This document shows positions 1 to 39,344 of a DNA stretch of 39,344 nucleotides, in pieces. Numbering within the stretch: position 1 is the first letter of the stretch; each line of letters starts with the position of its first letter. The stretch is taken from the NCBI GenBank assembly GCA_018711815.1, contig DVHU01000116.1, positions 1-39,344 on the forward strand, given 5' to 3'. The position numbers were made by a program, and so were the translations under genes. The DNA is from Candidatus Egerieimonas intestinavium. Lineage in GTDB: Bacteria; Bacillota; Clostridia; Lachnospirales; Lachnospiraceae. The notes under the pieces are model-generated. The model saw only the letters and a list, made by a program, of their open reading frames with translations. It was not told the DNA's origin and ran no database searches.

Positions 1-74
1 CACCTTTTCCTTGTGATTTTCCTCTAATCTATTGAAACTGAAAAAGTCAACAAAGTGCGTAAATTCAAGGATTT

Positions 75-1469
75 CTAGGTATGTTTCCTTTGTAGTCTTA
101 CCACAGTCTCCACATGCACCGTCTGGCAAAATTGATCTACGCAGCACGCCCGCTCCACCCGGTAGCCGCCCTTTAAGAACATCTCCAAATCCCGGGCCAG
201 GCTGGTGGGCTTGCAGGAGATGTATACCAGCTTGTCCACGCCGTAGGCGATGATCTTGGGCAGGGCCTTGGCGTGGACGCCGTCCCGGGGAGGATCCAGG
301 ATGATGAAATCCGGCTTGTCCCGGATTTCATCCAGGGTCTGCAGCACGTCCCCGGCCAGGAATTCGCAGTTGGTGATGCCGTTGAGGGCGGCGTTCTCGG
401 CCGCCGCCCGGACTGCCTCTTCCACGATCTCCACACCCACCACCTTCTTGGCCACAGCGGAGACGATCTGGCCGATGGTTCCCGTGCCGCTGTAGAGGTC
501 AAAGACCGTCTGGTCCCGGGTGTCGCCCACGTAGGAGCGGACTGTCTCGTAGAGCACTTCGGCTCCGTAGGAGTTAGGCTGGAAGAAGGAAAAGGGCGTC
601 ACCTTAAACCTTAATCCCAGAAGCTCCTCATAAAAATAATCCTGGCCGTAGAGGATCCGGGTCTCGTCGCTTTGCACCACATCCGAGAGGGAGTCATTGA
701 AGATATGCAGGATACCCACAATCCTTCCCTCCAGGGGAAGGGCCAAAAGCCGCTGCACCAGCGGCTCCAGATCCCATTCCTCCTGGGTGGTGGTCACCAG
801 GTTCACCAGAATCTCCCCGGTGGTATTTCCCCGGCGCAGCAGCAGGTGACGCAGGTATCCCGTGTGCTGCATCTTGTGGTAGTAGCTGGCCTTCCGCTGG
901 CGGAAATAATCGCCCACCGCCTGCACAATCTCATTCATGTCCCGGTGCACCAGCCTGCAGTCGGGGGTGTCCAACACATCGTAGGTGCTGCCCTTTTTGT
1001 GCAGCCCCAGGGTCAGGGGTCCTCCCTTGGAGGCGTCCCCGAAGGAGAACTCCATCTTATTTCTGTAGGCGAATTCCCGGGGGCTTCCCTTGATGCCCTC
1101 GAAAACGTAGTCCGCCTCCCCCCGGCTGTCCACCTGGCCTCCGGCCTTCACCGCCGCGTCCAGGAGCTCCTTCACCTGGCGGGCCTTCATCTTCAGCTGC
1201 TCCTGGTAGGGCATGGTCTGATACATGCAGCCGCCGCAGGCGGGAAATTCCCCGCAGACCGGCTCCCGGGTCTCCAGGGGCGATTTCTCCAGCACCTCCA
1301 GCAGGCGGCCCTCCACCCGGTCTTTCCGCTTCTTGTTGATCAGGAAGCGGACCTTCTGGCCGGGGATGCCATTTTTTACCGTCACCTGCTGGCCGTCAAC
1401 CTGAATTCGTCCCTTGTTGGGAAAATCTATTTTCTCTATGATACCCTCGTAAATTTCACCTTTTTTCAC
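75..1469 (-). CDS. rlmD: 23S rRNA (uracil-5-)-methyltransferase, RlmD/RumA family
   Basis: The 464-residue product is a complete SAM-dependent tRNA/rRNA m5U methyltransferase. Seen: an N-terminal TRAM RNA-binding domain (about residues 1-60), an iron-sulfur cysteine set (C72, C78, C81 and C171), the SAM-binding motif DLYSGTGTIG near 324-333, DPPRDG at 392-397, the nucleophile in ISCKP (C419) and the general-base region HVETV near 452-456. The start is GTG at 1469, placed 8 nt after AAGGAG. No ATG fits as well. It lies downstream of the small gene at 1608-1865 but is separated from it by a hairpin terminator. The family modifies U1939 or U747 of 23S rRNA; in Gram-positive bacteria one enzyme (RlmCD) may do both, so the exact target is open. 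Confidence 0.93.
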   Translation of the reverse strand: MKKGEIYEGIIEKIDFPNKGRIQVDGQQVTVKNGIPGQKVRFLINKKRKDRVEGRLLEVLEKSPLETREPVCGEFPACGGCMYQTMPYQEQLKMKARQVKELLDAAVKAGGQVDSRGEADYVFEGIKGSPREFAYRNKMEFSFGDASKGGPLTLGLHKKGSTYDVLDTPDCRLVHRDMNEIVQAVGDYFRQRKASYYHKMQHTGYLRHLLLRRGNTTGEILVNLVTTTQEEWDLEPLVQRLLALPLEGRIVGILHIFNDSLSDVVQSDETRILYGQDYFYEELLGLRFKVTPFSFFQPNSYGAEVLYETVRSYVGDTRDQTVFDLYSGTGTIGQIVSAVAKKVVGVEIVEEAVRAAAENAALNGITNCEFLAGDVLQTLDEIRDKPDFIILDPPRDGVHAKALPKIIAYGVDKLVYISCKPTSLARDLEMFLKGGYRVERACCVDQFCQTVHVETVVRLQRKHT

Positions 1470-1552
1470 CTATACTACTCCTTCACTTATCTGCTGTCTG
1501 CGGGCGGCCCTGCAAAATTTCTTCCTGGGCGCGTCTGACGAACTTTTTCTTT

Positions 1553-1592
1553 GAGATAAGAAAAGCTCCGGTACATCTCTGCACCGAAGCTC
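1553..1592 (-). terminator. Intrinsic terminator after the 85-residue membrane protein gene
   Basis: On the minus strand a 12-bp stem (arms 1580-1591 and 1564-1575, with two G-U pairs) closes a 4-nt GAGA loop and is followed by TTTTCTTAT. It sits between the small acidic protein gene and rlmD, so rlmD probably has its own promoter or depends on read-through. Confidence 0.7.
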
Positions 1593-1607
1593 TCCGCTTC
1601 GCAGCTA

Positions 1608-1865
1608 TTACTCTGCGTCCTTGTCATCCTCGTTTTCTTCCTCATCCTCGAAGTAATCGTCGAAGTCGTCGTCGAAATCATCTTCAAAGTCCTCCAGATA
1701 GTCCGGAGTAAAGAAACGATACACTGCATATGCAATTCCTGCCACTGCTGCCACAGCGCCGACAATGGCCAGTACCCAGATCAGGACGTTTTTCCCCTTC
1801 TCCTCATCCCGCTCCTTTTTCTGCAGCATGGACACCAATTCGTCAATTTTGTTCATTTTGGTCAC
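1608..1865 (-). CDS. Small single-pass membrane protein with acidic tail (hypothetical)
   Basis: This 85-residue protein is not assigned to a named family. It has a charged N-terminal stretch (about residues 1-25, rich in K and E), one hydrophobic membrane segment (about 26-48, VLIWVLAIVGAVAAVAGIAY) and a C-terminal tail of about 30 residues made almost only of Asp and Glu with regularly spaced Phe and Tyr. The start is GTG at 1865, 5 nt after GGAG. An internal ATG at 1856 is possible but is spaced less well. It has its own extended -10 promoter just upstream, between it and pcrA. The tail gives an extreme negative charge. No catalytic motif is seen. The link to PcrA or RlmD is only positional. 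Confidence 0.75.
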   Translation of the reverse strand: MTKMNKIDELVSMLQKKERDEEKGKNVLIWVLAIVGAVAAVAGIAYAVYRFFTPDYLEDFEDDFDDDFDDYFEDEEENEDDKDAE

Positions 1866-1887
1866 CGCCTCTCCATTCGTTAGGGTT

Positions 1888-1896
1888 ATTATACCA
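1888..1896 (-). promoter_or_regulatory. Extended -10 promoter for the small membrane protein gene
   Basis: On the minus strand TGGTATAAT (TG at 1896-1895, TATAAT at 1893-1888) forms a consensus extended -10 element about 23 nt before the GTG start. No good -35 box is seen, as is usual for extended -10 promoters. Confidence 0.55.
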
Positions 1897-1931
1897 CCAT
1901 CTGTGGAATTTTACCACAAAAATTTTGTTCT

Positions 1932-4154
1932 TTAAACTTTCTTAAGTTTCGCAAATCCGGCGAACATCTTTTTCACGCCCGCCCGGTCAAAGTCCACCGT
2001 CACCTCGTAGTCCTTGCCGCCCTCCACGATATTTAAAACCACGCCGGTGCCAAACTTAATGTGGCGCACGGTGTCTCCCACCGTGTAATCCAGCTTCTCC
2101 GCCTTGGTCACCTGGAACTGCTGGGGGACAAAGGCCGGCTTCTTCAGGATATCCCGCATCTTGGCGTAGGTGTTCTGCCGGGGCTTGAGGGCTTCCTTTT
2201 TCTTCTCCTGCTCCGCCACCTGCTCTCTTCCCAGCTCGATCAGCTCCCGGGGGATCTCCCGCACAAAACGGGAAATCTTATTATACTGGGTCTCCCCCCG
2301 GATCATCCGCTGCTGGGCGCTGGTGAGGGTCAGCTCCTTCATGGCCCGGGTGATGCCCACGTAGCAGAGCCGGCGCTCCTCCTCCAGCTCCGAGGGATCG
2401 TCGGCGCTGATGGTCATATAGCTGGGGAAAATACCGTCCTCCATGCCGGCCAGGTACACATAGGGGAACTCCAGTCCCTTGGCGCTGTGGAGGGTCATCA
2501 AGAGCACCCGGTCGTCATTCTCATCCACCGAGTCGATGTCCGCCACCAGGGCAATCTCCTCCAGAAATCCGCTCAGGGTTGGCTCCTCGGCGCTCTCCTC
2601 ATAGGTTACCACCTTGGTGATCAGCTCGTCGATATTTTCGATGCGGGCCTGGGCTTCCTCCGTGTCCTCCTTCTGCAGCTCCTCCACGTAGCCGGTGTCG
2701 TCGATGATCTGCTGCAGCAGCTCCTTCACCGAGTAGAACTCCGCCTGGCTTCTGAGCCTGCGGATGAAGCTGACGAAGGGCTCCAGCTTGGCGCCCCCCC
2801 GGCCCAGGGCAGGGATCTGATCCGCCTGCTCCAGGGCCTCATAGAAACTCAGGCCGCTGTCGGTGGCGTAATCCTGTACCCGGGATATGGTGGTGGCCCC
2901 GATGCCCCGTTTGGGCACGTTGATGATCCGGCGCACCGCCAGATCGTCCCGGGCATTATCCACGGTCTTTAAGTAAGCCAGAAGATCCTTGATTTCCTTT
3001 CTGGCGTAGAAATTTACGCCGCCCACCAGCCGGTAGGGAATGTTGGCCAGCAGAAATTTTTCCTCAAACATACGGGACTGGGCGTTGGTCCGGTACAAAA
3101 TGGCACAGTCCTTATACGCGCAGAGCCCCTCCCGCACCTTCTGGCGGATTTCCCCGGCAATATACTCAGCCTCCTCGTAGGCATTCTGGAAATTGCGGAA
3201 GTGTACCAACTGGCCTTCCTCATTGTCCGTCCAGAGGCTCTTGGGCTTTCTCTCGGTGTTGTTGGCGATCACCCGGTTGGCCGCGTTAAGAATGTTCTGG
3301 GTAGAGCGGTAATTCTGCTCCAGTTTGATCACATGGGCCTGGGGGAACACCTTTTCAAACTCCAGGATATTGCGGATATTGGCCCCCCGGAACTTGTAGA
3401 TGGACTGATCGTCGTCCCCCACCACGCAGAGGTTCTTGTATTTCTCTGCCAGCAGGCTCACAAATTTAAACTGGGCGGTGTTGGTATCCTGATACTCGTC
3501 CACCATGATATAGCGGAACCGCTCCTGATAGTAATCCAGCACATCCGGGCAGCTGCGAAAGAGCTCCACGGTCTTTACGATCAGATCGTCAAAGTCCAGG
3601 GCATTGCTGCTCCTCAGCCGTTTCTGGTACTCCTCGTAGACCTGGGCCACCTTCTTCTGTCCCCAGTCCCCGCCAGCGTTGGCCAGAAATTCCTCCGGGG
3701 ATACCAGCTCGTCCTTGGCGCTGGAGATGGCTGCCAGCAGGGAACGCTCCCGGTACAGCTTGGTGTCGATCTGCAGGTATTTGCAGACCTCCTTCATGAC
3801 TGTTTTCTGGTCATCCGCATCATAGATGGTAAAATTTTTGTCGTAGCCCAGCCGGTCGATATAGCGGCGCAGAATCCGCACGCAGCTGGAGTGGAAGGTA
3901 GACACCCAGATATTTTCCGAGCCATAGCCCACAATCTTGTCCACCCGCTCCCGCATCTCCCCGGCGGCCTTGTTGGTAAAGGTGATGGCCAGGATGTTCC
4001 AGGGATTTACTCCCTTTTCTTCAATTAAATAGGCAATCCTGTGGGTCAGCACCCGGGTCTTCCCGCTGCCGGCTCCGGCCAGCAGCAGCAGAGGTCCTTC
4101 CGTGTGGCAGACCGCCTCCTGCTGCTGGGGATTTAATCCTTCGTAAATACTCAT
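1932..4154 (-). CDS. pcrA: ATP-dependent DNA helicase PcrA (UvrD/Rep family)
   Basis: The 740-residue protein has every superfamily 1A helicase motif: the Q-motif region (LNPQQQEAV), Walker A AGAGSGKT (about 27-34), VDEYQDTN (motif II), VGDDDQSIYKFRGA (motif III), the arginine of QNYRST, and LMTLHSAKGLEFPYV and YVGITRA (motifs V and VI). The C-terminus (about 690-740) is a Tudor-like segment, GDTVRHIKFGTGVV, which in PcrA contacts RNA polymerase. It acts in nucleotide excision repair, in replication-fork maintenance and in removing RecA. The ATG at 4154 follows GGAGAG at good spacing. Length matches Bacillus PcrA. A strong promoter lies at 4254-4283. Confidence 0.96.
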   Translation of the reverse strand: MSIYEGLNPQQQEAVCHTEGPLLLLAGAGSGKTRVLTHRIAYLIEEKGVNPWNILAITFTNKAAGEMRERVDKIVGYGSENIWVSTFHSSCVRILRRYIDRLGYDKNFTIYDADDQKTVMKEVCKYLQIDTKLYRERSLLAAISSAKDELVSPEEFLANAGGDWGQKKVAQVYEEYQKRLRSSNALDFDDLIVKTVELFRSCPDVLDYYQERFRYIMVDEYQDTNTAQFKFVSLLAEKYKNLCVVGDDDQSIYKFRGANIRNILEFEKVFPQAHVIKLEQNYRSTQNILNAANRVIANNTERKPKSLWTDNEEGQLVHFRNFQNAYEEAEYIAGEIRQKVREGLCAYKDCAILYRTNAQSRMFEEKFLLANIPYRLVGGVNFYARKEIKDLLAYLKTVDNARDDLAVRRIINVPKRGIGATTISRVQDYATDSGLSFYEALEQADQIPALGRGGAKLEPFVSFIRRLRSQAEFYSVKELLQQIIDDTGYVEELQKEDTEEAQARIENIDELITKVVTYEESAEEPTLSGFLEEIALVADIDSVDENDDRVLLMTLHSAKGLEFPYVYLAGMEDGIFPSYMTISADDPSELEEERRLCYVGITRAMKELTLTSAQQRMIRGETQYNKISRFVREIPRELIELGREQVAEQEKKKEALKPRQNTYAKMRDILKKPAFVPQQFQVTKAEKLDYTVGDTVRHIKFGTGVVLNIVEGGKDYEVTVDFDRAGVKKMFAGFAKLKKV

Positions 4155-4253
4155 TCGGTACTCTCCATTTTCTATTCATACTAAGCTGAGCGGCCTCCGA
4201 CGCGTATATGCCGTAACCTCCGGGCAGCCGCCCCATGCCAAAAATACCTATTT

Positions 4254-4283
4254 ATTATAATATGTCCTCCCGCCAAAAGTCAA
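4254..4283 (-). promoter_or_regulatory. Sigma-A promoter for pcrA
   Basis: On the minus strand TTGACT (4283-4278) is followed after 18 nt by TATAAT (4259-4254), near-consensus boxes about 100 nt upstream of the pcrA start. Confidence 0.7.
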
Positions 4284-4396
4284 CGGATGCCCGCTGACCC
4301 GAGAAAAAATGGTATCCGTTCAGCCAAAAGGCCAAACTGCTACAAAAAATCCCCATCCCCGGGGAGAAATTTTCGCTCTAGTCTGTCAAAAAATGC

Positions 4397-4425
4397 TTGC
4401 CATCTAGTTTTTAAAACTATATACT
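4397..4425 (+). promoter_or_regulatory. Promoter of the DUF1836 gene with a palindrome filling the spacer
   Basis: TTGCCA (4397-4402) and TATACT (4420-4425) are 17 bp apart. The spacer contains the perfect inverted repeat TAGTTTT-T-AAAACTA (4405-4419), which ends exactly where the -10 box begins. Such a site is a natural operator for a repressor or a spacer-binding MerR-like regulator. The predicted 5' leader is very short: GAGGTGAT at 4433-4440 is the ribosome binding site. Confidence 0.6.
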
Positions 4426-4444
4426 ATACCTGAGAGGTGATAAG

Positions 4445-5041
4445 ATGAAAATTGACACAAAAGATATTTTAAACAGCATTCTGGACAGTCTGTCCCGCAT
4501 CGACTATATTAAGCCGGAGAATGTTCCGGATATTGATTTATATATGGATCAGGTGACTACCTTCATGAACGCGGAGCTCTCCTCCTCCAAACGGTACCAG
4601 GAGGACAAGATTCTCACCAAGACCATGATCAACAATTACGCCAAGAATCATCTGCTGCCCCCGCCGGTGAAGAAAAAATACTCCCGGGAACACATGCTGC
4701 TCCTGATCTTTATCTACTATTTTAAAAATATTCTTTCCATCGGGGATATCCAGGCGCTGCTGGAGCCCATCACGGAAAAGTATTTCAAAAGCCAGGAGGG
4801 CTTTGACCTGACCAACCTCTACAACGAGGTGTTCCGGCTGGAGAAGGGGCAGATTGAGGTTTTAAAGGAAAATATTCGCCAGAACTGGGAGACCGCCCAG
4901 GGCACCTTCGCCGACGCCCCCCAGGAGGACCAGGAGTTTCTAAAGCAATTCTCCTTCATCTGCCTGCTAAGCTTCGACGTTTATCTGAAAAAGCAGGTGA
5001 TTGAGAAGCTCATTGATGAGCTGCCCAAAAAAGGTAAATAA
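4445..5041 (+). CDS. DUF1836 domain protein, predicted MerR-like DNA-binding
   Basis: This 198-residue protein belongs to DUF1836, a family common in Bacillota and without an assigned function. Residues about 57-106 (KTMINNYAKNHLLPPP, then YSREHMLLLIFIYYFKNILS and IGDIQALL) follow the pattern of a MerR-type winged helix-turn-helix: recognition helix, LPPP turn, tyrosine, and an LS..EI-like helix. The remainder is helical and charged. I see no effector domain. The ATG at 4445 follows GAGGTGAT. The promoter just upstream carries a perfect palindrome, so autoregulation is a reasonable inference. A structured inverted repeat follows the gene. Confidence 0.85.
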   Translation: MKIDTKDILNSILDSLSRIDYIKPENVPDIDLYMDQVTTFMNAELSSSKRYQEDKILTKTMINNYAKNHLLPPPVKKKYSREHMLLLIFIYYFKNILSIGDIQALLEPITEKYFKSQEGFDLTNLYNEVFRLEKGQIEVLKENIRQNWETAQGTFADAPQEDQEFLKQFSFICLLSFDVYLKKQVIEKLIDELPKKGK

Positions 5042-5046
5042 CAAAC

Positions 5047-5168
5047 GAACAGAGGCTGCCGCATGTTTTATTTTCCGATACCCATACCCTTGCAGTTAGC
5101 CTGTGCCCCCTTCGCACAGCCGCATGGAAATACGGAAATACTCGTTAAATGCGGCGGCCCTGTTAGTT
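5047..5168 (+). repeat. Imperfect palindrome of about 120 bp, possible structured intergenic element
   Basis: The two halves between the DUF1836 gene and the ABC ATPase gene are inverted copies with mismatches: AACAG, GGCTGCCGCAT and TTTTCCG on the left pair with CGGAAAT, ATGCGGCGGCC and CTGTT on the right, and an inner hairpin CTGTGC/GCACAG (5101-5118) sits near the middle. It may act as a terminator-like RNA structure or be a mobile repeat. It shares TTCGCACAGCCGCAT, with one indel, with the larger palindrome at 14303-14501. Confidence 0.5.
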
Positions 5169-5186
5169 TTAACCGGAGGAATACCC

Positions 5187-6074
5187 ATGAATCATACCAT
5201 TGAACTTGAAGATTTGACAAAGGATTACGGCCAGGGCCGGGGAGTTTTCCACCTTACCTTCTCCGTCAGGGAGGGACAGGCCGTGGGCTTTCTGGGCGTC
5301 AACGGCGCCGGGAAGACCACAACCATCCGTCACCTGATGGGCTTTCTCAGACCCGAGACTGGTCATGCCCGGATCCTGGGCATGGATTGCTTCCGCCAGG
5401 CAGCCTCCGTTCAGGATAGTATCGGCTACCTGCCCGGCGAGATTGCTTTCATGGAACAGCTGACCGGTCTGGCCTTTATCCAGTTCATGGCCCAGATGAA
5501 GCAGATAAATGACCTGAGTCTCGCCCGCAGGCTCATGGACTATCTGGAATTGGACACGGGGGTTAAGCTCAAAAAGATGTCCAAGGGCATGAAGCAAAAG
5601 GTAGGCTTGGTTTTGGCCTTCATGCAGGACGCGCCGATTCTGATCCTGGACGAACCCACCAGCGGCCTGGATCCGCTGATGCAAAATAAGTTTGTGGAGC
5701 TCATTAACCGGGAGAAAAGCCGGGGAAAAACCATCCTCATGTCCTCGCATATCTTTGAGGAGGTGGAGCATACCTGCGACAGGATCGTAATGATCAAGGA
5801 CGGACGGCTGGTGGCGGATGAGAGCATGAGCAAAATCAAGACCAGCCAGAGCAAGCACTACCAGATCACCTTTTCCACAGAGGAACAGGCCGCTCTCTTC
5901 CAAAGGGCTTATCCCCAGAGCACCAGGACCGAAGCCACGGTGAGTTTTCTGCAAAAGGGCAGCCCGCAAAAGCTCCTTCAGGATTTAAGCAGTTATCCGG
6001 TGGAGGACATCAATGCCCGCTATCAGACCCTGGAGGAAGTATTTCTCCAGTATTACGGAGGGAAAAAATCATGA
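5187..6074 (+). CDS. ABC transporter ATP-binding protein (ABC-2 type exporter)
   Basis: The 295-residue protein is an ABC ATPase with Walker A GVNGAGKTTTIRH, a variant signature (MSKGMKQKVGL in place of LSGGQ), Walker B ILILDEPTSGLDP and a switch histidine in MSSHIFEE. Residues after about 215 form the C-terminal extension found in DrrA/CcmA-like exporter ATPases. The start is ATG 5187 behind GGAGGA (5175-5180). The upstream in-frame extension lies inside the palindromic region and has no ribosome binding site. It is coupled by a 4-nt ATGA overlap to the permease gene. The substrate is unknown; the family exports lipids, peptides or antibiotics. Confidence 0.9.
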   Translation: MNHTIELEDLTKDYGQGRGVFHLTFSVREGQAVGFLGVNGAGKTTTIRHLMGFLRPETGHARILGMDCFRQAASVQDSIGYLPGEIAFMEQLTGLAFIQFMAQMKQINDLSLARRLMDYLELDTGVKLKKMSKGMKQKVGLVLAFMQDAPILILDEPTSGLDPLMQNKFVELINREKSRGKTILMSSHIFEEVEHTCDRIVMIKDGRLVADESMSKIKTSQSKHYQITFSTEEQAALFQRAYPQSTRTEATVSFLQKGSPQKLLQDLSSYPVEDINARYQTLEEVFLQYYGGKKS

Positions 6075-6868
6075 GCGCGCCATTATTGAAAATAGAGATA
6101 AAATTGGGGTACAAGCTGCTTCTCCTGTTTATGGGAATCCTCACCCTCTACGCCAGCATTATCACCGCCATGTATGATCCCCAGCTGGGGGCCGGCATCA
6201 ATGCCCTGGCAGAGAGTATGCCGGAATTTTTTGCCGTTTTCGGCATGCAAAATCCCGGCGTCACTCTGCTGGACTTCCTGATTAATTATCTCTACGGATT
6301 TATTCTGATTCTCATCCCCCTGATCTACGGGATAATCATGTGTCACCGGCTGGCGGCAAGGTATGTGGACAGAGGTTCCATGGCTTACCTGCTGAACAGC
6401 CATTACAGCCGCGGACAGATCCTGGGTACCCAGATTTTTGTCCTGCTGAGCGGCCTTCTGATCCTGGTGGCCTACGGGGTGGTTTTGCTCCTGCTCTGCA
6501 GCCATTTTCTGTTTCCGGGAGAATTGGCTGTTCCGGAATTTCTGGTGCTGAACCTGGGGCTTTTGTCTCTGGAAATTTTCCTGGCTTCCTTCTGCTTTCT
6601 TTTCGCCAGTCTGTTTAACGAGATTAAGTATTCCATAGGCCTGGGGGCCGGCATCAGCGCCCTGTTCTTTCTCATCCAAATGCTGTCCCAGGTCAGTGAG
6701 GATGCCCGCTTTCTTAAATATTTTACGCCTCTGACGCTGTTTTCTCCAGAGCAGCTCATTCAGTATGAAGCTCCGGCTCTGCTGCGCGTAATCTTGCTTC
6801 TGGCCCTGGCTGCAATTTTCTTTACCGCCGCCTGGGCGGGATTTAAAAAGAGAGATCTGCCCCTCTAG
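6071..6868 (+). CDS. ABC-2 type transporter permease
   Basis: This 265-residue integral membrane protein has about six hydrophobic segments (roughly residues 14-34, 68-90, 120-145, 155-180, 185-205 and 235-257) and ends in the basic sequence KKRDLPL. It is the membrane partner of the ATPase encoded just upstream, whose stop overlaps its ATG. GGAGGG lies 8 nt before the start. ABC-2 permeases of this size work as dimers. No substrate can be inferred. The stop codon lies in the loop of the terminator at 6847-6890. Confidence 0.85.
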   Translation: MSAPLLKIEIKLGYKLLLLFMGILTLYASIITAMYDPQLGAGINALAESMPEFFAVFGMQNPGVTLLDFLINYLYGFILILIPLIYGIIMCHRLAARYVDRGSMAYLLNSHYSRGQILGTQIFVLLSGLLILVAYGVVLLLLCSHFLFPGELAVPEFLVLNLGLLSLEIFLASFCFLFASLFNEIKYSIGLGAGISALFFLIQMLSQVSEDARFLKYFTPLTLFSPEQLIQYEAPALLRVILLLALAAIFFTAAWAGFKKRDLPL

Positions 6869-6890
6869 GCAAATCTCTCTTTCTATATGG
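6847..6890. terminator. Bidirectional intrinsic terminator between convergent genes
   Basis: A 15-bp stem with one mismatch (arms 6847-6861 and 6868-6882) and a 6-nt loop lies between the plus-strand permease and the minus-strand aminotransferase. Read on the minus strand it is followed by TTTTTAAAT; on the plus strand by CTATAT. It overlaps the last codons of the permease gene. Confidence 0.75.
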
Positions 6891-6943
6891 CCGGCACAAT
6901 CCGCCTCCCGGCAAAATTGTCCACTATCCATTCTCTGTTCCGC

Positions 6944-8116
6944 TTATCTGCAGACGCCGCTCTTCTGAAGTCTCTCCAGGGCCTCCTCCAGGACGCTTCT
7001 GGGGCAGGCGATGTTCAGTCTCCCAAAGCCCTCGCCGCCTTTTCCAAAATTTGTTCCCCAGTCCAAGATCCACTGGGCTTTCTCCACCAGAACCTTAGAT
7101 AACTCCTTCGGCGCTAAGCCCAGCTGCCGGAAATCCAGCCACTGCAGGTAGGTTCCCTCCAGGCGGCTGACGGTGATCTGCGGCATCTCTGCCTTCAGGA
7201 AATCCTCCACCAGCCTGCGGTTTTTATCCAGATAAGCCAGGAGCTCCAAAAGCCACTGTTCTCCCTTACTGTAGGCCAGACGACAGGCCTGATAGCCCAG
7301 GGCGTTCAGAGAGTAGTAACCTCTCCTTTTCTGCACCGCCTCCATCCGTTCCCGGTTGGGGATAAAATTGTTGGACACCTTCAGGGCCGCCAGGTTAAAG
7401 GTCTTGGTGGGAGCTGTGCAGACGGCACAGTTCTCCAGATATTTCTCCTCCAGAGTCCCCGCGGACACAAAGGAGTAGCCCGGCATAATCAGATCGTGAT
7501 GGATCTCGTCCACAATCAGAAATACCCCCTGCTCCAGGCAGATCTCAGCTACCCGCTGCAGCTCCTCTTGCCTCCAAACCCTTCCCACCGGATTGTGGGG
7601 GCTGCAAAGGATACACAGCGTCACCCGGGGATCCGCCGCCTTCTCCTGGAAATCCGCCCAGTCGATCTCGTAGGTATCCCCCCTCTTGATCAGCTCTGAC
7701 TCCGCCAGGAAACAGTCTGCGTGGGCCGCGCAGACCCGGAAGGGATTGTACACCGGGGTGAAAATCAGCACGCCTTCCCCGGGCTTGGTAAAGGCCGCCA
7801 ACATCTCCTCTATGGCGGGGATCACGCCGCTGCACTCCAGGAACCACTCCCTTTTGGGCAGGAAGCCGTGGCGCCGCTGCATCCATCCCTGCACCGCTTC
7901 ATAGTAGTCCTCCGTGGCTCCCGTGTAGCCCAGTATTGCCTCCGAGAGATACTCCTTTAGCCCCTCAGTGATCTCCGGGGCATTGGCAAACTCCATATCC
8001 GCCATGGTGAAGGGCACAATCTCCGGCCCCGCCTGGGGCGCCAGGAAACGCTTTACCTTCCATTTGGTGGAGCCTGTCCCCTGCCTGTCAATCCTCCGAT
8101 CAAAATCATACCCCAT
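6944..8116 (-). CDS. PLP-dependent aminotransferase, PatB/MalY (C-S lyase) family
   Basis: The 390-residue protein is a fold type I PLP enzyme of the MalY/PatB group, which cleaves C-S bonds (cystathionine beta-lyase, cysteine desulfhydrase) and includes MalY. Seen: N-terminal DFDRRIDRQGTGSTKW typical of the group, the substrate-side motif CSPHNPVGRVW, VDEIHHDLIMPG with the PLP-binding Asp, and the Schiff-base lysine in APTKTFNLAALKVSN. The ATG at 8116 follows AGGAAG. It lies 6 nt after yerC and is probably cotranscribed with it, so a TrpR-like regulator and an amino-acid enzyme share a message. The exact substrate is open. Confidence 0.9.
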   Translation of the reverse strand: MGYDFDRRIDRQGTGSTKWKVKRFLAPQAGPEIVPFTMADMEFANAPEITEGLKEYLSEAILGYTGATEDYYEAVQGWMQRRHGFLPKREWFLECSGVIPAIEEMLAAFTKPGEGVLIFTPVYNPFRVCAAHADCFLAESELIKRGDTYEIDWADFQEKAADPRVTLCILCSPHNPVGRVWRQEELQRVAEICLEQGVFLIVDEIHHDLIMPGYSFVSAGTLEEKYLENCAVCTAPTKTFNLAALKVSNNFIPNRERMEAVQKRRGYYSLNALGYQACRLAYSKGEQWLLELLAYLDKNRRLVEDFLKAEMPQITVSRLEGTYLQWLDFRQLGLAPKELSKVLVEKAQWILDWGTNFGKGGEGFGRLNIACPRSVLEEALERLQKSGVCR

Positions 8117-8122
8117 ATTGCT

Positions 8123-8425
8123 CTACTTCCTATTCTCTGCTTCTCCGATTCGTTCAAACACCAGCTCATAGCCGTCATTTCCGTAGATCAAAGACCGGTT
8201 CACACGGCTGATGGTGGCGGTGGAAGCCCCGGTTTTCTCCGAGATCTCCAGATACGTTTTCTTCTGCCGCAGCATCTTGGCCACCTCCAGCCGCTGGGAC
8301 AGCGACAGCAGCTCGTTGATGGTGCACACATCCTCGAAAAAGATATAACATTCTTCCTTAGTTTTTAAGCTTAACACTGCTTCAAAGAGCTGATCTACAG
8401 CCTCTGTATGAATCTTTTTGCTCAT
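8123..8425 (-). CDS. yerC: YerC/YecD family TrpR-like transcriptional regulator
   Basis: The 100-residue protein matches the YerC/YecD family, TrpR-fold regulators of Bacillota. Seen: the N-terminal helix region VDQLFEAVLSLKTKEECYIFFEDVCT and the helix-turn-helix LSQRLEVAKMLRQKKTYLEISEKTGASTATISRVNRSL, followed by the conserved tail YGNDGYELVFER. It is a dimeric DNA-binding protein; the ligand and regulon are poorly defined in the family. The start is ATG 8425 behind AAAGGAG. It has its own promoter at 8467-8495 and heads a two-gene unit with the aminotransferase. Confidence 0.93.
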   Translation of the reverse strand: MSKKIHTEAVDQLFEAVLSLKTKEECYIFFEDVCTINELLSLSQRLEVAKMLRQKKTYLEISEKTGASTATISRVNRSLIYGNDGYELVFERIGEAENRK

Positions 8426-8466
8426 GTCACACTCCTTTGCCGGAAACTATTTTTCTCCTAATTGTT

Positions 8467-8495
8467 AGATTAGCACACTAAAGCTTCACAGTCAA
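8467..8495 (-). promoter_or_regulatory. Sigma-A promoter for yerC and the aminotransferase
   Basis: On the minus strand TTGACT (8495-8490), 17 nt spacing, then TAATCT (8472-8467), about 42 nt before the yerC start. Confidence 0.65.
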
Positions 8496-8515
8496 GAAGT
8501 CTCTGGGGCCTGCCT

Positions 8516-8559
8516 GGAAAATCTCCGGAGCCGCTCCCCGTAAAATTTTACGGCTCCGG
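8516..8559 (-). terminator. Hairpin terminator after the PHP gene, with an alternative palindrome
   Basis: Arms CCGGAGCCG (8525-8533) and CGGCTCCGG (8551-8559) pair over a 17-nt loop and are followed on the minus strand by AGATTTTCC. A 16-bp perfect palindrome CCGTAAAATTTTACGG (8538-8553) shares three bases with one arm, so the two stems exclude each other. Confidence 0.5.
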
Positions 8560-8581
8560 GCTGCCAAAAAAGCCCTCATCT

Positions 8582-9319
8582 TCAATCAAAGGTCACGTTC
8601 CGCAGGCCCCGGCGGTTTAAATGATTTCGAAGGGCCTCCCAGGAGCGGTTCAGCACCAGCTCCTCCGGGAAATTGATCTGCTGCAGGAGCTGGTAGGCAT
8701 AGTCGTGGCGTCCCACATCAAACTCGATGTGGGCGTCGCTGCCCACCGCCACAGGCACCCGGTATTCCCGGCAGTAAGCCAGAAGCTCCCGGTAATTCTC
8801 CGCCGCCCCTTTCCGGGGAGAATCCGGCCTGAGGGAGCTGTTATTTACCTCCAAGGCCGCCCCGGTCTCCGCCGCCTTCTGGGCCACCGCCCGATAGTCC
8901 AGGGGATAGCGGTTATCGTCGGGATGCCCCAGGATATCCACATAGGGATTTTCCAGTACTCCCAGGGCTGCCGCCGTGTTTTCTTCCCGGCTTCCTCTCT
9001 TCAGGCAGGGGATGTGCATACTGGCAATGACCAGATCCATCTTTTTCAGCAGCCTCTCGGGCATGTCTACCTTTCCCTGAAAGTCCATGATATTCAGCTC
9101 CACGCCGCAGAGGAGCCGCAGGCCCTCCCACTGGCGGGGAACCACCTTGTAGTTGCTGAAGTGGAACTCGTGACAGGCCCCGGGCATGGCCATGGCGTGC
9201 TCCGTCAGCGCCAGGGCCTCCAGGCCCTTCCCAGCTGCCGCCTGAACCATTTCCTTCAGGGTGGAGTAGGCGTGACCGCTGGACACGGTATGACTGTGCG
9301 TATCTAGCACATAATTCAT
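8582..9319 (-). CDS. PHP domain phosphoesterase (YcdX-like)
   Basis: The 245-residue protein is a polymerase-and-histidinol-phosphatase (PHP) hydrolase of the YcdX type. The metal-binding residues are visible: DTHSHTVSSGH at the N-terminus (H8, H10, H16), ASMHIPCL, ILGHPDD, LEVNNSS and the C-terminal GSDAHIEFDVG. Members bind a trinuclear zinc or manganese centre and cleave phosphoesters; the physiological substrate is unknown. The start is ATG 9319, preceded by AGGAGGGA. Longer in-frame extensions toward 9490 lack a ribosome binding site and run into the promoter of the divergent thiamine operon. It stands alone, with a hairpin downstream. Confidence 0.9.
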   Translation of the reverse strand: MNYVLDTHSHTVSSGHAYSTLKEMVQAAAGKGLEALALTEHAMAMPGACHEFHFSNYKVVPRQWEGLRLLCGVELNIMDFQGKVDMPERLLKKMDLVIASMHIPCLKRGSREENTAAALGVLENPYVDILGHPDDNRYPLDYRAVAQKAAETGAALEVNNSSLRPDSPRKGAAENYRELLAYCREYRVPVAVGSDAHIEFDVGRHDYAYQLLQQINFPEELVLNRSWEALRNHLNRRGLRNVTFD

Positions 9320-9395
9320 ATTATCCCTCCTATTCATGTATGTATTATACCGCGAAGTCTCCGGGAAAAAAAGTCGAAATTCCATTTCCCCGCCC

Positions 9396-9424
9396 TTGAC
9401 TCCTCCTCCTCCGTGTAGTATAGT
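9396..9424 (+). promoter_or_regulatory. Sigma-A promoter for the TPP-riboswitch operon
   Basis: TTGACT (9396-9401), a 17-nt spacer and TATAGT (9419-9424). Transcription would start near 9431, giving a leader of about 185 nt that contains the whole riboswitch. Confidence 0.75.
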
Positions 9425-9439
9425 TAGGTTTGTAAAAAG

Positions 9440-9540
9440 TAAAGAGAGACAGGGGAGCTTGTAGCGGCAGGCTGAGAGGAAGTCCTCCAACTTCGACCCT
9501 TAGACCTGATTTGGGTAATGCCAACGTAGGAATCTTTATC
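9440..9540 (+). ncRNA. TPP riboswitch (THI element)
   Basis: The conserved core is present in order: GGGGAGC (9452-9458), GGCTGAGAGGA (9470-9480), ACCCTTAGACCTGAT (9496-9510), TTGGGTAATGCCAACG (9511-9526) and TAGGA. Outer bases (AGAGA near 9444 with TCTTT near 9533) can form the closing helix P1. Known: TPP binding to this aptamer turns down thiamine genes. The downstream segment 9541-9616 has only a weak hairpin followed by a U-rich stretch (TCTTTTTCTTTG), so whether control is by termination or by hiding the ribosome binding site is not settled. It governs the four-gene importer that follows. Confidence 0.95.
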
Positions 9541-9616
9541 ATTTCCATGGGAATTGCCATTTTAGGTGATTCTCTTTTTCTTTGTCCAAATTATTTTTAC
9601 CAGGAGGATAACGGTT

Positions 9617-9913
9617 ATGAACGCAAGCGTAGCTATTCAGTCTCTGCCCGCCGCCAAGGACGACGAGGAATTAATCCGCATTGTGGACGAGGTGATCGCC
9701 TACATCAAGAGCACCGGTTACAACTATTACGTGGGGCCCTTTGAGACCACCATCGAGGGCGACTACGACGCCCTGATGGACATTGTAAAGGAGTGCCAGC
9801 ATATTGCCATCCGGGCGGGCGCCCCCTCGGTGGCCGCCTACATCAAGGTTTCCTACAAGCCTGAAGGAGATGTGCTTACCATTGAAAAGAAAGTTACCAA
9901 GCATCACCAATAA
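9617..9913 (+). CDS. Thiamine-binding protein, MTH1187/YkoF-like family
   Basis: The 98-residue protein belongs to the MTH1187/YqgV thiamine-binding family (ferredoxin-like fold). Typical features seen: N-terminal VAIQSLPAAKDDEELIRIVDEVIAYIKSTGYNYYVGPFETTIEGDYDALMDIVKECQHIAIRAGAPSVAAYIKV. Members bind thiamine or its pyrimidine part in the cytoplasm and often sit in TPP-controlled transporter operons. Its role may be to buffer or sense the imported compound (inference). The start is ATG 9617, 9 nt after AGGAGG. The upstream in-frame ATT-rich extension is leader RNA. The permease gene overlaps its 3' end. Confidence 0.88.
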   Translation: MNASVAIQSLPAAKDDEELIRIVDEVIAYIKSTGYNYYVGPFETTIEGDYDALMDIVKECQHIAIRAGAPSVAAYIKVSYKPEGDVLTIEKKVTKHHQ

Positions 9914-10646
9914 AGTATACCCGGCAGCAGCCATCTGTCTGCTGCTGGCCCTCTGGGAGGCGGTGTGCGCCTGGGAGCTGGTGCCGGCCTTCATGCTGCC
10001 GGCCCCCAGCGCCGTGGCCCGGGCCTTTGTCCAGGATTTTCCGGCGCTGATGCTCCACTCCAGGACCACGCTCCTGGAAGCCTTTCTGGGCCTGGCCCTG
10101 GGCGTTATCACCGGCTTTCTGGCAGCCCTGCTGATGGATACCTTTTCCTGGGTCCACAAGGCTCTCTACCCGCTGCTGGTGATTACCCAGACCATCCCCA
10201 CGGTGGCCATCGCCCCCCTGCTGGTGCTCTGGCTGGGCTACGAGATGGCCCCCAAGGTGGTGCTGATCGTCATCGTCACCTTTTTCCCCATCGCGGTGGG
10301 CCTCTTCGACGGCTTCCAGTCCGCCGACCCGGATACCATCCGGCTGCTGCGCTCCATGGGCGCCAGCCGCTTCCAGATTTTCCGCCACATCAAGCTGCCC
10401 GGTTCCATGAACCGGTTTTTCAGCAGCCTGCGGATCTCCGTCTCCTACTCTGTGGTGGGGGCGGTAATCTCCGAATGGCTGGGCGGCTTTGAGGGCCTGG
10501 GGGTCTACATGACCCGGGTAAAAAAATCCTTTGCCTTTGACAAAATGTTTGCTGTGATCTTTCTGATTTCAGCCATCAGCCTGCTGTTAATGGGCGCAGT
10601 ACGGCTGCTGCAGAAAAAATGTATGCCCTGGGAGGAACGATCATGA
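9870..10646 (+). CDS. thiX: Thiamine-precursor ABC transporter permease (ThiX-like)
   Basis: The product (258 residues from ATG 9870) is a binding-protein-dependent ABC permease. Five to six membrane segments are clear, beginning with AAAICLLLALWEAVCAW, and the cytoplasmic EAA loop reads LLRSMGASRFQIFRHIKLPGS. It belongs to the NitT/TauT/ThiX group. The start is uncertain: AAGGAG (9864-9869) touches the ATG at 9870, whereas an in-frame TTG at 9882 lies 12 nt after it and would give a typical MKRK N-terminus. Either way it overlaps the end of the thiamine-binding gene by about 30-45 nt, which implies translational coupling. Its stop overlaps the start of the next gene (ATGA). Confidence 0.87.
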   Translation: MCLPLKRKLPSITNKVYPAAAICLLLALWEAVCAWELVPAFMLPAPSAVARAFVQDFPALMLHSRTTLLEAFLGLALGVITGFLAALLMDTFSWVHKALYPLLVITQTIPTVAIAPLLVLWLGYEMAPKVVLIVIVTFFPIAVGLFDGFQSADPDTIRLLRSMGASRFQIFRHIKLPGSMNRFFSSLRISVSYSVVGAVISEWLGGFEGLGVYMTRVKKSFAFDKMFAVIFLISAISLLLMGAVRLLQKKCMPWEERS

Positions 10647-11677
10647 AAAAGAAACTACTGGCACTTTTTTTGGCTGCCGCCACTGCCTTTTCCCTGACCG
10701 CCTGCGGTTCTGCCCCCGCTAAATCTGATGAGCAGGACCAGGCGGAGACTTCAAAGGGGGAGGCTTCCGATACGAAGAAAATCACCTTTGTGCTGGACTG
10801 GACACCTAACACTAACCACACCGGCCTCTATGTGGCCCAGGAGAAGGGCTACTTCACTGAGGCGGGCCTGGAGGTGGAGATCGTGCAGCCCCCGGAGGAT
10901 GGGGCTGAGGCCCTGGTGGCCTCCGGCAAGGCTCAGTTTGGCGTATCCTTCCAGGATACCATGGCTCCGGCCCTGGTGGGCGACGCAGCTCTGCCCATCA
11001 CGGCGGTGGCTGCCCTGGTGCAGCACAACACCTCCGGCATCATCTCCCGCCAGGGGGAAGGCATGGACCGGCCCAAGGGACTGGAGGGCAAAAAATATGC
11101 CACCTGGGATGCCCCGGTGGAGAAGGCCATGCTGAAAAACGTGGTGGAGACTGACGGGGGAGATTTCTCCCAAGTGGAGCTGATTCCCAGCACCGTTACC
11201 GACGAGGTATCCGCCCTGGAGAGCAAGTCCGTGGACGCCATCTGGATTTTCTACGGCTGGGCCGGAGTGGCCACTGAGGTGGCCGGCCTTGAGACCGATT
11301 ACTTCGCCTTCAAGGATATCAACCCGGTATTTGACTACTACACCCCGGTGGTGATCGCCAACAACAGCTTCCTGGAGGAGGATCCGGATACCGCCAAGGC
11401 CTTTCTGACAGCCCTGAAAAAAGGCTACGAGGATGCCATCGACGATCCCGACGCCGCGGCGGATATTTTGCTTGAGGCGGCCCCGGAGCTGGATCCCGAA
11501 CTGACCCGGGCCAGCCAGCAGTGGCTCTCTCAGGAGTACAAATCCGATGTGGAGCAGTGGGGGTATATGGATCCGGAGCGCTGGAACGCTTTCTACAGTT
11601 GGCTCAACGAAAATGATCTGGTAGAGGGCGGAGAGCTGGCCGAGAACGCCGGTTTCTCCAACGACTACCTGTCCTGA
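10643..11677 (+). CDS. thiY: Thiamine-precursor binding lipoprotein (ThiY, NMT1/THI5-like)
   Basis: The 344-residue protein has a lipoprotein signal peptide (MKKKLLALFLAAATAF then LTAC, lipidated C21) and an NMT1/THI5-like binding domain: VLDWTPNTNHTGLYVAQEKGYF, GLEVEI, GKAQFGVSFQDTMA and AVAALVQHNTSGIIS. ThiY proteins bind formylaminopyrimidine or HMP, the pyrimidine moiety of thiamine, outside the membrane. The operon and the TPP riboswitch support this role. The CCCFC catalytic motif of fungal THI5 HMP synthase is absent, so it is a binding protein, not the enzyme. The start is ATG 10643 with GGAGG at 10631-10635, overlapping the permease stop. Confidence 0.92.
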   Translation: MKKKLLALFLAAATAFSLTACGSAPAKSDEQDQAETSKGEASDTKKITFVLDWTPNTNHTGLYVAQEKGYFTEAGLEVEIVQPPEDGAEALVASGKAQFGVSFQDTMAPALVGDAALPITAVAALVQHNTSGIISRQGEGMDRPKGLEGKKYATWDAPVEKAMLKNVVETDGGDFSQVELIPSTVTDEVSALESKSVDAIWIFYGWAGVATEVAGLETDYFAFKDINPVFDYYTPVVIANNSFLEEDPDTAKAFLTALKKGYEDAIDDPDAAADILLEAAPELDPELTRASQQWLSQEYKSDVEQWGYMDPERWNAFYSWLNENDLVEGGELAENAGFSNDYLS

Positions 11678-11688
11678 GGAAGCTTCCC

Positions 11689-12432
11689 ATGGCACAGTTA
11701 GAGGCCCGTCACATTTCCAAAAGTTTCGGGGAGCATCAGGTATTAAAGGACATTTCCCTGGCGGTTCATGACCATGAGCTGGTGAGCCTGCTGGGGGTAT
11801 CCGGCTCCGGGAAAACCACCCTGTTTAACATTATTTCCGGCCTGCTTCTGCCGGAGGAGGGCCAGATTTTTCTGGACGGCCAGGATATCACCGGAAAGCC
11901 GGGGCAGATCAGCTACATGCTGCAGAAGGATCTGCTCCTGCCTTACCGGACCATTGAGGACAACGTGGCCCTCCCCCTGATTATCCGGGGGGAGAAAAAG
12001 CAGGCGGCCCGGGAGAAGGTCCGACCCCATTTCGCCGGGTTTGGCCTTGCGGGCACGGAGAAAAAATATCCCCATCAGCTCTCCGGCGGCATGCGCCAGC
12101 GGGCGGCCCTGCTGCGGACCTACATGTTTTCCCAGGGTCTCGCCCTGCTGGATGAGCCCTTCTCGGCCCTGGATACCATCACCAAGGGCAGCATGCACCG
12201 GTGGTATCTTGAGGTGATGGAGGAGATTCAGCTCTCCACCATCTTCATCACCCACGACATCGACGAGGCCATTCTCCTCTCCGACCGGATCTATCTGCTG
12301 ACGGGAAATCCCGGAACCATCACCGGGGAGCTGGTGATTCAGGAGCCCAAGCCCCGGAGGCAGGATTTTAACCTGACCCCGGAATTTCTCCAATATAAGC
12401 GGCAGATTCTGGAACAGCTGCACGTAGAATAA
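11689..12432 (+). CDS. thiZ: Thiamine-precursor ABC transporter ATP-binding protein (ThiZ-like)
   Basis: The 247-residue ATPase has Walker A GVSGSGKTTLFN, Q-loop SYMLQKDLLLPYRT, signature LSGGMRQRAALLRT, Walker B LALLDEPFSALD and the switch His in ITHDIDEA. It is of the SsuB/TauB/ThiZ group and energises the permease and ThiY-like lipoprotein encoded just upstream. The ATG at 11689 follows GAGGA within an 11-nt gap. It is the last gene of the TPP-controlled operon and is followed by a strong terminator. Confidence 0.92.
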   Translation: MAQLEARHISKSFGEHQVLKDISLAVHDHELVSLLGVSGSGKTTLFNIISGLLLPEEGQIFLDGQDITGKPGQISYMLQKDLLLPYRTIEDNVALPLIIRGEKKQAAREKVRPHFAGFGLAGTEKKYPHQLSGGMRQRAALLRTYMFSQGLALLDEPFSALDTITKGSMHRWYLEVMEEIQLSTIFITHDIDEAILLSDRIYLLTGNPGTITGELVIQEPKPRRQDFNLTPEFLQYKRQILEQLHVE

Positions 12433-12445
12433 GCAAGGTTGCTAA

Positions 12446-12496
12446 AAGGACGCTCATGATTCCATCACTGAGAATCATGAGCGTTCTTCTTATTTT
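12446..12496 (+). terminator. Intrinsic terminator of the thiamine-precursor operon
   Basis: A perfect 12-bp stem (12450-12461 with 12473-12484), extended by AAGG/TTCT to about 16 bp, closes an 11-nt loop and is followed by TCTTATTTT. Confidence 0.88.
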
Positions 12497-12633
12497 CCCG
12501 GCCGTGCTTCTCTCGTTCCTGCAGCTGCGGCTGCCACGCTGGCTATTATATGACTGACCAGCACTGCGGACCAAATTCCCTTTAACCCCCAGCCTAAAGA
12601 AGAAAACAGATAGGCAGCCGCGTTTTCTCGGAC

Positions 12634-12662
12634 TTGAAGAAATTTTCCCCGGATGGTATGAT
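12634..12662 (+). promoter_or_regulatory. Promoter for the radical SAM gene
   Basis: TTGAAG (12634-12639), 17 nt, then TATGAT (12657-12662) preceded by TGG, which makes an extended -10. The predicted leader is short, about 20 nt. Confidence 0.6.
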
Positions 12663-12686
12663 AGAAGGCAGAAAGGACGGCTTGCC

Positions 12687-13601
12687 ATGGCAGAGGAAAA
12701 ACCCTACTATTCCCTGGACCGTATGCTCAGGGAACGGTTTCACGAAAAAGTGTATAAGCTCTCCCTGGACGCCGGGTGCAGCTGCCCCAACCGGGACGGC
12801 ACCCGGGGAACGGGAGGCTGCATCTTCTGCAGCGCCGGGGGCAGCGGAGATTTCGCCGGAGATCGGAGGCTCTCCATCCCGGAGCAGCTGGAAGCCCAGA
12901 AGGCCCTGGTCTGCCGCAAGCGCCCCGTCCGCAAATTTATCGCCTATTTTCAGGCCTACTCCAACACCTACGCCCCCCTTGACCATCTTCGGCAGGTCTA
13001 CGGCCAGGCCCTTAAGGATTCGCAGGTGGCAGCCCTGTCCATTGCCACCCGGCCGGACTGCCTGCCGCCGGAGGTGCTGGATCTCTTATCTGAATGCAAC
13101 CGGGTAAAGCCTGTCTGGGTGGAGCTGGGACTTCAGACTATCCATGAGGACACGGCCCGGTATATCCGAAGAGGCTACCCCTACTCCTGTTTTCTGGAGG
13201 CGGTGGAGCAGCTTCACCGACGGGATCTGGAGATCATTGTCCACACCATTCTGGGGCTCCCGGGGGAATCCCGGGAGGATATGCTGGCAACCATGGAAGC
13301 CCTAAATCCCCTGCCCATCCAGGGCGTTAAGCTGCAGCTGCTGCATGTGCTTAAGGGGACGGAACTGGCCTCAGACTATGAGGCGGGGAAATTTCAAGTG
13401 CTGGATCGGGAGACCTACCTGAATCTGGTGATCGACTGTCTGGAGCGTCTCCGCCCGGATCTGGTGATCCATCGGGTGACCGGGGACGGCCCCCGGGATC
13501 TGCTTGTGGCTCCCCTGTGGAGCTGTGCCAAGCGCAGCGTCCTCAACGACCTCCACAGGCTCATGCGGGAGCGGGGCGCCCGCCAGGGCCGTTTGTACTA
13601 A
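12687..13601 (+). CDS. yhcC: TIGR01212 family radical SAM protein (YhcC-like)
   Basis: The 304-residue protein belongs to the YhcC/TIGR01212 radical SAM family. The 4Fe-4S cysteines are seen in CPNRDGTRGTGGCIFC (C33, C45, C48), a C-x11-C-x2-C spacing typical of this family. Other landmarks are YFQAYSNTYAPL, SIATRPDCLP, WVELGLQTIHEDTARYIRRG and HTILGLPGESREDML. The cluster cleaves SAM to a 5'-deoxyadenosyl radical. The family resembles the Elp3 radical SAM domain, but its reaction has not been defined. The start is ATG 12687 behind AAAGGACGG. It precedes a DUF4364 gene, with hairpins between them. Confidence 0.92.
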   Translation: MAEEKPYYSLDRMLRERFHEKVYKLSLDAGCSCPNRDGTRGTGGCIFCSAGGSGDFAGDRRLSIPEQLEAQKALVCRKRPVRKFIAYFQAYSNTYAPLDHLRQVYGQALKDSQVAALSIATRPDCLPPEVLDLLSECNRVKPVWVELGLQTIHEDTARYIRRGYPYSCFLEAVEQLHRRDLEIIVHTILGLPGESREDMLATMEALNPLPIQGVKLQLLHVLKGTELASDYEAGKFQVLDRETYLNLVIDCLERLRPDLVIHRVTGDGPRDLLVAPLWSCAKRSVLNDLHRLMRERGARQGRLY

Positions 13602-13607
13602 AAAAGA

Positions 13608-13676
13608 ATCCTGCTTTGCAGGATCCGCCGCCTGCGGCTGGTTGGTTGCGTAAGCAACATTTTCTTATCCGCCGCA
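13608..13676 (+). other. Stacked hairpins between the radical SAM and DUF4364 genes
   Basis: A 7-bp stem with a 3-nt loop (ATCCTGC-TTT-GCAGGAT, 13608-13624) lies directly after the stop codon. A second structure pairs TGCGGC (13633-13638) with GCCGCA (13671-13676) around an inner stem GTTGC-GTAA-GCAAC (13645-13658), which is followed by ATTTTCTT. It may be a weak terminator. The rest of the 168-nt gap, up to the ribosome binding site at 13756, shows another imperfect repeat (GGCGGC near 13694 with GCCGCC near 13728) and no gene. Confidence 0.4.
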
Positions 13677-13768
13677 GTGCGATTCTCGCGGAGGGCGGCT
13701 CCTGGGAAGCTGACACCCAGCCAGGCTGCCGCCAGTAATGTCAACCACGCCATAGAAGGAGAATGTTT

Positions 13769-14281
13769 ATGCTGGAATCATCTCTGACTCTCTATAAATT
13801 AATCGTACTGTATCTGCTGAAGAAGGTGAATTTTCCCCTGACCAACGCACAAATTTCAGAGTTTATTCTGGAACAGGGCTATACCACCTACTTCCACCTG
13901 CAGGAGGCCTTCCACGAGCTGGTGGATTCCCACCTGATTTCCACGGAAACCCGGCGGAACACCACCTATTATAATCTGACCGTGGACGGGGAAAACACCC
14001 TGAACTACTTCTCCAACCTGATCCCCGACGTTATCCGCCAGGAGGCTGACAGCTATCTGAAGGAAAATAAGTACGAGCTGCGCAATGAATTTGCCACCCG
14101 CTCCGACTACTATCAGAACGGGGAGGACTATCTGGTGCGCTGCGAGGTGCTGGAAAACAACGCCCACCTGATCGATCTGTCCCTGACTGTCCCCACGGAG
14201 GAGGCTGCCCGGGCCATCGCCAGCCACTGGAAGAAAAAAAGTCAGGACATTTACGCCTACCTGATGAAGGAGCTGCTGTAA
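13769..14281 (+). CDS. DUF4364 family protein (winged-helix-like, unknown function)
   Basis: The 170-residue protein matches the clostridial DUF4364 family. The N-terminal half (LTLYKLIVLYLLKKVNFPLTNAQISEFILEQGYTTYFHLQEAFHELVDSHLISTETRRNTTYYNLTVDG) looks like a winged-helix domain of PadR/MarR style. The C-terminal half is an alpha/beta segment ending in a basic helix, and no ligand motif is seen. Two ATG codons are possible. ATG 13769 is 7 nt after AAGGAG (13756-13761), while ATG 13763 is only 1 nt after it, so 13769 is chosen. Transcription regulation is plausible but not shown. Confidence 0.85.
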   Translation: MLESSLTLYKLIVLYLLKKVNFPLTNAQISEFILEQGYTTYFHLQEAFHELVDSHLISTETRRNTTYYNLTVDGENTLNYFSNLIPDVIRQEADSYLKENKYELRNEFATRSDYYQNGEDYLVRCEVLENNAHLIDLSLTVPTEEAARAIASHWKKKSQDIYAYLMKELL

Positions 14282-14302
14282 TTCTCTGATTATTTTAGGA
14301 TA

Positions 14303-14501
14303 TAAATAGGCAGCCTGCACCCATTAGTAAAAGCTAGCTCAAAATCATTCGCTTCCCGGACAGGTATGCACTTGTACTCAGCCTGCGCTCACTTCGAGCC
14401 TGTAGTCTCGAAGCTGTGCTCGGCAATTCGCACAAGCCGCATACCTGCCCGGGAAGCTTTTACTTTGGGAAGCTTTCTACTTGGTGCAGGCTGCTTATTT
14501 A
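14303..14501. repeat. 199-bp imperfect palindrome flanked by TA (MITE-like or structured element)
   Basis: The ends are inverted repeats: TAAATAGGCAGCCTGCACC at 14303-14321 and its complement at 14483-14501, with one mismatch in 19. Inner segments also pair: AGTAAAAGCT with AGCTTTTACT, GCTTCCCGGACAGGTATGC with GCATACCTGCCCGGGAAGC, ACTTGT with ACAAG, and CTTCGAG with CTCGAAG at the apex. Both ends touch a TA dinucleotide, as in elements with a TA target duplication. It carries no gene and lies between the convergent DUF4364 and GNAT genes, so it might instead be a large terminator-like structure. Confidence 0.6.
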
Positions 14502-14536
14502 TACAGTAAAATGGATCAGAACTGCTATTCTGAGCC

Positions 14537-15031
14537 TCACAGTTTTTTCCTTAAATAAATCATATCTCGCAGCACCACTCCCGCCTCCAGGATGGGGTGG
14601 TCGTAGTGCTCGGTGAAGAAGTCAGGGAGCCGGTGGGAGACGGTAAAGCCGCACTTCTCGTAAAAGGGCAGCGTCAGAGGGCTCTCCCCGGTTCCCACCT
14701 GGAAAATCTCATATTTTCCTCTGTAGGTATCCTCCAGAAAGCGGATCATTTTTCTTCCAAGCCCCTTTCTCTGGGCCTGGGGGGATACCGCCAGATTTTT
14801 TAGTTCCAATACCCCCTCCCCCTGATCCGTCACCACGCAGACTGCCAGGGGCTGCGGCTCTTTTGAGCCTCCGTCCTGGCTTGGGGCTGGGGCGGAGGAA
14901 GGCGGAAACTCCTTCTCCAGCACGTACATCTCCCCCCTCTCCAGGTACTCATCGATCATGGATTCCTGCTCGTCCGCCAGCAGAAGGAGCGCTAAATATT
15001 GCTTTTTGTTTTCTGTAATTTGTCGTATCAT
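14537..15031 (-). CDS. GNAT family N-acetyltransferase
   Basis: The 164-residue protein has the GNAT acetyl-CoA fold: a central strand LAVCVVTDQGEGVLELKNLAVSPQAQRKGLGRKMIRFLED with the pyrophosphate-binding loop QRKGLG near residues 83-88, and then FQVGTGESPLTLPFYEKCGFTVSHRLPDFF. The ending FYEKCGF is typical of GNATs that act on small molecules or amino groups. The acceptor is unknown. The ATG at 15031 is taken as the start because GAGG lies 5 nt before it; a GTG at 15037 is an alternative without a good ribosome binding site. It has a promoter at 15062-15089, which overlaps the 3' end of the marR remnant. Confidence 0.87.
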   Translation of the reverse strand: MIRQITENKKQYLALLLLADEQESMIDEYLERGEMYVLEKEFPPSSAPAPSQDGGSKEPQPLAVCVVTDQGEGVLELKNLAVSPQAQRKGLGRKMIRFLEDTYRGKYEIFQVGTGESPLTLPFYEKCGFTVSHRLPDFFTEHYDHPILEAGVVLRDMIYLRKKL

Positions 15032-15061
15032 AGGCACCTCGCGGATTAGGCTGTTTGTCCT

Positions 15062-15089
15062 ATTTTACCACAGCCACCTTCCAGATCAA
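15062..15089 (-). promoter_or_regulatory. Promoter for the GNAT gene
   Basis: On the minus strand TTGATC (15089-15084), 16 nt, then TAAAAT (15067-15062) preceded by TGG, an extended -10 form. Confidence 0.5.
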
Positions 15090-15293
15090 TAGCCCTTTTT
15101 CTGCAGGTTATGAATAATCTGCTTCAGCATCCGCCTTAATGATCCCCTCCTGCCGGTTTAGCAGTTCAATGACCCCCAGCTGTTTTGGGTGAACTTCGTC
15201 AGCTTTTAGCTCCGAGAACATGCTCCTGTAATATAAATGGGTGATTTTCAGGAGCATATCCTGGATACTTTCCGTATTTTCCGCTCTTTTCAT
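15086..15293 (-). pseudogene. Remnant of a MarR family regulator (internal deletion and frame change)
   Basis: The first 51 codons after ATG 15293 (preceded by AGGAGTCCT) read like the N-terminus of a MarR regulator: SIQDMLLKITHLYYRSMF, SELKADEVHPKQLGVIELLN and RQEGI. The reading frame then ends at a stop at 15108. In another frame the next bases read RMLKQIIHNLQKKGY and a stop at 15086-15088, which looks like the C-terminal helix of the same family. About 70-80 residues covering the winged helix are therefore missing. The simplest reading is an internal deletion. It follows the exporter and kinase-like genes at a 9-nt gap. The 61-residue stub might still be translated but has no DNA-binding domain. 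It is not closely similar to the intact MarR at 19691-20146. Confidence 0.65.
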
Positions 15294-15302
15294 AGGACTC
15301 CT

Positions 15303-15896
15303 CTAGGCCTGCATGGCGGCCAGAAATATCTCCGCGCAGAGCTCCGGGGGAAGCTCTGCCGTATTCAGCTCCATGTCGTAGTTTCTTCTGTCCTCCCACT
15401 TTTTCCGGGTCCAGAATTTAAAGTAAGCGCTCCTCTGCCGATCCTTTTTCGCCATCAATTTCCTGGCCTCCTCCTCTGTCACCCGCTCCGTGCGGACAAT
15501 CCGCTGTATCTTTTTCTCCTCCTCCGAGGAGTAGATATACGCCCGCAGTACATCCGGGGTCCCCCGCAAAATTTCCGTGGAGCATCTGCCGATAAAGACC
15601 GCCGGTCCCTGCATCTCCAGGTCTCTGATGGTATCCTGGATGCCGCAGCAGACCTCGTAGATCTTGCTCTGATTCATATCCTGGTTGTAGTTGGCAAAAA
15701 GCGCAATATTATAGAGAATGCTTCCGGTTTTCTGCTCATCGTACTCCTCCAGAAGATCTAAGGGGACGCCCTTGGCCTCCGCCTCCTTAATCAGCATTTG
15801 CCCGTCGTAATAGGGAATCCCCGCCAGCTGAGCCACCCGCTTTCCGATGTCCCGGCCGCCGCTGCCAAATTCCCGCTCAATGGCCAATGATTTCAT
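15303..15896 (-). CDS. Cytidylate kinase-like family protein
   Basis: The 197-residue protein belongs to the cytidylate-kinase-2-like family common in clostridia. It opens with the P-loop variant IEREFGSGGRDIGKRVA (glycines at 11-18), followed by GIPYYDGQMLIKEA. GPAVFIGRCSTEILRG and the lid-like arginine-rich segment RIVRTERVTEEEARKLMAKKDRQRSAYF come later. It is shorter than true Cmk (about 220 residues), and its substrate has not been established. The ATG at 15896 lies about 10 nt after GGAG. It lies 27 nt after the exporter genes, so it is probably cotranscribed with a drug-type exporter. Confidence 0.85.
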   Translation of the reverse strand: MKSLAIEREFGSGGRDIGKRVAQLAGIPYYDGQMLIKEAEAKGVPLDLLEEYDEQKTGSILYNIALFANYNQDMNQSKIYEVCCGIQDTIRDLEMQGPAVFIGRCSTEILRGTPDVLRAYIYSSEEEKKIQRIVRTERVTEEEARKLMAKKDRQRSAYFKFWTRKKWEDRRNYDMELNTAELPPELCAEIFLAAMQA

Positions 15897-15923
15897 TTCC
15901 CACGCTCTCCTTTCTCACTCTCT

Positions 15924-17705
15924 TTATGAGGCCTTCTGGAACTGACTGTTGTACAGCTCCATATAAAAACCGCCCTTTTCCATGAGCTCCTGATGGTTTC
16001 CGCTCTCAATGATATCCCCATCCTTAAGCACCAGGATCAGATCCGCATTCTTGATGGTGGACAGCCGGTGGGCGATCACAAAGGAGGTTCTTCCCTTCAT
16101 CAGCATATCCATGGCATTCTGAATAATAATTTCCGTCCTGGTATCGATGGAGCTGGTGGCCTCGTCGAGAATCAGCATAGGCGCGTCCTCCACCATGGCC
16201 CGGGCGATGGTCAGCTGCTGCTTCTGACCCGCGGAGAGACTCATCTCATCCCCCAGAACCGTGTCATAGCCCTTGGGAAGGGTCTTGATAAAGTGATGCA
16301 GGCCCACCGCCTTGCAGGCCTCTGTGATCTTCTCGTCGCTGACGCCCTCCTTGCAGTAAACAATATTCTCCTTGATGGTTCCCTCAAACAGCCAGGTATC
16401 CTGCAGCACCATGCAGAAAAGCTCATGGACGTTCTCCCGGGTCAGCTGGCTGATGGGAACGCCGTCGATCAGGATAGAACCCCCGTTGATCTCAAAGAAA
16501 CGCATCAGCAGATTGACGATGGTGGACTTTCCGGCCCCGGTGGGACCCACAATGGCGATCTTCTGTCCGGCCTTGACCTGGGCGGAAAAATCATGGATAA
16601 TATCTCCCTTTTCCTGGTCGTAGGCAAATCGCACATGCTGAAATTCCACATTCCCCTTTACCTGATCCAAACGCTTGGTCTTTTTGCTCTCATCCGCCAT
16701 CTCTTCCTCCTCCAGGAACTCGAAGACCCGCTCGCTGGCGGCGGCGGCGGACTGGAGATTTGTGGTTCCCTGGGCAAATTGCTGGAGGGGCTGGGTAAAC
16801 TGGCGGACATACATCATAAATGCCACAATGACGCCGAAGGAAATCTTTCCGTTCATGGCCAGGGCCGCCCCCACTACGCAGACTGCCACATAGCCCAGAT
16901 TTCCGATGGAAGCCATGATCGGGCGCATCAGCCCTGAGAACATCTGGGAGCGAAAGGCGCTCTCTCCCAGGCTTTCGTTGATCTGGTTGAACTTTTCCCT
17001 GGCGTTCTTCTCGCCGTTGTAGACCTTCACCACATTGTGTCCGGAGTAAATCTCCTCCACATGGCCGTTCATGGCGCCCAGATTTTTCTGCTGCTGCATA
17101 AAGTATTTCTGGGATCTCTGGACGATGAGAATCATCACGACGAAGCCCAGCAGGGCCGCCGCCACCGCCGCCAGGGTCATCCAGACGTTAGTCAGCAGCA
17201 TCATGAGCAGCGCCCCCAGGAACATAGTGGCGGAGGATACCAGGGAAGCTACGCTCTGGTTTAATGTCTGGCCGATGGTATCCACGTCGTTGGTCACCCG
17301 GCTTAAGACATCCCCGTAGGAAATCTTGTTAAAAAATCCCATGGGAACCTTATTTATCTTTTGATCCACATCCTTTCTCATCCTCTTGGAGAGCCCCTGG
17401 GTCACTGTGGCCATCAGAAAGCTCTGCAGGTAGGTGAGAAGGAAGCCCCCGGCATAGATAGCGATCAGCGCCGCGAACATCCCTGCCAGTTTTTCCGTAT
17501 CCACCCCTGTCTGAAGACCCTCGGTTATGGTATCCGTGATATCGCTTAGCCTTCCCGGACCCTGAAGATTCAGGATGGAGCCGCCCACAGCGCAGCAGAC
17601 GGCGATAATTAAGAGAATGCGCTCCGGCTTACAGTATTGGAACAGTTTTTTAAATGTGCCCTTGAAGTTTTCCGGCTTATTGCCGCTGTATTGATTTCTT
17701 CCCAT
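15924..17705 (-). CDS. ABC exporter, second subunit with canonical catalytic site residues
   Basis: This 593-residue half-transporter has an N-terminal membrane domain (ABC_membrane, six helices, residues about 30-330) and a C-terminal ATPase domain. Walker A GPTGAGKST is near 385, the signature is SLSAGQKQQLTIAR (degenerate LSAGQ) near 490, and Walker B MLILDEATSSID near 510 has the catalytic Glu. The switch His is in IAHRLST. Together with the preceding gene it forms a heterodimer of the TM287/288 or BmrCD kind, which exports drugs or lipids. Its ATG shares one base with the stop of that gene (TAATG). A long N-terminal tail, MGRNQYSGNKPENFKGTFKK, precedes the first helix. Confidence 0.92.
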   Translation of the reverse strand: MGRNQYSGNKPENFKGTFKKLFQYCKPERILLIIAVCCAVGGSILNLQGPGRLSDITDTITEGLQTGVDTEKLAGMFAALIAIYAGGFLLTYLQSFLMATVTQGLSKRMRKDVDQKINKVPMGFFNKISYGDVLSRVTNDVDTIGQTLNQSVASLVSSATMFLGALLMMLLTNVWMTLAAVAAALLGFVVMILIVQRSQKYFMQQQKNLGAMNGHVEEIYSGHNVVKVYNGEKNAREKFNQINESLGESAFRSQMFSGLMRPIMASIGNLGYVAVCVVGAALAMNGKISFGVIVAFMMYVRQFTQPLQQFAQGTTNLQSAAAASERVFEFLEEEEMADESKKTKRLDQVKGNVEFQHVRFAYDQEKGDIIHDFSAQVKAGQKIAIVGPTGAGKSTIVNLLMRFFEINGGSILIDGVPISQLTRENVHELFCMVLQDTWLFEGTIKENIVYCKEGVSDEKITEACKAVGLHHFIKTLPKGYDTVLGDEMSLSAGQKQQLTIARAMVEDAPMLILDEATSSIDTRTEIIIQNAMDMLMKGRTSFVIAHRLSTIKNADLILVLKDGDIIESGNHQELMEKGGFYMELYNSQFQKAS

Positions 17706-19474
17706 TATGCAAGCTCCTCCTTTGAAAGCTGTGACAGCGCGATTTCCTGGTATTCTTTGCAGGTCTTCAGCAGCTCCCTGTGGGTTCCCATGCCGACCAT
17801 CCTGCCATCATGGAGTACGATAATCTTATCCGCGTCCATGATGGTTCCGATTCTCTGGGCCACAATCAGCGTGGTGGTATCCCCGGTCTCTTTTTTCAGC
17901 ACCGATCTGAGAACCCGGTCTGTCTTGTAGTCCAGGGCGGAGAAGGAATCATCAAATATGTATATTTCCGGCTTCCGGCACACGGCTCGGGCGATGGAAA
18001 GTCTCTGCTTCTGCCCTCCGGAAAGGTTGCTTCCGCCCTGGGCGATCCTGCCCTGGTAGGTTCCCGGCAGCTTTTCCACAAACTCCTTGGCCTGGGCAAT
18101 GTCCACCGCTTTCTCCACGTCCTGTTCACTGTAGCTGCCCCTCCCGTTGTCCCCGTAGGCTACGTTGGAGTCGACCGTTCCGGAGAACATTACTGCAGTC
18201 TGAGGCACATAGCCGAATTTGTCGTGGAGAGCTTCCAGGGTATACTCTTTGACATTGACGCCGTCCACCAGGACTTCCCCCTCTGTGGCATCGTAGAACC
18301 GGGGAACCAGATTGATCAGCGTGCTCTTGCCGCTTCCGGTGGAGCCGATGAATGCCACCGTCTCCCCTTTCTTGGCTGTGAAACTGATATTTTCCAGCAC
18401 GCTCTCCGAGGCATCAGGATAGCGGAAGCTGACGTTTTTAAATTCTACCGTTCCCTCCATGCCCTCCGGGGAGCTGGTGCGCTTGCCGTCCTTTACGGAG
18501 GATTCCGTCTCAATGACCTCCAAAACCCGGTTGGCGGATACAGTTACCCTGGGCAGCATCATCAAAATCATGGACAAAGAGATAAAGGCCATAACCACCT
18601 GCACGGCGTAGTTGATAAATACCACCATGTTGGAGAATACGGCAATCTTATCCGCTCCCACAGACTCATTGATCAAAAAGGCCCCGATCCAGTAAATGGC
18701 CAGCGTCAGACCGTTCATAATGGCCTGCATCCCCGGCATCATAATGGCCATGATGCGAAAGGCGGACAGGTTATTTCCGGTCAGTTCCTCATTGGCTTTC
18801 CCAAATTTCTGTTCCTGGTAATTTTCCGCATTGTACGCCCGAACCACCTTAAGTCCCGTCAGATGCTCCCGGGTAATGCGGTTAATGTTGTCGGTCAGCC
18901 CCTGGATTCTCCTGAATTTGGGAACCGCAAAGATAATAACAATGCCGATGATCACCAGCAGCACGATCACCGCCGCCCCGGTGGCCAGAGACCATTCCGT
19001 CCCTTTTCCCGCAATCTTTGTCACGGCCCAGATTCCGGTGACGGGCGCCTTTACCATAACCTCCAGGCCCATGGCCACAAACATCTGAATCTGTGTGATG
19101 TCGTTGGTGGACCGGGTAATGAGGCTTGCTGTGGAAAACCGATTGATCTCTCCCATGGAGAAGGACTCTACCTGGTCATACTGGCGAGCCCTCAGCTGTT
19201 TTCCAAAATTTGCAGCCATTCTGGAGGCGAAGAACATCACCGCAATGGAAGCTACCATGCTTCCCAGGGAACTGAGGAGCATCCAGCCGCCCGCTGCAAA
19301 TACCTCACCCATGCTGCTCCCTTCCGTCTCCACAAGAGTCGTTATCTCTGACATATAGTCCGGGAGCTTCAGGTCAAGCCACACCTGAAACACGATAAAC
19401 ACGAGGCTGGCCAGAAATAACATCCATTCCTTCTTCTGCATGTACTTTAGTAGTTTAAACATATTTCTGAACAT
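17705..19474 (-). CDS. ABC exporter, first subunit with degenerate Walker B glutamate
   Basis: This 589-residue half-transporter has six membrane helices (about residues 15-310) and an ATPase domain. Walker A GSTGSGKST is near 376, the signature NLSGGQKQRLSIAR is canonical, but Walker B reads IYIFDDSFSALD (about 503-514), where Asp replaces the catalytic Glu. The switch region is VAQRIGT, with Gln in place of His. Its partner has the complementary set (good Glu and His, poor signature). This is the asymmetry of heterodimeric exporters such as TM287/288. The ATG at 19474 has AAAGG close by; ATG 19462 is an alternative. A promoter with an embedded palindrome precedes it. Confidence 0.92.
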   Translation of the reverse strand: MFRNMFKLLKYMQKKEWMLFLASLVFIVFQVWLDLKLPDYMSEITTLVETEGSSMGEVFAAGGWMLLSSLGSMVASIAVMFFASRMAANFGKQLRARQYDQVESFSMGEINRFSTASLITRSTNDITQIQMFVAMGLEVMVKAPVTGIWAVTKIAGKGTEWSLATGAAVIVLLVIIGIVIIFAVPKFRRIQGLTDNINRITREHLTGLKVVRAYNAENYQEQKFGKANEELTGNNLSAFRIMAIMMPGMQAIMNGLTLAIYWIGAFLINESVGADKIAVFSNMVVFINYAVQVVMAFISLSMILMMLPRVTVSANRVLEVIETESSVKDGKRTSSPEGMEGTVEFKNVSFRYPDASESVLENISFTAKKGETVAFIGSTGSGKSTLINLVPRFYDATEGEVLVDGVNVKEYTLEALHDKFGYVPQTAVMFSGTVDSNVAYGDNGRGSYSEQDVEKAVDIAQAKEFVEKLPGTYQGRIAQGGSNLSGGQKQRLSIARAVCRKPEIYIFDDSFSALDYKTDRVLRSVLKKETGDTTTLIVAQRIGTIMDADKIIVLHDGRMVGMGTHRELLKTCKEYQEIALSQLSKEELA

Positions 19475-19484
19475 TTCCTTTCTA

Positions 19485-19560
19485 TTTTAGTTTCTACTAA
19501 AAGCTTTTATCAGAAATAAAAATAGCAGACTTTTCCTCCTTTGTCAAGGCGTCTGCTATT
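19485..19560 (-). promoter_or_regulatory. Exporter promoter with MarR-type operator and overlapping hairpin
   Basis: On the minus strand TTGACA (19547-19542), 17 nt, then TATTTT (19524-19519) form a strong promoter starting near 19512. A perfect inverted repeat, TTTTAGT-TTCT-ACTAAAA (19485-19502), lies just downstream of the start point, where a bound MarR would block transcription. The promoter is itself framed by a 10-bp inverted repeat AATAGCAGAC/GTCTGCTATT (19521-19530, 19551-19560), followed by TTTATTT on the minus strand, which would also act as a terminator for transcripts coming from the marR gene. Confidence 0.65.
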
Positions 19561-19690
19561 CTTTAGAAATTCTTTAGATTTTGGGGAAGAAGAAAAGAAT
19601 CCTGCATTTCCTGGAGAATAAAAAAACCGGGCCAAAAGCTCCCTGCCTGCTGGCACGGTTGCTCCTGTCCCGGCTCCTCCCCGCCCTCCT

Positions 19691-20146
19691 TTAAGGATTC
19701 AGCTTTTCCAGTTTATCCAGATCCACTTCCTCGCTCATGATGGCAGAAAATTTTTTGATCAGCCGTATATATTCCAGGGAATCTCTTTCCCCCAGCCTGC
19801 GAAAGGCCTTCTCGTAAGCTTCCACAACCTCCTGATACTTTTCCTCGATAAACGTCCGTCCCGTATCCGTCAGGGAGATGAACACCCTGCGCCTATCCTC
19901 CTGATCCGCCCGCCTTCTGATCAAAGCTTTCTTCTCCAGGCTGTTCAGGATATTCGTCACCCGGCTGACCGACAGACCAGAAATCCTTGACAGCTGCCCC
20001 GCCGGCATCTCGCTCCCGGCCTGGGCCAAAAAACGGAGAATATGGCCTTCCCCTCGGGCAGATAATGATTTTTCCATCTTCTCCATTCTCCGGGCATTCA
20101 CCGCCCATATCTGGCAGAATTCCTCCGCTATTTCCCTGTAATCCAT
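19691..20146 (-). CDS. MarR family transcriptional regulator
   Basis: The 151-residue protein has a MarR winged helix: helix-turn-helix MPAGQLSRISGLSVSRVTNILNSLEKKALIRR (about 48-79), wing ADQEDRRRVFISLTDTGR (80-97) and a C-terminal dimer helix. The start is ATG 20146 behind CAGGAG, because the promoter (TTGACA at 20212-20207) lies inside any longer reading frame. It sits on the same strand upstream of the exporter pair, and the exporter promoter carries a MarR-type palindrome, so repression of the exporter is likely (inference). The ligand is unknown. Confidence 0.9.
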   Translation of the reverse strand: MDYREIAEEFCQIWAVNARRMEKMEKSLSARGEGHILRFLAQAGSEMPAGQLSRISGLSVSRVTNILNSLEKKALIRRRADQEDRRRVFISLTDTGRTFIEEKYQEVVEAYEKAFRRLGERDSLEYIRLIKKFSAIMSEEVDLDKLEKLNP

Positions 20147-20183
20147 GCGCTCCTGTGTCCTTTTCCTTATCTTTTCTGTAAAA

Positions 20184-20212
20184 ATCATATCTCTCACAGG
20201 AGCCTTTGTCAA
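20184..20212 (-). promoter_or_regulatory. Strong sigma-A promoter for marR
   Basis: On the minus strand TTGACA (20212-20207), 17 nt and TATGAT (20189-20184). It shows that marR is transcribed separately from the upstream permeases and fixes the marR start at ATG 20146. Confidence 0.75.
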
Positions 20213-20259
20213 TGGCAGAAAATCCACTGAGGGCCGTTTTCTTTGGCTTTAACTTCAGC

Positions 20260-21477
20260 TTATACGCGCCTGCGCTCGGTGCTCACCTGGGCGTAGCTCT
20301 CCTCCCCGCTGCTTTTTGTCTTGGCAATCAGGAAGGCCACCGCCCCCAGGGCCGCCGCAAAGGCCGCCATGATGCCCAGATATCCGAAAATGGGCCATAG
20401 GTGGGACTGCTCAAAGGATGTGAGGGCAAAGATTTCCTCCACCCCCCGGGCGTACCAGTAGGTGGGCGTCACCTGGGCCGCCGTCCGTATCCCCTCCCCC
20501 AAAAGCTCCAGGGGGACGAAGATACCGCTCAAAAATCCCATCCCCAGGGAGATGAAGTTCGCCGCCATATCCAGGGTGTCCCCGGATCTGTTTTTCGTCA
20601 GGGCAGCCACCAGCTCCGCCACCGCCAGGCTCACCAGCATCAGGCAGAAGCCCGCCGCCGCCAGCAAAAGCACCGCCCGGGGATCCAGCCCTTGTATCTG
20701 TCCATGGAAGATCACCAAGCCCATCAGGGTCAGAAGGGCCCACACGCCCAGGCTCATCACTGCCCCGTGCAGCATCAGCCTGCCAGTAAAACCTGCGGAG
20801 GGCAGAGGGCTCATCTGGTTTCTCATGCGGATTTCCGGCCGCTGGAAGGTCAGCTGCACCTGGCAGACCAGGAGAATCACCAGCACCATCATCGTGTACC
20901 CCTCCAGCCGCACATAGGCCTCATATGTCTCAGATACCTGGGGCCCGCTGTCCTTGACCGTCTCCACCAAAGTCTCCTGGGACAAGATTTCCAGAGTCTT
21001 CCCGGCGATCTCCTCCTGGGAGCTTTCCGGGGCCAGGGCCCTCAGGGCCGCCGCCTGACTCCAATACTGCTCCGCCGCCCCCTCCAGGTACGCGGCCGCC
21101 GCCACATCCTGGGAGCGGGCCGTCTCCAGGGGAATCTGCTCACCCCGCTCCCAGCTGTCGGAAAATCCTTCCGGAATCAGAAGGATACAGGCGGCCTCCT
21201 GATAAAACAGGGCGTCCTCCAGCTCCTTTTCCTGACCGGAGAGCTTTAGCAAGGTTCCCTTCTCGTCCAGATAAGTTTCAAACCCTCTGACCAGAGGCGT
21301 CTCCCGATCCCTGTTCACCACTGCGAAGGCGGGGCGCTCCTGTTCAAAATCCGTTTCCGCGGGATTCTTGGTGAGGAAGGCCATTCCCGTGCAGAGGCTC
21401 AAAAACAGCAGCAGGTAGACCAGAAAATTAATCCTGTGGCATTTCACGATTTTCATACAAGTCTTAAATACGCCCAT
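20260..21477 (-). CDS. ABC-2 type permease (LnrN/YfiN-like)
   Basis: The 405-residue protein has the ABC-2 (YhgE/Pip-like) layout: one N-terminal membrane helix (about 17-35), a large extracytoplasmic domain (about 40-190, with FAVVNRDRETPLVRGFETYL and a PEGFSD segment), then five helices (about 195-390) with LGMGFLSGIFVPLELLGEG and TPTYWYARGVEEIF before the last helix. It is paired with the permease encoded upstream (14-nt overlap) and the ATPase before that, in the order of Bacillus lnrLMN (linearmycin resistance). The ATG at 21477 follows AGGAGGAGAGG. The C-terminus, SSGEESYAQVSTERRRV, is basic and cytoplasmic. Confidence 0.88.
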   Translation of the reverse strand: MGVFKTCMKIVKCHRINFLVYLLLFLSLCTGMAFLTKNPAETDFEQERPAFAVVNRDRETPLVRGFETYLDEKGTLLKLSGQEKELEDALFYQEAACILLIPEGFSDSWERGEQIPLETARSQDVAAAAYLEGAAEQYWSQAAALRALAPESSQEEIAGKTLEILSQETLVETVKDSGPQVSETYEAYVRLEGYTMMVLVILLVCQVQLTFQRPEIRMRNQMSPLPSAGFTGRLMLHGAVMSLGVWALLTLMGLVIFHGQIQGLDPRAVLLLAAAGFCLMLVSLAVAELVAALTKNRSGDTLDMAANFISLGMGFLSGIFVPLELLGEGIRTAAQVTPTYWYARGVEEIFALTSFEQSHLWPIFGYLGIMAAFAAALGAVAFLIAKTKSSGEESYAQVSTERRRV

Positions 21478-22624
21478 AACCTCTCCTCCTTTCCACTGCC
21501 AGCAGAATTCCCAGCAGAACCGCGATCATCACGCCCAGAACCCCCATATTTCCCCAGAAGGCCGAGGTGTCGCTGTAGTAGTACAGGCAGCGGAAGGAGT
21601 CGGCGATCCTGGCCGCCGGATTCAGCAAATCCAAAAGCGGCGCCCTCTGCTTGATCTCATAGTTCAGGCCGTAAACCATCATTCCTGCCAGGAAACAGCA
21701 GACCATGGAGACAGAGATGGTAATCCCTATTTTCATCCCCTCTTTCCAGCGGGCTGGCAGGGAAATCAGCGTTCCCATCAGCACGCCCAGCAGGCTTCCC
21801 ACCAGGCAGGTCAGGGCTCCCAGAAGCATCCGGCCGCCCACGCCGACCTGCAAAACCAGAGTCATGTAGGCAAACACCACCAGGATACCCGCCGCCTGCA
21901 CCGTATATCCGCCCAGAAGATCCGCCATCAGGGCGGTAAAGGGCTTCACCGGGGCGATACTCCTGCGCATGCCCAGGGGCGACATGTTGGCCTGCAGGTA
22001 GGAGACGGTGACTACCCCCTGCAGCCCGCCGTACAGACAGCTCATGGCCAGCAGCGCGTAGAAGTAGGTCACCTGCTCGCTGGGGGGCTCCTCCGTCAGC
22101 GTCACCTCCCGCACCCAGGTTCCACGAGCGTTTCCTCCAGCAATCTCACCGACAGTTCCCCCGGCAGTTTCTCCGGCAGCCGCACCAGCGGTTCCCTCCT
22201 GCAGCAGCATCCTTTGCTGCTGGTATTGATCCAAGATACTTTTGAGGGCGGTCTGCTCCATACCGCTCTCCTTCACCGTCAGCACCGGGGAACCCTCCCG
22301 CAGGGAAATGATCCCATGAACCTCACCCTCCCGCAGCAGCTCTTGGGCTTCCTGCATGGTATCGGTGTAGGCTGCCGTAAGCGAAATTTCTTCCCCCTCC
22401 TGCAGGGAATTCAGCATTTCCCCCAAAAAAGGTTCCTCCTCAAAGGCCTCATCCGCCACCACCGCCGCGGAGACGGAAAACCCAGAAGTATTCTTGTGAT
22501 CCAGATCCCCGAAGGCCAGATAAAACAGCGTGGCCAGCCCCAGGGGAAAGACCAGCGTCCAGATCATCAGGGAAGGGGTTTTCAGGCTGCAGCGAATCCG
22601 CTTTCTGTAAATTATTCCAAACAT
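21464..22624 (-). CDS. ABC-2 type permease (LnrM/YfiM-like) with a tetrapeptide repeat tract
   Basis: The 386-residue protein has the same plan as its partner: one N-terminal helix (about 20-38), an extracytoplasmic domain (about 45-175) and five C-terminal helices (about 176-380). The extracytoplasmic part contains six consecutive four-residue repeats of the pattern A-G-x-x (bases 22118-22189). Paired ABC-2 permeases with an N-terminal helix and outer domain are typical of LnrMN-like exporters that protect against amphiphilic compounds. The ATG at 22624 follows AGGAGGG, 11 nt after the ATPase stop. The substrate is unknown. Confidence 0.88.
   Translation of the reverse strand: MFGIIYRKRIRCSLKTPSLMIWTLVFPLGLATLFYLAFGDLDHKNTSGFSVSAAVVADEAFEEEPFLGEMLNSLQEGEEISLTAAYTDTMQEAQELLREGEVHGIISLREGSPVLTVKESGMEQTALKSILDQYQQQRMLLQEGTAGAAAGETAGGTVGEIAGGNARGTWVREVTLTEEPPSEQVTYFYALLAMSCLYGGLQGVVTVSYLQANMSPLGMRRSIAPVKPFTALMADLLGGYTVQAAGILVVFAYMTLVLQVGVGGRMLLGALTCLVGSLLGVLMGTLISLPARWKEGMKIGITISVSMVCCFLAGMMVYGLNYEIKQRAPLLDLLNPAARIADSFRCLYYYSDTSAFWGNMGVLGVMIAVLLGILLAVERRRGYGRI
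22118..22189 (-). repeat. Six 12-bp tandem repeats inside the LnrM-like permease gene
   Basis: Read on the minus strand, the units encode AGAA, AGET, AGGT, VGEI, AGGN and ARGT. Units are diverged at base level but keep the 12-bp period, so length changes would stay in frame. Confidence 0.75.
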
Positions 22625-22635
22625 ACGCGTCCCTC

Positions 22636-23565
22636 CTAATCCCGCAGCTCTTTTCCTGTAATTTCCAAAAATACATCGTTCAGGGTGGGGGGCTCCAGGA
22701 AAACTCTCCCCACGCTGATTCCCTCCCGGCGCAGCAGATCCAGGATTTCCATAAAGGCTCGGCTACCCACGGCGCAGCGGGCCTTCAGCAGGGAGTTCTC
22801 ATAGGCGGCGTCCAGCACTTCCTCCGCCTCCTGTATCCGCATAAGCAGCTGATGAGAAATCCCCGCCGCCTCCACCGTCAGCCGCTCTCCGGCCCGGATC
22901 ATGGCCTTTAGCTCCTCCTTGGTACCGCAGGCCACAGCTTTGCCCCGGTCCATGATCATGATCCTGGTGCAGATCTGCTCTGCCTCCTCCATGTAGTGGG
23001 TGGTGTAGACGATGGTGGCTCCCTCCTGGGCCAGCTGCCGGATCCCCTCTAAGATCCGGTTCCTGCTCTGGGGATCCACCGCCGCCGTGGGCTCATCCAT
23101 GAAGATCAGGCTGGGCTTGTGGGCAATGCCGCAGGCGATGTTTAAGCGCCGCAGCAATCCCCCGGAGAGTTTGCCCGGAAGAAACTTCCGGTAATCCTCC
23201 AGGCCCGCGAAGCTTAAAGCCTCCTCCACAAGTCCCCGCCGTTTCTCCTTATCCTTCACATAGAGGGCGCAGAAATAGTCGATATTTTCCTGCACCGTCA
23301 GCTCGGAAAATACGGCCACCTCCTGGGGTACCACCCCGATTTTCCTCTTGCTGTCGTAGCTGGAGGGCTTCATGGGACGCCCAAAGAGCTCCACCTCCCC
23401 CTTATCGTATTTCAGTAGCGCCAGCATACAATTGATGGCTGTGGTTTTTCCGCTGCCGTTGGGCCCTAAAAGGCCGAAAATCTCTTTATCTCTGACCTCC
23501 AGGGAAAAATCATCCAGGGCCAAAACCTCCCCGTATCGTTTCACTAAATTTTTCACGGTAATCAT
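22636..23565 (-). CDS. ABC transporter ATP-binding protein (LnrL/YfiL-like)
   Basis: The 309-residue ATPase has Walker A GPNGSGKTTAINC, Q-loop VVPQEVAVFSELT, signature LSGGLLRRLNIACGI, Walker B LIFMDEPTAAVDP and the switch His in YTTHYMEEAE. Residues after about 220 are a C-terminal accessory domain common in exporter ATPases. It starts the three-gene exporter unit read toward the left, divergent from the sensor kinase gene. The ATG at 23565 is preceded by GAGGG. The arrangement suggests control by the neighbouring two-component system. Confidence 0.9.
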   Translation of the reverse strand: MITVKNLVKRYGEVLALDDFSLEVRDKEIFGLLGPNGSGKTTAINCMLALLKYDKGEVELFGRPMKPSSYDSKRKIGVVPQEVAVFSELTVQENIDYFCALYVKDKEKRRGLVEEALSFAGLEDYRKFLPGKLSGGLLRRLNIACGIAHKPSLIFMDEPTAAVDPQSRNRILEGIRQLAQEGATIVYTTHYMEEAEQICTRIMIMDRGKAVACGTKEELKAMIRAGERLTVEAAGISHQLLMRIQEAEEVLDAAYENSLLKARCAVGSRAFMEILDLLRREGISVGRVFLEPPTLNDVFLEITGKELRD

Positions 23566-23640
23566 CGCTATCCCTCGCTTTCTGCCCCTACTTTACCAAT
23601 TTTCTCCCTGTACCGCCAGTGAGCAGCGTCACCAAGAGCC

Positions 23641-23684
23641 ATGACAAATGTCATCTTTTTTCCCGGCCGCTTTTCTGTTATACT
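23641..23684 (+). promoter_or_regulatory. Divergent control region: ATGACA-AA-TGTCAT palindrome and TATACT promoter
   Basis: The inverted repeat ATGACA-AA-TGTCAT (23641-23654) lies between the divergent exporter and kinase genes. A -10 box TATACT (23679-23684) with no good -35 box follows on the plus strand, so the palindrome is centred about 43 bp upstream of the expected start, the position of an activator that replaces the -35. A LuxR-type response regulator is the natural binder (inference). Confidence 0.55.
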
Positions 23685-23716
23685 GTTTTCATCAATCTCA
23701 CGGGAGGACTTGGGAC

Positions 23717-24874
23717 ATGCGCAAGAAAATGCTGCTGGATAAAGGGATCTTATTTCTGCTGTGCTCCTGGCTGCTCTTTTACGAGAGACTAACCCCGGAG
23801 ACTCTGCTGGCGGCCCTGGCGGCCTTGTTTTTCTCCTCCCTGGCCGGCTGTGCCCCCGGGAGGCTCTCCGGACTGTGCGCCGGCGCCCTGGCCCTCTGCT
23901 GTACCCTGTGGCCCCCGGCTCTGGCCTTCACCCCTCTGCTGGCCTACGACGCCCAGAGCTGTCTCCCTATGTTTTCCGGCTTCGGGAAATTTTTCCGAGA
24001 GCTTATCTCCCTGGTGTGGCTGATTCCTCTAGCCGCCGGAGCCATCCGCCTGGAATTCCCCGGCGCCCTGACGGCTCTGCTGCTCTCCCTGACCGCCCTG
24101 CTGCTGCGAGGCCGCTCCCGGGACGCGGAGGAACTGCGGCTCACCTGGCACGAAACCCAGGATTCCATGCGGGAGGCTTCCCGCAGGCTGGAGCGCAAAA
24201 ATCGGGAACTCATGGAAAAGCAGGATTACGAGGTGCAATTAGCCACCTTGGATGAGCGAAACCGCATCGCCCGGGAAATCCACGATAACGTGGGCCACCT
24301 GCTGACTCGCTCTATCCTGCAGGTGGGCGCCCTGCAGGTGATTCTCCGACAGCAGCCGGAGGCCGCCGATCAGCTGGAATCCGTCAAGTCCACCCTGTCC
24401 GAGGCCATGGACCGGATCCGCTCCAGCGTCCACGACCTCCACGAGGAATCCATCGACCTGCGGATGCAGCTGCTCTCCCTGGCCGCCGACTTTACCTTCT
24501 GCCCGGTTCAGGTGCGCTATGAGATGAAATCTCCTCCCCGAGAAGTCAAGTACTGCTTTCTGGCCATCGTTCGGGAGGCCCTGAACAATATCGCCCGCCA
24601 CAGCAACGCCACCGGCGCGGCTGTGACGGTTCTGGAGCACCCGGGACTGTACCAGCTGACCGTGTCGGACAACGGAACCCAGCCACCCAAAAATCCCCCG
24701 GCTCTCTCCTCCTCCCGCGAAAGGTCTTCCATTTCCCCAGGGCTGGGGCTTTTGAATATGCAGGAGCGGGTGGAGGCCCTCCAGGGTGTGTTCCGGGCCG
24801 AGTATCACTCCGGTTTCCGGCTGTTTATTTCCATTCCGAAAGAGAGGAATTCCCATGAAGATCATCGTGATTGA
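23717..24874 (+). CDS. Sensor histidine kinase, HisKA_3 (NarX/LnrJ-like)
   Basis: The 385-residue kinase has four to five membrane helices without a large sensor loop (residues about 10-130), a coiled-coil linker (about 140-175), the dimerisation and phosphoacceptor box DERNRIAREIHDNVGHLL with H189, and a HATPase domain (REALNNIARHSNAT as N-box, SDNGT and GLGLLNMQERVEAL as G boxes). Membrane-buried sensors of this kind (LiaS, DesK, LnrJ) react to membrane disturbance. The start is ATG 23717, 9 nt after GGGAGG. It overlaps the response regulator gene by 20 nt and is divergent from the exporter operon. Confidence 0.9.
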   Translation: MRKKMLLDKGILFLLCSWLLFYERLTPETLLAALAALFFSSLAGCAPGRLSGLCAGALALCCTLWPPALAFTPLLAYDAQSCLPMFSGFGKFFRELISLVWLIPLAAGAIRLEFPGALTALLLSLTALLLRGRSRDAEELRLTWHETQDSMREASRRLERKNRELMEKQDYEVQLATLDERNRIAREIHDNVGHLLTRSILQVGALQVILRQQPEAADQLESVKSTLSEAMDRIRSSVHDLHEESIDLRMQLLSLAADFTFCPVQVRYEMKSPPREVKYCFLAIVREALNNIARHSNATGAAVTVLEHPGLYQLTVSDNGTQPPKNPPALSSSRERSSISPGLGLLNMQERVEALQGVFRAEYHSGFRLFISIPKERNSHEDHRD

Positions 24875-25502
24875 CGACGACAGTTTTATCTGCCTTTCCC
24901 TGAAAACCATCCTTCAGGCGGACCCGGAGATTACCGTATCCGCCACCGGCACCAGCGGCCAGGAAGCGATAGCGCTGTACCGCCGTCTGCACCCGGATAT
25001 CCTTCTGATGGATATCCAGATGCCCGGCATGTCCGGGCTGGAGGCCGGGGAGCTGATTCTGCAGGAGGATCCCCGGGCAAAGCTCTTATTTCTCACCACC
25101 TTCTCCGACAATGATTACATCATCCAGGCTCTGCGGATAGGGGCCAAGGGTTATCTGATCAAGCAGAATATCGATTCCATCGCCCCGGCTTTAAAGGCCG
25201 TTCTGGCAGGCCAGAGCGTCTTCGGCACAGAGATCAGCGCCAAGCTGCCGGATCTGATGTCCGCCCCCGCCGGTCCGAGTTTATCCTCCCTGGGCTTAAG
25301 CCAGCGGGAATTTTCCATCCTTGAGCAGGTGGCCCAGGGGCTTAATAACAGAGAAATTGCGGACGCCCTCTTCCTAAGCGAAGGGACTGTCCGCAATTAC
25401 TTAAGCGTGATCTTAGACAAGCTGCAGCTCCGGGATCGGACGCAGCTGGCCATTTACTATTACAAAAATTTCCCCCAGGGGCCCAAAAATCCGGCTCCTT
25501 GA
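24855..25502 (+). CDS. LuxR/NarL-type response regulator (LnrK-like)
   Basis: The 215-residue regulator has a receiver domain (acidic IDDD at 6-9, phospho-acceptor D53 in ILLMDIQMPG, T81/T82 and K103 in LIKQN) and a C-terminal LuxR helix-turn-helix (LSQREFSILEQVAQGLNNREIADALFLSEGTVRNYLSVIL). It is the partner of the kinase gene it overlaps. The ATG at 24855 follows GAGAGG. By analogy with LnrK it would activate the divergent exporter genes through the palindrome at 23641-23654 (inference). Confidence 0.92.
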   Translation: MKIIVIDDDSFICLSLKTILQADPEITVSATGTSGQEAIALYRRLHPDILLMDIQMPGMSGLEAGELILQEDPRAKLLFLTTFSDNDYIIQALRIGAKGYLIKQNIDSIAPALKAVLAGQSVFGTEISAKLPDLMSAPAGPSLSSLGLSQREFSILEQVAQGLNNREIADALFLSEGTVRNYLSVILDKLQLRDRTQLAIYYYKNFPQGPKNPAP

Positions 25503-25523
25503 ACGACTTCGGCAGCGCTGCTG

Positions 25524-26855
25524 TCAGTCGGCGGGATATTCCTTTCCCTTAATCCGGCGGAAATACTGCCGGATTTCTTTTTCGTAGCCGTTTTCCGTGG
25601 GCCTGTAGAAAACCTCCCCCTGAATTTCCGTGGGGAGATACTGCTGCTCCACGTAATGATTGGGATAATCGTGGGCATACTTGTAACCGATGCCGTGCCC
25701 CAGCTTTCCCGCACCCTTGTAGTGGGAATCCTGCAGGTGGGGAGGCACCGTGGTTTTCTTGCTGCGCACGCTGGCCATGGCCTCATAGACGGCGTTGCAG
25801 GCGGCGTTGCTCTTGGGGGCGCTGGCCACGTAGGTCACCGCCTGGGAGAGGATGATCTGAGCCTCCGGCATCCCCACCCGCTCCACTGCCTGGGCCGCAG
25901 CCACCGCCACCTGGAGGGCCTGGGGATCCGCATTTCCCACATCCTCCGAGGCGCAGATCATGATTCGCCTGGCAATAAACTTGATGTCCTCCCCGGCGTA
26001 GAGCATTTTGGCCAGATAGTACACCGCCGCATCCGGGTCGGACCCCCGCATACTCTTGATAAAAGCGGAGATGGTGTCATAGTGCTGGTCTCCGGTCTTG
26101 TCATAGCGCACCACCCGCTTCTGAATACACTCGGAGGCTGTGGCCAGATCAATGTGAATCTTCCCATCTTCCCCGGGAGGCGTGGTCAAAATTCCCAGCT
26201 CAATGGCATTCAGGGCCGCCCGGGCGTCTCCCCCGGAAATGTCTGCCAAAAATTCCCGAGCCTCCGGCTCCAGCACCGCGTGGTAGCTCCCCAGCCCCTT
26301 CTTCTCATCGGTCACCGCCCGGTCCAGGAGTTTCCCGATCTCCTCCGGTGTCAGGCTTTTTAGCTCAAAAATAATGGAGCGGGAAATCAGAGCGCCGTTT
26401 ACCTCGAAGTAGGGGTTCTCCGTGGTGGCCCCGATGAGAATCACCGTGCCGTCCTCCACAAAGGGCAGCAGGTAATCCTGCTGTCCCTTGTTGAAACGGT
26501 GAATCTCATCCACAAAGAGGATGGTCTTTTTTCCGTACATGCCCAGGGCGTCCTGGGCCTCCTTTACCACCTCTTCCATATCCTTCTTCCCGGCGGTGGT
26601 GGCGTTCAGCTGGGTGAACCGGGCGCTGGTGGTGTTGGCGATCACCTTGGCTAAGGTGGTTTTTCCGGTGCCCGGAGGGCCGTAGAAAATGATGGAGCTC
26701 AATTTATCCGCCTTGATGGCCCGGTACAGCAATTTCCCCGGGCCCAGGATATGCTCCTGGCCCACCACTTCCTCCAGGGTGACCGGGCGCATCCGCGAGG
26801 CCAGCGGAGACTCATTTTCCATGGTCTTTTCCTTCATATAATCAAACAAATCCAT
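25524..26855 (-). CDS. rarA: Replication-associated recombination protein A (RarA/MgsA AAA+ ATPase)
   Basis: The 443-residue protein is a clamp-loader-like AAA+ ATPase: RPVTLEEVVGQEHIL, Walker A GPPGTGKTTLAK, Walker B LFVDEIHRFNKGQQD, sensor 1 ATTENPYFEVN, the arginine finger in RSIIFEL, then the tetramerisation domain with KSMRGSDPDAAVYYLAKML and RRIMICASEDVGNADP, and the C-terminal HLQDSHYKGAGKLGHGIGYKYAHDYPNHYV-type ending. It acts at stalled replication forks with SSB. The start is ATG 26855 behind GAGAGGGAAG. The longer frame to 26912 overlaps the promoter. Confidence 0.95.
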   Translation of the reverse strand: MDLFDYMKEKTMENESPLASRMRPVTLEEVVGQEHILGPGKLLYRAIKADKLSSIIFYGPPGTGKTTLAKVIANTTSARFTQLNATTAGKKDMEEVVKEAQDALGMYGKKTILFVDEIHRFNKGQQDYLLPFVEDGTVILIGATTENPYFEVNGALISRSIIFELKSLTPEEIGKLLDRAVTDEKKGLGSYHAVLEPEAREFLADISGGDARAALNAIELGILTTPPGEDGKIHIDLATASECIQKRVVRYDKTGDQHYDTISAFIKSMRGSDPDAAVYYLAKMLYAGEDIKFIARRIMICASEDVGNADPQALQVAVAAAQAVERVGMPEAQIILSQAVTYVASAPKSNAACNAVYEAMASVRSKKTTVPPHLQDSHYKGAGKLGHGIGYKYAHDYPNHYVEQQYLPTEIQGEVFYRPTENGYEKEIRQYFRRIKGKEYPAD

Positions 26856-26883
26856 TTTTCTTCCCTCTCTTTTGTCTCTCCTC

Positions 26884-26912
26884 ATTCTAACACAGGAGTT
26901 CCCCAAACTCAA
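26884..26912 (-). promoter_or_regulatory. Sigma-A promoter for rarA
   Basis: On the minus strand TTGAGT (26912-26907), 17 nt, then TAGAAT (26889-26884), about 30 nt before the rarA start. Confidence 0.6.
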
Positions 26913-26916
26913 TGCG

Positions 26917-26968
26917 TTTCCCGGCGATCAATCACTCTAAGATTTCCCGGCGATCAATCACTCTAAGA
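26917..26968. repeat. Exact 26-bp tandem duplication at the deacetylase 3' end
   Basis: The 26-bp unit beginning TTTCCCGGCGATCAATCACT occurs twice without a mismatch (26917-26942 and 26943-26968). The right-hand copy covers the last codons and stop of the deacetylase gene; the other copy repeats them after the stop. Confidence 0.9.
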
Positions 26969-27623
26969 CCAGCTGATCCACGGTCACAAAGGTATACCCC
27001 TCCTTCTGCAGCTGATCCACAATGTCCAGGGCTGCCTCCACAGACGCCGCGTAGTCGTCGTGCATGAGAATAATATCCCCATCCTGCACCTGGGACACCA
27101 CCCGCCGTACCACGGCCTGAGGCTCCTGGAGACTCCAGTCCCGGGAATCCACCGTCCACAGCACCGGAATCACGGAGAGCTCCTGGCCAAGGCCGTCCTT
27201 CCACTCCCCGTAGGGCGGCCGCACATACAGGCAGTCCTCCCCGGTGATATCCTGGATGAGGGCTGAGGTTTTCTCCAGCTCCTCCCGGGCCTCCTGCTCT
27301 GACAGGCTGCCCAGCCGCCGGTGATCATAGGTGTGATTGCCCAGCAGATGTCCCGCCTCATACATGTCCCGCACCAGATCTCTCTGAACCTCTACCCGCT
27401 GCCCCAGAAGAAAAAAGCTGCAGACCACTCCCCGCTCCTTCAACCCTTCCAGCAGCTGGGGGGTGTACTTCCAGTTGGGCCCGTCGTCAAAGGTAAGCGC
27501 CACCCGCTTGCTTTCCGCCTGTCCGCCCACGGCCAGAGCGCGGCTCTGCCATGCCGTCCCTGCCGCCAGAGCCAAAAGAAAAAATCCCACACAGGAATTC
27601 AAAAGATTCTGTTTCCAGTTCAT
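26958..27623 (-). CDS. Polysaccharide deacetylase (NodB/CE4 family), secreted or membrane-anchored
   Basis: The 221-residue protein has a signal peptide or anchor (NLLNSCVGFFLLALAAGTAW) and a NodB domain: TFDDGPNWKYTPQLLEGL (D46, D47), NHTYDHRRL with the zinc ligands H97 and H101, RPPYGEWKD, WTVDSRDW and ILMHDDY. Such enzymes deacetylate peptidoglycan N-acetylglucosamine or other glycans outside the cell. The ATG at 27623 (after GGGGGAAAC) is preferred to ATG 27653, which would put a basic arginine-rich leader before the hydrophobic segment and cannot be ruled out. It follows the BspA-like gene at a gap of about 50 nt and may be cotranscribed. Confidence 0.9.
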   Translation of the reverse strand: MNWKQNLLNSCVGFFLLALAAGTAWQSRALAVGGQAESKRVALTFDDGPNWKYTPQLLEGLKERGVVCSFFLLGQRVEVQRDLVRDMYEAGHLLGNHTYDHRRLGSLSEQEAREELEKTSALIQDITGEDCLYVRPPYGEWKDGLGQELSVIPVLWTVDSRDWSLQEPQAVVRRVVSQVQDGDIILMHDDYAASVEAALDIVDQLQKEGYTFVTVDQLVLE

Positions 27624-27674
27624 GGCGTTTCCCCCATGCCTTCTCTTCCTCATCCTATGTGGAATTTTATTCTG

Positions 27675-28733
27675 TTATTCCCAAATGGTTCCCGTAAACA
27701 TCCCCTCCACATCTATCTCCGGGGGAATCGCCAGAGAGCCGTAAGACTGCAGACTTTCACACTCGTAAAACATACTTTTCATCCTGGTAACCTGGGAGGT
27801 ATCAAAGCCGCTGAGGTCCACAGAAACCAACTGCGTGCAGCCGGAGAACATCCCCGCCATATCCGTCACCTGGGAGGTGTCGAAATTCGTCACATCCAGG
27901 CTGGTGAGGCTCTTGCAGTACGAAAAGAGTTCCGCCATATCCGTCACCTGGGAGGTGTCAAAATGCGTCACGTCCAGGCTGGTAAGGCTTTTACAGCCAA
28001 AAAACATGCCGTCCATCCGCTGTACCTGGGAGGTGTCAAAGCTGCTCACATCCAGCTGGGTCAGCTTCTCGCAGCTGCCGAACATGCTGTCCGCCCGCTG
28101 AAGGTTTTCGGTGCGAAAATCCGTCACATCCAGGCTCGCCAGGTTCCTGCAGCCCCAAAATAAATCCCTCATGGAAACCGCAGCATCCGTGTAAAAGCAT
28201 CCGTTGAAACGGATCTCCGCCACATTGGCATACTGGGCGAAGAGCCCGGCGCTGTTTTCATTGGCGGTGACGCCGCCCTCTCCCCCGATATACAGGTGTC
28301 CGCCGGCGGGCTCCTGGGTCACCCAGGCCATCACCGATCCGTCCTGGGCCGCGGAAACATCCCAAGCTCCCTCGCCCTGGCCCTCCAGGGTATCCACGAA
28401 GTCCACGAGCACGATGGACTCCCGGTTCACCGCGGAATTTCCCAATACGAAATTATCCCTGATCAGAGAATAATCTTCCTCCACCCGGAGCACATTCTCC
28501 GGAATCTCCCTGTCGGAGGTCTCCGGAGCCTCTGTGGCCGCCGGTTCCTCCTCAGCCTCCGGCTCTTCTGTGGTATCCGGGGTCTCTGTAGCCTCCGGTG
28601 TCTCCCCGGGTTCCTCCTGTTCAGCGGTCCCCTTTGCTTCCTGCGGTTTTTCCTCTTTACTGCCGCATCCGCCCAACAGCATGGCTGCCGCCAGCAGGAC
28701 TGCGGCGCTCTTTCCCCAACATTTCTTTCTCAT
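27675..28733 (-). CDS. Lipoprotein with BspA-type leucine-rich repeats (DUF285)
   Basis: The 352-residue protein has a lipoprotein signal (lipobox LLGGC, C23), a stalk rich in Glu, Pro and Thr (about 25-85), a globular segment with VLVDFVDTLEGQGEGAWDVS, and then five BspA-type repeats of 26 residues with the pattern LDVT-FDTSQVTDM--MF--C--L (roughly 215-345). Each repeat keeps one Cys. DUF285 repeats occur in surface proteins of gut and oral bacteria that bind host or bacterial partners, but the ligand here is unknown. The ATG at 28733 follows AGAGG. The gene lies between rplT and a polysaccharide deacetylase. Confidence 0.9.
   Translation of the reverse strand: MRKKCWGKSAAVLLAAAMLLGGCGSKEEKPQEAKGTAEQEEPGETPEATETPDTTEEPEAEEEPAATEAPETSDREIPENVLRVEEDYSLIRDNFVLGNSAVNRESIVLVDFVDTLEGQGEGAWDVSAAQDGSVMAWVTQEPAGGHLYIGGEGGVTANENSAGLFAQYANVAEIRFNGCFYTDAAVSMRDLFWGCRNLASLDVTDFRTENLQRADSMFGSCEKLTQLDVSSFDTSQVQRMDGMFFGCKSLTSLDVTHFDTSQVTDMAELFSYCKSLTSLDVTNFDTSQVTDMAGMFSGCTQLVSVDLSGFDTSQVTRMKSMFYECESLQSYGSLAIPPEIDVEGMFTGTIWE
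27765..28154 (-). repeat. Five 78-bp coding repeats in the BspA-like gene
   Basis: The segment CCTGGGAGGT recurs at an exact 78-bp period (TGGGAGGT at 27793, 27871, 27949 and 28027), with a fifth, diverged unit near 28105. Each unit encodes one 26-residue leucine-rich repeat. Limits are approximate. Confidence 0.85.
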
Positions 28734-28754
28734 TTTTCCTCTCCTTCCCCAATA

Positions 28755-28812
28755 ATAATAATATAGAAAGGGGCCGTTACACTCTGAGAATATCCCGCAT
28801 AGTGCAACGACC
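28755..28812 (-). terminator. Terminator of the infC-rpmI-rplT operon
   Basis: On the minus strand a 12-bp stem with G-U pairs (28812-28801 with 28783-28772) is followed by a U-rich but interrupted run (CCTTTCTATATTATTATTATT). Confidence 0.6.
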
Positions 28813-28839
28813 TCTTTCATCCCTCATTTATCGAACCGC

Positions 28840-29196
28840 TTAGGCTAATTTGCTCTTTGCCAGCTCTGCCAGTGTTGCAAAGCCCTCTGCATCGTTGATT
28901 GCCATGTCAGCCAGAACCTTTCTGTTCAGCTCAACGCCAGCAGCCTTCAGACCATACATAAACTTGCTGTAGGACAGGCCGTTGATTCTTGCAGCTGCGT
29001 TGATACGAGCGATCCACAGCTGACGGAACTGACGCTTCTTCTGCTTTCTTCCGGCGTATGCGGAAGTCAGCGCGCGCATTACGGACTGCTTTGCAATTCT
29101 ATACTGTTTGGAACGAGCTCCTCTGTAGCCCTTTGCCAGTTTCAGAACTCTGTTATGTTTCTTCTTAGCGTTTAATCCGCCCTTAATTCTTGCCAT
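28840..29196 (-). CDS. rplT: 50S ribosomal protein L20
   Basis: The 118-residue protein is L20: [37 protein letters not shown] at the N-terminus and [39 protein letters not shown] in the globular part. It binds 23S rRNA domain I early in 50S assembly. In Bacillota L20 also represses its own operon by binding the infC leader. The ATG at 29196 follows AAGGAGGAAGAG. It is the last gene of the infC-rpmI-rplT operon and is followed by a hairpin. Confidence 0.98.
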
Positions 29197-29219
29197 TGTT
29201 CTCTTCCTCCTTCAGCCGA

Positions 29220-29417
29220 TTATAAATACGGTAAAATCTTCTTCATGTTCTTAACATTGGTTGCATCGGTAACTGCAGGCTTTCTCAGATTTCTCTTTCT
29301 CTTCTGAGACTTCTTGGTCAGAATATGGCTCTTGTAAGCTTTATTTCTCAGTAATTTACCAGTACCAGTCTTTTTGAAACGCTTTGCAGCTGCTCTGCTT
29401 GTCTTAATTTTCGGCAT
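29220..29417 (-). CDS. rpmI: 50S ribosomal protein L35
   Basis: The 65-residue basic protein is L35: [46 protein letters not shown] followed by the conserved KKILPYL ending. It is the middle gene of the infC-rpmI-rplT operon, 35 nt after infC and 23 nt before rplT. The ATG at 29417 follows AAGGAGGAAA. Confidence 0.98.
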
Positions 29418-29452
29418 TTTCGTGTTTCCTCCTTAATATATGAAATCTATTT

Positions 29453-29956
29453 TTAACGCTTAGTTAAAAACATAGTCATGGTGCGGCCCTCCACCTTGGG
29501 AGCCTTCTCCACATTGGCGATGTCCGCCAGGCTCTCGGCAAAATCATCCAGGATGTACCGGCTGTTCTGCATGTGAGCCATCTCACGGCCCCGGAACCTC
29601 AGCGTAATCTTCACTTTATTTCCTTTGGATATGAATTTTCTGGCGGCGCTAACCTTCGTGTTCAAATCATTGGTATCGATATTGGGAGAAAGGCGGATCT
29701 CCTTGATCTCGATGATCTTCTGCTTCTTCTTCGCCTCTTTCTCCTTGCGGGACAGCTCGTATTTATACTTGCTGTAATCAATAATCTTGCACACCGGCGG
29801 CTTCGCGGTGGGTGCAATCTTGACCAAATCCAGCCCTGCCTCCTGCGCATGCTTCATCGCATCCCTGGAAGACATAATGCCCAGCTGGTCTCCGTTCTCG
29901 CCAATCAACCGTACCTCACGGTCCCTGATTTGTTCGTTGATCATTAAATCGCTAAT
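29453..29956 (-). CDS. infC: Translation initiation factor IF-3, predicted AUU start
   Basis: The 167-residue product is IF-3: MINEQIRDREVRLIGENGDQLGIMS, the linker helix with KEKEAKKKQKIIEIKEIRLSPNIDTNDLNTK, and the C-domain with LRFRGREMAHMQNSRYILDDFAESL. The start is taken at ATT (29956-29954), which lies 7 nt after a perfect GGAGGTG (29970-29964) and gives the N-terminus (M)SDLMINEQ found in the family. The in-frame ATG at 29944 would be 19 nt from that ribosome binding site, with no other site near it. AUU starts in infC are known in E. coli and Bacillus and allow IF-3 to limit its own synthesis. A leader with a terminator precedes it. Confidence 0.93.
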   Translation of the reverse strand: MSDLMINEQIRDREVRLIGENGDQLGIMSSRDAMKHAQEAGLDLVKIAPTAKPPVCKIIDYSKYKYELSRKEKEAKKKQKIIEIKEIRLSPNIDTNDLNTKVSAARKFISKGNKVKITLRFRGREMAHMQNSRYILDDFAESLADIANVEKAPKVEGRTMTMFLTKR

Positions 29957-29970
29957 AGTAGTACACCTCC

Positions 29971-30134
29971 ATCATATCCAAATTTGCTTCCTTGGCTTCC
30001 TGTACGAAAAAAAATGCAGACGGTCAGACCATCCACATCACAAAAGCCACAGAACTACTCTGCGGAAATCGTATTAACCGCCAGTCGCCCGGTGCGCTGG
30101 GGTGAGAGTGGACACTCTGCTTTGTTTTTCATAC
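29971..30134 (-). ncRNA. infC leader RNA (L20-type autoregulatory leader)
   Basis: The predicted transcript start near 30134 leaves about 170 nt before the infC start. It can fold into GAGTG-TCC-ACTC, a GC-rich middle section, CCGCAGA/TCTGTGG, and a final intrinsic terminator just ahead of the ribosome binding site. This matches the place and layout of the Bacillota L20 leader, where L20 binding promotes early termination. Exact family membership would need a covariance search. Confidence 0.75.
30007..30038 (-). terminator. Attenuator terminator in the infC leader
   Basis: A 10-bp stem (30038-30029 with 30023-30014, including three G-U pairs), a 5-nt loop TCTGA and a run of seven to eight U (30014-30007). 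It ends about 37 nt before the infC ribosome binding site. Confidence 0.85.
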
Positions 30135-30140
30135 CTGTTT

Positions 30141-30169
30141 AGGTTAGCACACCGGGGGCTGGCTGTCAA
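30141..30169 (-). promoter_or_regulatory. Sigma-A promoter of the infC operon
   Basis: On the minus strand TTGACA (30169-30164), 17 nt and TAACCT (30146-30141). Confidence 0.7.
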
Positions 30170-30231
30170 GAGATTTTTTCGATTTTTTGAATAACGAATT
30201 TTCCTCGCAGGAATAGGCGGAAAATCCTCTG

Positions 30232-31227
30232 TCAAACCGCAAATCCATCCAACTCATAATAGGACACATTCTCCCGCCGGTCCAGCCTTCCCAGCACTGC
30301 CACGATAGGCACGCTGCTCTCCAGCAGCAGGGCGTACTGGCCGTAGGGAATCTGATAAGCGGGTTCTCCCACCGGGCCGTCCAGACGAAAGCAGATCACC
30401 CGGTTCCCGGGAACCCGCAGGAGGAAGTGCGCCGGTTCCCGCTCAGAGAAAAGCACCTTCACCTGGATCTCGGCGTCCTCCTTCCCACAGTTTACAATGG
30501 ACAGGGCCTCGTGGCCGTAGGGCTCCTCATTCCCTCTGGGGGGCAAGTCTCCGTCGGCAAAAATCCAAGTCCGCTTTCCGTATTCCATAGGTTTCTCCTC
30601 CTTTTGTCTTTCTCCTGAACTTTCTCTCCCCTCCGGATCGATCCGACGCAAAACCCGGCAGGGATTGCCCGCTGCCACACAGTTGTCCGGTATGTCCCGG
30701 GTTACCACGCTTCCGGCTCCGATGACCACGTTGCTTCCCACGGTAACGCCGGGAAGCACCCGGCAGCCTCCCCCAAACCAAACGTTATCCCCCACGGCGA
30801 TGGGCCGGGCCCACTCCAGCAGCTGATTTCTCAGCTGGTAGCCGATGGGGTGACAGGCGGTGTAAAAGCCGCAGTCTGGCCCTACAAATACATGGTTCCC
30901 AAAGGTGATCTTCCCCGGATCCACGAAATTGCAGCCGTTGTTGGCGTAGAAATCATCCCCCACCTGCACGTTAAAACCAAAACCGCAGAAAATATTCGGC
31001 TGCACGTCCGGATTCTTCCCCACTTTTCCAAAAAGTCTTCGGAGCAGCTCCTCACGGCGCTCCTTATCCCTGGCCGGAGTCCTGTTATATTCCTGGCACA
31101 GCTCCAGAGCCCGGGTCACCAGCTGCTCACGGCCCTCAAAATCAGCCCGGTACACCTCTCCCCGGGCGCATTTTTCAAATTCCTCCCGATCATAGGCTAT
31201 GCCCTCGTACGCAAGCTCTTTTCGCAT
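30232..31227 (-). CDS. Maltose-acetyltransferase-like enzyme fused to an ASRT domain
   Basis: The 331-residue protein joins two domains. Residues about 1-200 are a hexapeptide-repeat acetyltransferase of the maltose/galactoside type: N-terminal Mac helices (KELAYEGIAYDREEFEKCARGEVY), left-handed beta-helix repeats, the catalytic His region FYTACHPIG, and NVWFGGGCRVLPGVTVG, ending AAGNPCRVLR. Residues 214-331 match the ASRT (sensory rhodopsin transducer, PF07100) family: KRTWIFADGDLPPRG, GHEALSIVNCGKEDAEIQVKVLFSEREP, and YALLLESSVPIVAVLGRLDRRE. The domain junction has a strong internal ribosome binding site and ATG. No rhodopsin gene is nearby. The ATG at 31227 follows GGAGGG. It is the last gene of the catabolic operon. 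The substrate is unknown. Confidence 0.85.
   Translation of the reverse strand: MRKELAYEGIAYDREEFEKCARGEVYRADFEGREQLVTRALELCQEYNRTPARDKERREELLRRLFGKVGKNPDVQPNIFCGFGFNVQVGDDFYANNGCNFVDPGKITFGNHVFVGPDCGFYTACHPIGYQLRNQLLEWARPIAVGDNVWFGGGCRVLPGVTVGSNVVIGAGSVVTRDIPDNCVAAGNPCRVLRRIDPEGRESSGERQKEEKPMEYGKRTWIFADGDLPPRGNEEPYGHEALSIVNCGKEDAEIQVKVLFSEREPAHFLLRVPGNRVICFRLDGPVGEPAYQIPYGQYALLLESSVPIVAVLGRLDRRENVSYYELDGFAV
30586..30604 (-). promoter_or_regulatory. Internal ribosome binding site and ATG for the ASRT domain
   Basis: AAAGGAGGAG (30604-30595) lies 6 nt before an in-frame ATG (30588-30586) at codon 214, exactly where the ASRT domain begins. A separate 118-residue ASRT protein ending at 30232 could therefore be made from the same frame. 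Confidence 0.55.
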
Positions 31228-31244
31228 AATCCCTCCAAGCTTTT

Positions 31245-31281
31245 GGGGCCGGCCCGGGACGCAGATCCCTGGGCCAGCCCC
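31245..31281 (-). other. Very stable GC-rich hairpin between the lyase and acetyltransferase genes
   Basis: GGGGCTGGCCC and GGGCCGGCCCC pair, and GGGA/TCCC extends the stem inward to about 15 bp. No U-run follows on either strand, so it is not a standard terminator. It may protect or process the message, or weaken expression of the last gene. Confidence 0.6.
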
Positions 31282-31315
31282 TGATATTAGGAAATTTAAA
31301 TGGTCAAAATAAAAG

Positions 31316-32221
31316 TTAAAGTGTAACCCGGTGCCGCCTCAGCACGTCCTTGATGACCTCCATCTCCTCATCGGTGACACTGGCTGTGGGCCGCTTCATC
31401 CAGCGCCGGCAGGCGCCGGAGAGCTCCATGACCGCTTTGGTGATGGCGATCACATCCTTATCCACACAGAAGAATAATTCATCGTAGAAGTCCGCAAATT
31501 TCATATACTTTTCCCGGCTTTCAGCAAAGCGGCCCTCCTGGTAATCCTTAAGCATTTCCAGGCAGAGCCCCGGAGTGATATTTCCGGGAGCCCCCATGAT
31601 AAAGCCCTCTACCCCCAGGCACAGAGCCGGGAAGAACTCAAACTCATCGCCGGAGACCATGATAAAATCCAGATCCTTATCCAGCTTATTCATGATCCGC
31701 TGGATCTTGTCCGTGGTGGTGGACTGCTTTAAGGCGCAGATCTTATCCAGCTTGGCCAGACGGTTCAGCATCTCCCCGCTGCAGTGGTGGGGATTCTCCG
31801 GGCAGTTGTAGATCATAATGGGCAGGGCCGTCCGGGCGTTCAACTCCTCAAAAAAGCTCTCCAGCTCATCATCCCGCAGGCTGAAAAACTCCGGGGGAGT
31901 CACCAGGGCCATGTCCGCTCCGGCCTCCTTGGCGTCCTCGATGTACATGAGAATTTCGTCGATATTGGCCCCCACACACCCTGCCACGATCAGGCCCTTC
32001 GGCGCCTCATCCCGGGTGACGGCGGTGATTTTCTTTCGCTCCTCCCTGGGAATATATTTCACCTCCCCGGTGTAACCTAAGATAAACAAGGACTCCATCC
32101 CCGCCTCCAGACAGCGGCGCACCAAAGCCCTGTAGGATTTCTCGTCAAAACTCCCGTCCTCATTCCAGGCGGAGAGCACCGCCGGGGTTACCGTCTTTAA
32201 TCGCTCAAGCATCGCATTCAT
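31316..32221 (-). CDS. DHDPS/N-acetylneuraminate lyase family aldolase or deaminase
   Basis: The 301-residue protein is a class I Schiff-base TIM barrel of the DapA/NanA family. Seen: the substrate carboxylate loop GYTGE (49-53), catalytic Tyr138 in MIYNCPE, and the Schiff-base lysine K165 in CALKQST. Family members split or condense pyruvate-type compounds, or deaminate pyrroline-hydroxycarboxylate in hydroxyproline breakdown. The location next to an imino-acid-type dehydrogenase favours a catabolic role over lysine synthesis (inference). The ATG at 32221 follows GGAGG at 7 nt; ATG 32212 is an alternative. It lies 35 nt after the M24 gene. Confidence 0.9.
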   Translation of the reverse strand: MNAMLERLKTVTPAVLSAWNEDGSFDEKSYRALVRRCLEAGMESLFILGYTGEVKYIPREERKKITAVTRDEAPKGLIVAGCVGANIDEILMYIEDAKEAGADMALVTPPEFFSLRDDELESFFEELNARTALPIMIYNCPENPHHCSGEMLNRLAKLDKICALKQSTTTDKIQRIMNKLDKDLDFIMVSGDEFEFFPALCLGVEGFIMGAPGNITPGLCLEMLKDYQEGRFAESREKYMKFADFYDELFFCVDKDVIAITKAVMELSGACRRWMKRPTASVTDEEMEVIKDVLRRHRVTL

Positions 32222-32256
32222 CGCATTTCCTCCCTTTCGCTCTTTTTCCAGCTCTT

Positions 32257-33432
32257 TTACAGCTCTTTTTCCAGTCTTGCGTCCATCTCCGGGGACAGGG
32301 GCTCGCAGCCGGTCTCCGTGATCACATAGCCGGTCTCCACCCGCACGCCGTTAAACTTCGGATGCCCGAAAATGCTGATGTCGATGGACACGATGGAGCC
32401 GGGCTGCAGAATATCCGTGCCGTTAGGGCCGAAGAAGGGGCGTTCCGCCTCCATCAGGCCCAGGCCGTGTACGAAGGGGCATACAATGTACTGAGTCCAG
32501 TCGTGCTGGGCGAAAATCTTTGCGCCGATGGGATCCAAAGTCTTGCCGCACTCGCCGGGCTTTAAGGCGTCTCTGGTCTTGCGGAACACTTCACGGATCA
32601 CGTTTAAGCAGTCTTTCTGTTCCTGAGTATACTCTCCGGATACGGGAAGGGTATCTCCCATCACGCCCGCATAGCCGTTGTATCTGGGAGCGATGCCTAA
32701 AAGCACCATGTCTCCCGCCTGCATGGGGGTGTTAGAGGCCACGGGGGCCACAGCGTTGCTCATTACCCCGGAGCCTACCATAGTCTGGAAGGCAAAGCCG
32801 TTGGCATTTCTGGAGCGGCACACATACTCGCCGGCCGCCGCCACCTCAATCTCCGTGGCCCCGGGCCTTACCTTTTTCTCCATGGCCAGCAGCGCCTCGT
32901 AGGTCATGCCGAAGGCCGTGCGGATATTTTCCACCTCCCAGGGGCTCTTAAAGTAGCGCAGGTAATCGTACTCGTCGGTGATGTCCACGAACTCGGCCCC
33001 CGCAAAGCCCTCCTTTAGCAGCATATAGATGGAATGGGGAAAATAGAAGGAGCCCACAATGCCGATCCGCTTAATCTCAATGCCCCTCTCCTTGAGAAGC
33101 TTGTTTAAGTCGTCAAAGCCCAGAATGGTGGCGTTGGGATATTCCTCCTCGGGAACCATAAAGGGGGTGAAGCAGTAGGTCTCCGTGATGGCGCTGGCGT
33201 ATTTGGCAAAGGGCGCCGACTCCGGCCCGCCCAGGAGAATGGGATCCGCCTCATTGGCAAATACCATCACTGCCTCCTTCTCAAACTGGGGGCACCAGCC
33301 GGTGAGATACCAGCCGTCCGCCACATTCAGCTCGTCATAATACACGATGGCGCAGTCTAAATTTTTCTCCCGAAGGATCCCTCTCACTTTCGCGATTCTG
33401 TTTTTTGTCTCTTCCAGATTGTAGTAAGCCAT
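32257..33432 (-). CDS. Creatinase/M24 family protein lacking canonical metal ligands
   Basis: The 391-residue protein has the two-domain creatinase/aminopeptidase P layout: an N-terminal domain (1-160, NRIAKVRGILREKNLDCAIVYY) and a pita-bread domain (about 165-391). Of the five metal ligands of M24 peptidases, the two Asp are replaced (G246 and V257 in MVLLGIAPRYNGYAGVMGD), His is kept (H322 in FVHGLGLMEAE), the first Glu is Asp (D351) and the last Glu is kept (E366 in GVRVETGYVI). Loss of metal ligands is typical of creatinase, which splits creatine without a metal. A non-peptidase hydrolysis of a C-N bond is therefore likelier than prolidase activity (inference). The ATG at 33432 follows AGGAGG. 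Confidence 0.88.
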   Translation of the reverse strand: MAYYNLEETKNRIAKVRGILREKNLDCAIVYYDELNVADGWYLTGWCPQFEKEAVMVFANEADPILLGGPESAPFAKYASAITETYCFTPFMVPEEEYPNATILGFDDLNKLLKERGIEIKRIGIVGSFYFPHSIYMLLKEGFAGAEFVDITDEYDYLRYFKSPWEVENIRTAFGMTYEALLAMEKKVRPGATEIEVAAAGEYVCRSRNANGFAFQTMVGSGVMSNAVAPVASNTPMQAGDMVLLGIAPRYNGYAGVMGDTLPVSGEYTQEQKDCLNVIREVFRKTRDALKPGECGKTLDPIGAKIFAQHDWTQYIVCPFVHGLGLMEAERPFFGPNGTDILQPGSIVSIDISIFGHPKFNGVRVETGYVITETGCEPLSPEMDARLEKEL

Positions 33433-33444
33433 GACTATTTCCTC

Positions 33445-34620
33445 CTATAATAATTCATTTTTAAATCTGTATAAATCGTATCTGTCCATCTTGATATCCG
33501 TGGGCTCGCCCAAAATCATCTGGGTGATCAGCTTCCCCGACAGGGGCCCGTAGGCAATACCGCTGCCGCAGTGGCCGGAGCAGACATAAAACCCAGGAAC
33601 CTTCGTGGCGGAAATGATTGGCTCATGGTCCGGCGTCCAGGGACGGAGCCCCGCGTAAGTTCGGATAATATTTACATTGGCAATCATCGGGTAAAAACGA
33701 ATAGCCCTTCGGGCCATGGCCCGGGTCACCTCAAAGTTGGTGCTCGTGTCCGTCCCCGGATATTTGCTGAAGCCGATCAGCGCGTTGTTGGCCCCCGTAG
33801 GCTCCGTCAAAAATCCAATCCCGTATTTCTGGCGGATATTATCCTCCCCGCTTAAGGCCATATCGTTTCTCAGGAAGTTGTAGCCGATCTCGCAGACGTA
33901 GCGGTTCGACACCCGCACATCCGATTCCGCCACCAAAATATCCCCCTTCATACCGGTGACTGGAATCTCCACCCCCGCCATCCGTCCGATGGCCGGGGAC
34001 GCTACCCCAGCGGCATCGATCACGTGTTTCGTGAGAATGTCGCCCTTATCCGTGAGCACCTTCCCCACGGAACCGTCAGGATTTTTCTCGATGCCCGTAA
34101 CCCGGGTAAAGCGCCACAGCTCTCCGCCTAAGCTCTCGATCTTTCTTCCCAGGGCAAAGCCCAGCAGGATGGGGCTTAAGGAGCCGCCCTCGGTAAATTC
34201 AATGGCTCCGTAAATATCCGGGGCCAAGTTGGGCTCCGCCTCGTGAAGCTCCTTCTTGTCCACCAGCCGGCATTTCACCTGATCCGCCTGCTTCTGGACA
34301 CACTGCTTTTTCGCCTGCTCAAACTGCTCCTCATCTTCCGCCAGGGTGAACATTCCGTTTTCTATCCAGTCCACGTCCTCATCAAGCTCGCGCTTCACCA
34401 GATTTTCCATCTCCCTCACTGCCAGCCGCATGGCCTGGGTCACTTCCCCGGGAGCCGTATCGCAGATATAATTATTTCCGTCGCACCGGGCGGAGGTTCC
34501 GGCCACCAGATCACCGGCCTCCACAAGAATGACGCTCAATCCCCGCCTGGCAAGCCAGTACGCATTGGAGAGCCCCACAATTCCTCCGCCTATCACAACG
34601 GCGTCAACACTTTTGCTCAT
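33445..34620 (-). CDS. FAD-dependent oxidoreductase, DAAO family (dehydrogenase catalytic subunit)
   Basis: The 391-residue protein is of the D-amino-acid oxidase/glycine oxidase/sarcosine-oxidase-beta (DAO) family. The FAD-binding GGGIVGLSNAYWLARRG (about 11-27) is followed by VEAGDLVAGTSARCDGN. The C-terminal part has the FAD motif RPWTPDHEPIISATKVPGFYVCSGHCGSGIAYGPLSGKL. With the three neighbouring redox genes it forms a multi-subunit amine dehydrogenase like HcnABC, opine oxidase or D-hydroxyproline dehydrogenase, which oxidises a secondary amine to an imine. The ATG at 34620 follows GGAGTGAGC and lies 3 nt after the upstream stop. Confidence 0.92.
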   Translation of the reverse strand: MSKSVDAVVIGGGIVGLSNAYWLARRGLSVILVEAGDLVAGTSARCDGNNYICDTAPGEVTQAMRLAVREMENLVKRELDEDVDWIENGMFTLAEDEEQFEQAKKQCVQKQADQVKCRLVDKKELHEAEPNLAPDIYGAIEFTEGGSLSPILLGFALGRKIESLGGELWRFTRVTGIEKNPDGSVGKVLTDKGDILTKHVIDAAGVASPAIGRMAGVEIPVTGMKGDILVAESDVRVSNRYVCEIGYNFLRNDMALSGEDNIRQKYGIGFLTEPTGANNALIGFSKYPGTDTSTNFEVTRAMARRAIRFYPMIANVNIIRTYAGLRPWTPDHEPIISATKVPGFYVCSGHCGSGIAYGPLSGKLITQMILGEPTDIKMDRYDLYRFKNELL

Positions 34621-34623
34621 CGC

Positions 34624-35430
34624 TCACTCCTTATATACGTTAAATGCTACAGGTTTGATGGGCATCCGGGCGGTGTCCGGCTTAACCTCCTCCGGCCTTA
34701 TCCCCGTCTCGCTGCTCAGGATCCTGGAGACCAGCTTGGAGCAGGTCCGGCCCTGGCAGAGTCCCATGCCCGCCCGGGTGCGCTTCTTGATGCCCTCCAC
34801 GGTGACAGCTCCCTCCGCAATGGCCCTGCGGATCTCCCCCACAGTTACCTCCTCACAGCGGCACACAATCAGGTCATCCGGCGCCTCCTTCCAATCGTCA
34901 ATGGCTAAAAGCTTCGCCTTCTCCTGATCCTCCGTCAGATTCAGCCGGCGAATACTGCGGATATCGTCGCTGAACTCCTTAGGCACCTCTATGGTCACAA
35001 TGGGAGTACAATCATTGGCCTTGGCATTATTCACCCGCAGTACCCGGGCCTCGCAGACATACTGTCCGGCCCGGTCCACCGCCTTTACGGTATCCCCCTT
35101 TTGGGGAAGGGGCAGATACTCAAAGGGGAAGCTCACCGCCGCCATCTCCTTTGATTTGTCCACCACGAAGATGGCAAGCCCCGGGCACTTGGTAATACAG
35201 GCCCCGCAGCCGATACATTTGCTCTCGTCCAGCACCGGAAGGTTGGTGATGGGATCTCCCACGGTGATTGCCCCAAATTTACAGGCGGTCTCACAGGGAT
35301 TGCAGGGAATGTTCTGGCAGCACTCGATCACCGCCACGGGCCCTTTCGCCAGCCGCTCCTGAGAAGGGTATCTCCCCGCCTCCTTTAACTCAGCGGAATT
35401 TAGATAACCTACCTTTGCAATATCACTCAT
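34624..35430 (-). CDS. Iron-sulfur subunit with two 4Fe-4S sites and a BFD-like [2Fe-2S] domain
   Basis: The 268-residue protein has an N-terminal ferredoxin segment (CCQNIPCNPCETACKFG, then CIGCGACITKCPG) and a C-terminal bacterioferritin-associated-ferredoxin-like domain (VCRCEEVTVGEIRRAIAEGA with GLCQGRTCSKLV, four Cys in C-x-C and C-x4-C pairs). It carries electrons between the FAD subunits of the dehydrogenase. The fusion of 4Fe-4S and BFD parts in one subunit differs from the usual three-subunit hcn layout. The ATG at 35430 follows GGAGGG and overlaps the previous gene by 8 nt. Confidence 0.88.
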   Translation of the reverse strand: MSDIAKVGYLNSAELKEAGRYPSQERLAKGPVAVIECCQNIPCNPCETACKFGAITVGDPITNLPVLDESKCIGCGACITKCPGLAIFVVDKSKEMAAVSFPFEYLPLPQKGDTVKAVDRAGQYVCEARVLRVNNAKANDCTPIVTIEVPKEFSDDIRSIRRLNLTEDQEKAKLLAIDDWKEAPDDLIVCRCEEVTVGEIRRAIAEGAVTVEGIKKRTRAGMGLCQGRTCSKLVSRILSSETGIRPEEVKPDTARMPIKPVAFNVYKE

Positions 35431-36544
35431 GTCTCTTTCCCTCCGCCACAATTCTGTCCTTGGCCTTCTGCCGCCGCTCCCCGAAGGGCCCCAGCCGCAG
35501 GGCCTGCAGCCTTTTTATAATCTCCTGCTTCTTCTGGGCGCCCTCCCAACAGGTCAGGTATCCCAGCTCCTGAGCCATGGCCACGCCGGCCAGCCGGCCC
35601 TCATCCATGGCAGTGCTGGCCTCCTCCACCCCCGCGGTGTCCCCGGCCACGTAAACGCCCTTCACATTTGTCTCCATGTTCTCGTCGTGCAGGGGCATCC
35701 AGCCGCCCAACTCCGGGATAAATCCATTTCTCACCCCCAGCAGGGCGCAAAGCTTCACCTGGGGCCTGAGTCCCGTGGCAATACAGATGGTATCGCAGTC
35801 AATTTTCTTTTCTGTTCCCGGAATCGGATTGAACTGGCCGTCCAGTTCCACAATCACCGCCGAGGCCACCTCCTGGCCTCCCGGCGCCGCGTCCGCGTGG
35901 AGCACCGTGTGGGAGAGGTAGACGGGAACCCCCGCCCGGCGAATTTTCCCCGCATGGACGCAGTAGCCGCCGATCCTTGGCGCCGCCTCCACGATTCCCA
36001 CCACGTCAGCCCCCGCCTGCATCAGCTGGTAACTGACGATCAGGCCCACGTTTCCTGAGCCCACCATCAGGATTTTTCTGCCCGGCAGAACTCTTCTCAC
36101 ATTTACCATAGTCTGAGCCGCTCCGGCGCCCATGACCCCCGGAAGGGTCCAACCGTCAAAGTTGACGGCGTTTTCCGCCCCGCCGCAGGCCACCAGGATT
36201 TTTTCCGCTTCCACCACAAGTGTCTCTTCCGTTCCGTCCTCCTGCTTTTTCACCAGGGCCACCTGTTTGCCCTCCACCACGCCGATGGCCGTGGTGGACA
36301 GCCACAGTTCCACGCCGGCCTCCCGAGTCTGTTTCAGAAGCTCTCTCCCGATGTTGATTCCCCGGGTTCCGGCCTTGTGCTTGGCTGAGCCAAAAAATTT
36401 GTGAATCTGCTTGAAGAGCTGACCGCCCGGGGAATCATTCTCATCCACCAGGAGTACCTGGGCGCCGGTCTTGGCGGCCTCGATGGAGGCCGCCAGGCCC
36501 GCAGGCCCCGCGCCGATAATTAATATCTCTCTTTTCTCTATCAT
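35423..36544 (-). CDS. FAD/NAD(P)-binding oxidoreductase, HcnB/OoxA-like subunit
   Basis: The 373-residue protein is a pyridine-nucleotide-disulfide-type flavoprotein: FAD motif EILIIGAGPAGLAASIEAA (7-25) and VDENDSPGGQLFKQIHKFFGS, the NAD-type motif RKILMVGSGNVGLIVSYQLMQAG, and the second FAD motif VKGVYVAGDTAGVEEASTAMDEGRLAG. It is like the alpha subunits of opine oxidase, HcnB and D-hydroxyproline dehydrogenase. The start is ATG 36544, which overlaps the stop of the [2Fe-2S] gene (ATGA); the longer frame reads antisense-like sequence inside that gene. It lacks the C-terminal BFD domain, which is carried by the next gene instead. Confidence 0.9.
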   Translation of the reverse strand: MIEKREILIIGAGPAGLAASIEAAKTGAQVLLVDENDSPGGQLFKQIHKFFGSAKHKAGTRGINIGRELLKQTREAGVELWLSTTAIGVVEGKQVALVKKQEDGTEETLVVEAEKILVACGGAENAVNFDGWTLPGVMGAGAAQTMVNVRRVLPGRKILMVGSGNVGLIVSYQLMQAGADVVGIVEAAPRIGGYCVHAGKIRRAGVPVYLSHTVLHADAAPGGQEVASAVIVELDGQFNPIPGTEKKIDCDTICIATGLRPQVKLCALLGVRNGFIPELGGWMPLHDENMETNVKGVYVAGDTAGVEEASTAMDEGRLAGVAMAQELGYLTCWEGAQKKQEIIKRLQALRLGPFGERRQKAKDRIVAEGKRHE

Positions 36545-36849
36545 TCTGGCTCCTCCCTGCGGTTTTGTGTCTCGATCACCATGCCCTCCTCCACGGGCGT
36601 GATGCAGGTGCGCACGTTTCTCTGGCCGTTCACCACCATCACGCAGTCCGTGCATTGGCCGATGCCGCAGAAAATCCCCCGGGCCGCGTGATTCTTGCGG
36701 GTGTACCTGTTCACCCGGATTCCCTTTTCCAGAAGCGCCGCCGCAATCATCTGCCCCTTCTCCACCTGGATCGGCACACCGTCAAGGATCACCGTCACCT
36801 GCTGTCCCTCAGGGGCGTCCCCTAAAATCGGATGTTTCTTAATGCTCAT
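36541..36849 (-). CDS. [2Fe-2S]-binding subunit, HcnA-like (Fer2_4)
   Basis: The 102-residue protein has a plant-type [2Fe-2S] motif FCGIGQCTDCVMVVNGQRNVRTC (C-x4-C-x2-C-x11-C) preceded by VTVILDGVPIQVEKGQMIAAALLEKG. It is the small gamma/HcnA-type subunit of the dehydrogenase complex. The ATG at 36849 follows AGGAGG. It lies 23 nt after the binding-lipoprotein gene, so transport and oxidation genes share a message, and its stop overlaps the next start. Confidence 0.93.
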   Translation of the reverse strand: MSIKKHPILGDAPEGQQVTVILDGVPIQVEKGQMIAAALLEKGIRVNRYTRKNHAARGIFCGIGQCTDCVMVVNGQRNVRTCITPVEEGMVIETQNRREEPE

Positions 36850-36872
36850 GGTTGCCTCCTAGTTTTCTTACT

Positions 36873-38063
36873 TTATGACTCCGCCTTAAGCTCATCCAGG
36901 GATTTGTTGGTAATACACTCAAAAGCCCCGTCAGCCACCCGCAGGATATATGTTCTCGCCAGCTGATCGTCGCAGGTGCCATCAAAACGGAAATCCATGG
37001 TTGTCCCCTCATAGTCTGTATTTTCCATCATCCACTCTGCCAGGTTATCCTTAGTTGCTCCCTTCTCATAGGCATCAGCAATAGCGTATATAGAATCGTA
37101 GGGTCTGGAAACACAATCATTGGGCAGTGAGCCGTACTCTTCCTCATACTTTTTGATGAACTCCTGAATATCCGGATCTTCGTCCGTGGAGTCAAAACCG
37201 CACACGGTGTAGATGCCTTCCACATCTTCGCCGCCCAACTCGATAAACTTGGGATTATTGTTGGAGATACCGGCGAAGACAGGCTCAAAGCCCTTCTCGT
37301 GGCTCTGCATAGCCAGCAGCGCCGCCGGACTGTACTCACAGGAGAGGAAAACCGCATCAATACCGTCAGCTTTGAATTTGTCTATCTGGGCAGAATAGTC
37401 TTTATCTGTCTCAGGGTTAAAGGTCTCCGTGGGAATATCGGTAAATCCATACCTTTCCTCCAGATATTCCACCATCAGGTTGCAGGCCGAGAGGTCGTTG
37501 GCATTGTTGGCATAGAAGATAGCCGGCTTCGTTATGGTCTCCTCTTCCATAACCGCGTCGATCAGGATTTTCGCCGAATCGCCGTTGCAAAGGCCCATCC
37601 GCAGGAAATTGGTCCATCCGTAATCCGACAGCTCATCCATAGAAAGTACCGTTCCGATGACGCTGATTCCATGACTGATGTAGGTATCCTGAGCCGCCAC
37701 CAGACATCCTGAATTCACATGAGCAATGACAAACTCTATACTGGGATCCGCCACAATTTTTTCAGCAATAGTCACGGACTGGTTGGGAGAAGCCTGATCA
37801 TCATAAGTGACCATCTCAAACTTTTTGCCGTCAACGCCGCCCGCCGCATTAATCTCATCAATGGCCATCTGGCAGCCGTTGACCACATACATGCCCTGCT
37901 CCGCATTGTCGCCAGTCAGGGGGACTGCCACAGCAAACCGAATGGTTTCGCTGTCCGCTCCTTTGTCTTCCGCTTTGCCGGTATCCTCACTAGAATTACC
38001 GCAAGCTGCCAACGAACATACCATCGTCAGTGCACATAAGATACTAAGCAACCTTTTCTTCAT
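36873..38063 (-). CDS. ABC transporter substrate-binding lipoprotein, branched-chain amino acid type
   Basis: The 396-residue protein has a lipoprotein signal peptide (lipobox SLAAC, C21) and a type I periplasmic binding domain (Peripla_BP_6): AVAVPLTGDNAEQGMYVVNGCQMAIDEINAAGGVDGKKFEMVTYDDQ, then VIAHVNSGCLVAAQDTY, and a second lobe with ADGIDAVFLSCEYSPAALLAMQSH. It delivers an amino acid or amide-like solute to a LivHMGF-type permease. Linkage to the dehydrogenase genes says it probably binds the catabolic substrate. The ATG at 38063 follows AAAGGAGGAG. Confidence 0.92.
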   Translation of the reverse strand: MKKRLLSILCALTMVCSLAACGNSSEDTGKAEDKGADSETIRFAVAVPLTGDNAEQGMYVVNGCQMAIDEINAAGGVDGKKFEMVTYDDQASPNQSVTIAEKIVADPSIEFVIAHVNSGCLVAAQDTYISHGISVIGTVLSMDELSDYGWTNFLRMGLCNGDSAKILIDAVMEEETITKPAIFYANNANDLSACNLMVEYLEERYGFTDIPTETFNPETDKDYSAQIDKFKADGIDAVFLSCEYSPAALLAMQSHEKGFEPVFAGISNNNPKFIELGGEDVEGIYTVCGFDSTDEDPDIQEFIKKYEEEYGSLPNDCVSRPYDSIYAIADAYEKGATKDNLAEWMMENTDYEGTTMDFRFDGTCDDQLARTYILRVADGAFECITNKSLDELKAES

Positions 38064-38108
38064 ACTACAAACTCCTCCTTTGTCTTTTATAGATGGTTTT
38101 ATATTCTG

Positions 38109-38813
38109 TTACCCGCCAAAGTACGCCTTTTGGAGGGTCTCATTCTGAAATAGTTTTTCCGCGCTGTCGTGCATAGTGATATGACCCACGTCCAGCACAT
38201 ATCCGTAATCAGCAATCCTCAGCGCCTGCTTCGCATTCTGTTCAATAAGCAATATGGTTATCCCCTGACGCTTAATCTGACTGATGGTCTCAAAAACCTC
38301 TTTTACAATTTTGGGGGCCAGTCCCATAGACGGCTCGTCCAGCAGCAAAAATTTCGGTCTTCCCATAAGCGCCCGGCAAATGGCCAGCATCTGCTGTTCG
38401 CCGCCGGAAAGCAATCCGGCCTTTTGATTTCTCCGTTCTTTCAGGATGGGGAACTGCTGATAGTACTTCTCTATGTCGGACTGGATTTCATTGTCCTTTC
38501 GGTTGTACGCGCCCATTTTTAGATTTTCATAGACCGTCTGCCGGGGAAAAATCCGCCGTCCCTCCGGGCACTGAATGATCCCTCGCTTAAAAATTTCGTG
38601 GGTGGGCAGTCCGGCTATATTTTCCCCATTGAACAAAATTTCTCCTTTAAACGGCTTCATTAGCCCAGACAAGGTTTTGACCAGTGTAGATTTTCCAGCT
38701 CCGTTCGCCCCCAAGAGACAGGTCAGCTTTCCCTCCTCAACATCAAGAGAAATGCCGTTCAATGCTGAAATCTGTCCATATTTAACTACTAGATTTTTCA
38801 CTTCAAGCAACAC
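38109..38813 (-). CDS. livF: LivF-type ABC transporter ATP-binding protein
   Basis: The 234-residue ATPase is of the LivF group: Walker A GANGAGKSTLVKT, Q-loop-side CPEGRRIFPRQTVYENLKMGAY, signature LSGGEQQMLAICRALM, Walker B LLLDEPSMGLAP and ILLIEQNAKQAL. It is paired with the LivG-type ATPase just upstream, with a 3-nt gap. The start is GTG 38813, 9 nt after AGGAGG; there is no better ATG. Confidence 0.92.
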   Translation of the reverse strand: MLLEVKNLVVKYGQISALNGISLDVEEGKLTCLLGANGAGKSTLVKTLSGLMKPFKGEILFNGENIAGLPTHEIFKRGIIQCPEGRRIFPRQTVYENLKMGAYNRKDNEIQSDIEKYYQQFPILKERRNQKAGLLSGGEQQMLAICRALMGRPKFLLLDEPSMGLAPKIVKEVFETISQIKRQGITILLIEQNAKQALRIADYGYVLDVGHITMHDSAEKLFQNETLQKAYFGG

Positions 38814-38816
38814 GTA

Positions 38817-39344
38817 TCATTCCTCCTCTGCACCGATATAGGCTTCTATAACCTGTGGATTGCTGGAAATCTTTTCCGGTTCGTCCAGGGCGATCAGCTT
38901 GCCAAAGTTCAACACTGCCAGATGATGGCACAGCCCCAACATAAATTTGATGTTATGCTCAATGACAACCACCGCGGGACCGCGTCTGCGGATTCCTTCA
39001 ATAAGGTTCATCAAATCCACAGTCTCCTGGGGATTCATTCCTGCCGTAGGCTCATCCAGAAGAATCATCCTCGGATCGCTGGCCAGGGCTCTGGCAATTT
39101 CTACTTTTCTCTGAGTTCCATAGGGGAGGCTCCCCGAAATTTCATCGGCCACATTTCCGATCTCCAGAAAATCAAGTATCTCCCGGGCCTTCTCCACCGC
39201 CTTCTTTTCTTCCGCTCTCTGGGCTGGTGTGCGCAAAAAAATCTGAAAGATATTTGTCTTTAAAGTTTTGTGCATTCCCACCAGTACATTCTCCAAAACA
39301 GTCATCTGGCTGAATACACGAATATTCTGAAAGGTTCTGGCCAG
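38817..39344 (-). CDS. livG: LivG-type ABC transporter ATP-binding protein (partial, runs off the window)
   Basis: The frame is open through the right edge, so the N-terminal part with Walker A is missing. The visible 175 residues begin LARTFQNIRVFSQMTVLENVLVGMH, the conserved LivG Q-loop region, and go on to the signature SGSLPYGTQRKVEIARALA, Walker B MILLDEPTAGMNP, the switch VVIEHNIKFMLGLCHHLAVL and the LivG ending. The other permease genes (livH, livM) would be expected just beyond the window. Confidence 0.92.
   Translation of the reverse strand: MARTFQNIRVFSQMTVLENVLVGMHKTLKTNIFQIFLRTPAQRAEEKKAVEKAREILDFLEIGNVADEISGSLPYGTQRKVEIARALASDPRMILLDEPTAGMNPQETVDLMNLIEGIRRRGPAVVVIEHNIKFMLGLCHHLAVLNFGKLIALDEPEKISSNPQVIEAYIGAEEE

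Follow-up and report, generated by a model that had tools for sequence, protein, structure and literature searches.

The window, that is the whole stretch of 39,344 nucleotides analysed here, comes from Candidatus Egerieimonas intestinavium (contig DVHU01000116.1). On its minus strand the open reading frame 30232-31227, with an ATG start and zero internal stops, encodes a protein of 331 amino acids in which a maltose/galactoside O-acetyltransferase (MAT) domain is joined in frame to an ASRT domain. Such a fusion had been proposed in a preliminary description of the locus; Pfam finds both domains, and the arrangement is found again in two further genomes, here called G223 and G303. Along the protein, MAT (residues 14-198) is followed by a disordered linker of about 15 residues and by ASRT (residues 217-320). 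The features of the locus are the following, in the order in which they lie on the minus strand.

36873-39344, minus strand: branched-chain-amino-acid-type ABC transporter (binding protein, two ATPases), from domain matches; conserved in G223
33445-36849, minus strand: FAD/Fe-S dehydrogenase set (DAO, BFD + 4Fe-4S, Pyr_redox, Fer2_4), sarcosine-oxidase-like, from domain matches; conserved in G223 and G303
32257-33432, minus strand: M24 creatinase/prolidase-fold protein without the prolidase metal ligands, from Pfam and alignment to 1pv9; beside ASRT in many genomes
31316-32221, minus strand: DHDPS/N-acetylneuraminate-lyase-type aldolase family, gene upstream of the fusion (PF00701, E 4.9e-40); same position in G223 and G303
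31231-31236, minus strand: Shine-Dalgarno GGAGGG for the full-length fusion, duplex energy -9.5
30232-31227, minus strand: fusion gene, MAT acetyltransferase plus ASRT, 331 residues (open reading frame; Pfam Mac, Hexapep, ASRT; AlphaFold2 model, pLDDT 85)
30634-31188, minus strand: maltose/galactoside O-acetyltransferase domain, residues 14-198 (Pfam; structural match to 3srt, Z 29.0, rmsd 1.6, 186 residues)
30589-30633, minus strand: linker, residues 199-213, differing among the fusions in their alignment; model pLDDT below 50 at residues 206-214
30595-30605, minus strand: Shine-Dalgarno AAAAGGAGGAG inside the frame, 6 nt from the internal ATG, duplex energy -11.6; AAAAGGAG kept in all three fusions
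30268-30579, minus strand: ASRT domain (PF07100) with pocket motif GHEALSIVN (Pfam; match to TM1070, 1nc7, Z 17.0, rmsd 2.1, 112 residues)
30232-30588, minus strand: predicted second product, free ASRT of 118 residues (Met aligned with stand-alone ASRTs; start-like RNA context)

Domains of the fused protein

All Pfam matches in the 331-residue protein exceed the curated cut-offs. Mac (PF12464) covers residues 19-70 (E 6e-12, 46.1 bits) and Hexapep (PF00132) residues 145-177 (E 1.2e-9, 37.9 bits); both the Mac cap and the hexapeptide repeats of the left-handed beta-helix are present. The closest solved structure by sequence is the maltose O-acetyltransferase of Clostridioides difficile, 3srt (E 2.1e-55), which is matched by residues 13-198 of the model, and His126 (30850-30852) aligns with the catalytic His in the YTAYHPI motif of that enzyme. 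The NCBI equivalog cut-offs for maltose and galactoside O-acetyltransferase are missed (156 of 314 and 152 of 347 bits); judged by its sequence the domain is a member of the family, and these scores do not support an assignment of its substrate. MAT enzymes are trimers.

ASRT is matched at residues 217-320 with E 6e-19 in the whole protein (68.6 bits against a cut-off of 25), and the last 118 residues alone, where the domain had been placed beforehand, match PF07100 at 4.4e-20. The nearest solved structures by sequence are Anabaena ASRT and Thermotoga TM1070, and residues 214-331 of the model adopt the same beta-sandwich fold (1nc7_A, Z 17.0; 2ii8_D, Z 13.7). The AlphaFold2 model of the fusion, built on a 17-row alignment, has a mean pLDDT of 85 and contains two confident domains, whose relative placement is unreliable at its pTM of 0.63.

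In the signature SHEshChhN of the first ASRT-like family, His and Cys contact the ligand, and the pocket His of TM1070 is reported to contact a bound diol (PMC2739507). The corresponding GHEALSIVN of the fused ASRT keeps the His, Glu and Asn, and with them the diol-contacting His of TM1070, but not the Cys, which is replaced by Ser (Thr in G303); the full signature is therefore absent, which leaves membership of the Pfam family unaffected. Binding of small molecules (sugars) by ASRT is a prediction from 2009 (PMC2739507), which together with the operon context makes a ligand-sensing role for the fused ASRT plausible. The solved ASRT proteins are tetramers (PMC2739507, PMC8660804).

Among 78 ASRT frames taken from fetched loci, two kinds are present. 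The first carries SHE..C..LN, and some of its members lie near an FGGY kinase gene; the second carries GHE, has Ser, Thr, Met, Ile or Val where the Cys would be, and in most cases directly adjoins an M24 gene on its upstream or downstream side. A small number of SHE-type proteins are without the Cys (L021, L022). The fused ASRT belongs to the GHE kind. A second ASRT in the window genome (L089:5354-5701, contig C57) has a canonical SHEAVCFLN and lies beside a branched-chain-amino-acid-type ABC transporter. A rhodopsin search gave no match in these genomes, but none in control genomes either.

Operon, relatives and age of the fusion

In all three genomes the fusion gene is preceded by the M24 and DHDPS-family genes, and upstream of these lie the same FAD/Fe-S dehydrogenase genes. 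Beyond the dehydrogenase genes, G223 has a transporter set resembling that of the window, and an FGGY kinase gene comes after its fusion. When the M24 protein of the window is aligned to 1pv9, three of the positions that we take to be the metal ligands of prolidase are replaced (Asp by Gly, Asp by Val, Glu by Asp); the protein is therefore probably creatinase-like and metal-free, and not a peptidase. The creatinase type of M24 is metal-free. The stretch 33445-36849 contains four genes resembling sarcosine oxidase or hydroxyproline dehydrogenase, in an apparently anaerobic gut bacterium. Related operons add genes for L-rhamnose mutarotase, creatininase-family and M81 (MlrC) proteins. The gene content suggests that the operon may catabolize a nitrogen-linked or sugar-like compound.

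The fusions of G223 (contig C55) and G303 (contig C102) both have 325 residues, and the former is 79% identical over residues 9-330. G223 is probably Lachnoclostridium sp. An138; together with G303 it represents a second genus of the same family, Lachnospiraceae. PF07100 matches are present in 15 of 299 genomes sampled from the family, 7 of 392 from the order, 71 of 391 from the class and 12 of 299 from the phylum, samples which overlap; three genera were searched besides. No MAT-ASRT fusion beyond these three was found in the PF07100 surveys of these samples and genera. Surveyed for split and fused forms, the homologues give three fusions, and clear ASRT matches are stand-alone in every other ASRT-bearing genome of the survey; weak matches in two long open frames (G194 C77, G924 C9) are outside the fusion count. 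An exact-match scan of genome contigs with peptide patterns missed the An138 fusion, so absence from that scan means little.

The ASRT domains of the three fusions group in a single clade (SH-aLRT 96.7, bootstrap 98), and 56-64% of fourfold-degenerate sites differ between pairs of fusions, that is about 1.0-1.4 changes per site by Jukes-Cantor. From the two genera, the single ASRT clade and the synonymous divergence it follows that the fusion is old, most simply with a single origin. A sequencing or assembly error is rejected as its source because three genomes carry the identical architecture, and the same divergence and spread over two genera led us to reject a recent loss of a stop codon. 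Of the preliminary description, the fusion, the site of the internal start and the idea of two products are supported; a recent origin, which it gave as a possibility, is not.

ASRT, M24 and MAT genes are found together repeatedly. A GHE-type ASRT gene directly adjoins M24, often with M81/MlrC, in L031-L041, L082, L083 and L086, and this pair is conserved in Lachnospiraceae, Oscillospiraceae and one Bacteroidales MAG. In G051 the genes for M24, ASRT and an unfused MAT stand in a row, in an order reversed relative to the fusion; an unfused MAT lies in the same kind of neighbourhood in G227 (C26), and An138 has a second, unfused MAT after two M24 genes, with no ASRT. These three unfused MATs join the fused ones in the tree (100/100). 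An ASRT remnant was looked for behind the unfused MAT of An138 and none was found; this copy may be older than the fusion or may have lost its ASRT, MAT-tree support being low (53.6/42 and 88.1/55).

ASRT-M24a operons (L088, L090, L091) contain a distinct MAT lineage (100/99). In these second-lineage operons Pfam confirms a creatininase-family gene in G038, and G227 C61 has a protein similar to it. L091 contains creatininase-family and L-rhamnose mutarotase-family genes. Two separate recruitments of MAT support a functional tie between MAT and the ASRT/M24 pair, although the cases are few in total.

The domain junction as a probable internal start

The sequence at the junction is CAAAAGGAGGAGAAACCT-ATG; 6 nt separate AAGGAGGAG from the in-frame ATG at 30588, exactly as had been described for this site. 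In longer form it reads AAAAGGAGGAGAAACCT-ATG in the window, AAAAGGAGAGATGT-ATG in G303 and AAAAGGAGAAGGGT-ATG in G223. In alignments the junction Met coincides with the first residue of stand-alone ASRTs, for example MKYGKKNWVFCDGDLPP; a Shine-Dalgarno (SD) site and a start codon in frame, as in a nested gene, are conserved in all three orthologues, whose linker is short and variable. A conserved long linker devoid of an internal ribosome binding site, which would have counted against the preliminary description, is not what the fusions have.

Background statistics were drawn from sampled contigs of each genome. In the window genome, 97% of the sampled predicted gene starts have a weaker SD than the junction, and an SD as strong stands before only 2 of the 694 internal in-frame ATGs. 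The duplex energies with the anti-SD are -11.6 in the window and -8.7 in both G303 and G223, and equally strong sites precede 0.3% of internal in-frame ATGs in the window genome and 1.7% in each of G223 and G303. When a strong SD is combined with low local RNA structure, a single ATG passes among 680 (window genome), 958 (G223) and 804 (G303), which is taken to be the junction itself, lying in the sampled sequence. In each of the three fusions the junction falls within the part of the gene that has the least RNA structure. Against internal ATGs matched for GC, the MFE fractions are 0.074, 0.011 and 0.032, and the structure signal is weakened, not removed.

These properties could also belong to a gene with the fusion as its only product, in which the SD-like run would be part of a Lys/Glu-rich, weakly structured linker kept for its polarity and flexibility. 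The linker is disordered in the model, and a strong SD is unsurprising by itself given its Lys and Glu residues: when synonymous codons were resampled with the usage of each genome, an equally strong SD arose with P 0.45 in the window, 0.11 in G303 and 0.30 in G223. Moreover, a similarly strong SD precedes a GTG inside the MAT domain (residue 157 in the window, residue 152 in G223 and G303), and SD strength alone is consequently weak evidence; as proof of internal initiation we reject it, since Lys and Glu codons readily yield such sites. The argument for an internal start rests instead on the combination of SD and low structure and on conservation. Under the same resampling the low structure has P 0.027 in the window, 0.10 in G223 and 0.0013 in G303, being unusual in two of three, and SD and low structure jointly have P 0.007 in the window, 0.026 in G223 and 0 of 3000 in G303, tests which are not independent because the three genomes are related. 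The codon choice at the junction adds start-likeness beyond what the amino acids require, and both the Met and the 8-mer AAAAGGAG are retained in all three fusions at about one synonymous change per site, a divergence (0.56-0.64 of fourfold sites) at which a neutral relic should have faded. All this speaks against a fusion-only product, which we consider somewhat unlikely, and the free ASRT is probably made from the internal start. As a prediction, the synthesis of two products from one frame is supported by the three genomes, the start-like RNA context and the codon choice.

A second alternative accepts two products but gives the fusion little importance: after loss of a stop codon the join would be nearly neutral, yielding mostly MAT that carries an inconsequential tail, together with free ASRT, and the two would work separately. 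The stand-alone state of clear ASRT matches in all other surveyed ASRT-bearing genomes agrees with it, as does the close unfused MAT copy retained by An138, but the frame is open across a variable linker in three genomes that differ by about one synonymous change per site, a divergence at which stop codons would be expected in a neutral join; we hold this alternative to be improbable. A third proposal makes free ASRT a regulator that binds DNA of the operon, the fused copy tying MAT to regulation. It would have a parallel in Anabaena ASRT, which binds and loops DNA, with C-terminal residues reported to contact it, and alters reporter expression (PMC8660804), but GHE-type ASRTs adjoin metabolic genes and the proposal is very improbable.

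Proposed working and known systems

Our preferred reading, to which we give a probability of roughly 0.6, is that of an old fusion of single origin which has kept an inner ribosome binding site and ATG and gives two proteins, the 331-residue MAT-ASRT and a 118-residue ASRT, working as follows. In a few Lachnospiraceae, a sugar O-acetyltransferase of a catabolic operon would have been joined to the ASRT of the same pathway module, and the joined frame would have preserved the ribosome binding site and start codon from the time when ASRT was a gene of its own. The MAT domain may acetylate a sugar-like compound that the operon uses or forms as a by-product, and ASRT may bind the same or a related small molecule, either holding and presenting it or tuning activity to its level. 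Since MAT forms trimers and ASRT tetramers, fused subunits alone would be expected to cross-link; free ASRT would complete the ASRT oligomers and relieve this. That selection kept one gene giving two proteins for such a mixed assembly, in which ASRT oligomers would connect trimeric MAT and a metabolite bound to ASRT would tune it, is a tentative extension which falls short of even odds.

The ligand and the general function of ASRT in bacteria without rhodopsin have been an open question since at least 2009. The covalent link to MAT and the recurring link of GHE-type ASRT, M24 and MAT imply that the ligand should be found among the substrates and products of the pathway; the fusion, together with the neighbourhoods of ASRT, metal-free M24 and MAT, narrows the search for it. 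If the mixed assembly is true, no earlier intracellular ASRT would have had an enzyme attached directly to it, and the fusion would open a route to the ligand. An138 being a probable carrier of the fusion, tests in a native background may be possible.

The component parts are known, and the paper defining the superfamily does not mention the MAT-ASRT architecture in its main text (PMC2739507); no report of ASRT joined to an acetyltransferase was found in the literature searched. With MAT and LacA (3SRT, 1OCX, 1KQA) the fusion has in common the Mac cap, the hexapeptide repeats and the position of the catalytic His, whereas only the fusion protein bears a C-terminal ASRT domain and its operon holds M24, DHDPS-family and FAD/Fe-S dehydrogenase genes. 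With ASRT and ASRAH proteins (PF07100; Anabaena ASRT, 2II7; TM1070, 1NC7) it shares the beta-sandwich fold and the signature Trp, His, Glu and Asn, but the intracellular family is described as stand-alone (PMC2739507), whereas here ASRT is attached to an intracellular enzyme in three genomes, its free form being a prediction, and has Ser or Thr for the pocket Cys. Compared with the SHE..C subfamily, the fused copy belongs to the GHE subfamily that lies beside M24 genes.

ASRAH domains fused to an amidase or a glycosyltransferase are known from secreted or cell-surface families (PMC2739507); an ASRAH-type domain and a carbohydrate-active enzyme are common to both cases, but here the domain is of the intracellular ASRT-like family and the acetyltransferase of cytoplasmic type. 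In-frame nested genes with internal starts are represented by lysA241 of Ms6 (PMC3111421) and by Cas11b within cas8b (PMC11899642). As in those, a single frame contains an inner SD or SD-like site and an ATG, and the C-terminal part would be the second protein; those cases are shown by experiment and the present one is predicted from sequence. Its inner product would match a protein that has its own gene in relatives, and the MAT-ASRT fusion offers a clean case for how fused genes retain internal starts.
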